DNA from: Cyanodermella asteris
Lineage: Eukaryota > Ascomycota > Lecanoromycetes > Ostropales > Stictidaceae
Assembly (NCBI GenBank): GCA_900618795.1
Contig: UYJD01000004.1
Location: forward strand, 686,560-750,559
Reading direction: 5' to 3'
DNA length: 64,000 nt
The position numbers were made by a program, and so were the translations under genes. Numbering within the stretch: the stretch's first letter is position 1; each line of letters starts with the position of its first letter. Below are positions 1-64,000 of the stretch, piece by piece. Below the pieces are notes generated by a model. It was not told where the DNA came from and searched no databases. It saw only the letters and a list, made by a program, of their open reading frames with translations.

Positions 1-924
1 CAGTGGACTGCTGGAAGATGGTGAAGTGGGAGCCATGTTGGAAGAGGTCAGCTCATCCGTAAACACAGTGAGCAGGCGCAATCAGGAACAAAAAATGTCA
101 ACGAAGTTAGAAGATTGAGACCGGAAAGCACGAGACACGAGGGCGTAAGAAGGGGTTTATTCTTCAGTTCACCCTTTCGAGGACCGCAAGCAGTGACGCC
201 GTTGCCGAAACACCATCCACGTTACCGAAGGCCGGGGCGGGCGGGGAGTAATGGCATCGCGTCGCGATAGAGTTTCATGGCCCGCCAGAACTTGCACCTG
301 GAAATCGTGGCATGCAAGGCGCGATGATGCTGCTTGGGCCTGATCGTGAGGCCTCAGAAGTGCTGCACTTTCTGTTGGTGTTTCGATGTGAATGCGGGGA
401 AGTGTGGAGGATCTGCTGCCGCGGAAGCAAACATGCGAGCTCCGATGTCATTTGAGCGCTGCTGATTGGCTCGGCACATTTCGGAGGCTTCCAATATGAC
501 CTCCTACCTGGGATTATTGACACTTTCGCTTGCTGACGCTTGTCGTTGAAGTTGAACGGTGACAGCTCCAGCTATCAAGTATCGGTCGACTTCAATTACA
601 AGTAATTCGACAATTTCGTGAAGGCAGTCGGGCCCGTGTCCCGCTCTCAGTGCTCTGACATCGGAAGCAGCGTTTTTCCAGGTTTATTATTAATGTATTT
701 CGAGAATAGGAATCTGTTCGCTCGGTGTCCTTTGACGCCAAAATTTTACCCTGATTGATAGGAATTATCAACTACAGACTGTCTCGACCTCCTGTCTGAC
801 AGAGTCCTTTGCTCTGAACTGTTGTACCAGCCGCGGACATGCCCGCGTCCTGGTTGGCCTTGTGAGTCCCTGAACTTCATGCCATCTCATTCGAACCGGT
901 CAAGACAGTGGTTGAATGTCGCCT
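1..924. other. No supported gene
   Basis: No open frame here resembles a known protein, and I see no RNA gene or repeat. It lies beyond the 3' end of the degenerate helicase-like gene and may include its 3' UTR. Confidence 0.4.
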
Positions 925-3172
925 CTATTGCTCGTATTCCGGCTCTAAGCGATGAGCGTGACCTTGAAATCTCCGGTCCTGGTGAGGGTTCGGTCCGTAA
1001 GGGTCTATAAGAGCGCGTGGTTTTGATCCCGATCTCCTTTCTCCAAGAGGTGTATTGTTTGGGTTCTTTGGATGGAAGTGTCCGCGCCGATTCGATCGAG
1101 CGCTGCTTCCTGTGCGGTCGCTTTGTTTCAGAGGCGAAAGCCTGACCGGAAGACTGTATGGCTCATGCCTAGGCAGAGATTCATTTACTTGTGGCAAAGA
1201 TCTCCTAGCCCGGAGGGGCGGCGGATCGTTGTCGTCCAGAAAATTCGGGTTCATGTCAGACGGCTGGTACGCTGGAGAGGGGTCCGCAGGCGGCAGATGG
1301 ATTTGCCAATGTGCGAGATCTGGCAACATTTGTATAGTCCCATGATTCTGTGGCGAGTCCAAACTTGCGCGTTGCCTCGGAGGGTCTTCGTTAGGAGGGC
1401 TGGATGGGACGGCCGTCAGTGTTTCGTTGCATCGGACAGGTGGCGTGGCTCTGTTGGCCACTAAAGTCTGCGAGGCATCAGACGGCCAGTGAGCTTCACC
1501 TCGGCGACCTGCGGATGATCTGGAACGAGTTTGCACGTCAGGCAATGAGCGTCGCTTGTCCAACGACTCATCTCTATGACGGCGTCTGGAACGACTTTTC
1601 GGCTCGGAGTTTTGTTGGGCTCCTGTGGTAGATACAGGTCGCGACAGTGATCTTTTCGATCTTTTCCGTGAAGGTCCCTTGGATTTGTTCCTTGAAGGAT
1701 TGAGTCGGTCCCTTTCGCGCGAGCGGCCGCCTCGCTCAGAATTAGCATTGTCAGCTTCAGTTTCGCTTCCGATTGTGACGGGTTCTACGGGCAGAGCAGG
1801 CATGGCTCTCGGGCGGGTGTCGCCCCACGAAGACGTCTGTTTTGCAAGGCCCTGCGCCGTAGCCAAGCTACGTTCCTGCAAAGATTCGAAATTTGTAGGC
1901 TGGCCTGGGAAGCGATTATTCGCGGAACGGCTACTGTATAACACGACAAGTTCATGGATCTTTTCAAGGTCTCGCCCCGCTTTGTGTTTGCTGCTTGATA
2001 GAACCAGGAATATGCGTGATGTAACCTTTTTTGTTCCTTCAAATCCAATGCCACCAGCACGCAAGTGCGAGCAACGTACTCTTTGGGATTAGACATTCCG
2101 ACGTGTAGCAGTCGTACAGCGCTATACCATCTCAGTCTGACGGATGATTTGGAGTCTGTTAAAATCAAAGAAGCCTTGCCTGTTGAAGGGTTGTCAGTCA
2201 GCCTCCATTTTGGACCAAAATCAGACTGGGCAAAAACGGTGCTTTTACCTTTGCAGCACCTTTTCAACACCTTATTATAGTCAGGTCTCGATTCAACAAG
2301 AATCCGGTAAGCCGATTTCTCGGAGGGCCGCAAAGTCTTACCAAGGTGGTTCTCCACAAGGGCAAGCTGATCTCCGTCGTCGGCAAACACAATTGTGTTC
2401 TCTTGGCTGGCTCGAATTTCATCCAGCAAATCGTCCAGCATGTCGTCAACGTCGGCGTATGCGGACCATCTATGTCTAGTTCTTGCGTACTGCGACGCGT
2501 CTTTTCCGATACTCGTCAGTTTTGCGGGCGCGTTTTGCTAGTCCAACGCTTTGGCGAAAAAATTTCCGCATTTTCTTCTCGAGGGTGAGAGCCACAAAAG
2601 ACGTGTCTCACGGTCTTCGTCCCAACAGCTTTGCGCATCTCATCATAGAAGCTTGTTTCAATATGTTTAGGCTCATCAAAGACCAGGATCTCCGCTCGAG
2701 CCACGGACACTCTGTCAATCTGGAACGCGGCGTGAAGATGTTTAGATGAGGCGACAAGAAGATGGACTTGACCGTTCACATCCCGGTTGGCGTTGCCGTC
2801 AGCGGCTAAGAGGGGTATTTGCAACTTAGTCCCTTTAGCTAGTTCAAGAGCTTGCTTGTAAAGAGCTTCTGCATCGTCCTCGAAGGGCGAAACGACAATC
2901 GCACACGGAATGGTACCCCGTGTCTTGTATTTCCCGAATTTTCCTTCCAGGGTGAGGCACACCGAAAGCGCTGTTACCAAGTACGACTGTGAGCGATCAA
3001 GACAAGGTGGCCCATGCAAAAAGAAATACAGCTCATGGCTTTTCAAGATTTTCTCGAACGCAGCTTCTTGCAAGCCTTCTGCCTCTTCACACTGGTCGAG
3101 GTCGGCCTCGCGTAAAGCGGCTGGCATTGCATCCCAGACTGTGGCTGGGAAAGAATTCGGATCTGTTCGCAT
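925..3172 (-). pseudogene. Degenerate DEAD-box RNA-helicase-like gene with RS-rich tail, frame-disrupted
   Basis: Three consecutive reading frames on the minus strand follow the order of a DEAD-box helicase. The first (from ATG at 3172) has a Q-motif-like start, then HGPPCLDRSQS where a Walker A (xxTGSGKT) should stand, an Ia-like IVVSPFEDDAEAL, FDEPK in the place of DEAD, and FCGSHP in the place of SAT. The second (about 2500-2065) resembles the helicase C-terminal domain: NTIVFADDGDQLALVENHL, then EYVAR. The third (2064-925) resumes with RAGGIGFEGTKK, like the end of motif VI, and runs into a long Arg/Ser-rich tail rich in SRSRRRHRDES-type runs. I found no convincing intron joining the frames near 2520-2440 or 2065, so frame disruptions are likely. 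The core ATPase motifs are also non-consensus. It may be a pseudogene, a catalytically dead helicase-derived splicing protein, or a gene with assembly errors. Family assignment is moderate. Confidence 0.5.
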
Positions 3173-4589
3173 GATGGCAGAATGAATCAAGAGGCTTCCC
3201 AGGCTGTAGGAGTAACTTGCAAGTGGTGAGAAAGACCTTCGAGAGGTTGGAACCCCGATCGAGGCCGGGGGCGTGCTATGTCAGCCAAGTGAAAGCAGCA
3301 ATTGCAATCAAAATGCGAAAACACAGCCTCAAAGCTTGCAGGGGCGAAAGACGCCCACGTACTCGCGCAGATCGATACTGTCTGCTAAGCTGGGAAGGAC
3401 GAAATCCAAGCAGAAATAAATGCAAGCTATCGCACCAAGAACAAACTGCAATGACTCTTAGCAGATACACAGACAATGATAACAGACGAGCACGCTTGGA
3501 GAAGGATGCCGCCCTCGATGGATCATGGTCTTCGACAGTCCAGAATTGTCAAAGGATACTTGGTGAGGAGGCATGGCGACAAGCCACCTCAATGACCTTG
3601 CAACCACACCATACACCGAAAAGCCGTCCACAAAGCGGCGTTGAGCTTGACGAAACTCGAGTACTTCGCACGGAAAGTAAGGCAACCCTAAACCACCAGG
3701 AGTGAATGCAACGGCGCAGGTGAGGTACGGGTAACCGTATTTGCACTGGCGCATTGAACTACTTGTACAGGCTTTACTGCTTAGCAAGAGTTGACAGGCT
3801 CATTTAGCGATGCTAGCGCGTGCCTTCCTTGGGCATCTCAGCAAGCACCTCGGCAGTTACCGTATCTCTGATAGCCCTAGTAGTGAAAATATCCTTACAA
3901 CTAGCAAAAGCGCCCGTACAATTACGGTCTCCCGGTAAGTACATAATCAAATACTGAGCCACTGCGCCAATCTCAAAGAATAGGAAAGTGAAACGTGGCT
4001 CTCCTACCAGAAACTTGATATCCCACTGTATTATAGCGTCGGGACTCTGGTTAATTCGGGAGACGTAGATCGAACAGCTCAATACGAGTTACGCCTTTGG
4101 TAACGAGATCGAAACGAGGTCCTTTGCAAGTGCGAAATGGCCACTATATTGATGCACAGCTGGACGAGACAAACACTATATCTTCGAGATCCGTGACTGA
4201 TCTGCGGAACACTCAAATGATGATGAATAGCAAGGGTGGCAGGGGTAGAAGAATGATCCGAGCGGATTCCTGATGTCTTTAAAGTGACTGTGTGCGGATT
4301 TTTTGCAGGGATAACTGGAGCCGCTTGGCGGATTTTGTGAGCGTTGGTCGTACGTAGGCGCGCGCGAAGCAAGGGCGGTCGGCGCTGACTCCGGTTGCTA
4401 TGCCGGTTGCTCGGTTGTAAACATTGACATCGCCATGACCTTCGCAGCTCTCACCCGCACTACTATGTGCCCTCTACATCGCCGGCGCTTCGTACAAATT
4501 CTCACATTCCTTAACACTCCCCATGGTGTCGTCGCAATCGTTCTCAAGCATCAGAATATCGTGGTGAGACACCTTCTTGCCTAGTCGAG
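3173..4589. other. Intergenic; chitin synthase upstream region
   Basis: Holds short open frames up to 162 codons on both strands, none recognisable. It should contain the promoters of the chitin synthase (+) and of the helicase-like gene (-). I cannot name specific elements. Confidence 0.4.
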
Positions 4590-7500
4590 ATGGACCGCCC
4601 TTCCACGCCGCCAGAGTACTCGGGCCCGCCGCCGTACTTTGATGCGCCGAATGATGGAACGCCGTTGGGGACACCAAACAATGGCTTTTCTATGCGCCTC
4701 CTAACTTCAGTGGATGATATGGACAGACCGTATGTATCTTAATCTTCTCATGCAAGACTCGCAAAAGCAATGTTGCCACGACGCAAACTTCTCCGTGTGC
4801 GTGTTATTGAGCCCAAAGAGGACTCGTTGGTCGATCCATTTCAACCTCCTGTACTACCTGAGCCCGTAATCTCTCCTCAGAAGAAACGGTCTGAGAGGAC
4901 CAAGATCCGTCGAGTGGAACGGCATAACCTCAATCTTGAGAATGTGAACTCATATATCAATTCTAGTCATTCCCCTACTCGAACAAGCTATCAGCCTCAC
5001 ACTTCGTCGCGACCCTCAACTCCGTCCGTACTCAGCAACGTGCCTTGCATGCCACCACCGGGCGATGCGCCTCCCTACGATCAGTTCAACAGTGGACGTA
5101 TGTCCCCGGCACAGTGGTCGCCTTCACGAGCTGGGTCGAGCGCATCCAAAAGACCGGCGTCACGCATTCAGTACGAGCGTGCAGACCTCAATGGCAGTCC
5201 ACGACCGGGGACACCATCATCGCAGTATGGCGGAAGCCCGCGACGACCACTGCCTCCTGCGCCACTGTTTTCAATGCCCGTATCGGAAGACACAATGGAA
5301 AAAGATATGACAGACGAGACCACGATACCTATCAGTCCGATGGAAGATTATGATCCCTTCGGCCCGCCTACAGACCCTCGAAGTACTCTCCACTCCAAAG
5401 ACTCATTCCAGTCCGAGTCAACATATCAGGAATATGTCGATGAGAAGGAAACGAGCTATGGGCCTGCACCAAAAGGCCGACATGCGCGGCGAGGAGCTCG
5501 TCAACCACAAATGTCCAAGAAAGAGGTTGCTTTGATCAACGGTGAGCTCATTCTGGAGTGCAAAATCCCTACCATCTTGCAAAGTTTCCTTCCGAGAAAA
5601 GATGGAAGCGAGTTCACACACATGCGATACACAGCTGTAACCTGTCAGCCGGACGACTTCACCCTGAATGGGTACAAGCTTCGACAGGAAATCGTCCATC
5701 CGCCCCGCGAGACTGAACTTTTCATCTGCGTCACCATGTACAACGAGAACGAGATCGATTTCACAAGAACAATGCACGGCGTCATGCGAAACATATCTCA
5801 TTTCTGCTCGCGTTCCAAGTCACGAACGTGGGGAAAGGATGGCTGGACAAAGATCGTCGTATGCATCGTTTCTGATGGACGAGCCAAAGTACATCCTAGG
5901 ACCCTTGATGCGCTGGCCGCAATGGGTGTTTACCAGGACGGCATAGCCAAGAACATGGTCAATCAGAAGGAGGTGCAGGCACATGTATACGAGTATACAA
6001 CTCAGGTCTCACTGGACGCGGACTTGAAATTCAAGGGTGCTGAGAAGGGCATTGTCCCTTGCCAAATGATTTTCTGTTTGAAGGAAAAGAACGCGAAGAA
6101 GTTGAATTCTCACCGTTGGTTCTTCAACGCTTTTGGCAAGGCGTTACAGCCCAATGTCTGCATTCTGCTAGATGTGGGTACAAAGCCTGGCCCAACATCT
6201 TTGTATCATCTGTGGAAAGCCTTCGATAACGACTCAAATGTGGCAGGAGCCTGTGGTGAGATCAAGGCCGGCAAGGGCAAGCACTGGCTTGGTCTACTCA
6301 ACCCGCTGGTGGCGTCGCAGAACTTCGAATACAAGATGTCGAACATCTTGGACAAGCCGATCGAGTCCGTATTCGGCTACATTACGGTCTTGCCAGGTGC
6401 ATTGAGTGCATACAGATACTATGCATTGCAGAACGACACGACCGGACATGGTCCACTCAGCCAGTACTTCAAGGGTGAAGCCCTGCATGGTTCCAATGCC
6501 GATGTGTTCACAGCGAATATGTATCTTGCAGAAGATCGTATCTTGTGTTGGGAGTTGGTCGCCAAGCGAGACGAGAGATGGGTGCTCAAATACGTCAAGC
6601 AAGCAACAGGAGAAACTGACGTTCCTGGTAAGAATGGCCAAGCCTCAGAAACTAGACACCGATATGCTGACTGATCCAGATGCCGTTCCCGAATTTATTT
6701 CGCAACGACGAAGATGGCTGAACGGTGCCTTCTTCGCCGCCGTCTATTCACTCGTTCACTGCCGGCAGATTTGGAAGACAGATCACACCATTGCTCGCAA
6801 AATCCTCCTCCACATCGAATTCGTCTACCAATTCGTCCAGCTCTGCTTCACATGGTTCTCGCTCGCCAACTTCTACCTCACCTTCTACTTCATGGCCGGT
6901 TCCCTCGCTGACCCAAAAGTCGACCCTTTCGGACACAACATCGGGCTCTACATCTACACTTTCCTCCGCTATGCCGTCGTCCTCCTCATTTGCGTACAGT
7001 TTATCCTCTCCATGGGTAATCGACCGCAAGGTGCCAAGAAGATGTTCTTCTCGAGCATGATTGTGTATGCAGTGGTCATGACCTACACGGTATTCTGCGC
7101 CTTGTACGTTGTCATCAAGTCATTACTGGAAAATTCTGGCGGACTGACGGACAATACGTTGTTCATGAACATCATTGTCTCTACATGCTCAACTGTCGGA
7201 CTTTACTTCCTGATGTCATTCATTTACCTGGATCCTTGGCACATGTTCACGTCTTCCGCGCAATATTTCGCACTCCTGCCATCATATATCTGCACCCTAC
7301 AGATTTACGCCTTCTGCAATACTCACGATATCTCGTGGGGTACCAAAGGTGACAACGTCACAAAGACCGATCTGGGAGCAGCTGTGGGTACCCAAGGAGC
7401 AGTCACTCTGGAGATGCCATCCGAACAGCTGGACATTGATTCAGGCTACGATGAGGCTCTGCGTAATCTTCGCGATCGTCTTGAGGTTCCTTCTGCGCCG

Positions 7501-7914
7501 ACACCTGAGTCCCAGATCCAGGAAGATTACTACCGTGCCGTCAGAACATACATGGTCATCGCATGGCTCACGTCCAACGCCATTCTCGCCATGGCCGTGT
7601 CGGAAGCCTACGACAGCAGCAACGTCAGCAGTAACCCTTACCTCACTCTCATCCTGTGGGCGGTTGCTGTCCTTGCACTTTTCCGATCGATCGGATCTGG
7701 AACCTTCCGAATTATTGGTATCATTCATGCGATTAGTGAGGGACGGGCCAAGCTGCGTGAAAAGGGGGTCAAAGCCGTCATTCCGGATTGGGTGAGCGAA
7801 GGCAGTAGCAAAGTCAGCAGCAAGATGACCGGAAGCACGTTTAGTACCGGTAGCAAGTTCAGCTTTTTTAGTCGGGGCAGCGGGAGCGGTTTATCGAGCA
7901 TGACCGGGCGCTAG
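4590..7914 (+). CDS. Class III (division 1) chitin synthase, GT2 family
   Basis: Plasma-membrane enzyme that polymerises UDP-GlcNAc into chitin. Proposed exons are 4590-4729, 4967-6627 and 6680-7914, about 1011 aa. The last intron (6628-6679) is clear: GTAAGA donor, GCTGAC branch, CCAG acceptor, restoring ETDVPDAVPEF. The N-terminus is Ser/Pro-rich and disordered. The catalytic core shows [41 protein letters not shown] and the product-channel motif QRRRWLNG just after the last intron. A multi-span membrane region follows, and a Ser/Gly-rich tail ends the protein. Core wording ([30 protein letters not shown]) fits class III (ChsB type). The first intron is less certain: a donor at 4730 with acceptor TTCTAG at 4966 keeps frame, but 4770 onwards is also open, so a start at ATG 4770 is the alternative. 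Confidence 0.93.
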
Positions 7915-8140
7915 AGGCGTTCTTGAGGTTTGCTTGAATATTTTCGGCACGAGAGATGTGTATGGATAATGTCACGAGATAAGCGCGAGGAAGAGAAGTG
8001 TTGATGCAAAACTTCTCCAATCAATGGAGCTGAATGATTTGGATCAGTCAACGAGCGCAGCTGTCCGCGCGATACTGTGACGTAGATTCATCAGTGCACA
8101 TGTCCGACATTGCGGTGCTCGCCATCAATGCTGTGTCTCC

Positions 8141-8649
8141 TCATTCGCAGAAGGATGTACTCTCGTTCTTGATGCGCCACAGATATTCTTTCAGATACTC
8201 GTGCATCTCACTCGGGAAGTCTTCTGCTTCCAGCACTGAACGTCCATCACGTGTGGCCGTGGAAACCATGTCTGGTCATGCATCAGCTCTCGATGCATCA
8301 ATGACTCGTTAAGACTAGACTTACTCTCGACCAAGTCGGCAATGAAAGATTCGCTGATCATTCGCAGTACGTCAACAGCCTGAGGCGATATATTGACCTT
8401 GATGTCAAGTTCCAAGAACAGCAATTCGACGATGCGATCGAAGGCACTCTCCGAGAACAAGGTCGTATCATCACTTTCATCCAGCTGCGGTTCGTGTCCT
8501 GTGTTGAGCGATGCATGTTCTGCGTTGGATAATTCGACTGCCGCACTTCCAGAGGACTCGTGCTCGTTCGTCACGTTCGTTGACATGGCACTCTGATCGA
8601 GGACGACGACCGGTGCTGCTTTCGTGGGAGTGCGCTTGATTCGAGCCAT
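8141..8649 (-). CDS. Small divergent histone-H3-like histone-fold protein
   Basis: Two exons, 8649-8325 and 8271-8141, give 151 aa. The intron (8272-8324, 53 nt) has donor GTAAGT, branch GCTGAT and acceptor CCAG. The protein starts MARIKRTPTKAAP, recalling the H3 tail MARTKQTA. An acidic/Ser-rich linker (about 20-65) replaces the usual alpha-N region. Residues 69-127 then align without a gap to the H3 fold: AFDRIVELL with PFQRLVREI, ISPQAV with FQSSAI, VLRMISESFIADLVE with ALQESVEAYLVSLFE, and GRSVLEAEDF with KRVTIQKKDI. By eye about 11 of 59 positions are identical to yeast H3 (recalled sequence), so it is not a canonical nucleosomal H3. It could be a variant histone, a kinetochore or TAF-like histone-fold protein, or a domesticated duplicate. 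It lies tail to tail with the chitin synthase. Without the splice the protein ends in unrelated sequence, which supports the intron. Confidence 0.7.
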
Positions 8650-9810
8650 ACTGAGCAATTTTTATCAGCATCGGAGCGGTCACAAACGTTTCATTGGCAG
8701 ATGCACTGACTCGGTTTTGTTACGTGCAACGGTTGCGAATCGCGAATCAGTGGTGGTGGATACGAAGCTGAATTTCGCTCAAAGTGGCTGATGTCGTGGC
8801 TAATGGTTGTTTACACCTTGGTCGACGAAGGAAATTGTCAAAGTAAAGATTGTATGCTGTGAAGGGGAAGCCTTAGGTTGAGAGCCGTGCTAGGTCAAGG
8901 GTCTCGTGCGTGAAAGTGAATTGGCCTCCATCACCAGCAACTCACTTGCATGGCAACGGGTCTGGTTGCCCTCCACAACCAGGGTGAACGGGTAGCCTGC
9001 CTAGTCACCCAGGTACATAGCATTAACAGGTATGCAGCCTGTGTATGCGGGTGTGCCATATTGCTGACAGCCTCGTCGAAGCTTGTAGCGCACGCGTGGT
9101 GTGAGATTTTTGATTGAACCTCTTGCCAGACTTTTTCCCCCAAGAAAAACAGTCGGAAGCATTCACGTTCCTCTTTTAATCGATTCATATAACATCCTGG
9201 GGAAGCAGATCTAACGCCTTGGTGCGATCATTCTGACCACGCACGTGAGTGAAAGTACAATGTCTTGTTGGCCAGAGACTGGTGTGGATACTGGGGTGGT
9301 CGGAATATTGACGATGATGTCGGGCCATATGACTTTGCTCTGGCGCGAGGGTGCGTGAACAAGAATATAGGTAATATTCGCTGATGCGGCCTTTTAGATG
9401 AGAGCTCCAACTGATCTGACCAGCTTGTGGGCCGTGGTGTTGTCGCAAGCTTTCGCCGATGCTCACAGGTGTCGTTAGTGTTCCAATATCAATTTACGTT
9501 AACCTCGGCAGACAGCACCCACCCTCAGCATCTGTATCAAAGATATGGTGTACCAGCGCCAATGGCAGAACCCTGTGATTGGGAATCAGCATCGTCGTTT
9601 GCAATGCTAAATATCACTTTATTCTCTCCAATATCTACTCGTAGCTCTAGCTATATACGGTCTCAATCGCAAGTTGAGTGAGCGGTGGGCAAGACAACCT
9701 TCCATCTCGTGATACCCCAGGAGATACCGACCAAGGCATCCAACCTCCCAACGTCGTATATACACCTTGTCTGCTCCAACCTCGATCCTTCAAGACATTC
9801 AAAGTCCACA
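8650..9810. other. Intergenic between divergent genes
   Basis: Only short unrecognised frames. It should hold the promoters of the H3-like gene (-) and the thioesterase (+). A TATATA stretch sits near 9757, about 50 bases before the thioesterase ATG; its role is not shown. Confidence 0.35.
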
Positions 9811-10395
9811 ATGCCGGAGCCACGAAACCACGTCGAAGACTTCCACGCCCTCCCCTGGGCCGCCGCCCTCCTCGACTCGCCCTCCTACAAACCCATGAGC
9901 GACCGACTTCCACCGCCCCCGGACTCTCAGAACGTGCCCAACCTCCTCTGGGCCAGCACCCTCCCAGGCCCCTTGAGGCTCCGCGCCTGGCAATGGTTCG
10001 TCTCCACCCCTTCCTCCTCGACCACGTTCCCGGCCCCGAGTGCCACCGGTCGGCCCCCGTATCCCGAAGCCCTCATGATGGTCTCGCTCTCACACGAACT
10101 GAACGGCTACAAGGGCTTGCTGCACGGTGGCATGTTCGGGGTCCTGATCGACCAGATCGGCGGAATCTGTGGGCGTGCGACGCTGACCGAGGACTTTATG
10201 ACTGCGGAACTCAAGATTGGGTTCAAGAAGGCGATTCCGGTGCCGAGTGTGGTGTTATGTAGAGCCAGGGCGAGTCGGGTCGAAGGGAGGAAGATGTGGA
10301 TTACGGCGAGTCTCGAGGACGGGACGGGTGGGATTTACTGTGTGGCCGAGACGTTCTGGATCATTACGGGGAAGGGCAATGGGCCCAAGATATGA
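9811..10395 (+). CDS. HotDog-fold thioesterase-superfamily protein (PaaI/4HBT-like)
   Basis: A 194-aa protein. The ATG at 9811 is the first in this frame; the frame is open upstream but has no ATG. The diagnostic stretch is YKGLLHGGMFGVLIDQIGG at about residues 97-115, the HGG...D pattern of the long helix of PaaI/4HBT hot-dog domains, which hydrolyse acyl-CoA thioesters. The following strands (TAELKIGFKKAIPVPSVV, WITASLEDG, CVAETFWII) match the hot-dog sheet. The N-terminal 70 residues are Pro-rich. There is no clear targeting signal, so location and substrate are unknown. It is convergent with the acyltransferase gene, with 239 bases between them. Confidence 0.85.
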   Translation: MPEPRNHVEDFHALPWAAALLDSPSYKPMSDRLPPPPDSQNVPNLLWASTLPGPLRLRAWQWFVSTPSSSTTFPAPSATGRPPYPEALMMVSLSHELNGYKGLLHGGMFGVLIDQIGGICGRATLTEDFMTAELKIGFKKAIPVPSVVLCRARASRVEGRKMWITASLEDGTGGIYCVAETFWIITGKGNGPKI

Positions 10396-10634
10396 GGGCA
10401 TGACGAGCGCACGTATCATCTTCGTATGCATCACTGAGCAAGGGTAGCCTGAGCGCAGAAACAAGCCCGAACCAGTTGTGCAATGCATTGAAGCTGTTGT
10501 GCATAGAATAATGACCTGGATGTTACTGGTGAGGAATCCAGTGTCCAAGCTGGGTCTGAGGAGCCTTGAAGGCCATGTCTTCAGCAAATGAATAAACCAG
10601 GGTAATGATAGATATCTCCTATTCACACTTCGAA

Positions 10635-12095
10635 CTATCCAAGCCCGCGGGTATTGCCATACACCGCAAGGTTGTACACTTTCGCGAACACATTAGCCAC
10701 AAGGGCCGACGAGGCCAATGGAACAAAAATAGCAATAAGTTCCCCCACTGATCGATAACTGACGGTCGTTTCGAGATACTCTGCATCGCTGCCATCTGCC
10801 CATCGTCCATCCGCCTTGTCACCGGCCACATTGAGTCGATCGTTGCCTAGATTTTTGGCCCACGAGCTCGTGAGGCCCCCATCTTGGCCATCCTCGACCT
10901 TAACCATGGAACTTGCCAGGGAGGAAGCCGGTGTATCCGTGTCCGAAGGAAAACGGCCCGTCTGCGCATAGTGCTCCAAGAGTGCATCCTTTTCCCTCCA
11001 TCTGTCCTCGATCCACTTATCAAAGTCCTCTTGAGATTTGACTGGTATTGTGGAGATGTGAAATCGACGCCAATACATGTTCACAGACTTGGGAGGCCTA
11101 CCACCGAAATATATTCCGCGGTTTGTGTAGACATCCTGGCCAAATTCGCCAGGGCTGCGAGATTGTTAGCAAGATTTACGAGATGCTCTCGAGAAAAGAA
11201 CTTACGGGATTCCCTCGTATGCCACGGTGCAGTCGTAGACCCACTCTATGGTGTCTTTTAGTTCCTGGAGGCAGTACTGCAGCCCCGTGCTCCGTGGTAA
11301 CAACTGATGTTTCAAGTCCTTCTTCCCTGTTTTCTCTGCGAAAGCAGCACTTTTCCTCCGGGTATTAGCACTCAGATTAGTGCCTTCAGGGAATATGAGG
11401 AGCCACATCGGATCAAGAGCCTGATTGCCGCTCAGTGGGCCGTCGTGTCTGGAGTTCAACTTGCTCAGGCGATACTGCAGACGTGCCTTGTCACGAGCCC
11501 AGTTGCGTGCCATGAAGATGAACCCATAGAACATCATGCCCGGGCCAATAACCGGAACATATTTGAGCGATTCCTTGAGAATGATGTAAATGTGACCGTG
11601 CGTGCGGGAGGCGTATGCTATCCACCAGAGGAAGATCCAATCGCTGTAGAGCTGGTGGTTTGCGAAAAGGACTAGACGTTCTGGGAAGTCGGCCTCGAGC
11701 TCGCCCTTCTTGCTCAACTTCAATTGAGCCCTGCATGCTTTCTCGGCCGATATCCTGACCTTTGTGGGGGCGAACCACTGGGTTATCGTGATAACGAGCA
11801 GACCGAAGGAACGCTTTGTCAGAGACATCCAAGCGTAGTAGTAATCTCGACTGAAAAGATAGAGTGGGGCTCCGAGCAGCTGAGTGCAGTGAATAACCAC
11901 ACAGACGGTGTTCATCCAGACGCAGAGCGCCAAAGCCCGTATAACTTGCATGACTGGCCCATGCTCGCGTGTTGAAGAAGGCTTCTGATGATCCTGCAGG
12001 GGAGTTTCGATCTTAGGATTCGCTGCGGTGGAACGTGGGCGTTCCGCCTCATGCAGCGCAGATGCGTGTCTTTGCCTGAGCTCTGCATCCGCCAT
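10635..12095 (-). CDS. Membrane acyltransferase (PlsC/LPLAT family, CST26-like)
   Basis: Two exons, 12095-11206 and 11154-10635, give 469 aa. The intron (11155-11205, 51 nt) has GTAAGT, branch GCTAAC and GCAG. The PlsC domain shows motif I as NHQLYSDW, a later GMMFYGFIFMAR stretch, motif III FPEGTN, and a PP-containing stretch after the intron. The NHQxYxDW form of the usual NHx4D motif is typical of the lysophospholipid acyltransferases related to yeast CST26 and animal LCLAT1. These act at the ER, moving acyl chains onto lysophospholipids. Hydrophobic segments lie near residues 50-85, in the middle and near the C-terminus (GELIAIFVPLASSALVANVF). The exact acceptor lipid cannot be told. Confidence 0.92.
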
Positions 12096-13186
12096 GGCGA
12101 CTATCGATATGTGAAAACAAGGGCGAGATATTGGCGGAGCGACCCAGACCGTCCTGTATTCGATACGTTTGAAAAGGTGGATGAGGATATCGGCAGAGGG
12201 AGTGAGATGCTCACGCGATCATGGCAACGATCGCGGCTGTCTCGTGAGGGTTGTGCCTGATGTGCAAGCGCTGAGCAAGGTCAGTGCATACTGGGCGGTA
12301 GAGCAAGACCAGAGGCTAATGCTCGCTAGTCTGGATATACAGATGAGTCGAGCTGAGAAGTACGAGAGATGTAAGACTGCCGGCCTCGGTGGCAGCCTGG
12401 TCAGCAGCTTCGGCTGGAGTGAGATGCAGTGCTTCCTGCCCACAATGACGCCGCTTCGAGGGCACAAGCCCGGACTTGCACTCCGACGTCGGCGGCGGGA
12501 AAGAGCTTGCGACGAGATGCAGCTACGATACCTAGACCTGATGCCCATGCCGCCCTATGTAGTCATTGAGACAACGTCTCCGGCGAGATTTCTGTCTTTG
12601 TTGTCAGGTCCCGCTCATATTCATCGCCAACTTGGCGCTTGATCAGGTCCTATCTGCACCTCCAGGAGCTCTGTTTTGTGGCTTCAATTAAGCTTTGCGT
12701 CTTGACATCAGTAGCGTGTGACGAGCCATCTCCCAGCCCCGGCGAGCAAGACGTCTAAGGGACCCCAGCTTCGCGAACATCATTGAGCTCTCATAGCTTG
12801 CCAGCTCAAGCGAGCGTCTTCGACATTCATTCCTTCGTACTGTCATTGCCGGCGCACAAGAAAGCTCATTACAGTTCTATTGCGCGCACGCCACATCCTA
12901 TCGGCTCCACCGAGCACGTTGACTACCGCCCCTCTACCGCGTTTGCGTCACCACTTGCAGGGATCCTATCCGTCATCCGCGAAGACTACTTGCGGGAGGA
13001 GGCATTCGAGATTGCCCCCAAGGACGTTTTTTACTCCAGCATTCGCCATGGTAGTTGTCGGTCCTCGTTGAGAAGTGCTTTATTCTCAAACACAAGCAGG
13101 TCCTGGGAGTATACTATCTCTGTCGTACGAGCATTGTGCTGTAGCGGCTCCTCCTCCTCTATCGCGCGGCCTCAGACACTGGGACC
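12096..13186. other. Divergent promoter region, acyltransferase / ABC transporter
   Basis: About 1.1 kb between the starts of the acyltransferase (-) and the ABC transporter (+). Open frames here (up to 167 codons) show no known domain. C/T-rich stretches near 13140-13186 look like a 5' leader. Confidence 0.4.
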
Positions 13187-16100
13187 ATGTTCGACTGCGC
13201 TGGTCCAATTTGGCAGCACGACGACTTTTCGGAATGCGTCAAACGCCAATATCTGCTTGGCCTCTTCCCCGTCCTCGCATGCTTAATATCCTTTCTGCTA
13301 GCAGCATGGCAAGCAGCAGCCGCGTCCCTCGATTCTCCGGCCGCCGATGGCTATTCTCCTCTTGACGAGGTGACGGACAGTGGTGAGACGAATGGCGAAC
13401 CTGGACCGGACAGTCCCGAAGAGGACGACGAGGACGAGCAAGAGGAAGAATTTGAGGATGAACAAGTCGTGACAACTGTGAACAAACCGCGTGGCGAGAC
13501 GGGCGTGTTGGTGGTTGAACTACTGGCGCTCCTAGGACAAGTGGCCGTGCATATTGCCATTCTGGCTACTAGGAGTCACGACCTTCAGTCTCGCGATGTA
13601 CAATTTGCGAGAATTGCAGTTTGGATGTACATTCTCATACTCGGAATTCTGCGATTTCTGTTTACGATAAGGCGGACTGACGCCACCCTGGGCTTATGGT
13701 ACCACGCGACTTGGCTCTATTTCCTCCAGTTTGTGTTTGCGGCCTTCGTCTTCCGTGGCGATGTTATCCGTGACGTTCCGAGGACTCACCTAGCCCTGAC
13801 AGCAACAGACTTCACTCTTGCAGCCGTCCTCATCATCGTTGCGATTACCGTACGCCGCGGCAACCGAGTGGTCACCTTGATCCACGATGAAAAGCTCAAT
13901 CCTTCGCCAGAGCCAATGGCCTCGTTGTTATCACTAGCCTCATTCGGCTGGGTCGATGGTATCATCTTCCTAGGCTACAAACGCACCCTGGAGCTGGCCG
14001 ATGTCTATGATCTCGACCCCCGCTCCAAAGCTCGCAGGCTGGTTGCTGACTTCCGCACAGTCACACGCGCCACGCGTCTCACTTACAAGATGCTATTGTT
14101 CTTTCGATGGGATCTCTTGTACCAACTCTGGTGGACAATATTTGGCGCAGCTCTGCAATTCGTTCCGACTCTGCTTGTCAAAGCGATTCTCGAGTATGTG
14201 CAGGATCCTTCAGGAGTGAGCATGAATATGGCATGGCTTTACGTTATTGCTATGCCTGTCTTTGGCTTTTGCCAGGGCATCGGGGATGGGTTCGCATTGT
14301 GGAGAGGTCGGGAAATCTGCATCAAGCTACGGGCATTGCTTGTTAGTGAAGTGTATGCTAAGACTCTGAGACGGAAATCCGGGGTCAGCGATGACGCAGA
14401 CAAAAAGAATGGAGAAATCAGCGACGATCCTACAAATTCGAGCTGGAAGAGCAGGATTCTCAGCGTCTTTCGTTCCGACCCTGCACCAACACGGCCCAAG
14501 CACGTCAGTTCTGGCACCATTATCAATTTGATGTCGGTTGATGCCTTCAAGGTTAGCGAAATTTGCGCTTACCTCCATTTTCTGTTTCCAATGGTGCCCA
14601 TCGAGCTGGCTATTGCCATTGGCCTATTGTACCGGGTCCTTGGCTGGAGCTCAGTGGCAAGCCTGATCATCATGATCATACTACTCCCTCTCAATGCCTG
14701 GTTAACTGGACGATTCACAAAGGCACAGAAGCGCATTCTTTCCTGCACCGACGCAAGAATTTCAACGACAAATGAAGTGTTGAACAACGTGCGCATCGTC
14801 AAGTTCTTCGCATGGGAGGAAAGATACATGGACGCGGTCAACGACAAGCGCCAGGATGAACTCGGTGCAATGCGCTATCGCTTCCGAGTCTATGCTCTGG
14901 CGTCGGTCTTTTGGTCGGTCACACCGCTCGTAATCACTGGCTTCTCTTTCTTCCTATACACTGTTGTTGAGGGAAGACCGCTCGTACCCTCTGTGGCTTT
15001 CACGGCGCTGTCACTTTTCGGTCTACTACGCTATCCGCTAGATCGCCTCACAGACATGATAGCGCGTGTCTTGGAGGCAAAAATCTCCATTGATCGCGTA
15101 GAGGCGTTCTTGAGCGAAGAAGAAACTGGTAAATACGACCAACTCCTTCCCATACCTCATGATATGGACGTCGAGGACACGTTCATTGGCTTTAAAAATG
15201 CCACCCTCTCATGGGGTTCCGATGATAAAGAAATAGAGAGCGAAGCATTCCGTATGATCAACCTCAATATCCGCTTCGCGATTGGAGGTCTCAATATTAT
15301 TGCTGGCTCTACTGGCTCGGGCAAGACGAGCTTATTAATGGCTTTACTCGGTGAAATGACATTGGTCAACGGAAGTGTACATTTGCCTGGAGGCTACATC
15401 CGAGAAAAGCTTAAGCCAAGGGAGGACGGACTTACCGACAGTGTAGCCTACTGTGCTCAGCAGGCCTGGTTGGTCAACGACACAATCAAGCAGAACATCA
15501 TCTTCGCATCTCCTTGGGATCGTGCTCGTTACGAAGCTGTCATAGATGCGTGTTCTTTGAGGAAGGACCTCGAGGTCTTGGAATCTGGCGATGCAACCCT
15601 TGTTGGTGAGAAGGGAATTGTCGTGTCTGGTGGCCAGAAGCAGCGCATCAGTCTCGCCAGGGCATTGTACTGCAGCTCCAGATATGTCCTTCTCGATGAC
15701 TGCCTCAGTGCTGTTGACAGCCACACAGCTCAACACATTTTCGATCACTGCATCAACGGTCCGATGATGGAGAACAGAACCTGCATACTAGTGACGCACA
15801 ACCTCTCTCTGACTGTGCTGGGCGCCAAGCACGTGGTGCTACTTGACAATGGAAAGATAAAGGCTCAGGGATCACCAGAAGACCTCAAACGAGACGGCGC
15901 CTTTGGTGACGCCTTGGACAGCAGGCCGCCCTCAAGGACTGGAACCCGACCCAGTACCCGACCCGGCTCAAGAGCAGCAGATAGGGACGAGCACACCGAG
16001 GGCACCAATGGATTAGTAGAGACAAATGGTCACGCCAACGGCAAAAACCAGAATGGCCAGCCCACCGAAGCAAACGGTCAGAAAACCAGCAAAGCCTTCC

Positions 16101-18397
16101 AAGATGATGTTGAGGACGCCAACAGAAGAGTTGAGTCCAAGTCCGAGGGAGCTGTGGCATGGAGCGTCATTCGTCTCTACTTCACTTCTATGGGCAGTTG
16201 GTGGTTTCCTCTCGGCATCGTTCTTGGATACGTTGCCAGTGCTTTGAGCAACATCGCAAACAATGTTTGGATCAGAGAATGGGCGAACGCATATCAAGCT
16301 AGCGAGTCGGTGATTATGACCACGCAGCCTGGCGACGGCTTCACAAGTCATGGCATTGCGGCCGACCTGACAGATGCAAGCCATCTGTCGCTGAGCAAGA
16401 TTTGGGCGATGCTGACAGGACGATTCATGTGGTTCCACCCTCAAGCACATCACAGCCAGTCATCGATCTACTCTGCCTCGCGGATATCGACGGCTCACTC
16501 GCAAGATCCTGACTCAGGTTACTATCTCGGCATATACGCTGCCTTGGGGCTATTATACGTTCTCTTGTCTCTCGTACAATACGTCATTCTGTTCAGCGGT
16601 TCTGTCAGAGCCTCAAAGACATTGCACGAGCGGCTTCTGGAGTCGGTGTTACGCGCCAAGTTCAAGTTCTTCGACACTACGCCTCTGGGCCAAATCGTCA
16701 ATCGATTTTCCAAAGACATGCAATCTGTCGACCTTGATGTCGCTGCCGTGGCTGCTGGTGTTCTCCAATGTCTCGTTGGCTGTGTCACCACCGTGATCTT
16801 GATCTCCATTGTGACACCCGCCTTCCTCATTGCGGCAATTTTCCTGGCCGCAATCTACGTTGCAATCGCTTTGTTTTACATCAATTCCTCCCGGGACCTG
16901 AAGCGTTTGGAGAGTGCGAACAGAAGTCCATTATATCAACAATTCGGCGAGACCATCAGCGGAATCACCACAATTCGTGCCTACGGGGACGAGCGACGAT
17001 TCATCAGGGACAATGCTTTGCGAATCAATACTCATAGCCGACCATTCATCTATTTGTGGGCCACAAACCGATGGCTGGCACTCCGAGTGCAATGGGCGGG
17101 AGCTCTGGTTTCTTTCTTCGCAGCCATGTTCGTGCTACTGAGCGCGGGCAAGATCGATGCTGGTGCCGCTGGTGTGAGTTTGAGCTACGCTTTAACATTC
17201 AATGACAGTATTCTATGGCTTGTGCGGCTATATGCCGAGAATGAACAGAACATGAATCACGTGGAACGTGTCAAACAATATCTCGATGTTGAGCAAGAAG
17301 CTCCCGCCAGGATTCCAGAGAGCAGGCCTGCGAACAATTGGCCGATGAAGGGATCCATCGGCTTCGACAAATACACTACCAGGTACCGGCCCGATCTCGA
17401 GCCTGTGCTGAAAGATTTGAGTGTCGACATCAAGGGCGAGGAGAAGGTCGGCATTGTTGGACGGACCGGCGCTGGCAAAAGCTCACTCGCCTTGGCCCTG
17501 TTTCGTGGTCTCGAAGCAGACTCGGGAAGGATCCTAGTCGATGGCGTTGATATCAGTCGCGTTGGACTTCAAGATCTTCGGGAGGCGATTACGATCGTTC
17601 CACAGGATCCTACATTATTCACAGGCACCGTCAGGAACAACTTGGATCCGTTTGGTCTCTTCACTGACGAAGAAATCTTCAATGCATTACGCCAGGTTCA
17701 CCTCATTGGCACGGCGTCGACGATGACTTCAGGCATAGCTACGCCACTGCAGCCACATGGACCTCAAGATAGCCCTCCTCCAGATCAGACTCCACAGCTC
17801 CACCCTGTTGATGACCCCGGCACGGCAGCTTCGGATTACACTGCACACATGACACATGCTACTGCCGGTCTGGTCGAGCCAGCGATCTCGGCCCATGACA
17901 CACCTGCCTTCATTCCCCAGGACGAGGAACCAGCGTCTGAGGAAATCGGGGATGATCTAACTCGTGTGCTCACTAATCATCGGGAAAATGCGAACATCTT
18001 CCGTAACTTGTCATCACCAATAGCTGAATCTGGCACAAACTTGTCCCAAGGGCAGCGACAACTGCTCTGTTTGGCGCGCGCTCTATTGAAAAACCCGCGG
18101 ATCCTGGTCATGGACGAAGCAACCGCCAGCATCGATTATGCGACGGACGCTAAGATTCAGGAGACGCTTCGAGAGGTCAAGGGAAGCACGCTTATCACGA
18201 TCGCTCATCGATTGAAGACGATCATCGATTATGACAAGGTCATGGTCCTAGACAAAGGAGAAGTTGCTGAGTTTGGACCGCCATGGGAACTGATCGAGAA
18301 GGAGGGTGGTGATTTCAGGAGTTTATGCGAAAGCAGCGGCGAATTAGACGCGCTTCTGGATGCAGCATCAAAAGCCAAAGCTGCGAGGAGCGCATAA
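13187..18397 (+). CDS. ABCC (MRP-type) full-length ABC transporter, probably vacuolar
   Basis: An intronless 1736-aa pump. Order: hydrophobic N-terminal TMD0-like region with an acidic loop (EEDDEDEQEEEFEDE), TMD1, NBD1, a long polar linker, TMD2, NBD2. NBD1 has Walker A GSTGSGKTS (about 707), signature VSGGQKQR (about 813) and Walker B LLDDCLSAVD. The Asp in place of the catalytic Glu is the usual degenerate NBD1 site of ABCC proteins. NBD2 has Walker A GRTGAGKSS (about 1425), signature LSQGQRQL (about 1618) and canonical VMDEATASID. About 193 residues separate Walker A and signature in NBD2, including a Pro/Ser/Thr-rich insertion after LRQVHL. ABCC transporters export glutathione, bile-acid-like or heavy-metal conjugates. 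Similarity of layout to yeast YBT1/BPT1 suggests the vacuole, but that is inference. Confidence 0.96.
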   Translation: MFDCAGPIWQHDDFSECVKRQYLLGLFPVLACLISFLLAAWQAAAASLDSPAADGYSPLDEVTDSGETNGEPGPDSPEEDDEDEQEEEFEDEQVVTTVNKPRGETGVLVVELLALLGQVAVHIAILATRSHDLQSRDVQFARIAVWMYILILGILRFLFTIRRTDATLGLWYHATWLYFLQFVFAAFVFRGDVIRDVPRTHLALTATDFTLAAVLIIVAITVRRGNRVVTLIHDEKLNPSPEPMASLLSLASFGWVDGIIFLGYKRTLELADVYDLDPRSKARRLVADFRTVTRATRLTYKMLLFFRWDLLYQLWWTIFGAALQFVPTLLVKAILEYVQDPSGVSMNMAWLYVIAMPVFGFCQGIGDGFALWRGREICIKLRALLVSEVYAKTLRRKSGVSDDADKKNGEISDDPTNSSWKSRILSVFRSDPAPTRPKHVSSGTIINLMSVDAFKVSEICAYLHFLFPMVPIELAIAIGLLYRVLGWSSVASLIIMIILLPLNAWLTGRFTKAQKRILSCTDARISTTNEVLNNVRIVKFFAWEERYMDAVNDKRQDELGAMRYRFRVYALASVFWSVTPLVITGFSFFLYTVVEGRPLVPSVAFTALSLFGLLRYPLDRLTDMIARVLEAKISIDRVEAFLSEEETGKYDQLLPIPHDMDVEDTFIGFKNATLSWGSDDKEIESEAFRMINLNIRFAIGGLNIIAGSTGSGKTSLLMALLGEMTLVNGSVHLPGGYIREKLKPREDGLTDSVAYCAQQAWLVNDTIKQNIIFASPWDRARYEAVIDACSLRKDLEVLESGDATLVGEKGIVVSGGQKQRISLARALYCSSRYVLLDDCLSAVDSHTAQHIFDHCINGPMMENRTCILVTHNLSLTVLGAKHVVLLDNGKIKAQGSPEDLKRDGAFGDALDSRPPSRTGTRPSTRPGSRAADRDEHTEGTNGLVETNGHANGKNQNGQPTEANGQKTSKAFQDDVEDANRRVESKSEGAVAWSVIRLYFTSMGSWWFPLGIVLGYVASALSNIANNVWIREWANAYQASESVIMTTQPGDGFTSHGIAADLTDASHLSLSKIWAMLTGRFMWFHPQAHHSQSSIYSASRISTAHSQDPDSGYYLGIYAALGLLYVLLSLVQYVILFSGSVRASKTLHERLLESVLRAKFKFFDTTPLGQIVNRFSKDMQSVDLDVAAVAAGVLQCLVGCVTTVILISIVTPAFLIAAIFLAAIYVAIALFYINSSRDLKRLESANRSPLYQQFGETISGITTIRAYGDERRFIRDNALRINTHSRPFIYLWATNRWLALRVQWAGALVSFFAAMFVLLSAGKIDAGAAGVSLSYALTFNDSILWLVRLYAENEQNMNHVERVKQYLDVEQEAPARIPESRPANNWPMKGSIGFDKYTTRYRPDLEPVLKDLSVDIKGEEKVGIVGRTGAGKSSLALALFRGLEADSGRILVDGVDISRVGLQDLREAITIVPQDPTLFTGTVRNNLDPFGLFTDEEIFNALRQVHLIGTASTMTSGIATPLQPHGPQDSPPPDQTPQLHPVDDPGTAASDYTAHMTHATAGLVEPAISAHDTPAFIPQDEEPASEEIGDDLTRVLTNHRENANIFRNLSSPIAESGTNLSQGQRQLLCLARALLKNPRILVMDEATASIDYATDAKIQETLREVKGSTLITIAHRLKTIIDYDKVMVLDKGEVAEFGPPWELIEKEGGDFRSLCESSGELDALLDAASKAKAARSA

Positions 18398-18937
18398 GCA
18401 ATGGCGTTTGGGTGGCGTCTCCCTGGAGGAGACATCGGCGCTTCTGGGATAATGCACACCTACCTAGTACATATTCAAAGGATTTCAGTGCCTTCGTACG
18501 AATATCTGTATTTCGCGACAAGTGACAATAGTTAAATAAATCTCAAGTAGCGTTGCGTCGTGCCTAGCCTCGAGTGCGCCTGACAAGAAAGAGTAGCGCT
18601 CACATGACCATTGGCCTGCGATATGGTGAGGCTCACTGCTAGTGAGCATGTGGCCGGTGCGCCTGGCGGAGCAGCTTGGGAGATTGCGATTGGAGAACTC
18701 TGATCGACGTCACTCCGCCCGCTTTGACGAAGATCCCGTCGCTCGCTGCTCTCGCACGCTCTCCCGTAAACAATTCGTCTACAAAGGCTGCCTACCTGTA
18801 GCGCCATTCAAAGCATCCGTCTCGGCTCCTGCTGGTCAGAGCCACACCACAGTTCCATCCTCCGCTCCGCGTCCGATCCGTGGTGACCGACCGACGATAG
18901 CGCGCAGCCAGTATAAATTCCCTCTGATGAATCCGTA
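18398..18937. other. Intergenic, ABC transporter to NIPA-like gene
   Basis: About 540 bases: 3' UTR of the ABC gene and promoter of the next gene. No gene is recognised. Confidence 0.4.
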
Positions 18938-20962
18938 ATGGGCGTCTTGGATACCACAAAGGTTGGCTCCGGCCTCAACCCGCGAGAATGGAATGCGCTG
19001 ATAGGAATCATCACGGCCATAGTGGGCAACATCCTCATCTCATTTGCGTTGAACATTCAGCGTTACGCACATATCAGACTTAACAAGGACCGGCTACGGC
19101 GACAGAGATCCTGGCGGAACTCGAAAAGAAGGCGAAAGTTCGGGGACTTGCCCAGCTACGGAACACAGCTGGATATTGCAGAACAACGGGCACAGGCAAA
19201 CAGGGATGCGCCGCTGCTAGATGAGGATGATGAAGCACACCAGGAGAGGTATCATAGTTTGGGAAACGATGGTGTGGACGACGACGAGACAGCACCCCTC
19301 AAAGGCCGCGGCACGACTCGAAGCTCTTCAAACGCCACCGTCCGGCCGGCCAAGGATGAAAATGATGACGGCAGTGAAACGAAGAGCTATCTAAGATCTC
19401 CATACTGGTGGCTCGGTATAATTTTGATGACCACGGGTGAAGCTGGTAATTTCATCGCGTATGGATTCGCACCGGCCTCGATTGTGTCTCCTCTTGGAGT
19501 CGTGGCGCTCATTTCCAACTGCATAGTCGCCCCTTTACTTCTCAAAGAACATTTCCGACAGCGTGATTTTTGGGGTGTCCTGATAGCTATTGGCGGGGCC
19601 GTCACGGTAGTTCTGAGCGCACGCATGACAGATCCGAAGCTGGGGCCAAAGGATATCTGGAAATCAATCACGAGATGGGAATTTGAGGTATACCTCGGGG
19701 TTACTGCTGGTCTCATAGTAGTCTTGATGTGGGCGAGTGGCAGGTATGGTGATAGGTCGATCCTTATCGACATCGGTCTGGTCGGCTTGTTCGGAGGATA
19801 TACGGCCCTGTCCACGAAAGGTGTCGCTTCTTTGCTGACCGACACAATCTGGCGTGCCGTCACTTTCCCGATCTTCTACCTCTTGGTCTTCGTTTTGATT
19901 ACGACGGCAGTCATGCAGATCCGCTACGTCAACAGAGCCCTGGCGAGATTCGATTCAACCAGGGTGGTCCCCACACAGTTCGTTTCCTTCACCCTTTCCG
20001 TGATCATCGGCAGTGCAATCTTGTACCGAGAGTTCGAGTCGACAACAGGAGACAAGGCAGGCAAATTCATCGGCGGCTGTGTCATGACTTTTATGGGAGT
20101 GTATCTGATCACAAGCGGAAAGCGTGATCATGGTGGCGAGGAGGATGCGGATGGCGAGAACGATGATGGCGAAGGGATTCACATGATCGACGAGGAGCAG
20201 GAAGCTGACGCAGTCCAAATACAAGATGGCAAGCTGAAAACACAAATTGATGGGCTGAAGGACGATAGCACTCCACGCAACTCCCCTCCAATGGCTGAAT
20301 ATCAGACTGGAGTGCGACAAGCACCTGAGACGCCGCAGCGGAGTCTAACAGCGATTTCAGATGCATCACTCCCCTTGAGCGTCACCAGCGGCATCTCACC
20401 CTTTTCCGATAATCCTTGGAGCGATACGCCGACTGCGACCAGCCATGCCAACCTCCCTGAAGCTTCTGTGTCTGCACCAATACTTCCTGCAGAAGCGCGA
20501 ATCTCTACCCGTCCGACCACCCCGTCACCCACCCCAAACACAACATCCACACACCCGAATACGACCCCAGCACTTACCAGTCGAGTGCCTACTATCTCGC
20601 GCTCCTCAATGTCCCATCTCATCCCAGGGCCCATCTCCTCACCTTTGTCGTCCTCACTCAGCGCCATAGTCGCAGATCAGATACGACGCGGGGTAGAAGT
20701 TACGCCACGCAAAAGAGGCGCAGAAACTCTGCATAGGATGCGGAGTAATATTCTCGATGCTGAGGATAGCCAGGCATCCATTGAGGAGCCTTCTTCACTA
20801 CGAAAAACGAAGAGCCGGACAAGGAGCGTTAGTGGGACTTTGAGCAGTTTGTTCAAACTACAAAGATCAAAGAGCGATAAGAGCGATTTGGAGTCTGGAC
20901 GGAGGGAAGGAGAATCACAAAACGCGCAAGCGACCAATAGGTGTAGCGCGGGCGACATTTAA
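18938..20962 (+). CDS. NIPA-family (DUF803) magnesium-transporter-like membrane protein
   Basis: A 674-aa protein with no intron. After a first membrane segment (about 20-40) comes a basic and polar insertion (about 45-150). The remaining membrane helices (about 155-400) carry family wording: FIAYGFAPASIVSPLG, APLLLKEHFRQRDFWG, GLFGGYTALSTKGVASLL, QIRYVNRALARFDSTRVVPTQ without the first residue, and GSAILYREF. NIPA proteins are DMT-superfamily transporters linked to Mg2+ transport in animals; the fungal substrate is not proven. The last 270 residues form a Ser/Thr/Pro-rich cytosolic tail, longer than in animal NIPAs and likely regulatory. The ATG at 18938 begins the conserved part. Confidence 0.9.
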   Translation: MGVLDTTKVGSGLNPREWNALIGIITAIVGNILISFALNIQRYAHIRLNKDRLRRQRSWRNSKRRRKFGDLPSYGTQLDIAEQRAQANRDAPLLDEDDEAHQERYHSLGNDGVDDDETAPLKGRGTTRSSSNATVRPAKDENDDGSETKSYLRSPYWWLGIILMTTGEAGNFIAYGFAPASIVSPLGVVALISNCIVAPLLLKEHFRQRDFWGVLIAIGGAVTVVLSARMTDPKLGPKDIWKSITRWEFEVYLGVTAGLIVVLMWASGRYGDRSILIDIGLVGLFGGYTALSTKGVASLLTDTIWRAVTFPIFYLLVFVLITTAVMQIRYVNRALARFDSTRVVPTQFVSFTLSVIIGSAILYREFESTTGDKAGKFIGGCVMTFMGVYLITSGKRDHGGEEDADGENDDGEGIHMIDEEQEADAVQIQDGKLKTQIDGLKDDSTPRNSPPMAEYQTGVRQAPETPQRSLTAISDASLPLSVTSGISPFSDNPWSDTPTATSHANLPEASVSAPILPAEARISTRPTTPSPTPNTTSTHPNTTPALTSRVPTISRSSMSHLIPGPISSPLSSSLSAIVADQIRRGVEVTPRKRGAETLHRMRSNILDAEDSQASIEEPSSLRKTKSRTRSVSGTLSSLFKLQRSKSDKSDLESGRREGESQNAQATNRCSAGDI

Positions 20963-21617
20963 TGATGGTGTATATGATACAATTCTCGAGACGAATTCTG
21001 TCTTTTCGATTGCCTGGCGCATCTGATACCGGAGCAGCGCAATTGTGGAGGTCCCACATGGATGATCTCGCACGGCTTAATCAATATACATAAGAATGCA
21101 AGGATGCGTGCAAAGAGCTCTTCGGATCCACTCAGACTTCAGTATGATTCGATTCCTTGACGACAGCCATTAGTGTGCTCCGCAAAACCATCATCAGGAG
21201 CACGGTATTTATGCATGCTTCACAATCAGCCACACTACACCGCCACAATCGCTGCCTGTTCTTTTACGCGCCCAAGGCGCCCTCGACCGCCTTCGATCCT
21301 ATAAGGATGTAGCATCTTGTCTGAGCAAGATGACCCTTCGTGTTTGATCTTTCCTGACCAGTTCTGACGATGAGAGCGAACGCCAAGTACTTCCTAATCA
21401 AGCGTGTTGTGTGCGAGCGTACTTAAAGCGTCTGACTGGAAGAGTGGCCGGCTCATATCGACATAAATCATTGTGATGGGGACGAGCAATCCATCAGAAG
21501 TACTCATTCATAAGCCGATGCTCTCTCCTTCGTGTTTTCTTTTCGCTCCCTCCCACTCTTTCTGCCACCACAGCCTCTTTGCCTCCTCTCTACGGCGTCT
21601 TGTCTATACCGCGCGAT
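20963..21617. other. Intergenic
   Basis: About 650 bases with no recognised gene. C/T-rich sequence from 21520 to 21600 looks like the leader of the downstream gene. Confidence 0.4.
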
Positions 21618-23057
21618 ATGTCGCACTTTCTACAAACCTCGCAAGGCTCTTTAGGCCGCTCCGACTCAAAGAATCCAGCGACTACGTGCAAAGGCATCAC
21701 TCAGAAAGGCAAGCCTTGCCGCCGACCTATAACAGGCTCTAGGAACGCCTCACCCGCGACATCGCCCGGCGGAGGTCATGGCATCCTTGCTGTTCTACAT
21801 AACGTGGGAGGCTCGAATGAAGACGCAGCAGCATTCTACTGCTCTTATCACAAAGATCAAGCACCGACTGGTGCGACCATCACCGATACCAATGACCTGG
21901 ACTTGAATCTCAAGAACAGGTCCAGCATCGATACGCTAGCTGCCCGACTTGGTGTCTTGAATGTCGAGGACGATACACCAACTAAACCGAAGAAGAGGCG
22001 TCAAGAGATCCCCGGTAGCAGGCCCGTGAAGAGGAATACTTTGCCACAGCAATGGCAGGGAGTTCAGGGTCCGCTCCTCTCAGTGCCTTCAGGAGCAGTG
22101 CAGGGGTCGAATGCCCCAGGCCCGCGGCCGAGACCACAGATTGTGAAGCCTAGGACGCGAGAATACAACTTCCACTGCTTTTGCTGTGGCTCTGCCGACG
22201 ATTTACGTCCTCCAGCACCGCGACCTGCGCCCCGGCCTTCGCCTATGACACAGCGACCAAATCAAGTATCTGCAATGCCAGCTTTCGCGACAACACCCAG
22301 CAGACCGTCGCAGACGGCCGTGAATCACTCCTGGATCCCAAGCACTGTGGCTCCAGTCACACACGCCAGGATACTTACGGAGCTCTCAAAGCCTCTGACA
22401 GACCAGGATAAGGACACAGGGTACATTTACATGTTCTGGGAGACGCCAGCAACAGCACCACAGCCTACACCCGAATTGGCTCGCTCGCTGATCCAGGATG
22501 CCTGGAGCAACAGGGACCATTTAACCCATACCGCCCGTCAGACCCGCGACGACCTGCTTCAAGATCCTTGGAATACAGCCAAGAATCTCGGAGCTGGCGT
22601 TCGACGCATTAGTGATGCAACGCGGGTTGCCAGTCAAAGTACCCAGCTTGAAATCAAGATCGGCCGCGCAGACAACGTCCAGAAGCGCATGGATCAGTGG
22701 ACGCGCCAGTGCGGCAAGCACATTACGCTGCTGCGCTACTACCCATATGTTTCGAATTCTGGCAGCTCACCAGCTGCAAGCCCTAGGAGAGCAAAAGCTG
22801 TTGCGCGGCCGGAGCCCGGTCAGACGCCTGCGGGGCCGAACCATCCTGGTCCGGTTCCAAATTGCGCGAGAGTGGAGCGACTGATACACGTTGAGCTGGC
22901 CGACCAGCGGATCAAGAAGAATTGCGTAGCCTGCGGACGTGCACATCGCGAGTGGTTTGAAATCGAGGCTACAAAAGAAGGTGTTCAGCAGGTTGATGAG
23001 GTGATACGTCGATGGATCCGTTGGGGTGAGACCACCGCGATGAATGAACGAACATGA
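21618..23057 (+). CDS. T5orf172 / GIY-YIG-superfamily domain protein (MUG113-like)
   Basis: A 479-aa protein. The ATG at 21618 was chosen because the upstream open frame has no other ATG. The N-terminus carries TCKGITQKGKPCRRPI plus further Cys/His residues (YCSYHKD), a short Cys-rich motif of unknown role. A Pro-rich middle includes FHCFCCGS. The C-terminal T5orf172 domain (about 255-475) shows GYIYMFWETP, then EIKIGRADNVQKRMDQW, LLRYYPYV, VERLIHVELADQRIKK, CVACGRAHREWFEI and the final helix. In this domain the GYIYM and IKIGRA strands correspond to the GIY and YIG parts of the nuclease fold. Fungal members are related to fission-yeast mug113, up-regulated in meiosis. Nuclease activity is not established. 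Confidence 0.9.
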   Translation: MSHFLQTSQGSLGRSDSKNPATTCKGITQKGKPCRRPITGSRNASPATSPGGGHGILAVLHNVGGSNEDAAAFYCSYHKDQAPTGATITDTNDLDLNLKNRSSIDTLAARLGVLNVEDDTPTKPKKRRQEIPGSRPVKRNTLPQQWQGVQGPLLSVPSGAVQGSNAPGPRPRPQIVKPRTREYNFHCFCCGSADDLRPPAPRPAPRPSPMTQRPNQVSAMPAFATTPSRPSQTAVNHSWIPSTVAPVTHARILTELSKPLTDQDKDTGYIYMFWETPATAPQPTPELARSLIQDAWSNRDHLTHTARQTRDDLLQDPWNTAKNLGAGVRRISDATRVASQSTQLEIKIGRADNVQKRMDQWTRQCGKHITLLRYYPYVSNSGSSPAASPRRAKAVARPEPGQTPAGPNHPGPVPNCARVERLIHVELADQRIKKNCVACGRAHREWFEIEATKEGVQQVDEVIRRWIRWGETTAMNERT

Positions 23058-23595
23058 AAGTCCTCAAGCGCGTGACTTCATACCAATATTCAACGATTTT
23101 CGCGATCTCGAGCTGGTACAGAACCTGCTCAAGAGATTCACCTCGCTTAACCAATCGAATTGGTCATCGCGATGGCTGTTTCTTGTGATACTGCAAGAAC
23201 AGTCGATTCGGGTGTTCCACCGCAATATCGAGTGCATTTGGTGTTTGCATATCGTCTAGCCATGGATCATGACAGGTCTTTTTCAGAATTGAACGCGATT
23301 AACTGATTACCTTCTCTTTTGTCCGTTTATTCCGATCTCGTCATGTGCGCTGCCACAGCTCAAGTAGTATGTTATTACATCTACGATCCCTGGTAGCAGT
23401 CAACGGCCTCACACAGCTTTGGTCGGACACCCGCGCCCCGTGATCTCAAAGTCGACCAATTCGAAAAAGACGTTGAGCTCCGTAATGATATAAAGTTACT
23501 GATCCCTTCGCAACCCTTTCTCGCAACCTCACCAAACACGCGCTCCAAAATCATCTCTCCAAAACCTCCCGGAACTCGTCAAGACATTCTCAATC
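23058..23595. other. Intergenic with promoter of small secreted protein
   Basis: No gene recognised. Contains the TATA-like site listed separately. Confidence 0.4.
23489..23495 (+). promoter_or_regulatory. TATA-like box upstream of secreted protein gene
   Basis: TATAAAG lies 107 bases before the ATG at 23596, a plausible TATA distance for an inducible fungal gene. It is a sequence match only. Confidence 0.4.
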
Positions 23596-24506
23596 ATGGT
23601 TCGCCTATCCACCCCTTTCGTGCTCGCCAGCGCCACCTTTTCCACCCTCGCTACCGCATCCAACTCGACCGCCCGGGATTTCATCCCCTCCATGCAAGAA
23701 GCGAGCACCTGCTTGAGCCCCGACTCGGACTGCTGCAACGTTCCAGCCGCCACCGCCCAGATGGGCGACGAATGGCACCAGGATACCGTGGGCTGGTCCT
23801 GGATAGACATCATCACCAAGCCCGGCGTACAGTCGACGCACGACCACGATGCGCCCAATTATCCCGTCCTCGCTCTCACCTTCAACCCGACCGAGACGTG
23901 GACCGACGAGCAGGAGGGTCGGTTCTGGGGACCGGGCGGCCTGGGACGCAAGAAGAAGCGATACAATGACATGGTCAGAAGGGTAAGTTGTGTAAATCCT
24001 GGGTGTTCCCAGAAAAAAAAAAAGAAAAAGAAGCAAAACTCCCTCGGATTTTCGAAGATGTTTGGAGTGCTGACTTGGGTGCATCAGGTCCGAGTGCAGG
24101 TTCCAGGCGCGACCGTGGACCTCGACCTCGACTGCCAGGATCCGGATGCGTTCCAGTGCTACGATCTCGCATCGCTGGGCTCGCCGTTCTTCGGCTTGGA
24201 CGCGCCGCTCGAAATCCATCCCGGAAACTACTGCAAGGTGTACAATGGCCACAACCGCGACGTCTGGGATAACCTGTGGGTCAGGTAAGTTCGAGAGACA
24301 CAATAACCAGAAGGCCAAAAAAAAATAAAAAAAATCGACACGATGTTCTCCTCGACTCCTTTTGATTCTTCAAAATGGCTGACGGCGATTTACTCAGGTA
24401 TGATGGAGTGATGAAGGATGCACCAAGAAACTGCAAGCCTTGGCAGCTGCCGCAATATGACGCACCGCTTGATCAGATTTATGGCATGATGTGCTTCTTT
24501 GAGTAA
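23596..24506 (+). CDS. Small secreted Cys-containing protein, unknown function
   Basis: Exons 23596-23982, 24088-24284 and 24398-24506 give 230 aa. Introns have GTAAGT donors and CAG acceptors (105 and 113 nt) and both contain long A-runs. A signal peptide is clear (hydrophobic residues about 5-20, ending ATA-SN). The mature part has paired Cys (STCLSPDSDCCNVPAA), an Asp/Trp-rich region (EWHQDTVGWSWIDIITKP), WGPGGLGRKKKR, LDLDCQDPDAFQCYD and a C-terminal NCKPWQLPQYDAPLDQ. I do not recognise the family. The stop at 24504 overlaps a possible donor (GAGTAAGG). Splicing from there to CTAATAG at 24600 would end the protein FEDCLLR instead, adding a Cys. Either end is possible. Confidence 0.75.
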
Positions 24507-24915
24507 GGGGTGGGCAAGGGCGAGACGGCGTTAACAATGGAATTCGAGAGCACACAGCTCGATACACTGATGTCGTGCTCACGGAATGACGACCTAATAG
24601 GGACTGTCTCTTGCGTTGAAGGAAAGATCGGCGGCCTTTTTGCACCCGTTCACACGAGCTTAGATTGGATGTGAGAAGTGGCAAGACGGAGTTTGAGATC
24701 AACGCTTCAAGGATATGGTACAGCAAAATCAGAATGTCTAGTAAAATAGCAGCAACCAGTCATAGTCCAAGTCCTCGGTGTACCATATCTGCCATCATAC
24801 AAATTTGGGATGAACTTTTTGGAGTAGCAATGACAACACAAATTTGACTGATCACCGGTATGAAAAGGTTCATCTTCGAATATGTAATCGCAGAGGCGAC
24901 TGAGATTAGGCGTGA
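24507..24915. other. Convergent 3' region
   Basis: About 400 bases between convergent genes. No gene is seen apart from the possible alternative last exon near 24601-24617. Confidence 0.4.
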
Positions 24916-26115
24916 TCATATCAAATCCCTTTTGACAAACTCGGCGTGCAAAGCCTTGCCCAGGCTTGCTGGGCTGCGCTCAACGACAACGCCAGCAGCT
25001 TGGAGACTAGAGATCTTGCTGTCGGCTCCACCCTTGCCGCCACTGACAATGGCGCCGGCGTGACCCATGCGACGGCCTGGAGGAGCAGAGATACCGGCGA
25101 TAAAGCTGACCACAGGTTTGTTCGCAGTGTTGTTGGCTTTGAGAAATTCGGCAGCATCCTCCTCTGCGCTACCACCAATCTCGCCTGGCAGTGTTAATTA
25201 TTGTTTCAATCTTTTGGACCAGAGATGAGCGTACCAATCATGATGATTCCTTCTGTCTCCTCGTCGGCGAGGAAAGTCTTCAAGCAATCGATGAAGTTAG
25301 TGCCAGAGAAGGGGTCACCTCCGATACCAACAACCAGACTCTGGCCCAGACCAGCCTGTGTAGTCTGGTTGACGGCCTCATATGTCAAAGTTCCAGACCT
25401 CGAGACAATACCGACGCGACCGCGCTTGTGAATGAAACCGGGCATGATGCCAATCTTGCACTGACCAGGAGCGATGATCCCGGGGCAGTTGGGCCCAACC
25501 AGACGAGTTTTGCCTTGTGTCTTCAATATGTCCGTGATGCGCACCATGTCTCAACGGGTGTTAGTCTGCTTCTCTTGCTAGCTTCGACCGATGTGCACTT
25601 ACCATGCTGCGGAATGCCTTCGGTGATGCAGACAACCAGGGGTATCTCAGCGGCGATGGCTTCCTCAATACCCTTCGCGGCCAAAGGAGGCGGCACGAAG
25701 ATTGCAGATGCTGTAGCTCCCGTCTGTTTCACCGCATCCTCGACAGTAGCGAAAACGGGTCTGTCCAAGTGCGTCTCGCCGGCCTTCTTGGGGTTGGTTC
25801 CGCCGACAACGTTTGTGCCTTTCATCCATTAGTAAAGGACTTGGGACCGCAGGGATAGTCGCATAAGAATTCACCATAGTCAATTGCTTGCTGGGCGTGA
25901 AACCTGGATCAAATCAGCACGCTGCATAGGCCATGTAGCCTGTAATGGTCTACTCACGTTCCTTGCTTGCCCGTGAAGCCCTGAAAGATGACTTTCGTAT
26001 CTCCATTGATGCGCAGATTGTTGGCTGTTGCAGCGTAGGTGGAGGAAGCAGTTGCGTATGATCGTCGGGTTGACGCCTTGAGGGCCGAAGCCGCACAGCT
26101 TCGAAGTGACTGCAT
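24916..26115 (-). CDS. LSC1: Succinyl-CoA ligase (synthetase) alpha subunit, mitochondrial
   Basis: TCA-cycle enzyme subunit that interconverts succinyl-CoA and succinate with substrate-level phosphorylation in the mitochondrial matrix. Five exons on the minus strand: 26115-25958, 25903-25875, 25818-25603, 25549-25235 and 25184-24916, giving 328 aa, the normal length. All four introns are 50-56 nt with GT-AG ends. The N-terminus is a mitochondrial presequence ([23 protein letters not shown]). Signature stretches are [80 protein letters not shown] and the phospho-His loop [14 protein letters not shown]. It shares a 419-bp divergent promoter region with SAC3. Confidence 0.97.
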
Positions 26116-26534
26116 GGCGGATGAATGTGCTGTTAATGGGAGAGAAATGGGCGTGAAGAGCTTCGTGGTCAAGTGGAGCTTCGGCAGATGCAACGGCGAG
26201 CAGATGATACGCCTGCCATGATCGACGGCATTTCTCATGCGCCACACCAGTCAGCTTGTGGCTGATTCTCCGCCACAGCTCACTGAAGCTCTCTCTGATG
26301 CGCGCCGGCCGCGTTCGCCGCAAAGAGTTGCTCCTCCGCATTCATCACGTCTCCTTCTTTCATTCACAATAAAGTCTTTCAACAGCTCTATGCGACCTCC
26401 AGATCACTCAGCCCGTTGAGCCCCAAGCTGCCGTCCGCTTTCACCACCATCCTGTTGTTCCGGGCTTTCAATCCTTCCACCTGCTCTCATGACTACGGCG
26501 AAACCAACATTCCATCTTGCAGGCCGTCGGTGAC
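26116..26534. other. Divergent promoter LSC1 / SAC3
   Basis: 419 bases separate the two start codons. CATCTTGCAG ending at 26521 looks like an acceptor, so SAC3 may have a short 5' UTR intron. No other element is identified. Confidence 0.4.
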
Positions 26535-29500
26535 ATGTCGGGTCCTCATGATGTCACTCAAGGTACTCGAGGTAGGGGCTCGTTTAGAGGCGTGCGCTTC
26601 ACAACTACGACTACTCGTGGCGGAAGAGGGCGCGACTCGAGGAGCCCGAATCCACCGTTCAACCCGAACAATGCAGCCCAATCCAATACCACAGCCGTGA
26701 ACGGCAATTCGGGAAGAGGGAGAGGAAGAGGGAGAGGCGGTTTTGACGGCAATGGCAGGGGCGCATCCACTTTCACACCAAGAGCTGGCTTTGGGGGTCG
26801 TGGCAAAGGGACTAACAATCGTGGTGGCCGGGCATCTGCTCAACCAGCTCAGAAAGAGATCGAAGCCTGGCGGCTGCCAGAAAATGCCGACGCGCCGGAC
26901 TACAAGCAAAAGATGGAGAAGAAGTTTCGCGAGGTACGTTCCCATGCTCTCTACTAATCGCTTTGGCTGTATAGTGACCTTCGTGCCTCTTGCAGCTCCA
27001 AGAACGCCGGTTGCAAGAAGTCAAGCAAGCCATTGCCGACGGAAAGATGTCTGCCGAGGGCGCTCAGATGGACTTGAAAAATGCCATAGCAAAGGTCGGA
27101 ACCTGCGAAGACATGTGCCCAGAGTACGAAAGAGCCGAGCGCATATTCCAGAATATGGTCCACTCGTGTGAAATGGTGAGTCTTCTCGCCGACACTCGAG
27201 AACAAGTCCTGATTTTCCGATTAGATCACTCTTCCCAACGGCAAACGAGTGCCATGCGAGGATCGAATGGTCATGAGCTACAAGAAATCTGCTGCGGGTC
27301 GTGGGGAAGTGCCGCCCTCAGGGCTGCTGTCCGTGGATGCCACAAGGCGAGCCCTCGACTACCTCATGAACGATTTGATCGGCGGTGAAGCCGGTTTCAC
27401 ACCCGCTATTCATGCATTTATATGGGACCGGACGCGCGAAATGAGAAAAGACCTCCGCCTGCAGGGGGTCAGCAATCCTGAAGCTATCAGAACCATCATC
27501 GAATGCTTTGAAGTCATTGTCCGATTCCATATACTTTCGCTCCACCACTGGTCAAATCCGGATTTGGCCGAATCGTATCCCGATTTCTCTCCCGACCAAG
27601 AGTTTGAACAGCTGAGGAACAGCGTGGTAGAACTAAGTCACCTCTATCAGGATCACGCGGATGTGGTACAGTCTTCTTGTGAGGCTGAGTTCCGATCTTA
27701 TGAGATCATCATGGCGGTACGGCACGAGAAGACCAACATCGAAGGTGCAATGCAGTTTTGGAGGAGCGAGGTTGTCAACGATCGAAGAGTTCAGCTCGCT
27801 CGGGAGATATACGCGGCCGCCGGAAGTGTCATTGACTTACTTGGTCCATCCAGGCTTGGTAGCGCCACCAGAGGTTCAATTGCCTGTCCGCCAGCAGTTG
27901 CCCGTGGCAATGCATTGGATTTTTGGACATTGATCAAGCAGAGGAAGACACCGTTCCTGATGGGTTGCATGGCAGAAACGGTCTTCGTGCATCCTCGACG
28001 AGCAGCCTTGTTGGCTTTACAAAAGGTCTACAATCGCCCTAAAGTAGGCGCCCAGGAGGACTTGATCATGAACGACGTCACACGCATGCTTGGATTCGAC
28101 ACTGAGGACGAAGCGATCGAATTCTGCAAAGAGCATCAATTTGAGGTCGGTGAACGCGCTGACGGTAATGCATTTCTCAAACTGCATAGCCGTCACCTTA
28201 ACGTGTATTCGAAGTGGAAGATGTGCTTCTCAAAGAAGCTCGTTGACTACAAAAGACGGGGCAGGATGCCCCTGGCTCTAATACGAAGTCTCAATTTCTC
28301 AGATGCCGTGGCACAAGGGCTGGTGGGCTCTCAAGCGCCCGCCGCAGCAGAAGCGAAGCCGGTCACGAACGGGGTCGCCGGATTTGGAGGTCAGCAAACG
28401 ACTAATTCGAGTTTCGACACAGTTCAGACCAAAGCACCAGCTGCAAATCCTTTTTTGAAGCCTGCAGCTGCACCGGGTCCTTTTGCAAAATTGGAGCAAA
28501 CGTCGGGGTTCAATCCCTTTTCAAAACCTGCAGCTTCAACTCCAGCAGCATTGGCTCCTGGGAATCCTTTCGCTCAGCCGGCAGGAGGCAATTTCCAACC
28601 AGCCATCACGAATACAGATATTGCCAAACACGTCTTCAACACCCCTTCGGCATCACCGTTTGCGCATCCTTCCAAGTGGGCTACACCGGAGCCATCGAGC
28701 GGGAACGCCGGTTCCGAAGCCCCAAAACTTTCCACAAACAGCCCATTTGGGCCCCTCGGAGGCACAGCGGGCGCTCAACCTTCAAAGACAGCCCTGTCGA
28801 ACCCGTTTGGTTCCCTTTCGGCCCCAGCTCCCGCTCTTGAGGCTCCAAGCACGACCTCGTCAAACCCCTTTGGCTTCACCTCGACCGCTCCTCAAGCTCC
28901 GAACACCACTCAGTCAAATCCCTTCGGCTTCCCATCGACCACTGCGATCGCTCCTCAAGTTACTGACACCGCTCCGGCAAACCCCTTTGCTTTCCCTTCA
29001 ACCACACCAGCTCCTATCCCAAATGGCACATCGTCAACCTCATCGTTGGCTCCCCAGCCCACTTCCGCCCCTGCCAGTGGTGTACCTCAAGCAGCAACAG
29101 CTTCCATTCGATATCCACCACACCCTAGTGTCGAGTCTCCTTCACCTACGAACGCTCTCTTCAAAGCAGGCCCAAGAAAAGCTTCTTCCGACAACAATCA
29201 CCCCCTTTTCTTTCCTGACAACTCATCAAATGCACAATCGCCGGATTCTCCCAACAAGCTCGCCTCGCTACCTCCAAAAACAACCTCTCAGCCGGAGCAA
29301 ACCTCAACTGCATCCTCTGCCGCAATATTCGATGCAGTCCCACCCATCAATCCATCTATGCCTAAGAAAACACTCTTCTCCACCTTCCCTGGCTCGGCGC
29401 CTTCGCAATCCACAGCAGCTTCAGTAGTTCAAGTTCCGCCGACATCACAATTCGGCCCCGGGCAAATCCACGTCGCAAAGTCCACTGAATATCCTCCAGA

Positions 29501-31193
29501 GCCGCCAGTCTCATCTCATTCACCGGCATCTGCGATCAGGGGCACAATCTTGGATCATCCAGAGTCTACTACTGCGTCTTTTAGTCGTCCAACAGCTCCA
29601 GCTATGACCACGGCCGATGCACCGGATCGCAAGGCAGCTCCCCTTCAGCCTCCGAAGCGAGTTGTGCCTCCGCCAGGGCCCTCGAGGAAGGAGCTACTTG
29701 CCAAGTTGACGCGCGCTTTCATGTCAGGGCCAGATGGCATGCTGCAGCAATTTCTTGAGCATGAGGTTGGCAATATAGTGCGGAAAGCTACGAGGAAAGT
29801 TGAGCGCGAACGTGAAAAAAGGAAAATAGCAGAAGCTCGCTACTTTCTCCTGGCTCGAAAGTTCGGTCGCCGCTGGCGAAATCTGGCATGGAAAGCGAAG
29901 CTGCATAAAAAGGCCAAGATTCGCCGCGCTGGTCTGGCTCAAACCATGCGTGAACTGAAAGTGAAGTCACGGTCACGCAGCCGAACAACATCTGCCTCGC
30001 CGGCACCTCAATTTGAGCCGTTTACCAGCCTCACAGGTCCCTCCAACAACACTATGCCACCACCACCAAGACCTATTGAAAGGAGCAGCAAGCGCGCAAG
30101 CCTTCCCGCAAATTCCAAGCTACAGGACGTACAGTCCAAACGCAACGCGAATGGGTTCAAGGCTGAAAACTCGCAGCTAGGTAGGTCCGAAGTCAAAGTG
30201 GACCAGAGCCCAAGGAAACGCAGCCACAACGACTCTTTGCTCTCCAACGCGATGAAGCGCTCACGCGCCGCCACAGCGAACCTAGCAGGTGAAATGCTTG
30301 TCGACCAGGAACGATTGATGAGGCAAGCCGCCAGCAGGCTGGTCTCTGGCCGCACCGATACCACGCGATCAGACTACTTCAAGTTGAAGTCATTAGGGCT
30401 TGACCCAGACACGCCGTTCGTACCACGAACTACGACGCGCAAAAGAGTGTTCAACGACGAGTCAGAAGGCCTTACCCGCAAATGCAGAGTGTCTCCAGCA
30501 AAGATGTATACCGGAGCAGCTTCGCCGTCGGTCAGTGCTAAAACCGAGAGGCCAACCGGAGAACTCATATCTCAAGACCAAGGCCGATCATCTGGCATGC
30601 CCAAGCTTGTCAAAGACGACGACGATGACCTCTTCGCCCAGATCAACGCATTGAAGAAACAGATGGCTGAAGACACGGCTTGGTTTCGTGAAGTCAGGGC
30701 GCAAAGTGAGCGCAGCAGTGTTGAACGTGCGAATGAGACCGAGAAACAGCGCAAGGTTCGAGAGTGGAAACCAAGTGTCAATCGTACCGAGGCGCGATGG
30801 CAGCGCGAAGGGCTTCCTAGCTTCCTTCGTGCCCCCTGGACCCCGAGGGAGACTGTCAGTCGAAGCACGAGTCGAGTTTCTGATACACAAGTGGTAGAAC
30901 AAACTAAGGCTGTTCCCGAGGTCGGATTTGACAAAGACCAGTACACTGATGGAAAAGAAGAGCACGAGGAGGAAGAGCTTGAGGACGATGGTGCTCGCCG
31001 TAATGCTCGGGATTGTGACTGTGGGGATGAGGAGGATGATGAAGAAGACGAGGAGGAGGAGGATGAAGATGAAGAGTATGACGAGGAGGATTACGAATAC
31101 AACGGCATTGATACCCAGGCGTTTGACTCGGTTAACGCGAGCTCGGCTTTCGCAGCCAAGGGAGCGAGTGCGGAGGATGCAATTGAGCTTTGA
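26535..31193 (+). CDS. SAC3: SAC3/GANP-family mRNA export factor (TREX-2 scaffold)
   Basis: Scaffold of the TREX-2 complex, which couples transcription to mRNA export at the nuclear pore. Exons 26535-26933, 26996-27175 and 27225-31193 give 1515 aa; the introns are 62 and 49 nt. Order: RG/RGG-rich N-terminus; GTCEDMCPEYERAER, the diagnostic start of the Sac3/GANP domain (about 170-185); the helical core to about 510 (DYLMNDLIG, FEVIVRFHILSLHHW, EIIMAVRHE, NPFG-free). A long region of NPFG/NPFx repeats then begins (about 580-780), like FG nucleoporins. Next are a basic coiled-coil segment (RKATRKVEREREKRK), KR-rich stretches and an acidic C-terminus of Glu/Asp runs. The ATG at 26535 follows a possible 5' UTR splice acceptor. 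Confidence 0.95.
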
Positions 31194-31962
31194 TGACAAA
31201 ATATTGGATGAGTATAGAGAGATGTCAGATTCAAGAACGGAGCACGCATAGTGCGCACCTGAAGTCAAAAAAGATCACCTTGACCATTCAAGCCTTCGAC
31301 ATTGGGAGCGATCCTGCTTTTGCTTCCGAATTACAAAGTGTGTCAGTCAAACCTAGTGATGGCTGTTCCCCTCTCCTACAATGCCGGACTCGTAATCGAT
31401 GGCTCGTAGTTCCAGCTACTTGGAGATGTAGCTGGTCCGAAGCTGGTTGTCTTGACGTACTTATGTGGAACCTGTACGCGGTTGTTATTCCCGGATTTAA
31501 TACGCGAGATAATTCACATGAAGTACAGGCTTGTTATCAGGCTCTATCCTAAACTTTACGGCAATGGCTTTAGCCATCTCCCTTGTCTGAGAGGGTTCAG
31601 CTCAATTTCGCGGCAAGCTACCACTGCGGATCTTGAACCTTGCCGCATACCTGGCTGGCACTGACAGCTTTTACGTCCACGAAAAGGGTCGATACAACCA
31701 GTGCCAAAGTCAGCAATGTATGCAAGGTACTCGTACAACAAGCCAAAATCGGATGAATTGTCGTTCAATACTTTCGCTGTGTGGACCAGCGTACGACGTC
31801 GTTATTGAATGTGCAGTGTACCTGATGCCCCCACCCCAACGTAGATTTGGTGTTTGTAGGCAGATTACGATGCATTGCAGAGCGTTAAGACCCAGGGTTT
31901 TTGATAAAAGTACACGGACGGTGATCCGTCCGAAAGTATGTTCAGGGAAGCGAATGTCTTCT
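31194..31962. other. Convergent intergenic region
   Basis: About 770 bases between convergent SAC3 and uL29m genes. No coding pattern or RNA gene is recognised. Confidence 0.4.
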
Positions 31963-32774
31963 TCAAGAAGCGCGTGGGCGTTGTTCCTGTGCAGGCTCTT
32001 GCGTGATAACCGCTGGTCCACTCTCCTTGCCGGCTTCCGTCTCGCTTGAGACTGCATCTTCGGATAGGACATCGTCCTCCAGAAACTAGGGTTGTCAGCA
32101 TGAATCGAGTGGTCCTCTAGCATTGAACGTACCTCGGTTGGGCTTCGTATCTGGTCCATCATGTCCGGATTCTGCTGTGCCTCTTTCCAGGCATTGGTAT
32201 ACGCATACCATCTCTCTGTCAAGACGTGCCTGATTGCTTTTTGCGTCTTGGCGACCACATCGTCTCTTGCCTCCGCCTCAAATCTTCCGTAGCCAGCCTT
32301 CACTCTCTGGCGCTCGTATTCCATCGTAGCTATCATGTTTCTCTCTTTGACGCAGACCCACCATAACGAATGCAAATCCTCCCAAGATTTGTGTCTTAAT
32401 TCTTCAACTGCCCAACTTCGTCCGTGGGCGGCCATGTCCTCGGGTGTGATTAGCGCCTGCCGGCTTTTCCCAAAGAACTGCCAGAGGCCATGGCCGGGAT
32501 CGGATTGTAGCTTTGTTCGTTTCGCTGGGTCGAGAACAGGCTTGGGGAGGGGCAGCTTGGAGACGGAGAGGGGATATCGGGGCCCAGTTCCTCGAATTGC
32601 AGATACACCACGTTTCCGATTCCTGTCGCGGTGGTTCTTGCTCAAGCCGGTTGTTGTGGAAAAGAATAAGTATGGCTGTTTGGGTCCTCCACTAGCTATT
32701 GTCGGAGCCAGAAAGGCCGACGACGGCTGCCAGCCAGACGCCACTATCGTACAACATCGAGTGCTTTTCGCCAT
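31963..32774 (-). CDS. Mitochondrial large-subunit ribosomal protein uL29m (MRPL4/MRP-L47)
   Basis: Component of the mitochondrial 54S ribosome near the exit tunnel. Exons 32774-32133 and 32085-31963 give 254 aa; the 47-nt intron has GTACGT and CCTAG. The presequence is basic and Ser/Thr-rich. The MRP-L47 domain is read from HGLWQFFGKSRQALITPED (about residues 95-113), GRSWAVEELRHKSWEDLHSLWW, VCVKERNMIATMEYERQR and VRHVL-type helices to WYAYTNAWKEA. The C-terminal exon is acidic and polar, as in other filamentous fungi. Divergent from NOT2. Confidence 0.93.
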
Positions 32775-33361
32775 GGCTGATATGTAATGAATGAGATGAT
32801 CAGCTCGCGGGATCGCGGCCGAAGACGAAGCTCGGAATCCTTTTCAGCGGAGCTCTGGGTGAGTAACTCCGACAGAGGCAGGGAACGCGCTACTAAGCGA
32901 TGCAGATCGCGTGACCGCACGCGAAACGCCTTGCTATTGGCCAGAAATTACACCTGGAACCTGGAGAACATTGATATTCAAGCTTCATTAACACGCGTGA
33001 TATTCGTTCAAGAGTCCTTAGCGAAGCAGCTCGGACCGTGGCGCGATAGACGATCGATTCATCTTCAGAGATTTGTGGTGAGTCTGCTGGTGCACGCTTT
33101 CCCATCTTGTCACAGGCGCGCCACAGCGACCTCAATATCGATTTGACAGGGGCACGTAGACGTGAATGTCTTTTGTATCAGAAACTTGGCATATCAAAGC
33201 TGTATCGACACGCAAACGAAAAACCTTGCTCGTTGTTCAGCAGATAGCATCTCACAGATCCGGTCGACCAAGCATATTTAACCGTCACATAACGGAAAGC
33301 ACGTTGGAAGACAGGATTGCTGACAGCAATCTCTACCCAGATTTCCGACAAATATTACACG
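32775..33361. other. Divergent promoter uL29m / NOT2
   Basis: About 590 bases between the two starts. No gene is recognised. Confidence 0.4.
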
Positions 33362-35098
33362 ATGTCAGGCTTTGGAGGTCAGCAAGGCAGAAGCTCTGCC
33401 CAGATAGGCTCTGGCCGGTTACAGAACGGCAAAATGGGTCAGTAGGCTACCAGCATGATAGACAGCGTTACTGAAGCAGTACTCAGGCGGTCCCCAAGGA
33501 GGGTGGCCATTCGGCATGCAGAATGGGGCGCCAGGCATTCCACCAACATCACGGACACCTCTGAGTGGTGCCAGCTTCGCTCAGAGCTTAGGTGCAAACT
33601 CGCAAACAAACGCTCCCTTAGATCCTTCGTGAGTGCTGGCCTGTGGTTCAATGGTTCGCTCTTTCCTAAGCTCTCTCAAAGAGTCCTCGGATTGCTCCAT
33701 TGTCTTCGAACGCCGCATCAAGATTTCGGTTCTCCAGCAAGTCACGTCTGCTAACTTCGGCTCTTACGATAGAGACTTCCCCTCCCTGACCAACAACTCC
33801 TCCGCAGCCTTCGCGAATCCGTCAAGCCAGGCGATCTGGTCCACAGGACGCGCAAACATCCAAGCACCTCCACCCAACGGTAGCAGCATGAACCTGCTTT
33901 CAACAAGTCGTATGTTTGGCAACCCTCAGGACGAGGGACGACAACATCCGAACCCAAACGAGAGCGGCGGTGTCGAACTTGATGGCCGCGTGCGTGCCGG
34001 CAATTCTTTAGAACCCGAGCAAGCAGGCGATCGGGGGAATCCACCAGCGATTGAGGAATTTCCACCATTAGGAGGGCTAGGCTCGAGCGATCTTGGGCAA
34101 GATCGACGGGTCAACATGATGCAGTCAGCTGCCAACAACGGCGTTTCAGGTATGCTGTTGACCTACGCGTTCTTCGTTAATTGAGCTCGGAATAGGCTAA
34201 CTGACCAGGATCGATAGCAGGGACGAAGCACCAGAATCACGAGGTACGCTCGCCGTTACACTCAATGCGTATAAGCTTTAAGCGACATCAAGCTAATAAG
34301 TGGTCTAGCTCGATCACAATCAAAGTCCCACAGCCGAATCGCAAGGCGTGCCCTTAGAATCAGCAATGCAAGATGGATCCGGAACAAGTCAAACGGGCGA
34401 TGCTGCTGGGAGAATCCCCGGGCGCGAGCAACTCATGGACAGATTCGGCTTGCCAGACCTCTTGCGCAGAGTACGATCAGACGATCCAAACGTACAAGCG
34501 CTGGCCATCGGTCATGACTTAACAGGGCTTGGGCTTGACCTGAGCTCAAATGAGTAAGCGATCTCGTCTTGTTCTATCCGAAATTTGCTCACAATCACGA
34601 CAGGCCCCTATGGCCGACATGGAGTGGTCCTTTCGGGACAGCCCCTGCTCGGCCTATGACTCCGGAGTTCAGCTTGCCAGCGTGTTACACAGTCAACAAT
34701 GTTCGTGCGCTACAAGACAAGATAGCGAACTTCAATACCGAGACCCTCTTCATCATCTTCTATACTTTCCCAGGGGATGTCGTTCAAGAGTACGCCGCGT
34801 ACGAGCTGTAAGTTGTTATTGCTGCCCTTATCGGATGCAACGAATGACCTCAAAATCCATGCTGACATCCAAACCTAGAACGCATCGAAACTGGAGGTAT
34901 CATAAGCTTCACAAATTCTGGTTCACAAGAGTCAATACGGGGCCCGTCCCGCTTGCAACGCCCGAAGGCGAGCGAGGCTTGTACGAAATATATAACTTCC
35001 CGTACATGAGGAAGGAACAGAAACAGATGTACATTCGGTGGGCCGATGTTGATGACCATATCACGCCGACTGGCACATTCGAGGCGATCGTTGGGTGA
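33362..35098 (+). CDS. NOT2: CCR4-NOT complex subunit NOT2 (CDC36)
   Basis: Core subunit of the CCR4-NOT deadenylase and transcription-regulatory complex. Seven exons were assembled by frame: 33362-33437, 33487-33628, 33773-34149, 34209-34243, 34309-34553, 34604-34807 and 34879-35098, giving 432 aa. All junctions are GT-AG and most have a branch site close to the acceptor. The N-terminus is Gly/Gln/Ser-rich (MSGFGGQQGRSS). Conserved short motifs are LDPSDFPSLTNN and EEFPPLGGL. The C-terminal NOT box (about 300-432) has FGTAPARPMTPEFSLPACY, ALQDKIANFNTETLFIIFY, DVVQEYAAYEL, RNWRYHKLHKFWF and YEIYNFPYMRKEQKQMYI, diagnostic of NOT2. The fourth exon (35 nt) is the least certain. Confidence 0.93.
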
Positions 35099-35419
35099 AG
35101 ATTGGCTGACCTGAAGTATGATCCATGATTTGGGGGAATCGAAGGCGGTCAAGTGGACACGAGCTTTCGGGTGGCGGGGGATCAAGAGCGCAGCTTCATA
35201 GTTCATCTTTGAACAGATTTGCGCGGTACGATTGTGACACGATCATGACCTGCATGCCAGCTTACTGACCGACATGGTATTGCAGGCTTATCGAATAACA
35301 TTTCGTGGCATTTGACACATTCGTCCCCAGTCCTCTGATGCTCTATGCTCTATGTTGACCGTCTGGAACTCTCTCGCAAAATGAATCTAAACGCTTTATC
35401 GCTTGTCGCCGAATGTCCG
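35099..35419. other. Convergent 3' region
   Basis: 321 bases between convergent genes. Nothing is recognised. Confidence 0.4.
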
Positions 35420-36811
35420 TTATAAGCCCATAGGGATGTATATTAGTTCGCCCCTTTTCTTGACCTCAATCACGTCGCCAACACGAACGTGACCAAGCTC
35501 CTTTCTCGGCACCATCTGCACTGCCAAGCAACCTGTGTTCTTCGGTGCGCCCTTGTCGACGTCATGGCGCATTTTCCTTATAGCCACGTCCGGGTAAGTT
35601 TTGTGGGCCAGACCAGTGTCAGGATCGACATTGGGCAGCTTGCACCTGACACAGCGAGCCACAACGTAAAACTCCTCGTGATCCAAGTGAATGTAGTTCC
35701 ACGATTCTTCCTCGAATTCCGGAGTGCCCTCAACGATGATGTTCGCCCGGAAGCGTCGCGCTCCCAGATGCGGAGCCGCACCCAGATCCTTGCCCTTCTC
35801 TTTCAAATACAGCTGTCGCGTCACCTCCTGTAAATCTCCCATGGCCTGCAAGCTGCTGAGACCGACAAGGTTGACCGGGTACGCATCGTTGAAGCCCGCG
35901 ATTGGCTGCCAGCCCAGCTCCTCCTTGCGTGGTGCATCACGGTAGACTTCCCGCATCTCGTGGGAGCGGAAGAGTGCAAACTCGATTCCCGGCTTATCTG
36001 CACCGAGGAATTCGAGCAGTTCCGGGCGCATGTGCTTTGACATGTTGATTGACGCAGCCTGTTCTCGCCAGATCTCGAAGTTCTCGATAGAATACTCGGA
36101 TTCGATCTGCTGGGTAGTTGGCTGGAGGGGCAGGTCGATGGAAATCGAAGGTCCCTGAAGTCTGCCCTGTAGAGCAGCAATCAGCTTGTCTAGCCTTCCC
36201 TGTGCTCGAGGGTTCGGAAAGACGATTCGCACGACCCCCTGCATCACGATGGAAGGTAGGGTCTTTGAAAAGTCCGGTGCGGACGGATCGGGTATCCACA
36301 ACTCGGTCGACAGCTTGGCCATCAGGGGAAACGATCGCAGCGTCTTGAACTTCCAGATGTCCTTTTCCTTCTGCGCGAAGCTGAACATTCGGTCGTACCT
36401 CAGGCCAGTCTTATCAACCGCGCTTTCGGCCATCTCTACGCCGGCGCAGCTCTTGACGGGGTAGATCCATAAGCTCTTGATCTTCCAGGACTTGCCATCA
36501 CCATCTGGGTCTCCATTTCGATACTTTCGATCGAATTCGTCGTGTATGAGGTTGCTCTTCTCGAGCGGGATGCCGAGCTTCTTGCATCCCGGGACTGCAG
36601 GGCCCTTGTACTCGCCAAATAGTAGAGCAATTAATCTTGCTATTGCCGAACAGCCCCGATCTGTGAGCCCGGAGATGAACAGTGACCCAAGTAGGATAGC
36701 GATTGCAGTTACAATCGCAAGAGGGCTCACCGAGCCAAGAACGCTCGCATTCTGGTACTTTCGAAGCAGCAGGACGTCTCCGGATGACTCGTTCGAGACG
36801 TTGCCGTCCAT
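35420..36811 (-). CDS. MOSC-domain protein (mARC-like, membrane-anchored molybdenum enzyme family)
   Basis: A 463-aa intronless gene. An N-terminal hydrophobic anchor (SPLAIVTAIAILLGSLFISG, about 27-46) precedes the MOSC N-terminal beta-barrel, which starts at IKSLWIYPVKSCAGVEM and is a hallmark of the family. The C-terminal MOSC domain carries RFRANIIVEG, ARCVRCKLPNVDPDTG and KNTGCLAVQM. The Cys in CVRCKLPNVDPDTG is the expected molybdenum ligand by analogy with human mARC. mARC proteins reduce N-hydroxylated compounds together with cytochrome b5 and its reductase at the outer mitochondrial membrane. Location and activity here are inferred. A palindromic CACGTG lies at 36843-36848, 32 bases before the start. 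Confidence 0.92.
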   Translation of the reverse strand: MDGNVSNESSGDVLLLRKYQNASVLGSVSPLAIVTAIAILLGSLFISGLTDRGCSAIARLIALLFGEYKGPAVPGCKKLGIPLEKSNLIHDEFDRKYRNGDPDGDGKSWKIKSLWIYPVKSCAGVEMAESAVDKTGLRYDRMFSFAQKEKDIWKFKTLRSFPLMAKLSTELWIPDPSAPDFSKTLPSIVMQGVVRIVFPNPRAQGRLDKLIAALQGRLQGPSISIDLPLQPTTQQIESEYSIENFEIWREQAASINMSKHMRPELLEFLGADKPGIEFALFRSHEMREVYRDAPRKEELGWQPIAGFNDAYPVNLVGLSSLQAMGDLQEVTRQLYLKEKGKDLGAAPHLGARRFRANIIVEGTPEFEEESWNYIHLDHEEFYVVARCVRCKLPNVDPDTGLAHKTYPDVAIRKMRHDVDKGAPKNTGCLAVQMVPRKELGHVRVGDVIEVKKRGELIYIPMGL

Positions 36812-37383
36812 GTTTCAACGTACAAGGGAGCAAACACAAGATCACGTGCCGAGACACTCAGACTCACACACAGACACGTATCAGCGACACGATTCGGCTC
36901 TGCAAAAGCACAAGCAGCGGTAGGAAGACAGGGACAGGAAACAAGAACAAACGGCAAAGGGACAAGCGATGCCGGGGCTCTTAGCACAACAAAAACGAGC
37001 AGCTCCTATCTATAAAGTCTCAAGGACTGAGACGGCACCCCCGGGGGAACCAAGTTCGAAAGCCAAAAAAGCGGGCCAGTTACCGGCAGGTTGGGGAGGG
37101 CCTTTTGCTGGGATTCAGGGTGTGGTCTCCCCGATGCGCCCCAAGAAAGCCCGCAAGGCCGGGCCGTCCCCGCCGCCGCGCCGCCGATATAGCACATCTG
37201 CCGGGAAAGCAAAGCAGCAACCAACAAACCCTCACCGCCTTGCACACTAAAGCCAGCTCAGCTTAATGCTGTCGGCGGAAAACGCGGGCTCACCTGTTTG
37301 AAAGCTTCCTGTTCAGATCATAGAACCGTAGGGTTGCCGGAACCGCCCTATCATGTCTTGTCTTCCTCCTTGGTGAACGTGCC
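36812..37383. other. Divergent promoter MOSC / RAD51-paralogue
   Basis: Short interval holding CACGTG at 36843-36848 (bHLH-type site, match only) and a TATAAAG near 37010. No gene is recognised. Confidence 0.35.
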
Positions 37384-38879
37384 ATGTCCCTCCCCGGCCT
37401 GAATGAGACGACTGCTAGAGCTGCTCCACGTAGGGAAATTCAACCACTCATATCTCTGCTGGGGTCAAGACCAGTCTCACTGACAAGAGTTTCACAGATC
37501 GTCTGCCGACTGTCTCCGCTGCCGCTGCGCTGCGAAAGTCTACAGGACTAAACAATGGCATTTCGACGGGCTGCTCACAAATCGATAACCTCCTCGCTGG
37601 CGGGCTCGTTCGCGGAAAGATTACTGAAGTCCATGGTCCGCCTGGAGCTGGCAAGACTAGCTTCGCGTAGGTGTTCTGGAATGTATTTGCATCCTGAGGC
37701 TGGAGTTATACTTTCTTTATCCTCTGTAGGCGATAACTAAGAGTGGTTACACGGCACTCGTTTCGCGATTCCACGTGGTTTTTTTGCTTTTGTTTCATCA
37801 TTCAGAGACAAGTAGACTAACGACTTGTTCACTAGAATATCCGCAAGCGTAACAGTCCTCAATGGCGCCGGACACGTTGCATGGCTCGACTGCGGGTATC
37901 ACATTTCGGTGCCCAGGGTAGAACAAGTCCTGCGCGGTTCGGGCAGCCCTTCAGGGCTTCATGACCACTCTTCGGCTGCAACGAGCATTACAAAAGGAAG
38001 CCGATTTCACCACTTTGAAGTTCCGGCACTTGCAAACCTGGTAGCATTGCTGCGTCATCCACCAACAGAGTTCCCACCAGCAGGGACCTCATTACTGGTT
38101 CTGGATTCAGTCTCGACGTTGTTTATCTCAGCATTTCCAAGCAATTACCACCCGCCGTCGAAACCAAATGCAAAGGAGACTCCACAGCAATGGGCTGCGT
38201 CACGCCGTTGGGCACTGCAGCGGGACATCATCTCGATGCTTAACAAGCTAGCAGCCGTCCATGACATCGCCATCTTGGTTACTTGCCAAATGGCAACCAG
38301 GTTTGACTGGGAGCACGCCGGGGGCAGCAAGCCGAAAGCCATGCTCAGACCAAGTCTGAACACCAAATCATGGACAGATGGCTTACACTCACGAATATTG
38401 CTCTTTCGTCACTGGGCCCCGCGACTGATTCGAGTACGTACCAAGTCAGGGACGACGGGAATCAGCAGCTCCGAGGTGATATGCATCAATAGGTATGCTG
38501 GGTTAGTAAAGCTTGGAAATGTTGAATACGAAATTTGTGGCCGCTTCGTACCGTTCGAGATTACTGAGGTATGTACTGCTGCAACGCATACAGCCCCTCG
38601 TCATTGACAATGCGACAGATGGGATTACAAAACAATGTTCAAGAGCACATATCCCAACCTTCGGCAAGCAGCGCTCCAACAGGGTCTATCAATCCAGCTC
38701 GGCCGCAATCGTTGCAAACGACTAAGCGGCACATTGGGCAGGTAGCAGACAGCGAGTCCGATGAAGAGGCTGGACATCTCGTCGGGACTCTGGATGTCGA
38801 CGACGTGGAGTTGAACGAAATGGGACTCACCAAAGAAGAGCAAGATTTGCTTGAGCTGGAGCTTGACAGGCCCGCTTAA
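37384..38879 (+). CDS. RAD51-paralogue recombination protein (RAD55-like)
   Basis: RecA/KaiC-type ATPase acting in homologous recombination by helping to load RAD51. Four exons were built by frame: 37384-37429, 37498-37666, 37836-38568 and 38619-38879, giving 402 aa. The first intron has GTAGGG, CACTGAC and TTTCACAG. The second is 169 nt. Before the Walker A comes GISTGCSQIDNLLAGGLVRG, the typical RAD51-family lead-in. Walker A is GPPGAGKT (63-70), Walker B SLLVLDSVS (about 158-166), and LVTCQM follows. The N-terminal helix-hairpin-helix domain of RAD51 and RAD57 is absent, which favours RAD55 over RAD57. The last exon is a polar, acidic tail (SDSESDEEAGH type). The start exon is the least certain part. 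Confidence 0.83.
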
Positions 38880-40602
38880 CTAATCGTAGGCATTGTTCCG
38901 GATGGATCATGACGGCTGACCTCTTGCTGCTTCGATGACATATACTAAGCTAGTCCTATAGCACGAGTCCAGCTGCACTTGATGCTCAGTCTTCAGACCA
39001 CGCAGGGCATTCACCGGCTGAAATCATTGCGGTCATTTCCCAGTCGGAATCTGTGGCAGAAGCTCAGTAAGAGCAGCGATACTAGGTGGTTGGCTGCAAA
39101 TTAAGATTTTACGAGCGGACCTTTCCCTCATCCAGCAGACCAAGAGAATCAGGATGGGCCATCTTTGCGAGCTGCTGCCGGTCAGAAGTGGCATTTTTGA
39201 GGACCCGAAGGAGCTTGCGCGGCGGTCGAATGAGCTGAGCTCTTAGCGCCCCCATTCATACAAGGAACATCATGACGATGACTCCCCACGAAGCGTCCCT
39301 AGATCAATCCCACGTGCTCTGCGACTGCATGTGAAACGATGCTCAAGCATAGCTGTGTCGAAATGCTAGCAGCGCCCTTAGCGAGACACGCAAAAAAAGG
39401 AAAGTCTTAAAGCACAAGCAGCAACCTGTCACCCGATCGTGGGCTCTTCTGCGCGATCGTGTAAGACGATGCACAGGGGTTCGGAAGGATCTTTCGGACT
39501 GAAACTGGGGAATGTACCAAGATAGTGGAGCTGAACAAGGACAACGACGAACCGATAACACCTCGCCTGCACTCATCCAAGCAGGTCGAATCCTCGCATA
39601 CCAAAGTTGCTGGAAGGAGTGTTTCTATCCCAAACTTGAGCATGCGGCCTGGTCAGAAGGGATTCTAGTTCGCGCAGCTCGGTGACAGGGGATCGGAGCT
39701 CTTTGCACCATGCACGGCCGTGGCCTCTGTTTTTCACGGAATATCAGGCGTGAGGGTGAGTGCTGCGCTGCATTCACTTTGACAAGTCCACCGGGCCATC
39801 ATTGCAAACTGCTTGTGATCGGATAGTGTTCATGAGGCTCCCGGCAGATACCAAAATGGTGGCACCGGCCAAGGAACCTGCCGATGGATAAGGTGCTAGA
39901 TGCTGCGACTAGAGTCAACGAACAAGCCTGCTCTCCTACCAAGCAGCCGACTTGATCAGTAATTGCGTGATGGTTGCGTGAGCCAGATGCTGGCGCTCTC
40001 GAGCCGAGCATTTGTGTGGTGTTAGGGCAGTCCTAGTGAATGACGGTCTTGGCAGCAGCACGACAGGTCGGCAAGACGCAGCCATATGCGGGGAAACACG
40101 GGGCAGCAACGGAAGTAGCCATCCAAGTACCTACCGCCGAAAAGGGGCATGATTGATAGGGCAACATACCTGGGCGCAGATTGTAGAGCGTGCAGGTACC
40201 AAGCATCTACAGGGCCCTCGAGAGTGCAGTATGTACAAGCGATTATTTGGGCCGGTTCTAGACCCATGGCGCTATCAACTACCCTGCTTTGTCTTGCAGC
40301 ATATGGGAGCTGTGACAGGCTCGTTTGACAAGCCTCGTAAGCAACGACGTTGATCAGCAAATATGGCCATCTCTGTGTCACCGACGCCCGGCTGGAGCGG
40401 CTGTCGAGAGATTGGCTTGACAGTCCAGCCGCGGCCATCGGCTAGGCCGTGGTGCAACAAATGTCACCAATATGCAAAATATCGCAGCTCAAGTGCAGTG
40501 TCGTGATCAGATACTTCTCCGTGGGGAACCTCGGGGAGACGTTTGTGGGAGGCACAAACGCCAAATCGAACCGCAGCCATGGCACGATGGCACCCCTACG
40601 CA
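38880..40602. other. Gene-poor stretch left of assembly gap
   Basis: Short unrelated open frames on both strands, the longest 138 codons (40022-40438, minus, with an ATG), with no known motif. I see no RNA gene or clear repeat. Confidence 0.35.
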
Positions 40603-41168
40603 NNNNNNNNNNNNNNNNNNNNNNNNNNNNNNNNNNNNNNNNNNNNNNNNNNNNNNNNNNNNNNNNNNNNNNNNNNNNNNNNNNNNNNNNNNNNNNNNNN
40701 NNNNNNNNNNNNNNNNNNNNNNNNNNNNNNNNNNNNNNNNNNNNNNNNNNNNNNNNNNNNNNNNNNNNNNNNNNNNNNNNNNNNNNNNNNNNNNNNNNNN
40801 NNNNNNNNNNNNNNNNNNNNNNNNNNNNNNNNNNNNNNNNNNNNNNNNNNNNNNNNNNNNNNNNNNNNNNNNNNNNNNNNNNNNNNNNNNNNNNNNNNNN
40901 NNNNNNNNNNNNNNNNNNNNNNNNNNNNNNNNNNNNNNNNNNNNNNNNNNNNNNNNNNNNNNNNNNNNNNNNNNNNNNNNNNNNNNNNNNNNNNNNNNNN
41001 NNNNNNNNNNNNNNNNNNNNNNNNNNNNNNNNNNNNNNNNNNNNNNNNNNNNNNNNNNNNNNNNNNNNNNNNNNNNNNNNNNNNNNNNNNNNNNNNNNNN
41101 NNNNNNNNNNNNNNNNNNNNNNNNNNNNNNNNNNNNNNNNNNNNNNNNNNNNNNNNNNNNNNNNNNNN
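40603..41168. other. Assembly gap (566 N)
   Basis: A run of N. Apparent open frames across it are artefacts. Its right flank is AT-rich, so a repeat may be hidden here. Confidence 0.99.
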
Positions 41169-41320
41169 CTAGTATAGGTCAAACGTTACGTATTACGTAA
41201 CGTTAGACTACGTTTTATTTTTATAATAGCTTATAAACTGTTAGCTGGTACTAGTCTAACTCAATAGAGTTGTCTAACGATTATAGTGCTGTATTTATTT
41301 ACGGACGGTTTAAGGAATTT
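41169..41320. repeat. AT-rich, RIP-like remnant next to gap
   Basis: Rich in TA steps (TATAATAGCTTATAAAC, CTAGTATAGG) and containing the inverted ACGTTACGTATTACGTAACGT, unlike the GC-balanced neighbours. It resembles the edge of a repeat mutated by repeat-induced point mutation. No coding remnant can be named. Confidence 0.45.
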
Positions 41321-44091
41321 GGGCCGGGCACTTATGTAGTCGGATTGGAGATTAATGCCCTATTCCATATTAGTTTCGGTCGCCATCTACGTTCCTTAAT
41401 CGATTGGCTAGTAGTAACGGATTGCGAAAAAGCTGCGCCCCTACGCTAACATTTAGCGTCTGTGCGGTATAGAGCGATGCTATATCCCGTGACGGAGAGG
41501 AGAAGAGGTCGAGAATCGAGAGTGAAGGTAAAGGGATGAGAGCGAGATTAAGGTGGCAATGCTCCAAGCGAAGACGCCCGGTGTGCCCTCGATATATGTA
41601 GCTTAGATATGGCAGAGCGGACGGGATGCCTCGTTCTCTACAGTCTGTGGTCGTATGTGTCAGTCACACTGTTTGAGTAACAATATAACTGGGAGAGAAA
41701 GTAGACGGAACCCGGTGAATCCGACGTTCTTAGAGTGCTTCATTGCGCACCACGGCGGAGGTCCTTGCTGCGCTCTGCTAATCGAACCATCGTTATGCAG
41801 TGTCGGGGTGCCCGTGATGCGTCGAAGTATCTGATCTGGCACACGTTCTGTGCCTAGCGGAGTGTGTGCTTGTATCTCGAGGTTGCCGTTAGGTACCAAC
41901 CTGAGTGAGACAGCGGGCGCCGATGTGAGTTGGTTAACAACTGCTTGCAGATCGTAGTCGGCCACTTGCCTTGAGTAGCTGCATTCTTCGTAGCTTCAGA
42001 CATAACAAATGCGTTCGAAGAATGCTTACCGTCTCATCGTACGATGCAGCTGCATGAAGTTATCGAGGCAGTGTCATTTCGGCTCATCAGGCGGAGGTGA
42101 GAGATGTGAGGGTATGGGGGTCGAGATCACGAAAGAAGCTGGTTGAAGATCTGCGATACAGTAGGTCATTCGCCTATGCGGATGCTTACAAGCGCAGATG
42201 ATCTCACGCAACTTCCATTTCGGCGTGGGTCTTTGGCCTCTTCGAGGTGGACGTATAATCACGTAAGAATGCATGAAGGGGCCAGGCCGCATGGCAGTCA
42301 CATAATGCGTGAACCATGAGGCATGTGCAGCAAGGCAGACAGTCTTGCCATTTAGGGCATGTCCTCACACGGTATGAATGGCCCTTGTCCAGTAACATCA
42401 CTGGTGGCAATTGCCACGACTGCAACACAGAAATAGAACGACTGCAGGAAGCTTGGGCGAGTGGTCTCTTCGGCGCTCGGAGTCTATTGATCCTTGACCG
42501 TATGGCACGGACTCGGCCTGCTGATACTGTCGAGGCTGACAGCCCTCGATTTCTGAACATGGATCGTTACATTGTGTGACATGTTCGCCTGTAGAACGCT
42601 CCCAACGAGATTGACGACAAATTCAGGCAAATAAGAAGGCGCAGGGATATTGTGGGAAATGACACTAGCAGGAAGCTCATTGTCCGTTGTTCAGACGAAT
42701 TTTGAAGTGCGTGGTATTCGATAGGGAAACCGTTTTCGTGACTGATACTGGAGCCGATCAGGCTGCTGGTCCCCGGAATTATGGCATTGCTCACGTCGCT
42801 GCACCAAGAACAAGCGTGAATAATAGAACATGACAATGAGTACTTTGGGCGCAAGGAGACGGGTAGTTACCCAACTGCAATGCTTTGACCGGCTTTTGCT
42901 TCCTTTATTGATGGTCTGACTTTGACGTGCTCAATACGCTATGAGGCTGGTAAAGAATAACACAACCCGGACTTCCAGAGATAGCTTCGCAATGGAACCA
43001 ACCCCGAGAGATGGAATTAACACAGTCGCGCAAGGCCATCCATGGCCCGATAAAAATAAAACACATGCTGGGGTGAAGGACAGAGCCTCAAGATCTGAAA
43101 CATCCGCAGGCTCGTGTCTGTTCGCGCGCGAAGAGTCAGAGTCTGCACGGAATATACACCGCCAGACTCGTGGCTGTCAAAACAGGCCGAAAGTGTATAG
43201 GTGTAGTGTGCTGTTTGACGTGAGGAAGGTATGGTCTGGCGCTCAGCTGCTTCGCCGAGTCTAAATTAGCACATCTCGGAGGCTGTGCGGCGCGGCTGAT
43301 GTGGGCGGCCCGCGCTGCCGATCCACTTCACCTCCCTCGAAGCGTCTCACCACCACGCCTACGCTCACAATCCACGCTCTTACGCTCGCTGTCATGTTCG
43401 GTTCTTTGCTTTCTCACACGGCGATCGACGCTATCTCTTACTGACGGCCGCCGCTGCTCCTGCCGAGTTGCAAGCTCCGGCGCTTCAGACCACCCGCTTG
43501 TGCCTATTATACATGATACACACTCCCCTCCCTGACACCTCATTTTGTCAAGTAAGCAAAGCAATGTCAGAGGTTAGACCCATAATAGGTCTTTTCTGAT
43601 GCTCTGAGACTTGGTGAGATTCTCCTAGGTCGAGATCAATGACAATACTGCGGCCGCCTTGGAGGCCAATCCACTGGAGTTACTGCAATGACACTCTGTA
43701 ACATGACTCCCCATCCGAGGCAAGCGTCATCTTCGAGGGGACATGCCGACTGTATGGGCTCTATCGATTAGCCGCCGACGAGCCTCCTCCCCTGGCCGCG
43801 TCTTATGTCGCTTGTCTGAAGATTCTGGCCGTATGTTGCTTGTGGGCATTTCTGCCTATGCAGTCTTACTTCATCCCTTCAGCTCGGTCCCCTAGTAATT
43901 ATCATCCTCTTCGTCTATATTTCCCTTGAATTCGTCTCTTCTTCATATTTATCAAGGTCCCTTCTTTCTGTATTACCATTTGTTCATGCACAGCCGCATC
44001 TATTCTTTCCAAACCACGGGCGTCAAGCAGCCCAACCGTCGATGACCAAACCTTTCCTCCTCATCTCAATCCTTTCCTACCTCGTCTTACG
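41321..44091. other. Gene-poor stretch right of assembly gap
   Basis: Only short unrecognised frames. From about 43860 to 44090 the plus strand is pyrimidine-rich (TTCTTC, CCTTTCC runs), as in fungal promoters and leaders, and likely serves the gene at 44092. Confidence 0.35.
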
Positions 44092-44955
44092 ATGGAAGGG
44101 CCAGTGCAGCCGATCCACCAGAATCTAGTCCTTCCTTCATCCGTTGACACCAGCAGGTGCAACCACGCTTGCCCTCACTGCTGCCCGCCCAGGCGCAACG
44201 ACGTAATGTCCTTTTTGCCATCCCAAGCAATCTCTGTACAGCAAGATATACCTACACCAACTCCGCATCACCAAAGACCTGTGCTTGCGCAGGGGTCGCC
44301 GGACTCCAGCGACCCCTGGTCCTCTCTTCCTGGCTTATCAACCAGTGCCTCTATTACCTCGGCGAATTCCCGTTATCATACACCTTCAGATCCGTTGGAG
44401 AGCACTTTCCAGAGTTCGACATTCCAACACCCAGGAAGTTACTCATGGCCATATCTAGAGCCAATGCAAAGCTCATACAATCATTCATTGGACAATCCCT
44501 ACTTGACCCTTAGCCCCGAAAGGCTCAGCACCACAGGACAGCTGGGGAGCCAGCTACACCGCTTCCTTCCAACTGGACTGGTTGTGCCTGGCTTGGTGAA
44601 TTCGCCCAGACCAGATCAATTCGTTCCGTCACCTACTCCGCAACTGCGAGACAGCTCGGCCGAAAACACCCTTTTGCATCGAGTTCATACGGGGCCTCAG
44701 AGTGGGCACCAGACCCGAGTGACAAAATCCCTTCTGAAGCCAAGGGCACAGCGCAAGATGGACATGGGCAACTATAGACGCGTGAGACGCATTGGTGCAT
44801 GTGAGCCGTGCCGTAAGAAGCACATGACATGCAAATGCAATCAACAGCAACGGGCGAGATCTGCATCATACGCTGATAATGCAGCGTCTTGCAAGAAACA
44901 TGATTATGGAGGTGAAGAAGACGACGGTAATTATGACGATGCGTTTGGCGGCTAG
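44092..44955 (+). CDS. Ser/Pro-rich protein with C-terminal Cys cluster, unknown
   Basis: A 287-aa frame from ATG 44092. Most of it is low-complexity Ser/Pro/Gln/Thr, as in fungal transcription regulators. Near the C-terminus (about 235-250) is RVRRIGACEPCRKKHMTC followed by KC. The basic RRIGAC lead-in and C-x2-C-x6-C spacing match the first half of a Zn(II)2Cys6 binuclear cluster, but the second half (C-x2-C-x6-C) is not evident. Two other Cys-rich spots lie at the N-terminus (CNHACPHCC). The tail is acidic. DNA binding is a guess. The frame could also be a fragment of a longer regulator. Confidence 0.6.
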   Translation: MEGPVQPIHQNLVLPSSVDTSRCNHACPHCCPPRRNDVMSFLPSQAISVQQDIPTPTPHHQRPVLAQGSPDSSDPWSSLPGLSTSASITSANSRYHTPSDPLESTFQSSTFQHPGSYSWPYLEPMQSSYNHSLDNPYLTLSPERLSTTGQLGSQLHRFLPTGLVVPGLVNSPRPDQFVPSPTPQLRDSSAENTLLHRVHTGPQSGHQTRVTKSLLKPRAQRKMDMGNYRRVRRIGACEPCRKKHMTCKCNQQQRARSASYADNAASCKKHDYGGEEDDGNYDDAFGG

Positions 44956-46115
44956 AAACCCTCGGCCTCGGAGTGCCAACGAACTCAGCGCCTGCTTTTC
45001 TCTTTGACCCCTCGATTATCATTTTTCTTTCGGATGGAAGATACTCAACAAATTCTCCATCCTCCTGCTTTCATCGACTGATATTCTCTTCGTGTACTTG
45101 ATCAATTACTTTGGAGATACACATTGGGCGTTGCATTACCCTCATGACCTGGGCGGCGAGAAATTTACGGCCAAAAAGCGGGAATGATGGTGACACATTG
45201 GGTTGCATTATTGAAGACGACGAAGCTGTTACGGTAATAATAAGGATCAGACTTACTGCAGTCGGTCAACGAAACGCGACGGAGCACAAGATAACGACCA
45301 TGAATTATTATTGCGCTGATTTCTGCCTGAAACCGATATTCCCGAGCATGGCATATGCAATGACGTCCCTTGAATGCAGTTGAGAACTTGGCGAAGCGGC
45401 ATGTAACATTGGCCGTCGGTGATGGCCGCCATGATGTGTTTCAAGGCAAAAGCCGCGGGCTGCGCTGCATATCCAGACAGTTTAGGATGAGGTTAGCTGT
45501 ACGCACACCTACCTAGGTGTGCAATTCCGCGCCGGATCCGCCAGGCTGTGTTCCAGATTGTGAACATCGATCATGTTGCTGCTACAGCCACGTGTTCGGC
45601 AGATACAGAGCCTTGTCTTTCAGGCTACAGTGACCGTCTGATTCGGTAGTCGCTATCAGTTTCGTCGATAATGCACACGCCGTCAGTGTGCGCCCATCGA
45701 TATGCCTAGATATCGCTGCATCTGGCAGGCGTGATAAACGTCCTTGAACGTCGTACCGGCCCGACCTGCAAAGATCCGGCTGACAAGTAGCACCACAATG
45801 TGCTCCGTGAGGCTCAGCCTCAAGCGTGAACTGGGCAACTTCAGCCCGATGCTCCCGCGCATCCATTCGCGAGCCACGTGGTTTGTTCGTTCGAGCGTAT
45901 CATTGCAGTTCCGCGGTTGACCTTCCTTGCCTCTCGAGCCGATATCTAAGGAAACCTCAATCGCAGCTCATCGCAGCATTCGCAGTTCGACGCTGGAGGG
46001 TGACGCTCCGACCACCAACAGGCTGTGAATCCCTGAAGACACCCTGAACTATCCGCGCAAAGATGCCTGAAACCGTTACCATAGCATATGGGAACTGCCA
46101 TCCTATGCACCGCGT
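44956..46115. other. Intergenic
   Basis: About 1.16 kb between convergent genes with no recognised coding or RNA feature. Confidence 0.4.
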
Positions 46116-47185
46116 TCAGCCCTTTTCTGCAATCCGTTTCGGCGCTTTTCGCCAGTGCCTGCTTTCGGCATTGACCGGTCCGCTCAACATGGCTGTCGCG
46201 TTGCCTTCAGCCGAGCGTAATCCGGAATCTTGTCCAAGCATGTCTACATTGCCGTTTGTGTGCGGCACCGAGATGTTCTGCATCAGGCTCTTCCACATCT
46301 CGTCTGCGCGCTGCGTGAACGACGGCTCCCTCTGCTGCTTCGCCGCAATCGCCGTAGCTTTTGCCGCCTTGATTTCCGCAGCCTTTGCAGTGAACTGCCG
46401 CAGTGCCTTCTCGCCGAGCTTGCCTTCTTCCGTAGCTCTTTCCCGTACTTTCTGAGGATCGGATTCGCGAGGCGGGAGGACGTCTTGCGCCTTGTACGTA
46501 TGTCGTGGTGGCAGTGGAGGAAACGAGGTCGGTATTGTTTCCGGACGTTCTCGACGTTCTGTTCCAGATAGAATGGTATCCAACAAGGCCAGCTCCCCTC
46601 TTGTTTCGAAGGCACTGGCCTCGACCTCTGCCACCTCCAACCTCGGCATGATATCCCTCTTGGAACTTATTAACGGGCCCTTCTCTTTGTGCGGATCTGT
46701 AACCGGAGGATCGAGGTGAGGTAGAAGTGAAGTAAGCGTAAGACTGTTCTGGGAGAGGGCGTAGAGGAAGTCCTGAGGTACCGGCTGTCGTCGCCTCGCG
46801 CTATTCATAGATTTCTGGACGGCGCGCAAGAAATGGGCCATATCTGTGAGTCAAAACCATCAGCTCGAATTCGCAGATTCGCGACTGTGAAGCTCGTACA
46901 CTCTTCCGCCATGGCTCTAAAGCTGTTCAGCGCAAGAGGCTGACAGAACTCGAACCCAACAGCTCCCAGCGCGAGCACCAAGGAGCGCTCGAGCATCTTC
47001 CTGATGGCTTCATGATCCTGAGACGCGAACCACGATCTCGTGTCCACTTCCTGGTGATGCATCAACCTGTGTCTGACCACCTGCGTCGCTCGTTTCTTCG
47101 CAACGCGCATGGCATCGGTGCTTTTGAATCCAGCGTCGCCAGCTGCTCGTTTCCGCGAGGGCGAAGTATGAGGGTCGTTAGCCAT
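46116..47185 (-). CDS. TAF8: TFIID subunit TAF8
   Basis: Histone-fold subunit of general transcription factor TFIID; it pairs with TAF10. Exons 47185-46900 and 46843-46116 give 337 aa; the 56-nt intron (GTACGA, CACAG) restores AEEYMAHF. The bromo-associated histone fold spans about residues 50-140: LERSLVLALGAVGFEF, ALNSFRAMAEEYMAHFL and PVPQDFLYALSQNSLTL. The TAF8 C-terminal domain follows as FPPLPPRHTYK, then ERATEEGKLGEKALRQF. That HTYK motif is specific for TAF8 among BTP-domain proteins. The C-terminus is Lys/Ala-rich and polar. Confidence 0.93.
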
Positions 47186-47616
47186 TGTTGCGCGAGCAAG
47201 AAGGCTCGAGGTGCCGACCCTTGCTTTAAATATGTGTCGGCCAAAGAATCAGACAGTTATTCACAGCGACGAAGCTGGCCAGGAGCGTGACGCGGGCGCC
47301 AAGCCTGCGCCGCCTCGAGCGGAGCTCAACTTTAAGCTCACCTACTAATGATGGGCTGATAATTCCTGGCTCTACCTGTTGGAAACGTGATGAGCTGCTT
47401 TGGGGTGCAGCGTACTTTCTTCGTATTTCTGCCAACAAGAAAAGATCGCCTGCGTATCTCATGACCTACACAAGCAGCGCGAGCTGTGCGAAGCCCCGAG
47501 CCCTGGGTCTCAACACCAGCCAGAGGCGTCCCACTCGCCCTTCAAGCTTCGAGATACAATACTTTCTATATGCCGATTGTGGCGGTAAGTATCCGCAACC
47601 GTTCACGATCAGCTTT
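47186..47616. other. Intergenic
   Basis: 431 bases upstream of TAF8 and downstream of the next minus-strand gene. Nothing is recognised. Confidence 0.4.
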
Positions 47617-48099
47617 CTAGGTATTTCTGCCGGACTCGTGTTCCCCTTCGACTGACGAGCTTGCTCCTGAACCTCTAAGCTCAGACTGCAATTCATCACC
47701 TTCCCGTTCGTTCTCTCTACTTTCGTCCTTTCGTCCTGTCGCCCCATCTTTCTCGCTGTTTTTCTCGCTTTTGTCCTTTTTGTCTTTCTCGTCCTTTTTG
47801 CTTTTCTTCGGCTTTTTCCCAGAAACGGCGTCGTGCTTGTTCTTCCACACCCCTCCATACCGATAGTACTTGTGTTCCGGCGTCTTGTCGCCATCAACAA
47901 CACCACCGCTCACCGCATTCCAGCACTTGCCCAGACGAACGAGATGCCATGTTCCCGTCTTATCGATCTGACAGCGAATGCGGACGTTGCATAACTTGGA
48001 GCATAGCGTGCATGGCTTGCGGTGATCTGGGCTGCTGAATGGTGGGAGACTTTCGTCGTTGAGCTTTTGAAATTCCGCGATCTTGTCCGATGAAGACAT
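47617..48099 (-). CDS. Small conserved-looking Cys/Trp protein with charged tail
   Basis: A 160-aa frame from ATG 48099. Residues about 28-85 form a compact block with CTLCSKLCNVRIRCQ, then GTWHLVRLGKCWNAVSGG and HKYYRYGGVWKNKH. The Cys spacing (C-x2-C-x3-C ... C ... C) suggests metal binding, and the Trp/Tyr-rich strands suggest a folded domain. The rest is a Lys/Asp/Glu-rich tail (KKSKKDEKDKKDKSEKN). I believe similar small proteins occur in other filamentous fungi, but I cannot name a characterised member. It could bind nucleic acid or chromatin; that is a guess. Confidence 0.75.
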   Translation of the reverse strand: MSSSDKIAEFQKLNDESLPPFSSPDHRKPCTLCSKLCNVRIRCQIDKTGTWHLVRLGKCWNAVSGGVVDGDKTPEHKYYRYGGVWKNKHDAVSGKKPKKSKKDEKDKKDKSEKNSEKDGATGRKDESRENEREGDELQSELRGSGASSSVEGEHESGRNT

Positions 48100-48421
48100 T
48101 TGTTGTTGGTGGTGTGTATGACGTAGAATAACAACGATGTTGTGATTGAAATATTGCTTGTAGGTTGAGCGCTCTTTGAATCAGACTGCACGAGGGCCAC
48201 GGATACATTTCGTCGACGTCATCTCGCCGCGCGACTTCACGTCTCACCCAAAGTCGCTGAGCAAAGACGGATCTCGCTATTATCACGGGTCATGGCATCT
48301 TTTGTAGTGCACTGCTCTGTTCGAACACGAAGCAGTGACATGGCATGTCATCTTGCAGCTCTCATTCCGCTGCAAATTGCCTTCGCTTCCAGATCCGTTC
48401 ATCTGACGCCGTTGCAGGCCT
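48100..48421. other. Intergenic
   Basis: 322 bases between two minus-strand genes. Nothing is recognised. Confidence 0.4.
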
Positions 48422-49346
48422 CTAACACAGCAAGATTTCCAACGAGCCAGCACGCTGAGCACACTCCAACATCTTCACCTGCAGGACTTCCTTAATCTCC
48501 ATCGAGGCAAATACTGCCGTATTCGGGGACGGGGGCACAATATGGGCGCCGACAACAACGAGCACCTTGTGCAGCTCCTCACTCATCATGTTCAGACATG
48601 CACTGAGCCTAAGACGGAGCAGCGTAGACGCATCGACCGGCCCGGCAGTCATAACAACCGTCGGACTAGCATGCTGCAGAGCAATGTACCTCCGTTCAAG
48701 GTCGTCGAAGGTGTGCTTGAGGATTGCTAGGTCCTGTGAAAATGTTGTCAGATATATCGGATGATTGAGTGGTACATGACACGGAGGTCCAACATGTCAT
48801 GACTTTCGCTGGTAACATACCTCTAGAGACTGGAATGCTGTCAAGATTTCTTGGACACGGGGAGTTGTGTCGCCCAGGCAAAGACGGGCTTGACGCATTT
48901 GTGGACGATGCTTGTGTTGGAGGTAAGAACCGTAGTAAGAACTGAGCGAGGCGAAAGCTTCACACTCTTGGTAAAGCGTCATCGACAGATTTTCCAGAAT
49001 TTCAAGCGCACGTTGCGCCGTGGCGAGATGAAGTGTCTGTGAAGGTGTATTAGCAGGGCAGTTGCTCCTAGAATAGAAATCTGCCGCTTACCGTCATATT
49101 GATTGAGCTCAACAGCTCGGTGACCCCATTCCGCGCTTCTCGTAGTCTTGCCATGATGTCGAGCACATCCAGTTCTCTTGCTTGACAAGCGAGGCTGATT
49201 GACTGTTGCATGCTGGGAAAAGCAACTTCTAATTCATACAGATCTGACCAGTCGCACTGCTCCAAGATCAAATCCCACAGTTCGTTTGGCAGATGCGGAA
49301 CCATGTGTGGACGACTAGAAGCTATCTGATTTCGATGCTGCGACAT
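48422..49346 (-). CDS. F-box domain protein
   Basis: Exons 49346-49092, 49036-48821 and 48733-48422 give 260 aa, all joined in phase 0. Introns are 55 and 87 nt with GTAAGC and GTATGT donors and CACAG acceptors. The N-terminus has the F-box-like stretch MVPHLPNELWDLILEQCDW followed by SDLYELEVAFPSMQ (about 15-50). F-boxes usually bring substrates to an SCF ubiquitin ligase. The remainder is helical and has no repeat such as LRR or WD40, so its substrate is unknown. Known fungal F-box proteins of this size often lack a recognisable partner domain. Confidence 0.78.
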
Positions 49347-49691
49347 TGAGTATTGGCAGAGCAGGCATCTTTAACATGTTCAGAGTGTCGCGTGTAAAAC
49401 ATGAGAGAAGCCTGCTGATTGTCTGCTTGGTGACGGGGCTTTCTTCTGTCAAGCCTCACCGGGCAAAATGCTTCATGCAGAGACGCGGCATCAAAGAAAC
49501 TGAACATTTATCTCAGTCTCAGATTCCCGAAACAACAGACGTCAATTGCGACAATCAATCCCACGATTGCTGCCTGGTGGAATGGACGGGATGTCTCATA
49601 ATTTGATTCGGCACGCCAGAATTGTCCCAGCGTGGTCGAGAACAAGATACATATACACAAAGAGCGAAGGGTGCCGCATAACAAAGACATG
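49347..49691. other. Intergenic
   Basis: 345 bases. Nothing is recognised. Confidence 0.4.
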
Positions 49692-51041
49692 TCACGCTGC
49701 AGCGTTCCTACCCAGGTACAGGGAGAAGGCTGCTGGGTTCCTGGTCTGCAGAAACACTGTTCCAGGGCCGACAAACTTGCAGACCAGACCCTCGCCAGAA
49801 GCAATACCGCTGATGATACCACCAGACGCCACTCGTTCCATCACGTAATTGCAATTCCAGGCCACCAAGTGCCCATTGTCGATGATATACTTCTCACCTT
49901 CTTGAAGGTCCTTGCGGATGATCGCACCGAAAGACGACACCCACATGAGACCCTGACCACCAATTTTGTAGACGAACAAACCTTCTCCTGAGAACATCGC
50001 CTTGCCGATTCCCTGACTCTTGTAATCCTTTGTGATGCCCTGTGTGCTGCACAGCCATGAATCTTTGCCGACCATCCATGGTTGCGTCTCTTTGCCCGTC
50101 AGCCTGAGGGTCGTGATATCTCCAAGTGTTGGAGGGGCGTATAGGATCTCGCCCGGTCCTGTGTATGTACTGCTCGTCATCTCTCCGTTCGCAATCAGCT
50201 TCTTCATGCTGAATTTGACAGCACCCTTCAACGTGACAGTGCTGCTCATGGCGATCATGGCACCCGGTTTGGCGATGAAAGGGCAACCCATCGCCAGCTG
50301 AATTGTGAGGATTGTGTTGCTATCTCTGTGACTGATCCGGAAACTACCACCGTTGAATGTGCCAACATCATCCTTGCTTGCTCCTGCGCCGACGAAGTGT
50401 GCAGCTGAAGGTGCACCTCCGGGCATGTTGGAGGGTTTGTTGATGTCCATTGGACCAGGAGACATCAACGGTTCCGAATAGTCAGGTCTACCCGAGCCAA
50501 CGCTGCCATTGGCAGGCGGCGGGGTCGGAACTGATCCATCTTGGAATCCGAAAGTTGTGCGGGTGGGAGGTGCTGAGGCAGGGACAGCAGATCCAGACAA
50601 GGCAAGGGAAGCTATGTGTGGCGGGTTCAAGGACTTGCGAGGCGTGTGGCCAGAGCCTGCGTTGGGAGGGGGTGGGTAGTATGCATTGTTTGATGCTGGT
50701 GATTGCGACGAAGGTGGAGGAGGAAAGTATGTGGGAGCTTGCTGTGACGGCGTTGATTGTTGTGGGGGAGGGTATGAGGTTTGCTGCTGAGGAGCTGTAT
50801 ACGGTCAGTGACTGACTCGTTTATAGTCAAACGGCAACACTCACGAGGATCGAAAGATCGCCTGGGATCTGGGGGAGCTGGAAATCGCTGTGAGTTCGAA
50901 TTCATGATTACAAAAACGAATTGTAGCAGAGCTCCGAATTGAGCTCGACCCAAGGGAGGAACTGCGATACTCACGAGGATATGAGCCTTGGGCTGCGGGG
51001 GATGAACGCTCGTAGCTCGGTGGGGCATCGGATCCAGCCAT
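49692..51041 (-). CDS. AIM24-family (DUF124) protein with Pro-rich N-terminus
   Basis: Exons 51041-50975, 50877-50845 and 50794-49692 give 400 aa. The second exon is only 33 nt. Its acceptor TTTCCAG at 50878 is chosen because it keeps the Pro/Gln-rich frame ([16 protein letters not shown]). The N-terminal 150 residues are disordered and rich in Pro, Gln and Ser. The C-terminal 230 residues form the AIM24 beta-fold: [78 protein letters not shown] and [20 protein letters not shown]. Yeast AIM24 affects mitochondrial inner-membrane organisation, but this subgroup lacks a mitochondrial presequence and may act elsewhere. The biochemical role is unknown. Confidence 0.9.
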
Positions 51042-52007
51042 GGCGGCCAATTGTACGACCTGTCCCTGCTGATCTCTTCGGGTTCGGTGGCACTGCGGGC
51101 CAGAAACAGGATCTGTAAATGCTGACTTCCAGTCTTCGAAGTGCTGCGAAGCTGAAGTCAGGCCTGGTGGTAAGTGGAGGGTGCGTAGCTCATGTCGAAA
51201 GCCGAACGGATGGCCAAATGGTCCAGGGCTGGTCGGCCATGGCTATATACCATTCTTCATCCAAGGCTGAAAGGTCCATGTGGTCCCTAAGAATAGTCGA
51301 CCTAGACTCGCATGCTTGTGCACAGGGCGCTGGGTTCGACGACTGGACTTTCAGCGTGTCCGGCACATGTCGTTGGGCGGCTGCTCAGAAGCGCTGAGTG
51401 GTCCGAGAGTTGAAGGAAGCTTGGACCTTGGCGGCGGTTAGCTCTAGCTTCATTCCCAGAGCTCGCCGCACTCTAGCACCCTCAGCAGACTCCAGAGCAG
51501 GCACACTCCGTCAAACAACTGGAAGCAAAGGCTAACTTCCTCGTCTGAACTTGATGATACTGTAGCTAGCCAAAGTGACTCATGCGAAACAGCAGATGAG
51601 AGCCCAACGAGTCTACAACACGTCTACATGCAGTAACAAGCTGGGCGAATTGAATTGATTCCCTGGTACAACCGTAACGCCCATGCTATTAACAAAGCTC
51701 TTATGCTAATGTAACGCCATTGTCAGTTAGAGTCCGTGGGAAACGCCACCAACAGAGCAACAAGTACGTTGGCCCTGCTCCAAGAAAACCATAACACCTT
51801 TCTGAACGTTGCTTCATGACGAAAAATAGCTGGTTGTAAAAGTATTCCGTGAAGTCGTATGTTGTCCGACCCTCTAGTCACAATTGACCCTCCGAATGAT
51901 AAAGTCACGAGGATTTACCGCAAGAACGATTCGTCATCTCTCTCTCCGGGGCCATGTTATCAAGATGATATCAGGGCCTTTCTGATCGGCACGCACACTG
52001 CTCTTCT
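51042..52007. other. Intergenic
   Basis: Almost 1 kb upstream of the AIM24-like gene. No coding or RNA feature is recognised. Confidence 0.4.
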
Positions 52008-53655
52008 CTATCGGGATTTCATGGTCGGAATGTAGTGGTCGACCGGCGTCGAAGAGGGCACGCTCTTCGAGCCGACGTTGAATTCCCACTCCCCTACAAG
52101 AAAGTCAGTGCTGGTTTCGGTCACAATTCAAAAAAAAAAAAAAAGACGCACCTTTCTTCAAGCTTTTGGCCGTCTCGTTGAGCAATACGTGTCTCCGCTT
52201 TCGACAATACGATGTGAGATCCAAGATCTCGATCTTTGCGTCGCGAAGATCGGCGACTGGTCGTTCTAAGGCGGCATTCAGGTTTTCCGTGGCCAGCTCC
52301 AAATCCTTCTGGTTGCTTTCGAAAATCTCCGTAAAGTTGTTTCGCGCAAGGTAGAATGCGAACGCGTAAGTCCATTTGAGTGTCTGTCGGCAATCTTGGA
52401 GGGCCTTGTTTCCATCGTGAAGATATTGCACTTCGATCCAGCTCATGCCAGACACGTTCTGTAAGCTGGTCATCTGTTTCTCGGCTTTCAGATACGAGTC
52501 TCTGCCAAGCCGAGCACTCTGCTCATGGTTGGCGTAACGATTGTAGTAGTGAAGATAGCGCTCCAAACTCTGCCGACTCTTTGCCTGCGCGTCTCTGGCA
52601 TCAACGCCGCTCCGTTCCTCATATCGACTGCAGTTGTACCAGGACGTCCCATGCTCACTCCAGACTCCCATGCACATCCAGCAGAACTCGTTTTTGCACT
52701 TGCGGCACGTCATGTGGTTACAGCCACCGTTCTTCTCGATTGTCGAGTTGCACTTGGGACACTCTTTCGTATTGGCACTTATCCAATTCGCAGTTTCGCT
52801 ATCGTCTTCGCACTTCTTGAGCCATTTCTTAACCAGATCACATGGGCAAGGTAGGTGATCGGCAAGAGTGCAGCCGAAGCAGAATGAGTGATGACAGTTG
52901 CAAGTCACTGTTGGGACACTTTTGGTGAGATCCTTCTTCCTGACTCCACACGACACGGCGTATTCGCAATTTGGGGCTGGGCACCATTTCAAGTTCTCCT
53001 TGTCATCGACGTATGTCCGAGTGAGCAGTTCCAGATAGCGGCCTTTGATATCGGCCGGCAAGAGCAGCTCGATTGACTTTGTGTCGACAATACGGTTGCA
53101 GCCGTTGGTCGGGCACTGGATCCGAGCGGCTTCGCCTTCATCGCGAACCTTGGAGACTAGGTACTCTGTGTAGCAATCTGTGCAGTAGCGATGGTCGCAT
53201 TTCAGCGCAAAAGTCTCGACGTCTGGGCCGTCTTCGAAGCATATCGAGCAAGTGAACTCATCCAAGGTCTCTATTTTCCGAACATGAGACTCATCCTCTT
53301 GTAGCCCGGCAGCTTCAAGGATCTGTTCTTGTTTGTCCCAGAACTGTTCCTCGAGCTTGTCTTTGTTCCACCTCATGTGCCTGAGTAGAATGGCTGACGC
53401 TTCTGGGGGCTGCCCTAACAGCTCTGCGACTGTTCTGATCTGATCATCCTGCTGCTCTTGGATCTCTGCAGGCGAGAGAACCTTGAAGTCGACCTGGTAG
53501 GCATTTTGTTCCGGCTCGACCATACTCTTGCCCTGGGAGAAGACGTCATCCTGGTCTTCATCATCGAACATGCTCTCGTTGTCGCTGTCATCGGCGTCGT
53601 CAAAGGCGTCGCCGAAACTACTCGCCCCACTCATGAGATCGTCGTCGGAGTCCAT
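52008..53655 (-). CDS. RBR E3 ubiquitin ligase, Ariadne/HHARI type
   Basis: Exons 53655-52152 and 52093-52008 give 529 aa. The 58-nt intron has a GTGCGT donor followed by a long T-run and a TTGTAG acceptor. The acidic N-terminus (DDDLMSG, DDADDSDNESMFDDED) is typical of Ariadne proteins, followed by a UBA-like region. RING1 starts at CSICFEDGPDVETFALKC, then HRYCTDCY. The IBR spans WCPAPNCEYAV to HLPCPC. RING2 is CPKCNSTIEKNGGCNHMTC, where the Cys in GGCNHM is the expected thioester-forming catalytic residue. The Ariadne domain (ERYLHYYNRYANHEQSARL onward) covers the C-terminal half. These ligases work with neddylated cullin complexes in animals. The short last exon ends in TPVDHYIPTMKSR. Confidence 0.95.
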
Positions 53656-56178
53656 GGCGACGGGTGTGCTCTTGCTCGTGGAGGGAGTTGCAGGGAGATG
53701 GGGCTGAGGTTCGGTCTCTTGGGGTGGGTCGATGACGGGTGACAGCGAGTCAGACTGCTTGCTCCGCTTGCTACGGCGGGGAGCTGTGGTAGAATTGGTA
53801 GCAGCAGGAGCAGCAGCCTTTCTCTTTCTGGATGAAGGAGGCGTAGTGAAGTTGGGAGACTCAGCGCGTGCCCTCTATGGCGAGGGGCATGCACTGATCT
53901 TAGGGGTCGGAGGTTATCGGACAAGTGATTGGGTGGCGGCGGAGCTGACTGGGTTGCTCACCAAGCAGGCTGGCAGGTCGCAAGAATAGGGAGAGGGCAG
54001 TGAAGGGCGGGTCTAGAAACAGCCCTGTTTGAGGACGAGGCAAGATAAATGAGAGAGTCTGCGATGTAGGCAGACGACGTAGGATGGTGAAGCAGTAAGC
54101 ATCTCACACTGGTCGAATAGAGAAGCGTCATCTGCCATGTGCACGGCACAGGGAAGCGACTCCCAAGGCAGCGCTCTCAGCAGCCGTAACAATCAAGGCA
54201 GCCGGCGCCCGCGAAAGAGCGGAGCAGCTGTGGCCTCTCCGCCTGCCCTCTCCAGGGAGCCGCTCCCGCTGACGTGACCCCCCAAGTCCCCTAAACAACT
54301 AACCTTCTGTCTTGCACCTCGTCCATCTCATAGTCATCCACTTCTTCCCAATCATTCTCTACGACTTGATCTGATGGTCGGCGTGGTTCTAGTGCCCCGT
54401 TGAACACGCCTCAAGCGTAGTAAGACCCTTTGAATGTGCCTGCACGGCCGAGGACGTACCGAAGTAAGGTTAGCTGGAGCCGAACAAATAAGTGTCTCCA
54501 TTTAGGGATTTATGAAACTTGGCAACAATGATCGTTCGAGTCAACGAGATTCGATCTTGTAGCATTCTTACTGCTGCCCGACCTTTGTACAGTCATCCAT
54601 GGACGGACTTTGTCAACGACTTTCCTTTACCGAATCCTGCCTAATGACACTTTGTAAAGTGCGTTGAGCTCGAATCCAACAGGTTGCCACACTCGTACTC
54701 ATGAAAGGAAATATTCCTGAAGCAGTGTAGGCGGAAACTGCAGTACACGCGTCACAAACCTTACCTGGCCCTTTTTTTGATCCCGATGCAGGAGAGATTG
54801 ACAGGGCTTATTGCTGAGGCACGCCGAAATTGGACGGCGCCTGATGTGGACTACATCAATAGGGTCCAGTATGCTCCTGTTGGCACCATTCTTCCAATAG
54901 GTGCAACATGATTGTACAGGAGCCTTTTTCCGGCTCTGACTGGCTCGTCGTGCTCCGGTACAGGGCGGTGAAACAAGCGCGGTCGAGGAAGCCATCTCAA
55001 ACGCACCATCTTGTCAAACGGCAAAACCACCAATAAGCTGTGCTCAGCGTGTATGGCTGAGCGGTCACCGCCCGGCTGCAACTCTACAGAGGACTGTCGT
55101 AGTGCACAGCCTAGGGCTGATGGACGTTGTGACCGGAGATCATATGGTTCCAAACTCTTTCACGCGATGGCCGACTGGACGAGTGGACGCCTGGTCGGTG
55201 TTCCAGGCTTCGCCTCCTCTTGACATATCTTGCTGAGCTGAACAACGACTTGCGGGCGGTCGCGTCCTCATGCGCGAGGAGTCCTGAGCCCTCCAGCCAA
55301 AACATGCTGCAAATCGTCAACTATTGCTGGATCAGAAATGGGCTATAATTTCGGTGAGGTAGAGGATCAACGCATGGATTTGGGTCGAGTTCACTACAGT
55401 CACGCGATTGCATTTCAGAGCTACTTGTCAGCTTATGAAGTCTCCCCAACCCATCGCAACAGTCGCACAGCTAAGGCTATCCATTCTGTGTGTGATTTAT
55501 CCAATCTGGGCAGCCTTCGAGGTGCGGCTGAAAGCATGCGGCTGTCTCACGGTACCCTGTTTTGGGATGAGTGTAACTCAGCGTCACTTTGCCCTTCAGT
55601 GGCGCGTTGCGGCTTAAGCGCGCTTCAAACCACGCCCTCAACATCCACTACGGACACCACGCTGCCATGCTACCTGCAATGCATGCGGGGCCTGGTTGTA
55701 CACTAAATTCAACCACTCACCCTGAGGTGCCAAAGCTGTGATACACAGTTGCTTTTCGATGGTTTCAGGTCGGCGTTGGACCGTCAGCTTCGACTATGCC
55801 TCCCTTCGGACAGCTGCTTGACACTGCCACCATGCCCGTTTTTTTTGGCCGGAAACAACCCCTTTCCAATGCTCCAGCTAGTCCAGATCTTCTTGCTGAG
55901 CTGACCATCACTCCTACTTTCAAAAGGGATCTCTAGTCTATGTTTTGATGTATATAAGGTCTCGAGAACCGCCGTCATGTCGTTCACTCCCCAGTCTCTC
56001 ATTCAATCACTCAACAATTCTTCCACTTCAGCACTCTCTTTTCAACTTCCAGGAATCCAGGAGATCCTGTGCCTTTCTTTACAAATCTACTCATTCTTAC
56101 GTTCTTTTTGACAACGCTAATTCGCAACGACGAAATACATTCTCTCTCTTCGAAAGAACTCTGCAACTTAATCTCAAA
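53656..56178. other. Long intergenic region, RBR ligase / LysM protein
   Basis: About 2.5 kb between divergent starts. Open frames here show no domain, and I see no RNA gene. The right end holds the LysM gene's TATA-like site and pyrimidine-rich leader. Confidence 0.35.
55950..55957 (+). promoter_or_regulatory. TATA box of the secreted LysM gene
   Basis: GTATATAAGG lies about 228 bases before the ATG at 56179, followed by a C/T-rich leader. It is a good TATA match for an inducible gene. It sits inside an upstream in-frame open stretch, which argues that translation starts at 56179. Confidence 0.5.
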
Positions 56179-57126
56179 ATGTACACCCTCGCAGCCCTCA
56201 CATCAATCCTCGCAGGCGCTCTCGCCGCTCCGCACTCACTCCAGGTCCGCGACGTGCAGAAAGGTACATACAAGAGCTACAATGGCGACGGCTCGGTCGC
56301 CGCCGGATGGCCCGAGGCTAGCGCGTGGATCTCCAGCTTCGACCAGATGTGGTCCGACAACTCGGAGCTGATGAAGACCTCCTGCACCGCCTTCGGTGCG
56401 AACAACAACAGCCCAGACGAGACCAACAACCTCAAGTCTGCGATCCAAGATGTCTCCAAGTCCAGCGGGGTGGATCCCCGCGTTATCTTCGCAATTGTGA
56501 TGCAGGAGTCCAGGGGCTGCGTCCGCGTCTTCACGACCAACTACGGCGTGCGTAACCCGGGTCTGATGCAGGACCACGACGGCGCCAACACCTGCAACAC
56601 CGGCGAAGGCCAGGCAGGCAAGCTCACCAAGCCGGGCGTCGTTGACGATGTGTGCTCCCCGCAGAAGATCACGGGCATGATCAATGACGGCACGAACGGT
56701 ACACCCGCAGGTGACGGTCTCAAGCAGCTCGGCGGCACTTCCAATAACGCCGTCGACATCTACAAGATGGCTCGCAAGTACAATGCCGGCAGCATCCCTC
56801 CGAGCGTCGACCTCGGCGCCCAGGGCGCGACCGCCAGCTACTGCTCCGACGTTGCCAACCGTCTGATGGGCGTCGTTTTCGACAACTCCAACTGGTCTCA
56901 CAGCGACAGCACTGCACCCGCTGCCCCGGCTGCCCCTGTCGCCTCGTCTGCCCCTGCCGCTCCTGCCGCTGGTGGCTGCAAGACCACTTACCAGGTCAAG
57001 TCTGGTGACAGTTGCTGGGCTATCGCCACCGCCAACAAGCTCGCCATGGCCGACTTCACCGCTCTGAACCCGTCTGTCAGCTGCGCGGCTCTGCAGGCCG
57101 GCGCCTCGGTTTGCATTGCCAAATAA
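56179..57126 (+). CDS. Secreted lysozyme/transglycosylase-like protein with C-terminal LysM domain
   Basis: A 315-aa intronless gene. The ATG at 56179 gives a textbook signal peptide (YTLAALTSILAGALAAP) and a possible KEX-like site after QVRD. The frame is open further upstream, but that would bury the signal. The central domain (about 40-240) reads like a fungal lytic-transglycosylase-like (SLT/GH23-type) fold: SGVDPRVIFAIVMQESRG with Glu in the catalytic position, then GLMQDHDGANTC and IYKMARKYNAGS. A Pro/Ala linker (APAAPAAPVASSAPAAPAA) leads to one LysM: TTYQVKSGDSCWAIA, ALNPSVSC and GASVCIAK. LysM binds chitin or peptidoglycan glycans. Possible roles are antibacterial, cell-wall remodelling or plant-immunity related. 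Confidence 0.9.
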   Translation: MYTLAALTSILAGALAAPHSLQVRDVQKGTYKSYNGDGSVAAGWPEASAWISSFDQMWSDNSELMKTSCTAFGANNNSPDETNNLKSAIQDVSKSSGVDPRVIFAIVMQESRGCVRVFTTNYGVRNPGLMQDHDGANTCNTGEGQAGKLTKPGVVDDVCSPQKITGMINDGTNGTPAGDGLKQLGGTSNNAVDIYKMARKYNAGSIPPSVDLGAQGATASYCSDVANRLMGVVFDNSNWSHSDSTAPAAPAAPVASSAPAAPAAGGCKTTYQVKSGDSCWAIATANKLAMADFTALNPSVSCAALQAGASVCIAK

Positions 57127-57507
57127 GTGGTGAAAGGAGAAGGAATTTTGGAATGAAAGGAACGAGAATCGAACCTGAACTGAACCTTGGTCCGCGAGGG
57201 ACACAGTTCTGAATATGGGCAGTCAATATTTCTCTTCGAAGAGGTGTATGTTCTTGATAGAAAGGATTTAATTGAGAGTTGCTGTTGTGGAAACACTACT
57301 TGCGTCCCGAGTGCTTCTATATCGTGCGCCATCTAGAGCATGGCCTCCGCGAAGTGGTATGCCGCCATCGTCTTCGTGATTTTTAAGACCAAAGTTGAAA
57401 CTCTTCCATTTAAAACAAAGACCCGTGACTGCTCATCCTGACATCTTCTGACTGCGTACGTCACTCCAACCAGCCATCGCTGACGCACCTTCGCGCCCAC
57501 AAGGCGT
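57127..57507. other. Convergent 3' region
   Basis: About 380 bases. Nothing is recognised. Confidence 0.4.
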
Positions 57508-58119
57508 TCAGCGTGATAGCGTGCATTCACTCCCATCTCCAGTCGTGAACTTGATGTAAGGGTAGGACCCGTCACTTGGGATACACCAAGCGAAGAGGGT
57601 CGCACCATTGCGGTTGCGCTGGGAGTCACATGTTTCGATGCTGATCTCACTGCCGAAGGAGCGATATACGTTGTTTTGGCCGCACGTAGCTAAATCCCCC
57701 TGAGCATCGTCGAAGATGAGCGAATCGTTGCCCGAGACGGCCATGAAGACGGGTTACCCATAGAAACTGCTGCACGCCATCCACTGACCAGCTGAGTTGA
57801 GCTGAAGTGTCGTTCTTCCGTAGTTGGTGGTAATACTTTACTCGCCGGTGAACCATGAGCCACTGACACTGGATCTATTCGCCTGCAGATAGAAAGAATA
57901 ATCTGTATATGTAATTAGACTAGTCGTGCTTGTCGTGGCGACAGCCTGATCGATGTCCACTGTTGTGGATGGAACGTGGGACGTGATAGTCCCACTAACA
58001 GTCGCCGTCGTTGTTTTGGAGGGCGCTGGTACGGTGATCACTGTGCTGATAACGCCCAGACAAGAGCATACGCTTGCGTACTGGGTAGTTGCAGGCCATT
58101 CCGAGCGCATGCCATCCAA
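57508..58119 (-). pseudogene. Secreted / cell-surface protein pseudogene
   Basis: One minus-strand frame reads as continuous protein with two internal TAA codons (near 57839 and 57764). The first part has YASVCSCLGVIS, then a Thr/Ser-rich region (SKTTTATVSG, TTVDIDQAVATTSTTS) as in glycosylated fungal surface proteins. The rest reads SFYLQANRSSVSGSWFTGE, then TTLQLNSAGQWMACSSFYG, then VFMAVSGNDSLIFDD and ATCGQNNVYRSFG, ending CTLSR. The sequence on both sides of each stop stays protein-like in the same frame, so nonsense mutation fits better than introns. A GTAAAG donor does overlap the first stop, so an intron there cannot be excluded. No ATG with a signal peptide could be joined with confidence; a hydrophobic Leu/Ala stretch lies upstream at about 58160-58230. 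Family unknown. Confidence 0.5.
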
Positions 58120-58734
58120 GTTCAGTCCTAATTACCAAGTTCTACGGAGCCATATTCCCTGGCACCGAGAGCGGCGAGCGGAAATGAAGTCAGGGAAGCT
58201 AGCAATCGTAAAGATTGGGAGGCGTTTGAGCCGACACGATGGGTGATCACGCGTGCTTTTGTACGAAAGAGAAACAACTCGCCTTTTGGACAGCGGCTTA
58301 TGCTGTATCTCGGCGACCCGTGATATCGAGGACGCACAGAGGAGGTAGGCCAGAAGTGTTCATCGGAGTTATTGCTCGTGAAGTGGGTGCAGCTTTTAGT
58401 GCATGGTCTTAGTCTGGAATCGTCTGATAATCCAGTCGATCGCTAGGCAAAGTGTGCGGTGCTCCATTTCTGTTCTTGGAGCGCGGCATACGCTATCTTG
58501 ACGCAATCTGGTATGGGCCCAAAGGCGTCCATGTGGTGTTGACTAGGCTACCTGTAAAGTCTCGAAACGACTGTTCTGGCAGGAAGCATTGCTGACTCAG
58601 CAGCGAGTTGCGGCGTCGGCGGCAAGAGCGGAAGAGCGGGCAGGTTGTGCGAGGCGAGCGTTTCCCACGTACAAGAGAATCACAAGGAGTTCGACAAATT
58701 CAATACGTCAAGGGAGTGACAAGGAAGATCCATT
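58120..58734. other. Intergenic; may hold the lost 5' end of the pseudogene
   Basis: Minus-strand frame 58128-58337 encodes a Leu/Ala-rich stretch (LRLLASLTSFPLAALGAREY) that could be an old signal-peptide exon, but it does not join in frame. The right part is the promoter of the EFM5 gene. Confidence 0.35.
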
Positions 58735-59457
58735 ATGGGCCTTACAGACGACGATGACGATATGCCTCAGCTCTCTGGCGACGCTATGGCGGCATTGAAA
58801 GAATTTCACGCCGAGCGCGATGTGCAGCAAGAAAAGTTCGAGAAGCTCAAAGCCGCCGCGGAAGACCAGCATCAGAAACTGTCCATGGAAATGTTTTCCG
58901 AGGACTGGAATGCGAGTCAGTTTTGGTATTCCGATGCAACGGCTGGCGCTCTTGCTCAGGAGCTACTCCGTGATGCCACGAAAGACACCTCGATCGCCGT
59001 GGTTTCAGCACCCAGTGTATTCGTCCAGCTAAGAAACTTGACGAATGAACTTGATTCGAGTCAACGCCCGCAACTTACTTTGCTCGAGTTTGACGACAGG
59101 TTCGGAGTTCTCAAGGAGTTTGTTCGATATGATTTCAAATCACCCACAAACCTGCCTCCCGGACTAAGGGGCAAATTTGACCGCATAATTTGTGATCCGC
59201 CCTTTTTGAGCGACGACTGCCAAACCAAAGCCGCCTTGACCGTGCGGTGGCTGTCGAAACCCGAGGCCAAAGCCAGCAATACCCTCAGGATTATTGTTTG
59301 CACAGGAGAGCGCATGGAGAGTCTGATACACAAAGTATATCCAGGATGCAAAACTACCACTTTCGTGGTCGAGCACAGCAACGGGCGCCTGAGCAACGAG
59401 TTCCGATGCTATGCCAACTTTGACTGCGGCAACTGGAAGCTGACCGGTTCGACCTAG
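58735..59457 (+). CDS. EFM5: eEF1A lysine methyltransferase EFM5 (N6AMT2 family)
   Basis: A 240-aa intronless gene from ATG 58735. SAM-dependent methyltransferase of the N6-adenine-MTase-like fold that methylates a lysine of elongation factor eEF1A (Lys79 in yeast, by family knowledge). Seen in order: the acidic start GLTDDDDDMPQLSGDAMAAL, a coiled helix, MEMFSEDWNASQFWYSDATA, IAVVSAPSVFVQL (SAM-binding strand), LLEFDDRFGVL, FDRIICDPPFLSDDC with the DPPF motif (about 154), and the C-terminal CTGERME..ysC, NEFRCYANFDCGNWKL. This is typical length and wording for EFM5. It is the only intact gene in an otherwise decayed 57-61 kb stretch. Confidence 0.95.
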   Translation: MGLTDDDDDMPQLSGDAMAALKEFHAERDVQQEKFEKLKAAAEDQHQKLSMEMFSEDWNASQFWYSDATAGALAQELLRDATKDTSIAVVSAPSVFVQLRNLTNELDSSQRPQLTLLEFDDRFGVLKEFVRYDFKSPTNLPPGLRGKFDRIICDPPFLSDDCQTKAALTVRWLSKPEAKASNTLRIIVCTGERMESLIHKVYPGCKTTTFVVEHSNGRLSNEFRCYANFDCGNWKLTGST

Positions 59458-59463
59458 AGGACA

Positions 59464-59935
59464 TCTCTGCCGCTAAACACCATGTACTCTTACAACGATC
59501 TTGCCTTCGGCTCTCTTGGTCAAGACCTTCTCATAGGCGCAATTGCATTGTCCATGGCGAAGATCGAGTCAGTTGGCGCCTTCAATTTGCCGTTGTTGGC
59601 CCATTGTGCCAGCTGATTTGCCTTCTCCTTGTCCAATGTTGTCCGGATCATGATCCATCGACGATCGTACCGCCAAGAAAGGTTGGAAGTCACAAATTCC
59701 TGAGCGCGTTGAGAGTCGCATATAAAAAGCCCTCGCAGGCACCAGCACTGGTGTGCACATCGGCTGATCTCAAGTAACCTAGTGAAGACCCATACAGCGC
59801 CTGGACCCCAATGCTGTCCAGTACGCAATCAAAAGGCTGTCGACCATAGTTGCGAGTGAGGCAAGCTCCGAGAGGAGCATTTTTCCGATAACCAACGATC
59901 TGTTGACATGTCAGCGTCGCGCAGCATGCAAGAAA
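59464..59935 (-). pseudogene. Relic of zinc-type alcohol dehydrogenase-like (MDR) oxidoreductase
   Basis: C-terminal pieces of a medium-chain dehydrogenase/reductase appear in shifted frames. After an acceptor-like CTGACATGTCAACAG come IVGYRKNAPLG, then PFDCVLDSIGVQ (the NAD(P)-domain signature region), RRWIMIRTTLDKEKANQLAQ, NGKLKAPTDSIFAMDN and, one frame over, AYEKVLTKRAEGKIVVRV, which is the family's usual end. At least two frame breaks separate these pieces, and the N-terminal half was not found. It resembles RTN4IP1-like or quinone-oxidoreductase-like MDR proteins. This is a host-gene relic rather than an intact gene. Confidence 0.65.
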
Positions 59936-60054
59936 ATGACCGGTGAGGTCAGTCTCGAGAACTCTTCGTCCTTGAGGCGCGTTTCTTTGGCGCTTTGCTT
60001 TGCGTCGTAGTGCAAGGCGGGTGGGAAAAAGTCTCTGCCGGCGTCCTCCTGCAG
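59936..60054. other. No supported feature
   Basis: Short stretch between the dehydrogenase relic and the minisatellite. No coding signal. Confidence 0.4.
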
Positions 60055-60198
60055 TGGGTACTTAGCTAGGTACTTAACTGGGCACTTAGCTGGGTACTTA
60101 TTTAGGCACGTAATTAGGTATTAAGCTAGATCACTAGTTATATACCTAGCTAGGTATTTGGCTGGTTATTCGGCCAGGTGTTTGGCCAGGTTTTTGGC
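60055..60198. repeat. 12-bp minisatellite, 12 degenerate tandem copies
   Basis: The 144 bases divide without remainder into twelve 12-mers with consensus TAGGTACTTAGC. Examples are TGGGTACTTAGC, TAGGTACTTAAC, TAGGTATTTGGC and CAGGTGTTTGGC. No unit carries an indel; only substitutions separate them. Copies shift gradually from ACTTAGC endings at the left to TTTGGC endings at the right. On the minus strand the unit reads Ala-Lys-Tyr-Leu, interrupted by two stops. It follows a dehydrogenase relic and precedes an assembly gap. Confidence 0.85.
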
Positions 60199-60825
60199 TG
60201 GCGTGGACGGAGCATCGGCAGCGACTTCTTTCATCCCGCTTGGAATGGAGTCGACTCGGTAAAACGTTGCGCCGATCGAAAGTCGCCTTGACCAAGTGTT
60301 ATCAGAACTCGAGACTGACCAATTCAGCATACGGCCCAATAATCGTGTTCTACCTTCAATGAACCCTTGATATGGTCCTATCGTTCCCCAGATCACATAA
60401 GCTCAGAAAGCCGGATCACTATGCCATGAGAATAAAGACGATTGCACGATCATGGTTCAAGTTTTGAATTCCGCTTCTCTAGACAGTGGTACATGACTTT
60501 GATGAGACACCCGTCTGGCTATCGCATCCGCTTTCCCTGGTAGTCGTCGAGGGAGAGGCCATAGAAACTGTTCGATACACCGCATTAGTCTCGCAAGCAA
60601 CAATTCAAGACCGGACAGACTACCAACTTGTTTGTTAGCATGAAAGTTAAACTGACCTGACCGACATGGGAGCAGTAATATCTTCAAAATTCCGTCCAGA
60701 CCTTGTCTACCGCATTTTCAACCTATAACACTATCTTATTCTCGCGATACTATTGCTCATTAGCTGTCTTGCTTTACAAGTGGTAGCAGCGTCCTCCCAT
60801 TCCCTCACTTCACTATACTGTAACG
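60199..60825. other. No supported gene left of second gap
   Basis: A minus-strand frame (60166-60396) runs into the minisatellite but has no ATG and no known motif. Nothing else is recognised. Confidence 0.35.
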
Positions 60826-61054
60826 NNNNNNNNNNNNNNNNNNNNNNNNNNNNNNNNNNNNNNNNNNNNNNNNNNNNNNNNNNNNNNNNNNNNNNNNNNN
60901 NNNNNNNNNNNNNNNNNNNNNNNNNNNNNNNNNNNNNNNNNNNNNNNNNNNNNNNNNNNNNNNNNNNNNNNNNNNNNNNNNNNNNNNNNNNNNNNNNNNN
61001 NNNNNNNNNNNNNNNNNNNNNNNNNNNNNNNNNNNNNNNNNNNNNNNNNNNNNN
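60826..61054. other. Assembly gap (229 N)
   Basis: A run of N that cuts the methyltransferase-like gene. Open frames across it are artefacts. Confidence 0.99.
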
Positions 61055-61070
61055 TTAAATTTTGGCGTAC

Positions 61071-61220
61071 TAATGCGAGGACATGGGGCACAACCTCGTT
61101 CGGCGGTATCTTGCTGTAGTTTTCCAGGAGCTCTCTTTCCTCTGGCTCGATATCTTGGACGTTGTTCTGGAACCACCCAGGCTTGGGCGCTGGGGCTGCG
61201 GGTTGATCTGTCGATGCCAT
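61071..61220 (-). CDS. UMTA-type fungal methyltransferase, first exon only
   Basis: Fifty residues from ATG 61220: a Pro/Ala-rich start, then KPGWFQNNVQDIEPEEREL and LENYSKIPPNEVVPHVLAL. This is the typical N-terminus of the fungal UMTA/methyltransferase-domain family, often found near secondary-metabolite genes, in which a short N-terminal segment precedes a class I SAM-binding domain. A GTACGC donor-like site follows at 61070, and the frame then meets the gap. The SAM-binding part is not in the visible sequence left of the gap. So the gene is either interrupted by the gap (its real size unknown) or truncated. Confidence 0.65.
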
Positions 61221-62129
61221 AATGTCTGTCTGTTCTCGGATTTTGTGTGAAAGGAAAGTGAAGCTGTAGTAGTATGGCCGATACGTCGAATTGAAAAGGC
61301 CTCACATCATGAAGGCACCAAGTCGAACCCCGCCAGCTACTAGCTAGACTCTGTAAAAGCGGCGTACGGTCCTGATTGTGATAGGAGTCGACCCGGTCGC
61401 ATCGCGGGCCCCTTGGGCCCCATTTTGCTGGTGTTTCTTGCGTTTACCATGCATACTGACGTCCTTTTGTGGCTAAAGCCTGCTCATTTATGGTAGTGCT
61501 GGCTTCGTAGGTAGGCGCTGACAAGAAAAGCCCCGCAGGGTCACCAACTCAGCCCTCGCGTGAGCCCTTGCATCAGCTGGAACCTGGCATGCATGTCTAG
61601 TGGGCGAGATCACAGAATTGGTACACGCCGCCATCCCGACCCGTACGACGTGGCTAGAAACAATTCGAAGAAGCGTGCATAGTATGGCTCCTTGTCATTT
61701 CCCTCAGTAGCACGATGTTTGGTCCCAGCAGAGTAAGCGAAAGAGTCTTTGCATCTTTCTTTTTGTCGACAGCATTCTATGAAGAGCGATGGGTCGGTTC
61801 TTGGGGTCATGATTGGTGCCTTAACAGCGGGTTCTTGTTGCCATCTGCGTCGCCTGCAGTCTCTTATTGATATACTCTGTTGCGCACACCATTGTTCAGG
61901 AAAAGCTCGGGGCGCTGCCGGAATGGCAAAGGGTTTTGCCTGGACATGTCACCGTGATTCCGGCGACAGAGTTCTACTGTAAGTTCGACATGAACGAGCG
62001 TTCGGCGCAATCGCTAGATGCAATATCTTAGCACAGATGGCTCCACGTCAGAGGGCGATCAGGTTCAACACCATGTAATTTTTGCAGTGCTTCCAAACAG
62101 TATGCCATTTCCACGTCTTATGAAAACGC
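61221..62129. other. Intergenic
   Basis: About 900 bases with no recognised coding or RNA feature. Confidence 0.4.
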
Positions 62130-63312
62130 TCACAAAGTCTTAGGCAGCATTCTGTCCTGATTCTCTCTCCACCAAACCACATCATGGGCCACGACCGGCT
62201 CGACAGTATACTCCTGCCCTTCCGCGACGCGTACCAACTCCGCAACGCGATTCAGACTCTTTTGCGCCACCTCCTTGTCGATGTGTATGCAGCATGTGCG
62301 TCCACTTCCGCTTTCATCTGGGTAGGTGGTGATCCACTTCTCGCCCGTCAGCATGCGGCGGTCGTGGAAAGTGTCGCCGCCGAGATAGATCCACCTTGTA
62401 GGTGAGATGCGGCAAAGCATATTGATGTGGCCTGGCAAGTGACCGGGTGCGCTGATTACGTAGGCGGAGCCGTCTTTGAAGAGGTCGAGGGCGTGAGGGA
62501 AAGGACCGAGGGGCTGCCATTGGGATTCCGTTCGCGTGGATGCGTGGTCGTCGGTGCCGTTGGCGTGGCCGTTTACACCGTTTGTTTCTTCGGCTTTGGG
62601 CTGGCAACATCCGTCATGGGCCTGTGCGTTGGTTTTGGCTCCAGGAAAAGCTTCGAACTCGACGACTTTCTTGTCTTTGTAAAGGTTCGGATCGAAAACG
62701 CTGTGGTTTCCCGTCCCAGGGAGGCCGTCTTTCAGCACGCTCTTCGCCCCCGGGCCAAGCAAGAAAGTGCTGTTGGGGAAGTCCTCTGGATCTCCATGAT
62801 GATCCCAGTGAACATGGCTAATCGCAATCGCATCGATATCGTCCGCTTGGTATCCATTTGCCTGGAGCGTGTCGAGAGCACTCGGTCTGTGCTGGATCGG
62901 CGACCTGGTCTTGATGTGCTTCTGCAGCACAGGCACGTATCGAGAAGGCTCCGCGCGCACGCCGAGATCAAACAGCATGCGGAAGTCCTTGCCCTCGCCT
63001 GCCCCAAATAGAGATGCTTTCGGATGATGGATCAGGAAGGACATGGACGGTACCAGGACTTTTGATTCTGCATCGGATGGCGCGTAGAAAATGTACTCTG
63101 GCAGTGTGATGTGACCGGCTGCGAAGGGAGAGATTGTCACGTAGTTCTGACCATCTCGCGGTGGTGGGAGTGCGGTGAACGACATCTCTTCTGTGCTTTG
63201 ATTTGCGTGACTTGCTTCTGTGCTGCTCTGGTCGAGCTTTTCTGCTTTGCTTGGTTTATTCTTGGGAGTGAAACAAAACAATCGAAGACTGTCCAATACT
63301 TTGAAAGGCATA
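62130..63312 (-). CDS. Metallo-beta-lactamase-fold hydrolase (lactonase-like)
   Basis: Intronless; 393 aa from ATG 63312. The zinc motif HVHWDHHGD (166-174) is the HxHxDH signature. Further ligand regions follow: SAPGHLPGHINM and LGGDTFHDRR, with a late AHDVVWW. The order and the start block PFAAGHITLPEYIFYAP match the N-acyl-homoserine-lactonase-like group, which opens lactone or ester rings of small molecules. A polar insertion (about 255-285; DGCCQPKAEETNGVNGHANG) sits between the motifs. The usual start for this family corresponds to MSFTALPPPRDG, that is ATG 63185, so the first 42 residues may not be translated. Substrate unknown; no signal peptide is evident. Confidence 0.9.
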
Positions 63313-64000
63313 TTCGGTTCAGCTTGAACGAAGGCGCGTGTGTAAAGGTAGTCCAGCAACAGATAAAATCAGGTTTGCGGGCTTCTGAAACGTGATGGGG
63401 CGTATGATCGCTCCGCAGACAAATACCATGACAATCCTTCACGAACACACGAAAAGCTCAATGGGGTATGGATTTTCCAAACTTGGGGACAGCATCGTTC
63501 CCGCAGACTCCGAGATGGTCACAGATGTGCTGTGGTTCTCGGGCGAGAAGGCCAACGGGCTTGCTCATTCATCGTGCTCGGCGCTCGATACCGTGAAGGA
63601 CGGGAGTCAAACTTACTTCGACCCCATTGGTTCGGAACAAGCTCACGAGCGGACGAGGGTAGAAATGTCGATCATATACAGGATCATGAGTGTTGTGACC
63701 CGTCTTTAGTAACACTGGTCGGAACCTGTCGCTGCTCGGTCGTTGGTGACCGAAAATGCCGAGCGAGCTTCAGCCTCGAGGGATTCTTCGCGCGTTGCAT
63801 CGCGTCTCACCTACAGGTCTTCCTCATCAACCGACCCCACAAACTGGGTCCATACATGTCATCCTGTCATTGTCGGTATGCGGGTCTCTCACAGATCTTC
63901 CAATCTTGCTAGCAAAAGCCGTCCGTCATTCGGCTTGTGTGGTGAAGCCAGCAGGACCTGATCATGGGTCCCACCTTTCCTCCAGAGGCGATTGCTTGGG
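63313..64000. other. Right edge, no supported gene
   Basis: A plus-strand frame (about 63395-63709) with an ATG encodes about 104 residues with no known motif, which is too weak to call. It may hold the hydrolase promoter or part of a gene beyond the window. Confidence 0.35.

Follow-up and report, generated by a model that had tools for sequence, protein, structure and literature searches.

A spliced, single-copy gene of Cyanodermella asteris encodes a small acidic protein with a probable, divergent histone fold

Histone-fold proteins are a well-catalogued set. They include small acidic members of the TAF13, TAF6 and NC2-beta type, as well as the histones that build the nucleosome. Divergent histone-fold genes with unknown roles have been described in filamentous ascomycetes. 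The H3-like (H3L) genes of Dothideomycetes are carried by hAT transposons, are present in multiple copies and are derived from H3 (PMC3538342, PMC6710886), while H4E, an ascomycete variant of H4 reported in most Pezizomycotina, has a conserved H4 fold and no detectable phenotype (PMC10878826). The gene described here fits neither of these accounts, since H3L genes are multi-copy and clearly H3-derived and H4E retains the H4 fold, whereas this gene is found once and belongs with neither by sequence match. A literature search that covered titles and the openings of abstracts, with most subscription journals outside its scope, showed no described family of acidic fungal histone-fold proteins among the papers listed, which were in several cases only part of those matched.

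We analysed a stretch of 64,000 nucleotides from Cyanodermella asteris (the window), in which the minus strand from 8649 to 8141 reads as a two-exon gene with an intron of 53 nt. Its product of 151 amino acids begins with MARIKRTPTK. The features of the gene and of the predicted protein, with the evidence used to place them, are as follows.

8325..8649, minus strand: exon 1, residues 1-108 and the first base of codon 109 (translation, coding score)
8272..8324, minus strand: intron, 53 nt, GTAAGT...CAG, with a branch-like CTGAT site whose A lies 11 nt before exon 2
8141..8271, minus strand: exon 2, the rest of codon 109 up to the stop (translation, coding score)
8602..8649, minus strand: basic N-terminus, residues 1-16, charge +3.5, resembling an H3 tail by chance
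8470..8601, minus strand: acidic linker, residues 17-60, charge -9.0
8398..8451, minus strand: predicted histone-fold helix 1, residues 67-84 (helix 12-29 of the exon-1 piece model; H3 alignment)
8329..8385, minus strand: predicted histone-fold helix 2, exon-1 part, residues 89-107 (model helix 34-52; hhalign over residues 81-132)
8216..8248, minus strand: predicted loop 2 region, residues 117-127, DGRSVLEAEDF (gap-free histone-fold alignment over the splice junction)
8165..8212, minus strand: predicted helix 3, residues 129-144 (helix 20-35 of the exon-2 piece model)

The region 8100-8649 was scanned for six strong donor hexamers and contained a single site, the donor of this intron. Three acceptors lie 45-150 nt from the donor; the one listed above yields the 151-residue product, and the remaining two give products of 139 and 135 residues. 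Codon statistics were trained on 14 long open frames of the window, which are not curated genes. With these, exon 1 scored 0.266 bits per codon in its frame, a value matched by none of 745 wrong-frame windows taken from the window's long frames, and exon 2 scored 0.194 in the spliced frame as against at most 0.041 in the remaining five frames. The change of frame at the intron is backed by these scores and by the response of a histone-fold profile, which rose from 6.7 bits for the gene's own unspliced frame to 14.6 bits for the spliced protein, and the unspliced product was rejected on this basis. By these computations the gene is real and spliced, with codon statistics favouring precisely the two frames that the intron joins. 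The coordinates, the strand and the intron at 8324-8272 given by an earlier sequence-only reading were correct, as judged from the translation, the donor and acceptor scan and the codon scores.

The profile combines 18 histone-fold domains that this genome encodes, and the spliced protein matched it with E=0.005. Neither the 531 open frames of the window with at least 60 amino acids nor 3000 shuffles reached its score, and the highest-scoring of these frames was the unspliced exon-1 frame of the gene itself, so that splicing more than doubles the profile score. When any single one of the five groups in the profile was dropped, the score still exceeded that of every one of the 531 frames and of no fewer than 2999 of the 3000 shuffles. 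Comparison by hhalign with a 15-member version of the profile gave a probability of 78.5% (P 1.7e-5), with residues 81-132 aligned without gaps, and the alignment thus crosses the splice junction. As controls, one shuffle obtained 0.1%, and CENP-X, a genuine histone fold that this version does not include, obtained 2.8%.

Matches to single families were weak. The full protein gave E-values of 0.11 for Histone, 0.12 for TAF12 and 0.2 for TAF13 in Pfam, and histone-fold families made up five of the six weak matches of the fold region (TAF12 0.043, TAF13 0.076, CENP-T 0.1, Bromo_TP 0.1, SCAF11-like 0.17 and Histone 0.23). The cut-off of Pfam Histone (PF00125), 26.4 bits, was not reached by scores of 13.2 and 12.2 bits, nor were those of TAF12 (14.8 against 27 bits), TAF13 (13.5 against 27), CENP-T (13.1 against 28.1) and Bromo_TP (13.1 against 24.6). 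Ten control sequences (five segment-wise shuffles, four full shuffles and one reversal) produced no histone-fold match, three of them matching one unrelated family each. Matches to their own Pfam family were strong for each of six known histone-fold domains from this genome, and five of the six also gave weaker matches across families; a histone-fold member that has no Pfam family would hence be expected to give only weak matches. The archaeal histone family of NCBIfam was matched at 0.11, far under its cut-off. A search of 177,635 PDB sequences returned the archaeal histone HmvA (8bdk) as the best match, aligned without gaps from loop 1 through helix 2 and loop 2 to helix 3, although at E-values of only 0.34 and 0.15; weaker matches were a chain named 'Histone H3' (8ua7; 1 and 0.93), the histone-fold protein 1f1e, troponin C and calmodulin. 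None of these single-family matches was significant, the best values being 0.043 in Pfam, 0.11 in NCBIfam and 0.15 in the PDB.

The two exons were modelled separately with AlphaFold2. The exon-1 piece showed helices at residues 67-84 and 89-107 (mean pLDDT 69.9), and the exon-2 piece a helix at residues 129-144 (mean pLDDT 79.0). Residues 113-116 and 119-122 of the isolated exon-2 piece were modelled as two short strands, where the end of helix 2 leading into loop 2 was expected, and a Foldseek search with the exon-1 half model returned three matches, with no histone among them. Both the strands in the isolated piece and the Foldseek search are weak tests, the fold being cut in two. The acidic linker of residues 17-60 is probably flexible.

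The modelled strands and the negative Foldseek search, together with the non-significant single matches and the EF-hand proteins that accompany histones among the PDB matches, are what one would see if the protein were a short helical orphan with a chance resemblance to histones and no histone fold. We regard this as very unlikely, since the profile, hhalign and the shuffle controls all indicate a histone fold, in an alignment that runs without gaps over the splice junction. The C-terminal 80 residues or so are probably a histone fold, and this fold is fairly well-supported by the sequence comparisons. Judged in the same way, the assignment holds at the level of the histone-fold superfamily, and no subfamily can be assigned. 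The earlier description of a divergent, spliced histone-fold protein was thus borne out.

The same description had called the gene H3-like in particular, on account of an alignment that follows the H3 core without gaps. When the protein was aligned locally with the H3 of this genome, the alignment did run uninterrupted from F70 to D126, and its score was reached by 5 of 1000 shuffles; identity in this register was 11/58. Pairwise comparison with 19 own-genome domains, labelled according to our reading of their sequences, placed TAF13 (the row SPT3/TAF13b) first with a z of 4.86 (2 of 1000 shuffles as high), followed by H3 at 3.77 (5), CENP-A at 3.42 (5), CENP-T at 3.29 (8) and DPB3 at 3.26 (9). 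A twentieth row, a fragment of HmvA, is biased by its selection. The H3-core alignment is therefore real, though TAF13 aligns better and CENP-A, CENP-T and DPB3 do about equally well.

Profiles built from single groups gave a different order. The H3 and CENP-A profile, which contains only two sequences, came last among the five with 2.8-3.8 bits, scores that 71 and 32 of 3000 shuffles reached; the TAF13/SPT3/CENP-X profile gave 5.2-6.4 bits, and the highest scores, 9.7-11.0 bits, came from the H4/TAF6/CENP-S/T/W profile. Removing the H4/TAF6/CENP group did not lower the score of the full profile, and removing H3 and CENP-A lowered it from 14.6 to 10.9 bits.

The protein also differs from H3 in its charge and at the DNA-contact positions. 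The positions at which H3 contacts DNA, which we take to be R63, R69, R72, R83, K115, R116 and T118, are kept in two of seven cases (R69 and R116) and replaced in the other five, according to the H3 alignment. Among 17 domains compared, the fold region has the lowest charge, -8.4; NC2-beta (-6.2) and TAF6 (-5.4) are its neighbours, and H3 (+1.9) and H4 (+9.9) are far off. An acidic linker had been proposed to stand in place of the alpha-N region of H3, and residues 17-60 agree with this. The N-terminus does begin MARIKRTPTK and is identical to the H3 tail at 5 of the 9 positions after Met. However, about two such starts are expected per 11,000 proteins, if one assumes a proteome of that size and 25% Ala at position 2. 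A match at the chance level of the proteome is little evidence for H3; for the same reason we rejected the idea that the N-terminus is a histone mimic.

Canonical H3 was rejected on the Pfam score below the PF00125 cut-off, the two of seven DNA contacts, the missing alpha-N and the chance-level tail, and CENP-A was rejected because a clear two-exon CENP-A gene lies on contig C6. An H3 variant that has diverged strongly yet continues to pair with H4, in specialised nucleosomes or in another H4-containing particle, would account for the rank of H3 as second among 19 domains, the drop of the profile score on removal of H3 and CENP-A, and the look of the N-terminus. It is nevertheless quite unlikely, given the weakest group profile, the low identity, the lost contacts and alpha-N, the negative charge and the expected frequency of such tails. 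Of the claim of a divergent, H3-like protein, the spliced histone fold was upheld and the particular likeness to H3 was not; the gap-free core and the retained R69 and R116 are features that it has in common with H3. On the whole the protein seems closer to those histone relatives that are transcription factors than to H3 itself.

We then considered the other histone-fold genes of the genome, identified by our own reading of search matches. The genome also has H3, CENP-A, two H4 genes, H2A, H2A.Z, H2B, TAF6, NF-Y, NC2 (with an NC2-beta-like gene), DPB-like genes, CENP-T, CENP-X, CENP-S, TAF9, TAF10, TAF12, TAF13 and SPT3. CENP-X, CENP-S, CENP-T, TAF9, TAF10, TAF12 and TAF13 were each rejected as the identity of the protein because each has its own gene elsewhere. 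The Pfam profile of CENP-W (PF15510) had no match over its cut-off in the genome, which made the histone-fold protein a candidate for CENP-W. An approximate fungal CENP-W consensus, used as a query, led to a CENP-W-like gene of several short exons on contig C9 (1049401-1049706), which is basic and ends in LRRFKG. CENP-W is recognised by a short basic fold with an FKG end, and since this gene has these features and the 151-residue protein is acidic, the identity of the latter with CENP-W was rejected. A role at the centromere, one of the earlier suggestions, became less likely because CENP-A, CENP-T, CENP-W, CENP-S and CENP-X all have separate genes. A PF00125 search of the genome gave ten matches that included the two canonical H4 genes, with the H4E variant not among them; since H4E genes are split into many short exons, an exon-wise search could overlook them.

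The weak Pfam matches to TAF12, TAF13 and Bromo_TP could also come from a protein that belongs to a known histone-fold family but has diverged past detection by profiles, for example a TAF11-type, Bromo_TP-type or other subunit of SAGA or TFIID. Among subunits of this kind the inventory covered TAF6, TAF9, TAF10, TAF12, TAF13 and SPT3, and TAF3, TAF4, TAF8, TAF11, SPT7 and ADA1 leave room for such an assignment. It is unlikely, however, since the six that were covered have separate genes, and the protein is small and falls under every Pfam cut-off. The separate genes for the usual histone-fold set make the protein look like an addition rather than a replacement.

The reading that we prefer, with a probability of roughly one half, is that the protein is an acidic histone-fold subunit which acts outside the nucleosome and, in the manner of TAFs and NC2, has a second histone-fold protein as its partner. 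It would be a small acidic protein with a short basic N-terminus, an acidic linker acting as the disordered arm of a TAF- or NC2-like subunit, and one C-terminal histone fold. As a rule, histone folds pair and thereby cover their hydrophobic faces, with an exception reported in PMC12678787, and a partner is inferred from this general behaviour. The helices would pair with those of the partner in the usual handshake, and the resulting pair would be a module of a nuclear complex instead of wrapping DNA in a nucleosome, much as with the transcription-type subunits TAF6, TAF13 and NC2-beta. The acidity, the lost DNA contacts and the absent alpha-N disfavour a nucleosomal role and favour a subunit of this type.

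Computation supports the gene model, the coding character, the histone fold, the acidity, the lack of a second copy and the separate genes for those members of the usual set that were tested, and from these a partner, a nuclear location and a role as a cofactor of transcription or chromatin may be inferred. The proposed role as an acidic cofactor rests on the charge and on the first rank of TAF13 in a single pairwise comparison, whereas the group profiles favour the mixed H4/TAF6/CENP group. TAF13, TAF6 and NC2-beta resemble the protein in size and acidity, and TAF13 was the best pairwise match of 19; they differ from it in that no family cut-off was reached and in that separate TAF13, TAF6 and NC2-beta-like genes exist in the genome. 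A protein outside the Pfam families, beside separate genes for five kinetochore histone-fold proteins and several of TFIID type, would be an extra part of the chromatin or transcription machinery. It is possible, if doubtful, that it is the first representative of a family of acidic histone-fold proteins in fungi that has yet to be described, in which case it might be an added, lineage-specific subunit that alters a complex by joining a known histone-fold partner (H4, a TAF or a CENP). Should orthologues fall into a known family, the finding would reduce to an improvement of annotation.

No second copy of the gene was found at E<=10 in the assembly (28.5 Mb, 25 contigs), and the gene is single-copy as far as this search shows. 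A pattern search recovered no relatives, with 64 stretches from genome_contigs and 8 from viral_contigs, collections not meant for fungi, and a PHROGs search gave no family. H3-like copies borne by hAT transposons, as in Pyrenophora tritici-repentis and in relatives of Cercospora and Pseudocercospora, are a precedent from Dothideomycetes (PMC3538342, PMC6710886). Such an origin is extremely improbable here: besides the single copy and the distance from H3, no inverted repeats flank the gene within 7915-9810, where one pair of 71% identity sits entirely upstream, and the dinucleotide ratios show no RIP-like rise (TpA/ApT 0.31 at the gene and 0.58 for the window).

The gene is convergent with a chitin synthase gene, which has its Pfam match within 4770-6674 and whose frame continuing to 7914 had no Pfam match when searched alone, and is divergent from a 4HBT thioesterase gene that starts at 9811. 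On the minus strand at 8650-8675 of the window, CTGAT and TTGCTCAG immediately precede the start codon and resemble the 3' end of an intron, and the 5' untranslated region may therefore contain one.
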